Source of the DNA: a virus | Direction: 5' to 3' (one strand) | Length of the DNA: 25,180 nucleotides | Virus record (IMG/VR): IMGVR_UViG_3300009168_000103 | Location: 1 to 25,180 of that record | Shown here: piece by piece, positions 1 through 25,180 of the stretch | How the letters are laid out: each line of letters opens with the position of its first letter | Numbering within the stretch: the stretch's first letter is position 1 | The notes under the pieces: generated by a model | What the model saw: the letters and a program-made list of their open reading frames with translations, nothing else | Told to the model about the DNA's origin: nothing | The model's database searches: none | Made by a program: the position numbers and the translations under genes

Positions 1-118
1 GCCGCGCGTGCATTTTCGGAGAAATTCATGTTTTTGTTAGGGAATTCGCACGGAAACCGCTCGATTTTGCTAAGGAAACGTGCGTATTTGGTAGACCAAC
101 GAACCGTCGTGCATAGGT
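1..118. other. Left-edge leader before the terminase genes; no confident gene
   Basis: This stretch is more AT-rich than the genes that follow. Frame 1 is open from the first base to a stop at 133-135. It contains an ATG at 28 with a well-placed GGAG (18-21), which would give a 35-residue peptide overlapping the small terminase start. Frame 3 is also open from the edge to a TAG at 114-116. Either could be the tail of a gene that begins outside the window, or neither may be translated. I recognise no protein family here. In cos-type phages the packaging site usually lies just before the small terminase gene, so this is where such a site would be expected, but I see no diagnostic motif. Confidence 0.35.
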
Positions 119-124
119 ATGCAG

Positions 125-622
125 ATGCCCGGTAACTGGAACAGCGGCCGCCGTCCGCAACCGACGAAGCTGCGCATCCTGCGCGGCAATCCGAGCAAAA
201 CGAAAATCAATCCGCACGAACCGGAGCCGCCGACCGTCGACGAGTCGTTCGACATTCCGCCGGCGGAACTCGACGGCGATGTCCTCGCGATTGCCGAATG
301 GAAACGAGTCGCGCCGATCCTGCGCGTCTGCGGGCTCGTCTCGCAAGCGGAACGGCCGGCGATCATCGCGCTCTGTCAGCAGTGGAGCCGGTACCTCGAC
401 GCGCAAGCCAAGGTGCGGTCGCTCGGCATGGTCGTGCAGGATCGCAACCGGGAGCCGATGACGAACCCGTACCTTGACGTAGCCGACAAGGCCCTGTCGC
501 ACTGCCATCGGCTCTGGTCTGAAATGGGGTTAACCCCCAGTGGCCGCGCGCGGGTCTCGCGCCTGCCGACGGGTCGCGTCCCGCCGGTCACGCCGGCGAG
601 TAAATGGGGGTCGCTGATATGA
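125..622 (+). CDS. terS: Phage terminase small subunit, P27 family
   Basis: The small terminase subunit recognises the packaging site on phage DNA and loads the large subunit onto it. The N-terminus MPGNWNSGRRPQPTKLRIL, followed by RGNPSKTKIN and a Pro/Glu stretch, is the hallmark opening of P27-type (Terminase_4) small subunits. The 165-residue length fits the family. An ATG also exists at 119, but the AGGT at 115-118 is six bases before the ATG at 125, and family members begin MPGN, so I prefer 125. The stop overlaps the next start in an ATGA at 619-622, which implies translational coupling. The last 40 or so residues are rich in Pro and Arg and look disordered. The family call is secure; the exact start is less so. 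Confidence 0.9.
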   Translation: MPGNWNSGRRPQPTKLRILRGNPSKTKINPHEPEPPTVDESFDIPPAELDGDVLAIAEWKRVAPILRVCGLVSQAERPAIIALCQQWSRYLDAQAKVRSLGMVVQDRNREPMTNPYLDVADKALSHCHRLWSEMGLTPSGRARVSRLPTGRVPPVTPASKWGSLI

Positions 623-813
623 GCAAACTGAGCGTGATGAAACACGGAATCGGTTACGACCTCGTGATCGATGAGTCGGTCGGCCGCCTAGTCCTCGGCA
701 TCCGTTGCCACACCTGCGGCCGCGTGTCGTTCAATCCGACCGACATCACGGAGCGGTACTGCGGCGCGTGTCATGTCTTCCACGAAGAACGGCTGCTGAA
801 CCAGCAAGCATGA
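619..813 (+). CDS. Small zinc-ribbon protein between terminase and methyltransferase
   Basis: This 64-residue protein has two CxxC knuckles (C30/C33 and C48/C51) separated by 14 residues, the spacing of a zinc ribbon. It has no signal peptide or membrane segment. The ATG at 619 shares the ATGA of the small terminase stop, so it is chosen over an in-frame ATG at 604 that would overlap terS further. Its own stop overlaps the next start in another ATGA (810-813). Tiny zinc ribbons are common phage accessory proteins thought to bind nucleic acid or protein. The specific role is unknown, but the position suggests co-expression with packaging and DNA modification genes. Confidence 0.75.
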   Translation: MSKLSVMKHGIGYDLVIDESVGRLVLGIRCHTCGRVSFNPTDITERYCGACHVFHEERLLNQQA

Positions 814-2267
814 AGAACACGAAACGCGCGAATGGCTCGACGCCGACGGCACTCGCCGACCTGATCCAGGACCCGGAGAACCGCCGACTCCATCCGGAAC
901 GCAACCTAGACATGCTCGTCGCCTCGCTCGAATCTGTCGGCGCCGCGCGGTCCATCGTGATCGACGAATCGAACAGCATCCTCGCCGGCAACGGCGTGAC
1001 GACGGCGGCCGCGCGCGCCGGCCTGACGAAGGTCCGCATCATCGACGCCGCGCGCGACGAGCTCGTCGCCGTCCGTCGGCGTGATCTGAGTCCGGAAGAA
1101 AAGCGGCTACTGGCGATCTACGACAACCGCACCGCGGAACTCGCCGAATGGAACCTCGAGCAACTGCAGCTCGACCAGGCGGCCGGCCTTGACCTGCAAC
1201 CGTGGTGGACCGACGGCGAACTCAAGCATCTATTCGCGAGTGCCTATCAGACGGATCGCAAGGACCCCGACGACATGCCGGCGGAACGTCCGACCGACAT
1301 CCAGGTCGGCGACGTGTTCCAGCTCGGCGCGCATCGCGTGATCTGCGGCGACTGCGGCGATGCCGAGACCGTCGCGAAGCTCTGCGGAGAGGACCGGCCC
1401 GCGCTCGCGTTCACGTCGCCGCCGTACGCCGAGCAACGCAAAAAAGATTACGGCGGCACGAAGGCCGACAAGTACGTCGCGTGGTTCCTCCCGCTGGTCG
1501 CGACCTGGCGCCCGTTCATCCTGCCGCGCGGCCATTTCGTCCTGAACATCAAACCGCACGCGGAAGGCCTGTCGCGGCAGCTCTACGTCTTCGACCTAGT
1601 GACGGCGCTCGTCCGCGATGCCGGTTGGATCTTCGTCGACGAATTTACGTGGCTGCGGATCGGACTGCCGGGTCGGTACCCGTATCGGTTCAAGAACGCA
1701 TTTGAGCCGCTGTACTGGTTCGCGAACTCCGACGCGTTCGGGTTCTATCCGACCGCCGTGCAGCATCCGAGCACCGGCGTGCCGCGCGCGCTCGGCAAAG
1801 GGAAAGCCGGCGACACGAACGCCGCGAAGCGCCAAGGGAAAGGCGGCGGCGCCATCCAGGGCAACACGGTCGCGCCGGGTATGGCGTACCCGTCGAACGT
1901 CCTGGACTTCCGCGAAGCCGCGCCGGCTATCGGACATCCGGCCGCGTTTCCCGTGCGGCTGCCGTCGTTCTTCATCGCGTGTCTGACCGAGACCGACGAC
2001 GCCGTGATCGATCCGTTTGTCGGGTCCGGCACGCTGATCATCGCGTGCGAAACCCTGAAGCGGCGCGGCCTCGGCATCGACCTGGCGCCGCGTTACGTGC
2101 AACTCACTATCGACCGTTGGGAACAATTCACCGGACTAAAAGCGACCAAGCTCGGCGAAGTAGTCCACACGCGGAAACGTCCGACGAAACGAAAGCAGGT
2201 GTCACATGCCGCCCATGCGTCCCGAACTCGCGCCGCTGCCGCCGCGCCTCGCGCTGCTCGCGATTGA
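810..2267 (+). CDS. ParB-like domain fused to DNA adenine/cytosine-N4 methyltransferase
   Basis: This 485-residue protein probably methylates phage DNA on an exocyclic amino group. Residues about 10-110 form a ParB/sulfiredoxin-like domain (LADLIQDPENRRLHPERN, then a SILAGNG motif). After a linker comes a methyltransferase domain with the catalytic motif IV TSPPY at 202-206 and the AdoMet-binding motif DPFVGSGT at 401-408. Motif IV before motif I places it in the beta class of amino-methyltransferases; TSPPY occurs in both N4-cytosine and N6-adenine enzymes, so the target base is undecided. The C-terminal tail is basic and Ala-rich. The ATG at 810 overlaps the upstream stop (ATGA) and begins where homology begins; an earlier in-frame ATG at 705 lies wholly inside the zinc-ribbon gene. 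No cognate restriction enzyme is adjacent, so self-protection or regulation is likelier than a full restriction system. Confidence 0.9.
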   Translation: MKNTKRANGSTPTALADLIQDPENRRLHPERNLDMLVASLESVGAARSIVIDESNSILAGNGVTTAAARAGLTKVRIIDAARDELVAVRRRDLSPEEKRLLAIYDNRTAELAEWNLEQLQLDQAAGLDLQPWWTDGELKHLFASAYQTDRKDPDDMPAERPTDIQVGDVFQLGAHRVICGDCGDAETVAKLCGEDRPALAFTSPPYAEQRKKDYGGTKADKYVAWFLPLVATWRPFILPRGHFVLNIKPHAEGLSRQLYVFDLVTALVRDAGWIFVDEFTWLRIGLPGRYPYRFKNAFEPLYWFANSDAFGFYPTAVQHPSTGVPRALGKGKAGDTNAAKRQGKGGGAIQGNTVAPGMAYPSNVLDFREAAPAIGHPAAFPVRLPSFFIACLTETDDAVIDPFVGSGTLIIACETLKRRGLGIDLAPRYVQLTIDRWEQFTGLKATKLGEVVHTRKRPTKRKQVSHAAHASRTRAAAAAPRAARD

Positions 2268-2859
2268 CGAGCGCGGGTATCCGGTCCCGTGGTTTGTCGC
2301 GTGGGTCGACGGGAAACCGGAATTCCGCGCGGCCGACGCCGCGAAGTGGACCCGCGCGGTCCGGGATCGGTTGTGCTGGATGTGCGGCGCGCCCCTCGGC
2401 AAATGGCTGACCTTCGTCCTTGGTCCGATGTGCGCGGTCAACCGAACGACGGCCGAGCCGCCGTGCCATACCGAGTGCGCGCGGTACGCGGCCGCGAATT
2501 GTCCGTTCCTCACGCGGCCGCAGATGACGCGGCGCGAAGACGAGTGCTTCAACCCACAAGTCCACGCCAGCGAAGGCCCCGGAGATCCGATTCTCCGCAA
2601 TCCGGGCGTTACGCTGCTCTGGACGACGCAACGGTACCGCGTATTCTTCGACGCGAAACGACGACCGCTGATCAGCATCGGCGATGCCGCGAGCGTCGAA
2701 TGGTACGCGGCCGGGCGGGTCGCGACCCGCCTGGAAGTCGACGCGTCAATCGAAAGCGGCTTGCCGCTGTTGCGTGCAGCGGCCGAACTCGACGGCATGC
2801 CGGCGTTGCTCGAGCTGGCGACCCGCGCGGCCGCCGTGCGCGATCTGTATCCGGAATAA
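2206..2859 (+). CDS. Conserved cysteine-rich phage protein of unknown function
   Basis: This 217-residue protein has a cluster of cysteines in its first half (C57, C60, C76, C87, C91, C99) around the segments LCWMCGAPLGKW, GPMCAVNRTTAEPPCH and ANCPF. The pattern strongly suggests bound metal, and I recall similar proteins in other tailed phages without a known function. The second half contains TTQRYRVFFD and is mixed alpha/beta in character. The start lies 62 bases inside the methyltransferase gene and is supported by AGGTG eight bases upstream; a second ATG at 2215 is possible. It is followed by the membrane peptide and the large terminase, so expression with the packaging genes is likely. 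Confidence 0.8.
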   Translation: MPPMRPELAPLPPRLALLAIDERGYPVPWFVAWVDGKPEFRAADAAKWTRAVRDRLCWMCGAPLGKWLTFVLGPMCAVNRTTAEPPCHTECARYAAANCPFLTRPQMTRREDECFNPQVHASEGPGDPILRNPGVTLLWTTQRYRVFFDAKRRPLISIGDAASVEWYAAGRVATRLEVDASIESGLPLLRAAAELDGMPALLELATRAAAVRDLYPE

Positions 2860-2874
2860 AGGAAAGGTGCTCAC

Positions 2875-3015
2875 ATGACGCTGATCGCAATCCTGCATCT
2901 GCTGGCGTTCCTCTGTTTCGTGTTCGCCGCGATCCCGATCCCGTCGCGGATCAACCTGGTCGCGGCCGGCCTCGCGTTCTGGATGTTGTCGCTGCTCGTC
3001 GCGCACGCGATCTGA
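2875..3015 (+). CDS. Small membrane protein with two predicted helices
   Basis: This 46-residue protein is nearly all hydrophobic. Residues about 2-20 and 27-45 could form two membrane helices, joined by a short loop containing Pro, Ser and Arg. It has a strong ribosome-binding site (AGGAAAGG, 2860-2867) and starts at the only nearby ATG. It sits between the cysteine-rich protein and the large terminase. Two-helix peptides in phages can be holins, superinfection proteins or proteins of unknown role. The location outside any lysis cassette and the lack of an endolysin nearby mean a holin call would be speculation. Confidence 0.7.
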   Translation: MTLIAILHLLAFLCFVFAAIPIPSRINLVAAGLAFWMLSLLVAHAI

Positions 3016-3019
3016 TCGG

Positions 3020-4570
3020 ATGCCGCGCGCGCTCTCGGTCCCGTCGGAGAAAGTGAAGCTGATCAACCAGCTCACGCACACGTCCGGCCCGTTCGCCGGC
3101 CAGCCGTTCAACCTGCGACGGTGGCAAGAAACGAAAATCATTCGGCCGTTGTTCTCGGTGAACCGGCAGACCGGCCGGCGCCAGTACCGGACGTGTCTGC
3201 TGATGATGCCGCGCAAGAACGGGAAGACCGAACTCGCGGCCGCGCTCGCGCTCGACGGGTTGCTCTTCGACGGCGAAATCGGCGGCCAGGTGTACTCGGC
3301 CGCGAGTGACAAGGAACAAGCGGCGCTCTGTTTCAACGTCGCCGCGCAGATGATCCGGAACGATTCGGAGCTGTATGCCGCCTGCGAAATTCTCGATAGT
3401 CAAAAGCGGATCGTCCATCGGAAGTCGGGCAGCTTCTACCGCGCGATTTCGGCAGAGGCCTACACGAAGCACGGCTACAACGCGTCCCGGGTCATCTACG
3501 ACGAGCTGCACGCGGCGCCCACGCGTGAACTGTGGGACGTGCTGGCCTCGAGCATGGGCGCCCGCGCGCAGCCGTTGCTGATCGCGATCAGTACCGCCGG
3601 CTACGACCGCCACTCGATCCTGTGGGAGCTGTATCAACACGCGCTGAAGGTCCGGGAGAACCCCGCGCTCGATCCGTCGTTCCTGCCGGTGATTTACGAA
3701 GCGCCCATCGACGCCGATTGGACCGACGAAAAAATCTGGCGGAACGCGAACCCGGCGCTCGGTGATTTTCGGTCCCTCGACGAACTCCGATCCGCCTGCG
3801 CACGCGCGCAAGAAATCCCGGCGCAAGAAAACGCGTTCCGCCGGCTGTACCTGAATCAGTGGACCGAGCAGGCCTCGCGCTGGATCGCGCTCACGTCCTG
3901 GGACGCGTGCCGCGTGGCCATCGACCCCGCGCGCCTGGCCGGCCGGCGCTGTTATGTCGGCCTCGACTTGTCGACGACGACCGACTTGACGGCGACCGTC
4001 GCCATCTTTCCGGATGACGACGGCATCGGGTTCGATGTCCTCCCGCAGTTCTTCGTGCCACAGGATCGGATCAAGACGCGCGTCACGCGCGATCACGTCC
4101 CGTACGACGAATGGGTCCGGCGCGGCTTCATCACCGCGACACCGGGGCCCGTCGTCGACTACGAGCTCGTCCGCGCGCATCTGCACGACTGGCGGGAGCG
4201 CTTCGACCTGCGGTTGATTGCGTTCGACCCGTGGAACGCGACCGACCTGGTCTCGCGCCTGGAGCAGGTCGACGGGTTCGTCTGCGTGAAGGTCCGCCAG
4301 GGCAAGGCCTCGTTGTCGGCGCCGTCGAAAGCGTTTGAGAAAGCGATTCTTGAGCGGACGTTGCGCCACGACGGCCATCCGGTGCTGCGCTGGAACGTCG
4401 CGAACGCCGCGACCGACATCGACAACGCCGGGAACATCCAGCCGTCGAAAGCGAAATCGACCGAACGGATTGACGGCGTGTCCGCGCTGGTGATGGCCCT
4501 GGACGCGTCGACGCGCGACACCGCGAAGCCGCCGCCGACCTACGACATGCTTATACTGGGCGGACCATGA
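3020..4570 (+). CDS. terL: Phage terminase large subunit (Terminase_1 / HK97 gp2-like)
   Basis: This is the ATP-driven DNA packaging motor and headful/cos nuclease, docking at the portal. In 516 residues it shows the Walker A-like LLMMPRKNGKTELAAA (about 61-76), Walker B VIYDELHA (158-165, with the acidic pair D161/E162) and a coupling-type ISTAG motif (190-194). The C-terminal RNase H-like nuclease domain starts with GLDLSTTTDLTA (first acidic residue D316), followed by IAFDPWNATD and a late ERIDGVSALVMALD. The length and motif order match the YmfN/HK97 gp2 branch. The ATG at 3020 comes five bases after the membrane peptide stop; its ribosome-binding site is weak, so coupling is likely. Its stop overlaps the next start (ATGA at 4567). 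Confidence 0.95.
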   Translation: MPRALSVPSEKVKLINQLTHTSGPFAGQPFNLRRWQETKIIRPLFSVNRQTGRRQYRTCLLMMPRKNGKTELAAALALDGLLFDGEIGGQVYSAASDKEQAALCFNVAAQMIRNDSELYAACEILDSQKRIVHRKSGSFYRAISAEAYTKHGYNASRVIYDELHAAPTRELWDVLASSMGARAQPLLIAISTAGYDRHSILWELYQHALKVRENPALDPSFLPVIYEAPIDADWTDEKIWRNANPALGDFRSLDELRSACARAQEIPAQENAFRRLYLNQWTEQASRWIALTSWDACRVAIDPARLAGRRCYVGLDLSTTTDLTATVAIFPDDDGIGFDVLPQFFVPQDRIKTRVTRDHVPYDEWVRRGFITATPGPVVDYELVRAHLHDWRERFDLRLIAFDPWNATDLVSRLEQVDGFVCVKVRQGKASLSAPSKAFEKAILERTLRHDGHPVLRWNVANAATDIDNAGNIQPSKAKSTERIDGVSALVMALDASTRDTAKPPPTYDMLILGGP

Positions 4571-4761
4571 AAGCGCGGATCGGCCGGCCGCCGCTCGATG
4601 CGTCTGACCCCTCCGTGCGCGTCTGCGTGCGGGTTCCCTCGAAACATTACGATCAGCTCTACACGAAGGCCGGCGCCAGCCGCGTGTCCGTGCCTGAACT
4701 GATTCGACAGTCGATAGACTTCCGCTATCTAAAGCAGACAAGCAAACCGCGCCGGCCGTAA
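4567..4761 (+). CDS. Small ribbon-helix-helix-like protein
   Basis: This 64-residue basic protein opens with a GRPP segment, then a short strand (VRVCVRVPSKHYDQL) and a helix-turn-helix-like part ending SVPELIRQSI, the usual outline of a ribbon-helix-helix DNA-binding fold. The C-terminal tail is Lys/Arg/Pro-rich. It overlaps the terL stop by four bases and precedes the protease/capsid gene by ten. It may bind DNA near the packaging machinery or regulate the late operon; nothing in the sequence distinguishes these. No toxin gene is adjacent, so an antitoxin role is not supported. Confidence 0.65.
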   Translation: MKARIGRPPLDASDPSVRVCVRVPSKHYDQLYTKAGASRVSVPELIRQSIDFRYLKQTSKPRRP

Positions 4762-4771
4762 GGTCTGTCGC

Positions 4772-6682
4772 GTGGAACGCGCGTACGCCGTCCTGGACCT
4801 CAAGCGCGCGGCCGCCGAGTCGCGCACGTTCAGCGGCATCGCCTCGACTCCGACCCCGGACCGATCCGGCGACATCTTCGAACCCCTCGGCGCGACCTTC
4901 ACGAACCCGATCCCGCTGTTGCTGCATCACGACCGCGAACGCCCCGTCGGCCTCGCGACGTTGACCGCGACCCGCGACGGGATTCGGTTCAGCGCGACGA
5001 TCCCGGACGTGCCGAACGCTGGCGCGCTGCGCGACCGCGTCAAGGAAGCGTGCGACCTGATCGACGCCGGTCTCTTGCGGGCCGTGTCCGTCGGCTATCG
5101 CATCCTCGGCGACGGCGTGAAGTACCTCCAGGCCGGCGGCCGACATTTACTCCGCACCGAAATCTGCGAACTCTCGCTGGTCACCGTCCCGGCGAACGCC
5201 GCGACGACGATTCAGGCGATCAAATCGTTCGACGCTCTGCATGTGGCCGCGTCAGGCCGAACCCCGCCCGGCGTCTCGGGCCGTCCGAAAATTGGAACGA
5301 CCATGGGAAAACAAACCACTGCTGAAGCGATTACGGGCTGGGAAAACAAACGCGCCGCGCTCGCCGCGCGCATGTCGGAGCTGATGACGAAAGCGAACGA
5401 GGCCGGCACGACACTCGACGCCGACGCCGCGACCGAACACGACGACCTCGAAGTCCAGGTCAAGGACATCGACGCGCATCTGACCCGGCTGCGCCTGGAA
5501 GAAAAGCGGAACGCGAACGCCGCGCAACCGATCATCCCGGCCCACGGCAACGGCAACGGGAACATCCCGCGCATCCTCTCGATCAAAGCGAACGTACCCG
5601 CCGGGACCTCGTTCGTCCGGACGGCGTGCGCGATCTTGACCTGCAACGGGAACAAGCGCGAAGCGGCCGAGTACGCGAAACGCTGGGACGACTCGACGCC
5701 GGAAGTCGGGCTGTACCTGAAAGCGGCCGTCGCGCCGGGCACGACGACCGATCCAGCCTGGGCGGGCGCGCTGGTGAATCAGGGCATCGCGAACGACTTC
5801 CTCGAGCTGCTGCGCCCCGCGACGATTCTCGGCAAGATCCAAAACCTGCGCGAAGTGCCGTTCAATACGAAAGTGCCGATGCAGACGGCCGGCGGCACCT
5901 ACGGCTGGGTCGGAGAATCGAAGCCGAAGCCGGTCACGAAGCTCGCGTTCAGTTCCGATAGTCTCGGCATCGCGAAAGCGGCCGGCATTATCGTGCTGAC
6001 CGAAGAGCTGGTGCGGCTGTCCAATCCGTCGGCCGAAGCGCTCTGTCGGCGCGATATGGTCGCCGGCATCGCGCAGTTCCTCGACCAGCAGTTCATCGAC
6101 CCCGCCGTCGCGGCGGTCGCGGGCGTCAATCCCGCGTCGATCACGAACGGCGCGCCGACGGCGGCCGCCACGACCAACCCCCTCGCCGACATCATGGCGT
6201 TGATCAACCACTTCGTGACGAACAACATCCCGGTTGACGGGCTCACGTTCATCATGTCGGCGGCCAACGCGCTCGGCTTGTCGTTCCGGACGAACCTCGA
6301 CGGCTCGTCGCAGTTTCCCGGCATCGGCATCAACGGCGGCGAGTACAAGGGCCTGAAGTTCATCACGAGTCAGGCGGCGGGCCAGCTGGTGATCGGCCTC
6401 CAACCGGATCTGATCCTGTATGCGGACGACGGCGGCGTGTCGATTGACGCGTCCCGCGAAGCGTCGTTGCAGATGGATTCGGCGCCGGCCTCGCCGGCGG
6501 ACGCGACGACCGTCATGGTCTCGCTCTGGCAGACGAACAACGTCGGCCTGCGCGCCGAGCGCTTCATCAACTGGAAGCGCGTCAACGCGAACGCCGTCAA
6601 GTACCTCACGGCGACCGCCTGGCCGGCGCCGACGGGTACCGCCGACGCGCCGGAAGGCCTCACGCGCAACGGGAAGCACTAA
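4772..6682 (+). CDS. Fused prohead protease and HK97-fold major capsid protein
   Basis: A single 636-residue frame carries both the maturation protease and the capsid subunit. Residues about 1-155 are an S78-family prohead protease: LLLHHDRERPVG holds the catalytic His (52 or 53), AVSVGYR the nucleophile Ser106, and TEICELSLVTVPANA the strand that ends the domain. Residues about 178-250 are helical and charged, like the HK97 delta/scaffold domain. From about 290 to the end is the capsid fold (including TDPAWAGALVNQG, YGWVGESKPKPVTKLAF, IVLTEELV). Translation starts at a GTG with AAGG eight bases upstream. An in-frame ATG at 5303 (residue 178), preceded by GGAACGACC, could also give a separate scaffold-capsid product. 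The protease would release capsid subunits after assembly. Confidence 0.93.
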   Translation: MERAYAVLDLKRAAAESRTFSGIASTPTPDRSGDIFEPLGATFTNPIPLLLHHDRERPVGLATLTATRDGIRFSATIPDVPNAGALRDRVKEACDLIDAGLLRAVSVGYRILGDGVKYLQAGGRHLLRTEICELSLVTVPANAATTIQAIKSFDALHVAASGRTPPGVSGRPKIGTTMGKQTTAEAITGWENKRAALAARMSELMTKANEAGTTLDADAATEHDDLEVQVKDIDAHLTRLRLEEKRNANAAQPIIPAHGNGNGNIPRILSIKANVPAGTSFVRTACAILTCNGNKREAAEYAKRWDDSTPEVGLYLKAAVAPGTTTDPAWAGALVNQGIANDFLELLRPATILGKIQNLREVPFNTKVPMQTAGGTYGWVGESKPKPVTKLAFSSDSLGIAKAAGIIVLTEELVRLSNPSAEALCRRDMVAGIAQFLDQQFIDPAVAAVAGVNPASITNGAPTAAATTNPLADIMALINHFVTNNIPVDGLTFIMSAANALGLSFRTNLDGSSQFPGIGINGGEYKGLKFITSQAAGQLVIGLQPDLILYADDGGVSIDASREASLQMDSAPASPADATTVMVSLWQTNNVGLRAERFINWKRVNANAVKYLTATAWPAPTGTADAPEGLTRNGKH

Positions 6683-6688
6683 ACGCCG

Positions 6689-8074
6689 ATGCGGCTCTTC
6701 GGATACGACATCACACGACGACGCACGCCGGCGACGAGTCTGTCGCCGGCGGCGTCGTCTGGTGGGTGGTTCCCGATCATCCGCGAACCCTACACCGGCG
6801 CCTGGCAAAAGAACGACGAGATCACCGCGCCGACGGCACTCTCGTACTTCGCGGTCTATGCGTGCGTCACGCTGATCGCGACCGACATCGGCAAGCTGCG
6901 GTTGCGCCTGGTTCGCCAGGACGACGCCGGCATCTGGACCGAAACCGAAAACTCCGCCTATTCGCCGGTCCTCCGGAAGCCGAACCGGTACCAGACGATC
7001 CACAAGTTCGTCGAGCAGTGGATCACGTCGAAGCTGAAAGCCGGGAACGCCTACGCCCTCAAGCAACGCGACGGCCGGGGCGTCGTCACCGCGCTCTATG
7101 TCCTCGACCCGGCGCGCGTGACGCCGCTCGTCGCGCCCGACGGCGCCGTCTACTACCAGCTGAACCGCGACGAGCTGACCGGCGTCCCGCCCGACCTGGA
7201 GTCGGGCCGCTCCGTCGTCGTGCCGTCGCGCGAAATCATTCACGACCCGATGGTGACGCTCTTCCATCCGCTGATCGGGGTCTCGCCGCTCTATGCGTGC
7301 GGGTTGTCGGCCACCGCTGGCCTGACGATGCAGCAGCAGAGCGAACTATTCTTCCGGAACGGCAGCAACCCGGGCGGCGTGCTGACCGCGCCCGGCCCCA
7401 TCGCGCAAGTCACGGCCGACCGGTTGAAGAGCGACTGGGAAACGAAATTTTCCGGGAACAACGTCGGCAAGGTCGCGATCCTCGGCGACGGTCTGAAGTA
7501 CGAACCGATGGCCGTGACCGCGAACGACGCGCAGCTGATCGACCAATTGAAGTACACCGCGCAAACGATCTGCAGTTGCTTCCACGTCCCGCCGGCGCTC
7601 CTGGACCTCGGCGGCGATGCCGCGAACGTGACGGACCTCGAAGCGCTGTTGCAGAAGTACCACTCGCAGTGCATCCAGTCGCTGTTGACGAACTTCGAAG
7701 CGTCCCTCGACGAAGGCCTGGAGCTCGCGACCCCGTTCGGGACCGAGTTCGACATCGACGATCTGATCTGGATGGTGACCGCGACGAAAACGAAAGCGGC
7801 CGCGGACTCCATCGGCGCCGGCGCGCTGTCGCCGAACGAAGCCCGCCGGAAGTATTTCGGGGTCGGGCCGACCAAAGGCGGCGACTCGCCCATGCTCCAG
7901 CAGCAGAACTATTCCCTCGCGGCCCTGGCCGAGCGCGATGCCGATCAGCCGTTCTCGAAACCCACGCCAGCGCCGGCCGCACTGCCGCCGCCGTCGGCCG
8001 ACGACGACGAGCAGGACGAACAAAAATTCTTCGCATCGCTGACGAAAGCAGTTGAGGACCTTTATGCGGCCTGA
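6689..8074 (+). CDS. Phage portal protein, HK97 family
   Basis: The portal forms the dodecameric ring at one capsid vertex through which DNA enters and leaves. The 461-residue length is typical, and the core is clear: ALSYFAVYACVTLIATDIGKL (about 51-71), SKLKAGNAYAL, LYVLDPARVTPL, and the stretch FFRNGSNPGGVL with FSGNNVGKVAILGDGLKY. The last 50 residues are Pro- and Asp-rich and probably disordered. The gene starts six bases after the capsid stop without a good ribosome-binding site, consistent with coupling. It lies after the capsid gene, whereas most HK97-like phages place the portal between terL and the protease. Confidence 0.95.
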   Translation: MRLFGYDITRRRTPATSLSPAASSGGWFPIIREPYTGAWQKNDEITAPTALSYFAVYACVTLIATDIGKLRLRLVRQDDAGIWTETENSAYSPVLRKPNRYQTIHKFVEQWITSKLKAGNAYALKQRDGRGVVTALYVLDPARVTPLVAPDGAVYYQLNRDELTGVPPDLESGRSVVVPSREIIHDPMVTLFHPLIGVSPLYACGLSATAGLTMQQQSELFFRNGSNPGGVLTAPGPIAQVTADRLKSDWETKFSGNNVGKVAILGDGLKYEPMAVTANDAQLIDQLKYTAQTICSCFHVPPALLDLGGDAANVTDLEALLQKYHSQCIQSLLTNFEASLDEGLELATPFGTEFDIDDLIWMVTATKTKAAADSIGAGALSPNEARRKYFGVGPTKGGDSPMLQQQNYSLAALAERDADQPFSKPTPAPAALPPPSADDDEQDEQKFFASLTKAVEDLYAA

Positions 8075-8513
8075 CGTCCTAGCGGAACATCTGGCGACGA
8101 CGATCAAAGGGTTACTGACCCCGATGTCGGCGCGGGTCGTCGCGCTCGAAACACTCGGCGCCCGCCTGGAGTCCGACCGACCGGTCCTCGCGACCCTGAC
8201 CGCGACCCTCGAAACCCTGACCGCCCGGATCGGCGCCGTGGAAGCGCGGCCGCCGGAACCGGGGCCACCGGGTCCACCAGGTCCGCCAGGGCGTGACGGG
8301 AACGACGGGAAGGCTGGCGTTCCAGGCCTACGGTATTGCGGTGTCTACGTGTCCGGGAAGACCTACGACACGGGCGATCTGGTGACGGCCGGCGGGTCGG
8401 CCTGGTACTGCAACCGGACGACGACAACCGGACCCGGCGACGGCCGGCCCGACTGGACCCTGATGGTCAAACACGGCCGCGACCTCCGCGACCCGGGTCG
8501 GCGGTCCGCATGA
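8064..8513 (+). CDS. Collagen-like phage structural protein with carbohydrate-binding-like C-terminus
   Basis: This 149-residue protein has three parts. Residues about 8-62 are a helical, heptad-like segment that could be a trimeric coiled coil. Residues 67-88 are uninterrupted Gly-X-Y triplets (GPPGPPGPPGRDGNDG and on), a collagen-type triple helix. Residues about 90-140 (YCGVYVSGKTYDTGDLV ... SAWYC ... WTLMVKHGRDLRD) resemble the small chitin/carbohydrate-binding modules found on phage fibres. The ATG at 8064 has GAGG six bases upstream and overlaps the portal stop by 11 bases; a TTG at 8052 is less likely. The stop overlaps the next start (ATGA). A head decoration or fibre role is inferred from the architecture and the neighbours. 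Confidence 0.75.
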   Translation: MRPDVLAEHLATTIKGLLTPMSARVVALETLGARLESDRPVLATLTATLETLTARIGAVEARPPEPGPPGPPGPPGRDGNDGKAGVPGLRYCGVYVSGKTYDTGDLVTAGGSAWYCNRTTTTGPGDGRPDWTLMVKHGRDLRDPGRRSA

Positions 8514-8812
8514 CCCCGCTCGTCTCGTTGGCGGACGCGAAAGCGCATCTGCATGTCACCGATCCCGCGCGCGATGCTGAAGTGCAATCGAAAATCGACC
8601 AGGCGTCGGATGCGATTGCGAAGTACATCGACGTGCGCTTCGATGACACCTGGACTGAAACAACGGCGCCGCCGGTGGTCCAAGCCGCCGTGCTCGAGCT
8701 GCTCGCGCTGATGTGGCGGGATCGCGGCGACGTGGACGACGACAGCGATGCGAAGACCTGGCGCCATATTGAAATCTTGTTGAAGCAGACGCGCGACCCC
8801 GTGGTCTCGTAA
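8510..8812 (+). CDS. Head-tail connector protein, gp6-like
   Basis: This 100-residue helical protein begins MTPLVSLADAKAHLHV and continues with a DAEVQSKIDQASDAIAKYID helix and a PPVVQAAVLELLALMW helix, the pattern of HK97 gp6-type adaptors that form a ring beneath the portal. The ATG at 8510 shares an ATGA with the collagen-like gene stop, which fixes the start. It is followed by a strong ribosome-binding site (GGAGAGG) for the small proline-rich gene. Confidence 0.88.
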   Translation: MTPLVSLADAKAHLHVTDPARDAEVQSKIDQASDAIAKYIDVRFDDTWTETTAPPVVQAAVLELLALMWRDRGDVDDDSDAKTWRHIEILLKQTRDPVVS

Positions 8813-8826
8813 CTGGAGAGGACCCC

Positions 8827-9003
8827 ATGAACAACGAACGACCGACCCCGACCCCGGCGGGACCGTCGACCCCGACCCCGCACGCGCCGCCGCCCGAACA
8901 ACCGGAGCAACCGCCGCGCGCGCCGATCACCGAACCGGACACGAACGACGATCAACCGCCGCCACCGCGTCCGCAGACGCCGCGCCGGTCCTCGGCGGCC
9001 TGA
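8827..9003 (+). CDS. Small proline-rich disordered protein
   Basis: This 58-residue protein is about one-third proline, with PTPTP, PPPEQPEQPP and PPPPRP runs and no hydrophobic core. GGAGAGG ends eight bases before the ATG, and the stop overlaps the next start as TGATG, so the gene is well supported despite its low complexity. Short disordered proteins at this place in head-tail operons may act as spacers or be virion components; no function can be assigned. Confidence 0.6.
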   Translation: MNNERPTPTPAGPSTPTPHAPPPEQPEQPPRAPITEPDTNDDQPPPPRPQTPRRSSAA

Positions 9004-9341
9004 TGCCGCGCGGCGCCTATCAGCATCGCGTGCGCTTCGACGCGCCGGGGCTGCCGGTGCCGGACGGCGACGGCGGCTATACGCAAGGCTTCACGCCGCT
9101 GGACCCGCCGGAGTGGTTCGCCTCGATCCGGCCGGCCACCGCGCGCGACCTCGAACAAGTCGCCGGCGGGACTGTCGTCGGGACCGCGACGCATATCGTC
9201 GAGTGTGATTACCACGGCGGGGTCACGGTGCTGTCGCGCGTCGTCAAGCTCGACGAGCTCCGGATGTTCACCGTCGACGGCGTGCGGAACCACGATGAAC
9301 GCGACGTCACGATGTCGCTCTTCTGTCGGGAACAACTCTGA
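9003..9341 (+). CDS. Head closure / head-tail adaptor protein
   Basis: This 112-residue beta-rich protein carries the pattern of phage head-tail joining proteins (HK97 gp7 / SPP1 gp16-like): HRVRFDAPGLPVPDGDGGYTQ, then PPEWFASIRPATARDLEQV, then THIVECDYHGGVTVLSRVV. These proteins close the connector and provide the docking surface for the tail. It is joined by TGATG overlaps to the genes on both sides, within the standard connector-adaptor-gp10-terminator order. Confidence 0.85.
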   Translation: MPRGAYQHRVRFDAPGLPVPDGDGGYTQGFTPLDPPEWFASIRPATARDLEQVAGGTVVGTATHIVECDYHGGVTVLSRVVKLDELRMFTVDGVRNHDERDVTMSLFCREQL

Positions 9342-9730
9342 TGCCGAATCGGTTACTGCTGCAGCTCGACGACTGGAAAGAGAACCTGCGGGACGAACCC
9401 GTCGCCCTGGCGCGCGGCGCCGCGCCGGCGGTGCAGTCCGCCGCTGAAGCCGCCGCCGACGAGCTGCGGGCGGCGTATCCCGTCGGCCCGACCGGGAACT
9501 TGCGCGCGCGCGTGCGCGTCGACCGCGATCCGGACACCGACCCCGCGATTGCGGCCGCTGTCGTCGTCAGTGGCGCGCCGCACGCGCATCTGTACGAAGA
9601 CGGCACGCGGTACGCCCGCGCGCATCCGACCTTCTATCCGATCACGAATCGCGGCGCGAAGACGGCCGAGTGCCAGGTGTCGACGATGGCCGCCGATCAG
9701 AATTACACCGTCAGCGGAGCGATTGACTGA
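9341..9730 (+). CDS. HK97 gp10-like tail-joining protein
   Basis: This 129-residue protein fits the HK97 gp10-type minor structural family. An N-terminal helix with an Ala-rich segment (AAPAVQSAAEAAADELRAAYP) leads to PVGPTGNLRARVRV and the characteristic GAPHAHLYEDGTRYARAHPTF. It lies between the adaptor and the tail terminator, as expected for this family, with TGATG overlaps at both ends. It takes part in completing the head-tail interface or the tail end. Confidence 0.87.
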   Translation: MPNRLLLQLDDWKENLRDEPVALARGAAPAVQSAAEAAADELRAAYPVGPTGNLRARVRVDRDPDTDPAIAAAVVVSGAPHAHLYEDGTRYARAHPTFYPITNRGAKTAECQVSTMAADQNYTVSGAID

Positions 9731-10182
9731 TGCCGCCCACGATGCCGGATGTTCGGGTTATCGACCAAGCGGTCCTCGCGATCCTGACCGGCGATGCGAT
9801 CCTCGCGGCGCTGTTGCCCGGCGGCGTGCACTGGGACATCGCGCCGGCGGGCCTCTCGCAGTTTGTGATCGTCTCGTTGCAGGACTTCACGACCGACGCC
9901 GTGTTCGGTGACGACGACGGCGGGACCGAGACCGTCGGGTACCTGGTGAAAGCGGTCACGCGCACCGGCGCGGCCGACACGGCCCTGGACGCGGCCGCGC
10001 GCATCCATGATTTGCTCGAACGGCAGCCGTTGAACTTGTCCGGGACCGGCTACGAACTGATGGTGATGCAGCGGACGCGCCGGGTCCGCTATTCCGAATT
10101 CGATGCGAACAACGCCGAGTGGCAGCACGTCGGCGGCGTCTACTCCGTGATGGTGTCGCGCGGGACAGTGCCCGCGCCGTAA
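9730..10182 (+). CDS. Tail terminator protein (DUF3168-like)
   Basis: This 150-residue protein resembles DUF3168 tail terminators. It has an N-terminal helix (DQAVLAILTGDAILAALLPGGV), a strand-rich centre (FVIVSLQDFTTDAVF), a helix with DTALDAAARIHDLLE and the closing WQHVGGVYSVMVSRG. Tail terminators cap the finished tail tube and join it to the head. It precedes the tail tube gene by 18 bases, which include AAAGGGTCCG as ribosome-binding site for that gene. Confidence 0.85.
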   Translation: MPPTMPDVRVIDQAVLAILTGDAILAALLPGGVHWDIAPAGLSQFVIVSLQDFTTDAVFGDDDGGTETVGYLVKAVTRTGAADTALDAAARIHDLLERQPLNLSGTGYELMVMQRTRRVRYSEFDANNAEWQHVGGVYSVMVSRGTVPAP

Positions 10183-10200
10183 CAACGAAAGGGTCCGATC

Positions 10201-10698
10201 ATGCCTGCGAATCTACGACGGCACGGCTACAAGGGGTCCATCAACATGGACGAAACCGGCGCGTTGACGACCTTCACGCCGGTCGCGTCGACGAATAAAT
10301 GGTCGATTTCGATGAAGCGCGAACGGGTCGACGTGACCTGCTTCCTTGACCCGAACCGCGTCTGGGTCCAGGGCCTCATGGACGTGTCGGGCGACCTCGC
10401 CGGCATGTGGGAAGCGGCGGCCTCGCGTCCGCTGCTCGACGTGATGATGGGCGACCTGGCGGTCGGCCTGAAGCTCGTCCCGTCGGAACTCGACCCGACG
10501 GCGTTCTTCTCCGGCCTCGCGTACCTCGACGGCGGGATGGATGTCGCGGTCGATGGCGCGATCACGATCAACGGGTCGTACGTCGCGGCGGGCCCGTGGA
10601 CGCTCGAGCCGCCGGCCTCCGGTGTCCTCGCGACGGGCGGGCCGGATCGGATCGCGCGGCTCGAAGCCGAACTCGCGCGGCTGCGTCAGGCGGCGTAA
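10201..10698 (+). CDS. Major tail tube protein
   Basis: This 165-residue protein is placed where the tube protein belongs and has a matching outline: beta-rich core with NKWSISMKRERVDVTCFLD, WVQGLMDVSGDLAGMWEAA and ITINGSYVAAGPWTL. The last 17 residues (RIARLEAELARLRQAA) form a heptad helix that is unusual for a tube subunit. It follows the terminator and precedes the chaperone pair and tape measure. Its own ribosome-binding site (AAAGGG) suggests higher translation, as expected for an abundant virion protein. Confidence 0.8.
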   Translation: MPANLRRHGYKGSINMDETGALTTFTPVASTNKWSISMKRERVDVTCFLDPNRVWVQGLMDVSGDLAGMWEAAASRPLLDVMMGDLAVGLKLVPSELDPTAFFSGLAYLDGGMDVAVDGAITINGSYVAAGPWTLEPPASGVLATGGPDRIARLEAELARLRQAA

Positions 10699-10701
10699 GC
10701 G

Positions 10702-10986
10702 ATGGCCGGTCCGCTGCCGTTGCGCAGTGCGCCCGGCGCGCTCGGCCTGCTGCGCTGGTCGTACCAAATCGCGGCGGGCGTGATCGACTTCGTGATCCTG
10801 TACGACCAGACCCGCCGCGAGTGGACCTTGCGCGGCGGGCTGGTCGCCCCGGATGCGTTCAAGCTCACGCGCACGCCGCTGGAGTTCGTTCAGCCGGCGC
10901 CGAAAGGCAGCATCGGCCAGCGCTGGCGCGTCGTCTCGCTCACGGTCCAGGACAATCGGCTATCCGCCACCGTGACCCCGCTCTAG
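10702..10986 (+). CDS. Conserved tail-operon protein of unknown function
   Basis: This 94-residue protein starts three bases after the tail tube stop. It is beta-rich with segments YQIAAGVIDFVILYD, EWTLRGGL and WRVVSLTVQDNRLSATVTPL. No cysteines, membrane segment or catalytic motif are seen. Its fixed position between tube and chaperone genes suggests a tail assembly or minor tail role, which is inference only. Confidence 0.7.
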   Translation: MAGPLPLRSAPGALGLLRWSYQIAAGVIDFVILYDQTRREWTLRGGLVAPDAFKLTRTPLEFVQPAPKGSIGQRWRVVSLTVQDNRLSATVTPL

Positions 10987-10998
10987 GAGAGTGTCCAC

Positions 10999-11430
10999 AT
11001 GAGTCGCTTTGTGAAACCCGACACCGCGCTGCTGACCCTGGCGAACGGTGACACGCTCGTCGTGAAAGTCCGGCTGAACACCGGCGAGACCCGCGCACTG
11101 CGCGCGGCGATCCTCGCCGGCACGGAACAGAGTCACGCGGATCGCGCGGCGTTTCCCGTCGTCCTCGCGTACCTGCTCGACTGGACGATCACCGACGACG
11201 GCCGACCCGTCGTCATCCGGGAACAGCCGGCGGATGTCGTGCGCGCGGTCCTTGACGCCCTGGACTACGACGACTTCATCGAAATCGCGAACGCCATCGG
11301 CGATCACGTCCAGCGCGAGACCGTGCGCCGCGCCGAAGAAAAAAAAACCCCGACTGGCGCGACCGTATCGTCGGCGACCTCGGCATCGCCATCCGTTGCG
11401 GCTGGCGTTACGAGTGGGTCACCGAGTTAG
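10999..11430 (+). CDS. Tail assembly chaperone, unshifted (G-like) product
   Basis: The zero-frame product is 143 residues. Residues 1-115 form a compact alpha/beta domain (NGDTLVVKVRLNTGETRALRA ... AFPVVLAYLLDWTI ... VVRAVLDALDYDDFIEIANAIGDHV). After the Lys-rich run encoded by the A tract, the zero-frame reading becomes Ser/Thr/Ala low complexity (TGATVSSATSASPSVAAG), which looks like unselected frame. AGGAGAG ends about eight bases before the ATG. It lies directly before the tape measure, the universal place of the lambda G / GT pair that chaperones the tape measure and recruits tube subunits. Confidence 0.85.
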   Translation: MSRFVKPDTALLTLANGDTLVVKVRLNTGETRALRAAILAGTEQSHADRAAFPVVLAYLLDWTITDDGRPVVIREQPADVVRAVLDALDYDDFIEIANAIGDHVQRETVRRAEEKKTPTGATVSSATSASPSVAAGVTSGSPS

Positions 11431-11474
11431 ATCCCGATGTCCACGCGATCCTCTGTGAGGAACTGACGAAATAA
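10999..11474 (+). CDS. Tail assembly chaperone, -1 frameshifted (GT-like) product
   Basis: A -1 slip at the A AAA AAA heptamer (11340-11346) moves ribosomes into a frame that stays open to a TAA at 11472-11474, five bases before the tape measure ATG. The added C-terminus has about 42 residues and reads NPDWRDRIVGDLGIAIRCG followed by WRYEWVTELDPDVHAILC and a short acidic end. The DW...GDLG pattern is typical of the extension domain of phage chaperone fusions. The shifted frame is clearly protein-like while the zero frame beyond the slip is low complexity. The fused product would be about 158 residues, made as a minor fraction, and is needed to bind tape measure and tube subunits. Confidence 0.82.
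11340..11346 (+). promoter_or_regulatory. Programmed -1 ribosomal frameshift site
   Basis: The codons GAA GAA AAA AAA ACC at 11335-11349 contain a nine-A run (11339-11347). This includes the canonical A AAA AAA heptamer in the correct phase for a -1 slip by two tRNA-Lys. It lies near the 3' end of the chaperone gene, 42 codons before the -1 frame stop. A GC-rich stretch follows that could form a stimulatory structure, but I did not resolve a clear stem. Confidence 0.8.
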
Positions 11475-11478
11475 AGCC

Positions 11479-13164
11479 ATGGCGCTGCGCGCGAAATATG
11501 AAGCGGATTTCTCGGAGTTCTACAGCGCCACCGCGCAGGCGGTGACCTCGCTCGACTCCTGGGAAAACAAGGGCCAAGCCGTCGAGAAGCAGATGGACCA
11601 GGTCGCGCACTCGATGACCGGCGCGCCGGTCGTGTCGGACATCAAAGGGATGTCGACGAGCATGGACGAATTCGGCGTGCAGACGGTCCGCACGTCGGCG
11701 ACGGTCAACACGGAAGCGTCGGGCCTGTCGGCGTCGTTCCAGTCCATCGGCACGTCCATCGCGGCCGCGTTCACGGTCCAGCAGATCAGCGCGTTTGTCG
11801 TCGGCGTTATGGATGCCGCGTCGAAGGTCGGCGACCTCTCCGTGAAGATGGGCATTTCGACCGATGCCGTCCAGCGGTTCAAGTTCGCGGCGGAACAATC
11901 GGGCACGACCATCGACAGCGTGGGCCGCTCGATTCAGACGATGAACAACAAGCTGTCGGAAGGCGGCAAGGGCACTATCGCCGCGCTCGACGAACTCGGT
12001 CTGAAACTCAGCAGCTTGCGCGATGCCGGTCCGGAGCAGGCCTTCATCGCCATCGCGGACGCTATCGCCGGCATCGACGATCCGATGGAGCGGACACGGC
12101 TCGCGATGGAGATCTTCGGCAAGTCGGGCGTCGAGAACATGCAGATGTTCCAGGAAGGCGTCCGCAAAGTCGGCGAGCAGACGGCGGTCATGTCGGAAGA
12201 AACGATCCGCCGGTTGAAAGCGGCGCAGGATTCCTGGTCGGCGTTTTCGAATAGCGTCACGGTCTACAGCGGCGAAGCGCTGGGCGCGATTAGTAAATTC
12301 TTTTCCGCCTGGCAAAAGGCCTCCGAAGGCATCACGGCCGTGATGCATCCCATCGACTCGTTTAAGAAATCGGTCGCCGACTTAGGACTGACGGCCGACG
12401 GCGCCGCGCAGAACGCATCCGACCTGGGGATGCAGATCGCGCAGGTCGAGAAACCGGCGTTCGCCGTCGGCGAAGCCTTGAAACCGGTCGCGCTGAACGC
12501 CGAACAAGTCGACGCCGCCATCGGGTACCTGAACGTCACGCTCGTCAAAGCGAAAGACAACCTGACGTTGGTCGAACCAAAACTCGGCAGCTTGTCAGAG
12601 GCCACGCGCAACATGGCGCGCGGGACGGACTCGCTCGATGCCGTGATGAAAGCGGCCGCGCAAAGCACCGAAGTCTGGAATAGCGGCCTCCGGTTCACGT
12701 CCGAAGTCGTCGGCGAACTCCCGGACAAAGTGAACGCCGCGACCGACGCGATCCAGCAACTGACGACCGCGCAAGCGCAAGCGACGGCCGGCCCGCAGAT
12801 GGGCACGAGCTCGCCCGGCGGGACGGTCAACACCGCCGGGATTACGGTCGGCGGTCCGGGTTTGAGTATGGAAAGCGTGTTCGACCAGTACACGAAACGC
12901 TTCGGCGGGAATAGTTCACTCGGCATGATCGGCGGCGGCCCGCCGCCTGACTTCCTGTCCTGGGCGCTGTCGATGGGGCTCGCGTCCCGCAACGCGCCGA
13001 CCATTCCCGCCGGCGGCAACGTCGGCGCGCCGATGAATCAGACCATCAACATGAACGGGCTGCTCGGCACGAACGATCCGGCCACGCGCGAGCTGATCAA
13101 GACCATGGTCGGCGATGCGTTCGCCGAGTCGATGCGCGGCCAGCGCCTCTTGAGCAGCGCATAA
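11479..13164 (+). CDS. Tail tape measure protein
   Basis: This 561-residue protein is mostly helical and Ala-rich. It has a hydrophobic patch at about 93-115 (SIAAAFTVQQISAFVVGVMDAA), a segment GISTDAVQRFKFAAEQSG of the kind seen in tape measures, a long central helical region, and a Gly/Pro-rich C-terminal part ending in NQTINMNGLLGTND and a final helix. It is placed after the chaperone pair and before the hub. By the usual rule of about 0.15 nm of tail per residue it would specify a tail near 84 nm, so the phage should be a short siphovirus. The ATG has no strong ribosome-binding site and begins five bases after the -1 frame stop, which suggests coupling to the frameshifted product. Confidence 0.88.
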   Translation: MALRAKYEADFSEFYSATAQAVTSLDSWENKGQAVEKQMDQVAHSMTGAPVVSDIKGMSTSMDEFGVQTVRTSATVNTEASGLSASFQSIGTSIAAAFTVQQISAFVVGVMDAASKVGDLSVKMGISTDAVQRFKFAAEQSGTTIDSVGRSIQTMNNKLSEGGKGTIAALDELGLKLSSLRDAGPEQAFIAIADAIAGIDDPMERTRLAMEIFGKSGVENMQMFQEGVRKVGEQTAVMSEETIRRLKAAQDSWSAFSNSVTVYSGEALGAISKFFSAWQKASEGITAVMHPIDSFKKSVADLGLTADGAAQNASDLGMQIAQVEKPAFAVGEALKPVALNAEQVDAAIGYLNVTLVKAKDNLTLVEPKLGSLSEATRNMARGTDSLDAVMKAAAQSTEVWNSGLRFTSEVVGELPDKVNAATDAIQQLTTAQAQATAGPQMGTSSPGGTVNTAGITVGGPGLSMESVFDQYTKRFGGNSSLGMIGGGPPPDFLSWALSMGLASRNAPTIPAGGNVGAPMNQTINMNGLLGTNDPATRELIKTMVGDAFAESMRGQRLLSSA

Positions 13165-13167
13165 CCG

Positions 13168-16100
13168 ATGGCGCCCGTCGTCGCTCCACGGGTCGTGTCG
13201 GCGCCGGCGATCTATCCGACGATCATCTTCATCGCCGGAATTCAGGCGACGACGCTGGTCCGCGTGCGCAATCTAACGATCACCGACGTGCTGAACGAAC
13301 AGCCGAACACGGCCGCGCTGACCGTGAATCTGCTGCCGCATGTGCTGCCGTCGCCGCCGTTCCATCCGCCGTCATTTGATAACGTCGCGTTCAATACGAC
13401 GCCGTCCCCGTCGATTTATCCGGATGTCCGCCGCGGGCAACCCATCGAAATTTATTCCGGCGGCCTGTCGCCCGATCAGCTCGTCTTCGGCGGCGAGATC
13501 GTGTCGGTCCAGCAAATCTATGAAGCCGATGTGCCGAAGCACGTCGCGCTGCACCTGTCGTGCATCGACTACACGCGCGCGCTGAATCGGCGGAAGGTGA
13601 CGAAAAGTTATCTGACGCAATCGGTCACGGCCATCGTCCTCGACCTGATGGCGTCCCGCCTGGCCGATGGGTTTACGACGACCTTCGTCCAGGCGAACTT
13701 GCCGCCCATCGCGATTGATTTCACGTTTGAAGATATGAACCGCGCGCTCACGCGCCTCGCGAATCGGATCGGCGCGTACTGGTACATCGACTATTCGAAA
13801 GCGCTGCATTTTTTCACCGACGAACCCGCCGAGCCGCCGGCGCCGCTCGTGCCTGGCGAACGGTTTGACGACTTGCGGTTCGAGACGGACCTCTCACAAG
13901 TGCGGACGCGTGTCGTCGTCGAAGGGGCGGGGTCCGTCGTCAGCACGCAGATCGCGGTCGGGGAAACGATGATCCCGGTCCGCGACCCGGTGATGTTTCA
14001 ACCCGCCGGCGGGCTCGCGATTATCGGCCAGCAGCGGATCTCCTACACCGGCGTGCAGACCGGCGACCAGGGCGCGCTCGTCGGCCCTGGCGCGCAACCG
14101 GGCGCGGCGCCTGTCGCGACGGCCATCGTCGGCGCCGGCATCGAAGTCGGGACGCACAACTACGCCGTGACCTACGTGTCGGCCTCCGGTGAATCGCTGC
14201 CATCGCCGATGGCGTCCGTGGTCCTCGGCAAAACGGATCCGCCGCCGACCGCGCCGACCCCGAACCCGCCGACGGCCGGCACCGGTCCCGATCCCGGCGT
14301 GCATGAATACGCCGTGTCGTTCGTCACCGCGAACGGCGAGACGACGCCGAGTCCGACGAACAGCATCACGACGACGCAAGTCGGCGGCGTGGCGGCGCCA
14401 GGTGTGACGAACGCCGTGCTGCGGAACGTTGTCGGCAATCTTGCTGGTGGGAGTTCGTTTCGCTATAAGACGACCGTGACGACGGCGGCAGGGGAAACCA
14501 TACCGGGCGCGGTTGGGAATACGATTACGACGCTCCCGCCAACGGCGCCGGGAAATTTCACGACCCAGATGCCGACGACGCTATATCAACCGGGTTCCGG
14601 ATTATTGGAAGGCCAATATCTCTACAACGCCGCGTACGTGAGCGGCGCCTACGAAACCGCATTAGGGTCGCAGCTCAACGTCATCGCGAGTAGTCCGATT
14701 CCACAGGTACCGCCGAATCCGTTGGCGAGCCTGTATGCGATCAACACGGCGACCGGTGGCAGTATCGGGCCTGGGAATTATTACTACGGCATCGCGTACG
14801 TGTACGGCGCCTACGAATCCGCAATCGAAAACGTCTTAGGCCAAAATTACATCACCGTCGGCCCGACCACGAACGCCGTCGCCATGACGCTGAATGGCTT
14901 CAGCGATCCACGGTGTACCGGCATCAAAATCTATCGCACGAAGGCGAACGTCTACACCGCCTATTACCTGGCCGCGACGTTATCGCCGTCGTCGACGTAC
15001 CAGAACTACACCGACACGAAGGCCGACGCGGCCCTCGGCGCCATGCGTCCGGATAACAATCCCATCGGGACCCCGCCGGCGCTGGGTGTCGCGATTAAAT
15101 TTCTCTCGTTCGTGCCGTCGACGAATCCGAAGGTCACCGGCATCCGCCTCTATCGGTGGGTCCCGAATTCGGCGGCCTGGCGCGTCGTGACGACCTTAGC
15201 GAACGCGGAAACCGCATACACCGACGCCGCTGCCGACGGCGCGCTCGGCGCGGCGCGCGCGACGAGCGGTCCCATCGGCACGCCGCCCGGCGACCAGGCG
15301 ACGGTCACGATCCCGACGTCCGGCGATGCGCGCGCCGTCGGCCGCAAGGTGTATCGCAGCGACAACAGCGCGCCGTTTCGGTTCCTGGCGACCATCGCGA
15401 ATAACACGGCCACGCAGTACATCGACAACATCGCGTCGGTCTCGAGCAACGCCGACGCGCCGACAACCGACACGACCGGCGGCGCGCAGACGTGCGTCGT
15501 CGCGTTGACGAATATTCCGCTCGGTCCTGGTGCGGTCACGGCGCGGCGGCTCTATCGCACGCCGGCGAACAGCACGCAACTGCTACTCCTGGCGACGATC
15601 AGCAACAACACCGCGACGACCTACAGCGACAACAAGAACGATTCCACGCTCGGCGCCGCGCCGCCGGCCACGAACACGACCGACACGCGCCAGGTGGCGC
15701 TGTCGAAGATTCCCGTCGGGTCCTCCGGGGTCACCGCGCGCAAGGTCTATCGCACGGCCGCGAACGCGGCGCAGTTGAAACTGCTCGGCACCGTCGCCGA
15801 CAACACGACGACGGGCTTCACCGATAACAATGCCGATGCCACGCTCGGCGCGAACGTCCCGACGGTGGACACGTCGAACTTGCAGCAGCCGCAAGGCCAG
15901 GTGAACGCCGGCGCGACGGTGATGCCGGTCTCGGCGACGGCGGGCTTCGCGGCGGCGGGCGGGTTCGCGGTGGTCGGGAATGGTGAACAGGTGATTCGGT
16001 ACAGCGGGATCACCGCGACGACCCTGACCGGGATTCCGGCCAGCGGTCCCGGATCGTTGACCGCGACCGTCCCGTACAACTCCAGCGTGACGAACGCGCC

Positions 16101-16563
16101 GGCGCTGATCGGCGTGCCGGCCGCTGGACCCGGCGCGATTGCGGCGCGCGGGCTCGTCGATGGGGAAGAAATCCATTTGCTGATCGAACGGAACGACACG
16201 GCCGCCCAAGCCGAGCTCGCGGCCATCGAAGGCGGCGACGGCGTCATCGAGCACTACATTCAGGATCGCCGGCTGTCGGCCGCCGGCGCGACGACGACGG
16301 CCGACGCCGAGCTCGCGTTGTTCAGTCGCGCCGAAGTGCGCGTGACCTACACGACGCGCGACACGAAGACCCGGACCGGGAAGACCATCGTCGCGAACTT
16401 GCCGAGTCCGACGAACCTGGTCGGCGAGTTCCTGATTCAACGCGTCCAGCTCACGCAGTTTGATATTCCCGGCGTGCCGCCGTTGCGCACCGTCGCGGCG
16501 TCCTCGACGCGGTTCAGTTTCGATGATGTTCTTCGGCGGCTGGAATTAGAGGTCTACGCATGA
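13168..16563 (+). CDS. Giant tail hub protein with inserted tandem beta modules
   Basis: This 1131-residue protein has recognisable hub parts at both ends. The N-terminal 260 residues look like a gp27/late-control-D-type baseplate hub (RRGQPIEIYSGG, VFGGEIVSVQQIYEADVP, VALHLSCIDYTRALNRRKV, RIGAYWYIDYSKALHFF). The C-terminal 130 residues (EEIHLLIERND, HYIQDRRLSAAGA, EVRVTYTTRDTKTRTGKTI, LIQRVQLTQFDIPG) complete it. Between them, about residues 310-905 are a string of Ig/fibronectin-like modules. First come copies with YAVTYVSASGESLPSP-type cores, then five with a YR motif at about 200-base spacing. Two related short domains flank the array (VGETMIPVRDPVMF near 264, AGATVMPVSATAGF near 914). 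A role in the tail tip and host binding is likely. The stop overlaps the next start (ATGA). Confidence 0.82.
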   Translation: MAPVVAPRVVSAPAIYPTIIFIAGIQATTLVRVRNLTITDVLNEQPNTAALTVNLLPHVLPSPPFHPPSFDNVAFNTTPSPSIYPDVRRGQPIEIYSGGLSPDQLVFGGEIVSVQQIYEADVPKHVALHLSCIDYTRALNRRKVTKSYLTQSVTAIVLDLMASRLADGFTTTFVQANLPPIAIDFTFEDMNRALTRLANRIGAYWYIDYSKALHFFTDEPAEPPAPLVPGERFDDLRFETDLSQVRTRVVVEGAGSVVSTQIAVGETMIPVRDPVMFQPAGGLAIIGQQRISYTGVQTGDQGALVGPGAQPGAAPVATAIVGAGIEVGTHNYAVTYVSASGESLPSPMASVVLGKTDPPPTAPTPNPPTAGTGPDPGVHEYAVSFVTANGETTPSPTNSITTTQVGGVAAPGVTNAVLRNVVGNLAGGSSFRYKTTVTTAAGETIPGAVGNTITTLPPTAPGNFTTQMPTTLYQPGSGLLEGQYLYNAAYVSGAYETALGSQLNVIASSPIPQVPPNPLASLYAINTATGGSIGPGNYYYGIAYVYGAYESAIENVLGQNYITVGPTTNAVAMTLNGFSDPRCTGIKIYRTKANVYTAYYLAATLSPSSTYQNYTDTKADAALGAMRPDNNPIGTPPALGVAIKFLSFVPSTNPKVTGIRLYRWVPNSAAWRVVTTLANAETAYTDAAADGALGAARATSGPIGTPPGDQATVTIPTSGDARAVGRKVYRSDNSAPFRFLATIANNTATQYIDNIASVSSNADAPTTDTTGGAQTCVVALTNIPLGPGAVTARRLYRTPANSTQLLLLATISNNTATTYSDNKNDSTLGAAPPATNTTDTRQVALSKIPVGSSGVTARKVYRTAANAAQLKLLGTVADNTTTGFTDNNADATLGANVPTVDTSNLQQPQGQVNAGATVMPVSATAGFAAAGGFAVVGNGEQVIRYSGITATTLTGIPASGPGSLTATVPYNSSVTNAPALIGVPAAGPGAIAARGLVDGEEIHLLIERNDTAAQAELAAIEGGDGVIEHYIQDRRLSAAGATTTADAELALFSRAEVRVTYTTRDTKTRTGKTIVANLPSPTNLVGEFLIQRVQLTQFDIPGVPPLRTVAASSTRFSFDDVLRRLELEVYA
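14920..15890 (+). repeat. Five tandem beta-module repeats within the tail hub gene
   Basis: The conserved core G/A-x-K/R-(I/L/V)-Y-R-(T/S/W) starts at 14920, 15139, 15340, 15541 and 15736, a spacing of 219, 201, 201 and 195 bases. Each core is followed by a (L/V)xT(L/I/V)xNxxTxYxD element, and most modules by LGAxxP. The copies are clearly homologous at the protein level but diverged at the DNA level, so this is an old duplication. Upstream (about 14130-14860) lie four more distant modules built around YAVTYVSASGE, YAVSFVTANGE, YKTTVTTAAGE and related cores. Confidence 0.75.
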
Positions 16564-17543
16564 CTGACGTACTCAAACACCGTTTCACCAGTCCGAAGCT
16601 CGACGGCGCCGACACGCAACAGGTGCAGCCGTCACACTGGAACGACGGCCATAAATTTCAGGGCGGGAACGCCGGCGAAGTCCTCACGCGTGATCCGGCC
16701 GACCTGTCGTTCGGGGCGAAGTGGACGCCGATCACGATTCCGCCGGCGGTGCAGGAAGTGCCCGGCGGCGGCATCAATGGCGACGTGCTCCGGCGCGATC
16801 TCGCGATCCCGACGTTTCAATCGAAATGGGCGGCGCCCTTCGCGTTTATTGATGCCGCGTTTCCCGGCACCGTGAACGATTACCTACCAGGACTCGCGCC
16901 CGGCGCGCTCACGACGATCATGTGGGACGCCGGCGGGACGACACCGGCCACGCTCACGGGCATCGCGGGCGGGACGCCGGGACAAATCCTAACAGTCCGC
17001 AATCGCGGCGCCGGCCTGCTCACGTTGCCTTTCTTCAGTAGTGGATCACTGCAAGCGAATCGGTTCGCCAATGTCGTGAGTAGCGGCCCGACGATTCTCG
17101 CGGGAGGCGGATGGGCGCAGTTCGTGTATCGCGCCTGGTGGGAAATGATCGGGTACGAGCAAGGGCAATGGATCACGCCGGCGTACAGCGCCGCGGACTA
17201 TTTCGCAGATAGCGGGATGACGTGGACGGTTGAAGCTGGCGATGTCGTGCTGGCGAAATATCGACTGGCCGGCCGCACGATGAACTGGGCGGTATGGATC
17301 TACTTATCCGCGCTCTCGATCACCACGGCGAATCAGCTAGTCAAACGCAAACTGTTCGGCGGGTTGACCTCGACCGGCGAATTCCCGTTCATCGCCACAC
17401 TGAGCGATAACGGTGTGGTGGCCACGGGGCTCGGTTCGACCTCCGGAACGAATATCAATTTCTATCACGACGCCGGCGGCGCGTCGCTATGGGTGGCCGG
17501 CAACGTCAATTTGAACGCGTCTGGAGTCTGCGAAGTCACCTGA
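16560..17543 (+). CDS. Tail tip / receptor-binding type protein
   Basis: This 327-residue protein begins with a short attachment segment common in phage tip proteins (FTSPKLDGADTQQVQPSHWN, residues about 9-28). This is followed by two GGxxGxVLxRD-type motifs (GGNAGEVLTRD and GGGINGDVLRRD), a beta-rich middle, and a C-terminal domain beginning near 213 (MTWTVEAGDVVLAKYRLAGR). The last domain looks like an independent ligand-binding beta domain. It overlaps the hub stop by four bases and is the last large gene of the tail block, so a role in host recognition is likely but unproven. Confidence 0.72.
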   Translation: MTDVLKHRFTSPKLDGADTQQVQPSHWNDGHKFQGGNAGEVLTRDPADLSFGAKWTPITIPPAVQEVPGGGINGDVLRRDLAIPTFQSKWAAPFAFIDAAFPGTVNDYLPGLAPGALTTIMWDAGGTTPATLTGIAGGTPGQILTVRNRGAGLLTLPFFSSGSLQANRFANVVSSGPTILAGGGWAQFVYRAWWEMIGYEQGQWITPAYSAADYFADSGMTWTVEAGDVVLAKYRLAGRTMNWAVWIYLSALSITTANQLVKRKLFGGLTSTGEFPFIATLSDNGVVATGLGSTSGTNINFYHDAGGASLWVAGNVNLNASGVCEVT

Positions 17544-17575
17544 ACCCGTTTTATTAGAACAGAGGGAGCGAACTT

Positions 17576-17869
17576 ATGAGCGTTGGACTACCCGCCACGA
17601 AAGGCGAAATTGATTCGCGCGCCGGCGACATCGCGCGCAACTTTCAATCGCTGTTCGGTGATGTCGTGACGATGCAGCAATACCTGGTCGCCACGCCGAA
17701 CGCGGACCTCGAAACCCTGGGCTACACGCCCGATGAAGTCGCGACATTAAAAACGGCGTTCGCCGACCTGAAGCAGCTCGGCGAAATCTGGACCGGGGCG
17801 CAGCCGCTGCCGACCGCGAAGGACTTCCGGATCTTCGTGTCGCGGCTGTGGGGCGTGGGCGCGTTCTAA
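17576..17869 (+). CDS. Conserved small phage protein after the tail genes
   Basis: This 97-residue protein starts after a strong ribosome-binding site (GAGGGAG). It contains the pattern LPATKGEIDSRAGDIARNFQ, LGYTPDEVATLKTAFADL and KDFRIFVSRLWGVGAF. I recall similar small helical proteins downstream of tail genes in other temperate phages, without a known function. It closes the rightward late block; the next gene is on the other strand, 77 bases away. Confidence 0.75.
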   Translation: MSVGLPATKGEIDSRAGDIARNFQSLFGDVVTMQQYLVATPNADLETLGYTPDEVATLKTAFADLKQLGEIWTGAQPLPTAKDFRIFVSRLWGVGAF

Positions 17870-17946
17870 AATCACTGCCGTAGCCGATGCGTCTCGTCGT
17901 CGAGCGGGTCGCGCGCAATCCCGCGTGCGGTCCGTTCGGCGACTCG

Positions 17947-18225
17947 TCAGTCCTCAATCGGCAACGGCTGCACGCCGGCGCATTGCAGGCAGATGCGCGG
18001 CCGGTCCAGGTGCAGCCCCTTCGGGTTAAACGCGATGAACTCCTGACACTGCGCGCACGGTTGCAGCTTCGCGCCGTTCGGCGGGCGGCCGTCCGGGAAG
18101 TCGTCGACGCGCCGGCAGATGACGTGATCGGGTTTCCGCGCGACATCGCCGAGCAGCACCAGACGGCCGTCGTAGGTTCGGCCGTAGTAGTTCCCGGCAT
18201 CGACGGGGGTCGGCTTCTTCGGCAT
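17947..18225 (-). CDS. Zinc-ribbon-containing small protein beside attP
   Basis: This 92-residue protein is encoded leftward, convergent with the tail block. It opens MPKKPTPVDAGNYYGRTYDG, and its C-terminal half has two CxxC pairs (CAQC and CLQC, 21 residues apart) typical of a zinc ribbon. A longer frame on the same strand exists but is Arg/Ser-rich and has no protein-like features. The gene has no clear ribosome-binding site, and its upstream region is the attP arm. In a lysogen it would end up at the opposite prophage end from the integrase, a common place for genes expressed in the lysogen. Function unknown. Confidence 0.62.
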   Translation of the reverse strand: MPKKPTPVDAGNYYGRTYDGRLVLLGDVARKPDHVICRRVDDFPDGRPPNGAKLQPCAQCQEFIAFNPKGLHLDRPRICLQCAGVQPLPIED

Positions 18226-18285
18226 CGCCGCAGGATACGACGCGTCGAGCCGCTAGACAAGCGTGGACCGGAATACGCGCGAATC

Positions 18286-18317
18286 AGTGTCTGAGTGCCT
18301 GCGTCGAGTGTCTGCGT
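18286..18317 (+). repeat. Left cluster of arm-type integrase sites
   Basis: Three direct copies of AGTGTCTGCGT lie at 18286-18296 (one mismatch), 18294-18304 (one mismatch) and 18307-18317 (exact). The last two are 13 bases apart. They lie about 43 bases from the tRNA core and are absent as a cluster elsewhere in the window. Short direct repeats flanking a tRNA-type core are the usual arm-type binding sites of lambda-like integrases. Confidence 0.75.
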
Positions 18318-18335
18318 AGAAAATATAGCCTTTAG

Positions 18336-18348
18336 AATCAAGCACTTA
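18336..18348 (+). promoter_or_regulatory. IHF-binding site, left of the core
   Basis: AATCAAGCACTTA matches the IHF consensus WATCAANNNNTTR at every defined position. It is part of a longer near-repeat (TTAGAATCAA..ACTTA) that recurs right after the core. It lies between the left arm sites and the core, as the H sites do in lambda attP. Confidence 0.65.
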
Positions 18349-18359
18349 AGATATTGAAT

Positions 18360-18410
18360 CCCGGTTTCCTAAACCGGGGGTCGCAGGTTCGAGACCTGCC
18401 GGGCGCACCA
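18360..18410 (+). other. attP core: 3' two-thirds of a tRNA-Arg(CCU)
   Basis: The segment folds as the anticodon arm, variable loop, T arm and 3' acceptor strand of a tRNA. The anticodon stem is CCGGT/ACCGG around the loop TTCCTAA (anticodon CCT at 18368-18370). The T arm is GCAGG/TTCGAGA/CCTGC, the acceptor strand CGGGCGC, and then come A and an encoded CCA (18408-18410). The 5' third is missing: no GCGCCCG acceptor strand or D arm is found before it. Integration would rebuild an intact tRNA-Arg gene at the host site. The inverted stem sequences around the 7-base loop have the geometry of core-type integrase sites around a 7-bp overlap. Confidence 0.88.
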
Positions 18411-18414
18411 TTAG

Positions 18415-18427
18415 AATCAACAACTTA
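18415..18427 (+). promoter_or_regulatory. IHF-binding site, right of the core
   Basis: AATCAACAACTTA also matches WATCAANNNNTTR perfectly. It begins five bases after the tRNA CCA and lies between the core and the right arm sites. Two perfect matches placed symmetrically about the core are unlikely by chance. Confidence 0.65.
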
Positions 18428-18447
18428 CAGAGAATTACGCGACCGAG

Positions 18448-18584
18448 ACGCAGACACTGCCTTGGACATCGCTGGACAAAAACATTAGGAAATACGCGAG
18501 TTTCAAAATCGAGTGTCTGCGTGCAGTGTCTGCGTTTTTCTGGTGCGGTTCGAGTGTCTGCGTTGCGACCCCGTCGCAGACACT
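18448..18584. repeat. Right cluster of arm-type integrase sites
   Basis: Exact copies of AGTGTCTGCGT occur at 18512-18522, 18525-18535 and 18553-18563 on the + strand and at 18448-18458 on the - strand. A one-mismatch copy lies at 18574-18584 on the - strand. The pair at 18512/18525 repeats the 13-base pitch seen in the left cluster. Copies in both orientations suggest that different subsets are used for integration and excision. Confidence 0.75.
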
Positions 18585-18625
18585 GGCGTCGACTCTGGCA
18601 GGGGTTCGGGGGTCGGGAAGGGGTT

Positions 18626-18654
18626 AGGACAGGCCCGCGTCGTTCGCCTGTCCT
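18626..18654. terminator. Hairpin just beyond the integrase stop
   Basis: AGGACAGGC (18626-18634) and GCCTGTCCT (18646-18654) form a perfect 9-bp stem with an 11-base loop, 16 bases past the integrase stop on its strand. No T-run follows on either strand, so it is not a textbook intrinsic terminator. It could end or protect the integrase message. Confidence 0.4.
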
Positions 18655-18670
18655 GGTGCATCCTGGCGGG

Positions 18671-19957
18671 TCAGGCGCCGGTCTTCGGGACTAGGCGCAG
18701 CACGTCGGCCTTCGGGAGTGTCTCCGGCGCCCAATGCGCCCGCATGATCGCCATCGCCGACGCGACCCGCTTCGGGACGGCGCCCTTCGTATATCGGTTC
18801 AACATTTTTTCCGTCTTCAGATTACCGAGCTGCATCGTCCCGGTTCGGTCGCCGGTCCGCGCGAGTGTCTCGGTCAGGAAACTATGCCGGCAGTCGTACG
18901 GATGAAAGTTCAGCGGCACGGTCGCCTGGAAGTGTTCCCACACGGCGCGCTGGGCGTCCGTCGCGTCCGATGCCTCCGCCGCCGCCTTCAACTTCGCGCG
19001 GACGCGATCCCGCGCGCCGGTAAAGGCTTTGTGCATCGACGACCGCGAAAACGTCTGGCCCCATAATTTCGCCGCGTCGTACTGACGCAGCCACACAAAG
19101 GCCTGCGGCAGGGCTTCGACCCAGACGGCCGCGGCGCCCTTGCCTTTCTTTCTCGCCGGCAGTCGGATCAGTTCCTTCGCAAAGTTCACGTCCTCGCGTC
19201 GGAGTCGGATCAGCGACTTATGCGACAAGCCGGTCCACAGGATGATGCCGATCCGAATCTTCGTCAGACTGATCGGCGCCCGCTTTCCACCTTTCTCGGC
19301 GCGGCCCCGGTCGGGCATGGCCGCCAGGATCATCAACACGAAGTCGATGTCGATGCCGCGCGCTTCGAGTTCCTTCGGCGGAACATCCGGGATCAGATCG
19401 GTCGGCACGATGACATCGTCGTCGTCTTGTCCTTTCGCACGCCGCTTCAGTTGTTCTTTCTCGAGTTCGACCCGCAGCACGTCGCCGAGTGCACGCTTCC
19501 GCGAGTTCACGGTCGACGGTGCGCGGCCGGCGTTCGTCCAGGCGTTCAAGACGTCCGCGACCAGGCGCCGCCGGATCGCCAGGACCGGCATCGCGCCGAG
19601 CGGCGATTCGGTCCAGTGCTTGAGGACGTTGTGATAGTCGGCGTTTTTCTGCGACTCGTCGCCCTTGATGACTGGATGCTTTTCCAGGAACGCCGCAATC
19701 GCGAACGCCAGTGTTCCCGGTGCGCCGCGTTCGCCGCCGATCCGACCGGTGCGATAGTCTTCGAGCAGCTGCATCCGTCGGATGACGAGCTCGCTGTTAT
19801 GGCGCTTCGAGTACGCGATCCCGTTCGCGTCGACGAGTGGCCAGCGTTCGCGAATCGGTTTCTCTGATCCCTTCGGTCGGAACAGGATCGTAATCCCGTG
19901 GGGGTCGGCGTAGATTCCTTCGGCGAGTACGTCGGTCGGTCGTTTCACTTTCCGCAT
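18671..19957 (-). CDS. int: Tyrosine-type site-specific integrase
   Basis: This integrase catalyses recombination between attP and the host tRNA-Arg gene. The chosen ATG (19957) is preceded by AAAGGA eight bases upstream and gives 428 residues; a TTG at 20008 would add 17. The N-terminal half has an arm-binding region and a helical core-binding domain (about LEDYRTGRI to ALGDVLRVEL). The C-terminal catalytic domain shows LWTGLSHKSLIRLRREDV, HPYDCRHSF with the second catalytic Arg, MQLGNLKTEKMLNRY with the Tyr nucleophile, and a Lys-rich beta turn (RKKGKG). Several usual pentad positions are changed: TGLR reads TGLSH, the His of HxLRH is Tyr, and the late His/Trp is Asn. Related integrases with such changes exist, so it may well be active. 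The adjacent attP supports function. Confidence 0.92.
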   Translation of the reverse strand: MRKVKRPTDVLAEGIYADPHGITILFRPKGSEKPIRERWPLVDANGIAYSKRHNSELVIRRMQLLEDYRTGRIGGERGAPGTLAFAIAAFLEKHPVIKGDESQKNADYHNVLKHWTESPLGAMPVLAIRRRLVADVLNAWTNAGRAPSTVNSRKRALGDVLRVELEKEQLKRRAKGQDDDDVIVPTDLIPDVPPKELEARGIDIDFVLMILAAMPDRGRAEKGGKRAPISLTKIRIGIILWTGLSHKSLIRLRREDVNFAKELIRLPARKKGKGAAAVWVEALPQAFVWLRQYDAAKLWGQTFSRSSMHKAFTGARDRVRAKLKAAAEASDATDAQRAVWEHFQATVPLNFHPYDCRHSFLTETLARTGDRTGTMQLGNLKTEKMLNRYTKGAVPKRVASAMAIMRAHWAPETLPKADVLRLVPKTGA

Positions 19958-20007
19958 CTGCACAATCCTTTGGTCCCGCGCGCCGGAATAGCGCGCATTC
20001 TGGTCCA

Positions 20008-20036
20008 ACTATGTCCAGTTTTTGTCGGATTGTCAT
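20008..20036 (-). promoter_or_regulatory. Candidate integrase promoter
   Basis: On the minus strand, ATGACA (20036-20031, five of six to TTGACA) and CATAGT (20013-20008, four of six to TATAAT) are separated by exactly 17 bases. The predicted start would lie about 45 bases before the integrase ATG. The region is AT-rich relative to the genes. The host sigma factor preference is unknown. Confidence 0.4.
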
Positions 20037-20185
20037 TGACCCCGCGCAATTAGTGATTGTAGATAGGAATAGTTTGATGTCTAAAGGGAAGTTTTTGTTG
20101 CTGCGTACCGACCGGCACAGTTGTGAAACGTACGCCGGTCTTCGTGTCAGGAAACGAGACAGGAGAACATCCCGGCCCGCGCCCC

Positions 20186-20431
20186 TCACGATTTGTTGTG
20201 ACGGCGTCTCGAATAGTTGGGACGGACAGAAGCGGACACAGTGCGGCGCGGACGGTTCCAGTACGGCGATTTACATTTCGGACAGACGGCCGGCGCGAAT
20301 CCTTCCCGTTTTGGAATCCATTCGTGGCTGCACCGCTCGCACTTCCAACCCCATTTGGTAACGGGCACTCTCACACGCCGGGATTGTTTCACGGGGGTCA
20401 CCGGCTGAACAATATTCCGTGAAAGGAACAT
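20186..20431 (-). CDS. Small zinc-ribbon protein upstream of the integrase
   Basis: This 81-residue basic protein contains GWKCERCSHEWIPKREGFA and then VCPKCKSPYWNRPRR, a zinc ribbon of the type CxxC...CPKCxSPYW found in many small bacterial and archaeal proteins, often beside toxin-antitoxin or mobile genes. The tail is Arg/Ser-rich. It is encoded leftward towards the integrase, with 177 gene-free bases between them that hold the candidate integrase promoter. Its own ribosome-binding site is weak. It may be a regulator; no partner is visible. Confidence 0.72.
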   Translation of the reverse strand: MFLSRNIVQPVTPVKQSRRVRVPVTKWGWKCERCSHEWIPKREGFAPAVCPKCKSPYWNRPRRTVSASVRPNYSRRRHNKS

Positions 20432-20527
20432 ACGTCAACGGTTCTCTTATTGCAGTGCGGCCCGGTCAACCCCCAGCCGGCCCCTCTCGTCGTCGCGGCG
20501 CAGCCCGTCACATAAGGAGATTGTTCA

Positions 20528-20821
20528 ATGGCGACCCGACAACCGGCTCCCGTGAAGAACTTCAACGACCTGCCCGTCACGCTCACGATTGACGACCTCG
20601 CCGCGATCTATCGGATCAGTACGAAGACCATCCGCCGGAACCTGTACGCCAAAACCTTTCGGCCGCTCCCGTTTCGAAAATTTCCGTATCTCTGGCGCCG
20701 CGACGACGTGGTCCGCGAATTCAACGCGCCGACCCGGACGTTCGCGACCCGCAAGCCGCAGGGCTTCGCGGTGACGCGGGCGCGCGCGCGCCAGCATCCC
20801 GAATACCAGGCCACGAAGTAG
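20528..20821 (+). CDS. Excisionase-like helix-turn-helix protein
   Basis: This 97-residue basic protein has a MerR/excisionase-type winged helix at about 18-63: LTIDDLAAIYRISTKTIRRN followed by the wing LPFRKFPYLWRRDDVVREF. AAGGAG lies eight bases before the ATG. It is the first gene of the rightward early block and starts divergently from the integrase side. This suits an excisionase (directionality factor) or an early regulator. The basic C-terminal tail (TRKPQGFAVTRARARQH) could bind DNA non-specifically. Confidence 0.7.
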   Translation: MATRQPAPVKNFNDLPVTLTIDDLAAIYRISTKTIRRNLYAKTFRPLPFRKFPYLWRRDDVVREFNAPTRTFATRKPQGFAVTRARARQHPEYQATK

Positions 20822-20829
20822 ACGCCACG

Positions 20830-21306
20830 ATGTCCGGTCGTGTCGTCTCGCTCGTCCTGGAGTCCGCCTTGCCGGCGTGGCTGAAGATCTACGCGGCCGC
20901 GTTCGCGTCGTTCGCGTCCGACGATGGCTCGAAGGTCTTCCCGACCCTGAAGCGGATCGCGCGGATGGTCGGGAAGTCCGAACGGCAGGCGCAACGCGCG
21001 ACCACGGAGCTGCGGCGCTTGGCGATCCTGGAAGTTCTCACGCCGAGCGGCCGCGCGACGGCGACCCGGTATCACTTCCACGTCGAGCGCTTGCCGCTGC
21101 CCGGCGCCGGAGAAAGTCGGCCGCTTTTCCACGGCGTTGCGATGTTTCCACAGCGAAAGATGGCTAAAGCTGGTTTAGAAAAACGTTTTCCACAGCTTCA
21201 ACAGCAATTAACAGGACACCGGTGTCGGATAGATCCGTCAAGTACTCTTCGTACAAATACAGCGCGCGCGCTTCGCGCGAGAAAAACCGGAACCGCAGGC
21301 GAGTGA
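20830..21306 (+). CDS. Winged-helix replication-initiator-type protein
   Basis: This 158-residue protein begins with a helix-turn-helix domain of the kind found in phage and plasmid replication proteins: WLKIYAAAFASFASDDGSKV, PTLKRIARMVGKSERQAQRA, TTELRRLAILEV and a wing with RATATRYHFHVERLPLP (about 17-95). The remaining part is basic, low in known motifs, and its DNA is richer in A+T. It contains DnaA-box-like sequences. Phage O-type initiators often carry the origin inside their own gene, which fits. It is short for a full initiator; a host helicase loader or primase would have to be recruited. Confidence 0.68.
   Translation: MSGRVVSLVLESALPAWLKIYAAAFASFASDDGSKVFPTLKRIARMVGKSERQAQRATTELRRLAILEVLTPSGRATATRYHFHVERLPLPGAGESRPLFHGVAMFPQRKMAKAGLEKRFPQLQQQLTGHRCRIDPSSTLRTNTARALRARKTGTAGE
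21125..21194. other. Candidate replication origin with DnaA-box-like elements
   Basis: Within the replication-type gene lie TTTTCCACG (21125-21133), GTTTCCACA (21144-21152) and TTTTCCACA (21186-21194), all + strand, with two, two and one mismatches to TTATCCACA. The DNA from about 21160 to 21270 is A+T-rich for this genome. Clustered boxes with an AT-rich stretch inside an initiator gene suggest an origin, but the matches are imperfect. Confidence 0.35.
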
Positions 21307-21310
21307 CCTT

Positions 21311-21517
21311 ATGCCGTTTACCGAACGACTGACGCCGGCCAAAGTGATCTGCATGGTCTGCCGCACGGTGAACGGCCACGATGCCGCGTGTCCGCTCGTC
21401 GCGCTCGACGTGCAGGTAAAGGACATGACGGGCCACGTCGGCACGTTCGTCGCGTCGATGCACGAAACCTTGGAACGGATCGGCCACATTTTGCGAGACG
21501 AAGATCAGGAGTCGTGA
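21311..21517 (+). CDS. Small conserved-type phage protein with CxxC
   Basis: This 68-residue protein begins MPFTERLTPAKVICMVCRTVNG and has one CxxC (C14/C17) followed by a further Cys at 27, so it may bind metal. The second half (VGTFVASMHETLERIGHIL) is helical. It ends in a TGATG overlap with the next gene. It has no recognised family; co-expression with the early block is likely. Confidence 0.62.
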   Translation: MPFTERLTPAKVICMVCRTVNGHDAACPLVALDVQVKDMTGHVGTFVASMHETLERIGHILRDEDQES

Positions 21518-21957
21518 TGTACGCCAAGGCCACGAAGGTGCCGGTGATCCAGTCGCGCGGGGAAATTGAGCGGCTACTAAGCAAGCACAAGTGCTCGCAA
21601 TTCATGTGCGGGACCGACTACGACCACGGGATCGCGCGCGTGCAGTTCAAGGCGCACAACCGGTACGTCCGCTTCATCGTGCAGCTGCCGCCGCGTCCGA
21701 CCTACAACAGCCGGCCGAACGCGGCGAAATGGGAACAGGCCGAGCGGCAGAAATGGCGCGCGCTGCTGCTCGTCATCAAAGCCAAGCTCGAATGCGTGGA
21801 GAACAAGATCGCGACGTTCGAAGAAGAATTTCTCGCGCAGATCATCATGCCCGGCGACAAGACCGTCGCCGAAATGATCCTGCCGCAAATCGAAGGGGCG
21901 TATGCCAGCGGCCGCGTGCAACCGTTGCTCGAGCAACGCATCGACGTGGAACCGTGA
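21517..21957 (+). CDS. Conserved phage early protein of unknown function
   Basis: This 146-residue protein starts MYAKATKVPVIQSRGEIERLL. It contains RFIVQLPPRP, then a helical AERQKWRALLLVIKAKLECV segment and ENKIATFEEEFLAQIIMPG. The RQKWRALLLVIKAKLE and FEEEFLA elements are ones I recall from many temperate phage early regions, always without assigned function. The start overlaps the previous stop (TGATG); a longer in-frame version from 21388 would run inside that gene and is rejected. It is followed 11 bases later by the lipoprotein gene with its own AAGGAG. Confidence 0.8.
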   Translation: MYAKATKVPVIQSRGEIERLLSKHKCSQFMCGTDYDHGIARVQFKAHNRYVRFIVQLPPRPTYNSRPNAAKWEQAERQKWRALLLVIKAKLECVENKIATFEEEFLAQIIMPGDKTVAEMILPQIEGAYASGRVQPLLEQRIDVEP

Positions 21958-21968
21958 AGGAGTCCGAC

Positions 21969-22538
21969 ATGCTGAGACGAACGCTCGTCACTCTCGCGGC
22001 GCTGGTCCTCCTGGCGGGCTGCGATATTCGGCTAGACCTCGACGACGGGACGCCGGCGTCGCCGATTGGGCCGACGAATATCACGAACACGAACACGAAC
22101 ACGTCGACCAACAACAACGACCGATCCGACACGGCGGCGACGAACGCGCCGCCGAGTACGCCAACCGATCCGGCGCCGCTGCCGTTGCCGAGCTACGGCG
22201 AGACGGTGACGCGCGACCTGGCCTCCCGGAACCCCGCGCTCGTCACGAATTCGTGTCAGGACACGAGCGGGCCGACCGCCTGGGCGTTTCTCGATCAGCT
22301 CGTCCAGGCCTTGCGCGCGCACGCGCACGATCAGCGATGGGGTTATCTGTGCAAGGACGCGAGCTGCACCGCCGTCGGGCGTGACGTCATCGCCTATCGC
22401 GCGTCGAGTGCCGAGACCGGGATCTGGATCGTCGACGTGATCGGGAACCACTGCCCGCTGCCGAACGAGCGGGCCGAAGTTCGATGGGGCGCGCTGCCCT
22501 TCGAAACGACGCGCCGCTGGACGGCCGTCAGACCGTAA
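21969..22538 (+). CDS. Predicted lipoprotein
   Basis: This 189-residue protein has a clear lipoprotein signal: basic MLRRT, a hydrophobic stretch and the lipobox LLAGC with the lipidated Cys at 18. A low-complexity linker follows (Asn/Thr repeats around 40-55, then Pro-rich to about 75). The folded domain has cysteines at about 99, 138, 144 and 173 that could form disulfides outside the cytoplasm. AAGGAG sits five bases before the ATG. Phage lipoproteins can be spanin partners or block superinfection; there is no adjacent spanin, holin or endolysin, so a surface-exclusion or lysogenic-conversion role is possible but not shown. Confidence 0.75.
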   Translation: MLRRTLVTLAALVLLAGCDIRLDLDDGTPASPIGPTNITNTNTNTSTNNNDRSDTAATNAPPSTPTDPAPLPLPSYGETVTRDLASRNPALVTNSCQDTSGPTAWAFLDQLVQALRAHAHDQRWGYLCKDASCTAVGRDVIAYRASSAETGIWIVDVIGNHCPLPNERAEVRWGALPFETTRRWTAVRP

Positions 22539-22563
22539 CTCTCACACGGAAAGGATCAACACG

Positions 22564-22998
22564 ATGAACTCACGCATTGCTCTGATCACCTACATGGACG
22601 GCAGCGGCGGCGCTGGTCCGGACAATTCGCTACCGGGGTCACCGGCGTATCCGTCGCACGGCTTGCCGCCCGGCGCCGTGCAGCTGCCGGTCTTCCCGTT
22701 CGACCCGACGATCCCGGACAACAGTCTGCCGGGATCGCAACCCGGCATCGACAACTCGTTGCCCGGTGGCCGGCCGGAACGTCCCGACAATTCGTTGCCG
22801 CCAGTCCTCGGCGCCGGCCGACCCGATCAGGGCTTGCCGCCGTCGCCAGGGCGTCCGGACAATTCGTTGCCGCCGGCGCCCGCGCGTCCGGTGCAGCCGA
22901 TTGCGCCAGGTGGCCGCTTCGTCGTGAAGTGGCTGGCGTGTCACGGCTTGATCCTCGTCCCGGATAACTCGCTGCCGCCAGCGCCCGAACCGAAGTAG
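22564..22998 (+). CDS. Repeat-rich disordered protein with PDNSLP motifs
   Basis: This 144-residue protein starts with LITYMDGSGG. It then contains six copies of DNSLP(P/G), together with the variants SHGLPP and DQGLPP, embedded in Pro/Gly-rich spacers (for example RPDNSLPPAPARP). Near the end, a short hydrophobic stretch (RFVVKWLACHGLILV) precedes the last copy. AAAGGA lies before the ATG. I recall related proteins with PSHPI/PSQGLP repeats in other phages, of unknown role. A scaffold, interaction array or virion-associated role is possible. A strong hairpin follows the stop. Confidence 0.7.
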   Translation: MNSRIALITYMDGSGGAGPDNSLPGSPAYPSHGLPPGAVQLPVFPFDPTIPDNSLPGSQPGIDNSLPGGRPERPDNSLPPVLGAGRPDQGLPPSPGRPDNSLPPAPARPVQPIAPGGRFVVKWLACHGLILVPDNSLPPAPEPK

Positions 22999-23004
22999 AC
23001 CGCC

Positions 23005-23037
23005 GCTGCCGGCGCGTGGGCGATACGCGCCGGCAGC
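23005..23037. terminator. Strong GC-rich hairpin after the PDNSLP gene
   Basis: GCTGCCGGCGCG (23005-23016) and CGCGCCGGCAGC (23026-23037) form a perfect 12-bp stem, extendable by one T-A pair, with a 7-9-base loop. It begins six bases after the stop of the repeat-rich gene and ends just before the ribosome-binding site of the next gene. No T-run follows. It may be a factor-dependent terminator, an attenuator or an mRNA-processing stem. Confidence 0.5.
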
Positions 23038-23055
23038 AGATTCGGAGTGGCCGTG

Positions 23056-23280
23056 ATGACACTGCCGGAACCGACACAAGAACTGCTGACGAAACTTCGA
23101 CGCGCGGCGGTGCTGCTCGACGCGGTCGCCGCTGATGCGAAAACGGATCGGATTTACGCGGTCGCGCACGACTGCGCGAACGCGATCTGGGTGGCCATAC
23201 AACGCATCGACGAACTCGCAACGGCGCTGGAGGACCTGGCGCCGCCGGAACCCGTGGACGTGATCGACCTGCAGCTATGA
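23056..23280 (+). CDS. Small helical phage protein
   Basis: This 74-residue acidic protein is almost entirely helical: PEPTQELLTKLRRAAVLLDA, VAHDCANAIWVAIQRIDELA and a Pro-rich acidic end. The ATG at 23056 has GGAG eight bases upstream; GTG codons at 23047 and 23053 are less likely starts. The stop overlaps the next start as ATGA. No family recognised. Confidence 0.65.
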   Translation: MTLPEPTQELLTKLRRAAVLLDAVAADAKTDRIYAVAHDCANAIWVAIQRIDELATALEDLAPPEPVDVIDLQL

Positions 23281-23726
23281 ACGCGAATCGCGACGACTGG
23301 ACGGCGTACGCCGAGCGCCACGGCCTGGTCCGAACGGATGATCCGTTGTCGCCGACGAGCTCGTCGCCGCCGATCCCGCAGAACAAGTACGGCGCGAAGC
23401 CGTACACGGTCGACGGGATTCGGTTCGCCTCGACGAAAGAGGCGGCGCGGTTCCTCGAGCTGCGCCTGATGGAAAAGGCCGGCGCCATCGCCGACCTAGA
23501 AGTGCAGCCCGTATTCCCGTTGCACGTCCTGGAAGTCTGGCGGTCGCAGATGCCGATTCGCATCACGACGGTCGGCAAGTACACCGCGGACTTCCGGTAT
23601 ACGGACCTGACGACGGGCGAGATCGTCGTCGAAGACACGAAGAGCGACCCGACGAAGACGACGGCCTACCGCCTCCGCAAGCGCCTGGCGGAATGTATTC
23701 ACGGGATGACCGTGACGGAGCTGTAA
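23277..23726 (+). CDS. DUF1064 nuclease-like protein
   Basis: This 149-residue protein has the DUF1064 pattern: NKYGAK, GIRFASTKEAARFLELRLMEK, GAIADLEVQPVFPL, and the catalytic-looking YTADFRYTDL...GEIVVEDTKS. The Asp of ADF and the ExK-like VEDTK, with a Glu in the first helix, resemble a PD-(D/E)XK restriction-endonuclease fold. Members are typical of phage replication regions and may cut branched or recombination intermediates, though no activity is certain. The N-terminal 35 residues are an extra Ser/Pro-rich extension. It overlaps genes on both sides or abuts them, in a tight early operon. Confidence 0.85.
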   Translation: MNANRDDWTAYAERHGLVRTDDPLSPTSSSPPIPQNKYGAKPYTVDGIRFASTKEAARFLELRLMEKAGAIADLEVQPVFPLHVLEVWRSQMPIRITTVGKYTADFRYTDLTTGEIVVEDTKSDPTKTTAYRLRKRLAECIHGMTVTEL

Positions 23727-23990
23727 ATGGTCAAAGCGACCGCGAAAATGTCTGACGGCCGCGTGCTGATCGTGATGGGAATCAGTCAGGGAAACGTGGC
23801 GCGACTGAAGCACGGCGATCCGATTTATTTCGATCCGGCGGCTCTACGCATCGATCCAGGGACCACCATCGGCGGCATCACGTTGTTCTACGGCGAGACC
23901 GAAGCGGAACTAGAACGCACGCTGCGCACGTTGATCGGGCCGCAGACGGAAGTAATCGTCGTGCCTCGTGGCGACTCGAAACCGATATGA
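23727..23990 (+). CDS. Conserved small phage protein of unknown function
   Basis: This 87-residue beta-rich protein reads MVKATAKMSDGRVLIVMGIS, then NVARLKHGDPIYFD and ITLFYGETEAELERTL with GPQTEVIV near the end. Similar small proteins occur beside nuclease and HNH genes in other temperate phages. It starts directly after the DUF1064 stop and overlaps the next start (ATGA). No catalytic residues can be pointed out. Confidence 0.78.
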   Translation: MVKATAKMSDGRVLIVMGISQGNVARLKHGDPIYFDPAALRIDPGTTIGGITLFYGETEAELERTLRTLIGPQTEVIVVPRGDSKPI

Positions 23991-24103
23991 CGAGTGTCCG
24001 CTGTCCGTACTGCGGTGAAGACCGACTAATTGAACGGGTCGGCCGCATCTGGTACTGCAACGTCTGCGGTCGCCAGTTCTCCCGGAGTGGTCGATGCCGC
24101 TGA
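23987..24103 (+). CDS. 38-residue zinc-ribbon protein
   Basis: This minimal protein is little more than a zinc ribbon: RCPYCGED, a short hairpin with GRIWYC, and NVCGRQFSR (CxxC pairs C6/C9 and C24/C27). The ATGA overlap at 23987-23990 and the pattern leave little doubt that it is a gene although it is very short. Its last ten bases overlap the HNH gene start. A role in DNA or RNA binding next to the nuclease is inference. Confidence 0.68.
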   Translation: MTSVRCPYCGEDRLIERVGRIWYCNVCGRQFSRSGRCR

Positions 24104-24432
24104 CGTTCTGCGCGGAACCCGGCTGCGGCGCGCTCGTCACGCGCGGCCGCTGTCCCGCGCACCTGGCGCAGCCGCGCGATGTCTGCGCGTCGATGACCGA
24201 CACCATCGTGCACGCGTGGTACCGGTCGAAGCGCTGGCAGGACCTCCGCGCCAGCATCCTCCGCGAACAGCCGTTCTGCCGCACCTGCAGTGCGGAAGGT
24301 CGGCGCGTGCTGACGGTGGACATCGATCACGTTCAGAAGCACAACGGCGATCCAGATCGGTTTTGGAGTCGGGACAACTTGCAAGGACTCTGTAAGCCAT
24401 GCCACACGCGAAAAACCGTACGCGGCGAGTAA
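24094..24432 (+). CDS. HNH endonuclease
   Basis: This 112-residue protein is a typical phage HNH nuclease. It has an N-terminal CAEPGCGALVTRGRCPAH zinc motif, the helix WYRSKRWQDLRASIL, CRTC, then the active site VDIDHVQKHNGDPDRFW, NLQGLCKPCH and a final KT. The D-H pair, the N of NLQ and the H of CH supply the ββα-metal site. In many HK97-like phages this gene sits directly upstream of terS and assists cos cutting during packaging. Here terS is at the other window edge, which hints that the two ends are neighbours. Confidence 0.93.
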   Translation: MPLTFCAEPGCGALVTRGRCPAHLAQPRDVCASMTDTIVHAWYRSKRWQDLRASILREQPFCRTCSAEGRRVLTVDIDHVQKHNGDPDRFWSRDNLQGLCKPCHTRKTVRGE

Positions 24433-24812
24433 CGCCGTTGCTGGAGCATCCGCTCTTCGCGCTGATCGCGCCCTGGATTCGCATCGAAGACTACATGCCC
24501 GACGGCGGTCCGGTGCGGCCGCGTCATCGGCTCGAAATGAACGCGCCGAGCGATCCGGCGTTCCGGAAGTGCGTGCTCGATCTAGTCGTCCTCTGCGACG
24601 TGTGCGACGACCTGATCCATCCGATCCGCTCGTCGCCGTGGCACGGTCGGAAGCGGCTGTACATCACGGTCACCTGTCCGCTCGACGTGAAGATTGCGTG
24701 TTCCCGTGCACGACCAACAACGGCCTACGACCAGATCGTCGCAGCGGTCCGCGCGCTGCGCCAGGACCAGCCGAGCGGAAGAACGGATCAACTGCCGCTA
24801 TGGACACGATGA
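24399..24812 (+). CDS. Cysteine-containing phage protein of unknown function
   Basis: This 137-residue protein overlaps the HNH gene by 34 bases. It has a hydrophobic N-terminal helix (PLLEHPLFALIAPWIRIEDY), then VLDLVVLCDVCDDLIHPIRS and LYITVTCPLDVKIACSR, giving a CxxC plus two later cysteines that may hold a metal. The C-terminus is helical and ends LPLWTR. An alternative ATG at 24495 would remove the overlap but drop the first helix. The stop overlaps a further ATG (ATGA at 24809). Function unknown. Confidence 0.62.
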   Translation: MPHAKNRTRRVTPLLEHPLFALIAPWIRIEDYMPDGGPVRPRHRLEMNAPSDPAFRKCVLDLVVLCDVCDDLIHPIRSSPWHGRKRLYITVTCPLDVKIACSRARPTTAYDQIVAAVRALRQDQPSGRTDQLPLWTR

Positions 24813-25180
24813 CGAGAAACCAGTTCACGGACGTGGATTCGGAAGACCGGTCGAGCGCTCACCGATCCGCACGCGCCTATCGTCCCGTGTCGCTGCGGCG
24901 ACGTGAACTGCAAAGGCTGGCGCTTCGATGTTCGACCCGTTCACTCGGTGCGTGCGGACTGCGAACAAGTGGGCGACTCTGGCGGTCACGCTCCAGGGTC
25001 GTTTGCTGGCAGCCCTTGCAGGTCCTCACGCGCCGAGTGAACGGGTCGTTATGCAGGCAGGTGCATGAACAGTCAGACTCGGTGAAGTGCCCAAACTGCC
25101 CCGACTCCATTACGCGGAATTGCGTAACTGCAACTGATGGGGGGGTAAGGCTTTATGGCGTTTCGAAAGAGTCGGCGGAC
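24809..25180 (+). CDS. Doubtful partial reading frame running off the right edge
   Basis: The ATG at 24809 shares an ATGA with the previous stop, and the frame stays open for all 124 codons to the last base. The first 80 residues are Arg/Ser-rich and look like an unselected frame, whereas the end (SVKCPNCPDSITRNC and GVRLYGVSKESAD) looks more protein-like. If the window ends are joined, the frame continues open at base 1 to a stop at 133-135, giving about 168 residues. Competing short frames exist: a 46-codon one at 24928-25068 (+), and a 77-codon one at 25110-24877 (-) with CSCTC and CKGC motifs. I cannot say which, if any, is translated. Confidence 0.25.
   Translation, partial: MTRNQFTDVDSEDRSSAHRSARAYRPVSLRRRELQRLALRCSTRSLGACGLRTSGRLWRSRSRVVCWQPLQVLTRRVNGSLCRQVHEQSDSVKCPNCPDSITRNCVTATDGGVRLYGVSKESAD
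24813..25180. other. Right-edge region without a confident gene
   Basis: Codon patterns are less regular here than elsewhere. The + strand frame in phase with the upstream gene reads LTDPHAPIVPCRCGDVNCKG and looks protein-like but has no start codon after the stop at 24812. The region contains a 16-bp inverted repeat (24933-24948 and 25033-25048). Near the edge, TAAGG precedes an ATG at 25155 (MAFRKSRR), which may begin another gene. A small frameshifted or decayed gene is one explanation. Confidence 0.4.
24933..25048. repeat. 16-bp perfect inverted repeat
   Basis: CGACCCGTTCACTCGG at 24933-24948 recurs as its exact reverse complement at 25033-25048, with an 84-base spacer. Similarity continues with mismatches for about 15 more bases into the spacer. 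On opposite strands both arms would encode DPFTRxVRT. Confidence 0.7.

Follow-up and report, generated by a model that had tools for sequence, protein, structure and literature searches.

A putative -1 frameshift on a poly-A run in an unnamed, probable tail assembly chaperone family of metagenomic viruses

We analyzed a stretch of DNA of 25,180 nucleotides from an uncultured tailed phage (IMG/VR record IMGVR_UViG_3300009168_000103), further called the window, and observed that the gene preceding its tape measure gene carries a run of nine As followed by a conserved open frame at -1. In our opinion this is very probably a tail assembly chaperone gene in which a -1 ribosomal slip on A_AAA_AAA gives two proteins, the short G and the extended GT. 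The G/GT reading is well supported: we show a slip site, conservation of the -1 frame, the order of the genes and the predicted folds. We infer that the slip is ribosomal, that it gives the two products at a certain ratio and that G and T have roles in tail assembly. Judging from the compared sequences, the change of frame is genuine and conserved. The mechanism is a textbook one and already known; only the sequence family and the motif of its T domain are new.

Reading frames and gene neighbourhood

The preliminary description of this DNA placed a nine-A run with an in-phase A AAA AAA close to the end of the chaperone gene, and a -1 frame open for 42 more codons behind it. We found both in these places (Table 1). 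The GC content of the window is 65%, and A9 is its only A/T run longer than 6. The zero-frame codons across A9 are GCC GAA GAA AAA AAA ACC. G (143 aa) consists of a shared domain of 116 aa, further called N, and of a 27 aa tail past the slip site. This tail has the sequence TPTGATVSSATSASPSVAAGVTSGSPS, and its composition agrees with the low complexity that had been ascribed to the zero frame past the slip. The -1 frame read from 11346 is NPDWRDRIVGDLGIAIRCGWRYEWVTELDPDVHAILCEELTK; it begins with NPDWRDRIVGDLG and ends with EELTK. A -1 slip is predicted to give a product in which ...EEKK is joined to NPDWRDRIVGDLGIAIRCGWRYEWVTELDPDVHAILCEELTK. The -1 frame had also been said to end five bases before the tape measure. 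Its position was given correctly, and the count was off by one at most, as there are four bases between the T stop and the tape-measure ATG (11479).

Table 1. Features of the chaperone gene and its neighbours in the window
Feature	Coordinates	Strand	Remarks
Major tail protein, 165 aa	10201..10698	+	phrog_9522, E 1.5e-4; phrog_10528, E 3.9e-4
Small ORF, 94 aa, function unknown, between major tail protein and G	10702..10986	+	no family match
G, zero-frame tail assembly chaperone ORF	10999..11430	+	ATG start, 143 aa
A9 run	11339..11347	+	~0.05 A/T runs of at least 9 expected per window
Slippery heptamer A_AAA_AAA, in-phase, putative -1 tandem slip	11340..11346	+	in-phase A_AAA_AA(A/C/G) in 79/79 clustered loci
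T, -1 frame extension	11346..11474	+	42 codons + TAA (11472-11474), conserved motif, predicted three-helix domain
Zero-frame tail, unconserved, Ser/Ala/Thr-rich	11347..11430	+	27 codons + stop
Tape measure protein, 561 aa	11479..13164	+	phrog_9483 tail length tape measure protein, E 8.7e-16

The gene of the major tail protein was located upstream of G in all relatives (78/78), and the 94 aa ORF in 35 of 78. The tape measure gene was identified downstream of G in 34 relatives, which are those with detectable tape-measure sequence similarity. Elsewhere the window resembles the genome of a temperate siphovirus, with terminase, protease-capsid, portal and integrase.

The capsid gene (4772-6682) is a single ORF matching the profiles of both head maturation protease and major head protein, and it precedes the portal gene rather than coming after it. 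The ORF at 8052-8513 overlaps the end of the portal gene and contains a short collagen-like stretch (GPPGPPGPPGRDG). Past the tape measure, the ORF at 13168-16563 (1131 aa) contains repeats (xxxRKVYRTxxN-like) and matched no family with confidence. The ORF at 22564-22998 (144 aa) is composed largely of repeats around PDNSLPP and has no PHROG match.

Conservation of the slip site and of the -1 frame

We searched viral contigs with the fused protein as a query and obtained 58 relatives, in all of which T lies at -1 with respect to N (58/58). Since this query was itself fused, we ran a second search from aligned N-domain sequences only. The best 80 of 243 relatives were kept, and 79 fetched loci from these were examined. 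T was in the -1 frame in 78 of these 79 loci, and the sole locus without T is cut by the contig end shortly past the N domain. Some loci represent one contig fetched twice. Both sets joined gave 134 loci with complete T, corresponding to 108 distinct GT sequences (window included), and clustering below 80% identity reduced them to 79 loci, again including the window. No phage record in INPHARED was matched by tblastn with the window's protein, and no relative turned up as a host prophage in scans of genome contigs. The family is diverse and so far unnamed, and all its members in this analysis come from viral contigs of metagenomes.

Among the 79 clustered loci the heptamer was A_AAA_AAA in 68, A_AAA_AAC in 8 and A_AAA_AAG in 3. 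All were in phase, although phase is informative for the shorter runs only, as any nine-A run holds an in-phase heptamer in every phase. The runs consisted of 6 (one locus), 7 (8 loci), 8 (28 loci) or 9 As (42 loci). Outside the chaperone gene there were 11 A-runs of at least 7 on the same strand in 390 kb of these loci. The X position of the heptamer, which is the third base of the preceding codon, was A in 79/79 loci, although only 6.7% of third positions in these ORFs are A and the codon that holds it varies (GAA, CAA, AAA, CTA, GCA).

The length of T ranged from 42 to 73 codons in the clustered loci, and the zero-frame tail of relatives comprised between 6 and 50 codons. Stop codons within the first 40 codons were found in 0/79 loci in the T frame, compared with 76/79 in the zero frame and 62/79 in the third frame. 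Mean pairwise amino-acid identity was 50% for the T frame, 32% for the zero frame and 31% for the unused third frame. Since the zero frame hardly differs from the unused one in this respect, we consider its tail to be without conservation of its own. In the four closest sequences, the differences concentrate at third positions of the T frame (3/2/11, 6/4/15, 6/6/22); the random-mutation null for this frame is crude and serves as a guide only.

The preliminary description proposed conservation of the -1 frame in related phages as a check, and the open T frame and its identity among the clustered loci agree with the proposal. It also named a case that would speak against it, namely a related phage with a broken -1 frame and a conserved zero-frame tail. 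We looked for such a phage in the 134 loci (108 distinct GT) and found none. In one relative (L007, 3375-3518) the T domain has lost the CGWRYEW core (CRIMHWTYDDVLTLPAYVYDVL) and has retained the frame and the slip site.

Ribosome, RNA polymerase and other routes to the T frame

The same two proteins would be obtained if RNA polymerase added an A, or dropped two, on A9, and the T frame were then read normally. Bacterial RNA polymerase is known to slip efficiently on nine As (PMC5009743, review). Polymerase slip sites are often eight or longer, and at least eight is given as the typical length (PMC3711429); runs of 8-9 are present in 70 of the 79 clustered loci. However, a homopolymer of at least eight conserved in the whole family, by which transcriptional slippage can be recognised, was not found: in nine of the 79 loci the run is shorter than is usual for polymerase slippage, with 6-7 As (GGAAAAAAACGG, CTAAAAAACGG), while the window has nine. 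The loci with 6-7 As retain an in-phase A_AAA_AAC or A_AAA_AAG heptamer. Moreover, the length of 8-9 largely follows from the coding of Glu/Gln-Lys-Lys-(Asn) around the heptamer. We therefore favour ribosomal slippage, because of the nine loci with 6-7 As and the A fixed at the X position in all 79, and regard slippage by polymerase in its place as unlikely. The A9 of the window could slip also during transcription. It is similarly doubtful, in our estimate, that runs of eight and nine are kept long because both polymerase and ribosome slippage contribute in most members, so that the G:GT ratio would be set at two levels, with the ribosome acting alone in members with six or seven As.

We analyzed the sequences for elements that might stimulate ribosomal slippage. 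Downstream of the site, there was on average no RNA structure beyond background (mean z -0.30; window +0.99). No convincing Shine-Dalgarno-like stimulator was identified either, as the GGA-type words that are in excess at -5/-6 share bases with the slip run. These results fit tailed-phage frameshift sites, some of which are said to work without stimulators and at low efficiency (PMC5009743). In published measurements, cassettes with poly-A runs of 7-11 shifted frame at 10-63%, and tail-chaperone cassettes at 6-7% (PMC3711429).

No slip would be necessary if T had a start codon of its own and were translated as an independent gene, with no fusion to G. In the window the -1 frame is open 5' of the slip site as far as 11256, which leaves room for such a gene. 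However, we found no ATG, GTG or TTG in the T frame of the window, and among the 79 clustered loci a start within 40 codons was present in 11, with a ribosome-binding-like site at one of these. With no common start codon in the window and one such start in 79 loci, T seems to be reached only by a change of frame, and a separate T gene is extremely improbable. Homopolymers are error-prone, and the gene might really be one continuous ORF disrupted by a sequencing or assembly error, but this is scarcely credible, as the same -1 relation is present in 58/58 and 78/79 contigs (the latter from the N-domain search) from many different metagenomes and runs of 6, 7, 8 and 9 As always leave the same frame relation.

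Predicted domains, known systems and proposed function

An AF2 model of N (residues 1-116) had a pLDDT of 91 and a pTM of 0.83, and its predicted fold has two strands followed by helices, the last of which is long. We compared this model with a viral structure library using Foldseek. Four hits had E <0.001, and one of them is named: the tail assembly chaperone of Gordonia phage Teatealatte (E 5e-4, prob 1.00). Most functionally named hits among the top 50 were tail assembly chaperones, with modest TM-scores. The protein-like domain reported earlier in the -1 frame is predicted to be a three-helix domain (pLDDT 94), and it is conserved among relatives, with the motif CGWRYEWVxxLDxDVYxxL. A fold search with T gave no significant hits, for which the domain is too small. 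Neither N nor T had a confident match to any functionally named family in Pfam or PHROG, and no match was found in the PDB by sequence or by fold. Of 75 N-domain members, 48 matched PHROG 9046, an unnamed family of unknown function, with E values of 0.1 or lower, the lowest being 1.4e-6. These matches span most of the N domain; however, the 113 positions of PHROG 9046 stop short of T, and no match to this family was obtained with the protein of the window itself.

The locus is similar to G/GT of phage lambda in its position before the tape measure, in the short product with a -1 frame extension, and in the X_XXY_YYZ-type heptamer; this likeness is one of organisation. It differs in the slip site, which is A_AAA_AAA inside A9 here and G_GGA_AAG in lambda, and in the T extension, which has only about 42 residues. 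The annotated frameshifted tail assembly chaperone pair gp27/gp28 of Bacillus phage 276BB001, a joined CDS, has the same neighbourhood as the gene of the window. Its short product ends with GAAGAAAAAAAGTAA, an A_AAA_AAG site. The two pairs are divergent in sequence overall, and the match concerns the N domain: it was weak in direct comparison (28% identity, E 0.5) and reached 96% probability in a profile comparison, which was one pairwise test. This suggests a weak, distant sequence link between the two. In the haloarchaeal virus HCTV-2 the g-t shift site is A_AAA_AAC (PMC5009743). This virus thus also has a poly-A heptamer for the -1 shift of its tail chaperone; the likeness concerns the shift site, and, unlike for the phage studied here, the host is archaeal. 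The lambda G/GT mechanism is attributed to Xu, Hendrix and Duda 2004, as cited in PMC5009743, and thousands of annotated frameshifted cases were counted in a paper on a prediction tool (PMC10885494).

The G/GT-type pair produced by a -1 frameshift on the A-run, as put forward in the preliminary description, is supported by the gene order, the predicted fold of N and the conservation of the -1 frame. Most ribosomes would stay in the zero frame and produce G, and a minority would slip back one base on A_AAA_AAA at GAA AAA AAA ACC and produce GT (158 aa). By analogy with lambda, G may coat the tape measure protein, the T domain of GT may recruit major tail protein subunits, and the frequency of slipping would set the G:GT ratio.

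In summary, these results suggest a likely function for the unnamed phage protein family that overlaps PHROG 9046. Ordinary gene callers would overlook the frame that holds the T motif, and with it the fused protein, as had been predicted for conventional gene calling. Homologous genes carry A6, A7, A8 and A9 versions of the site, and this natural series could help to tell slippage by the ribosome from slippage in transcription.
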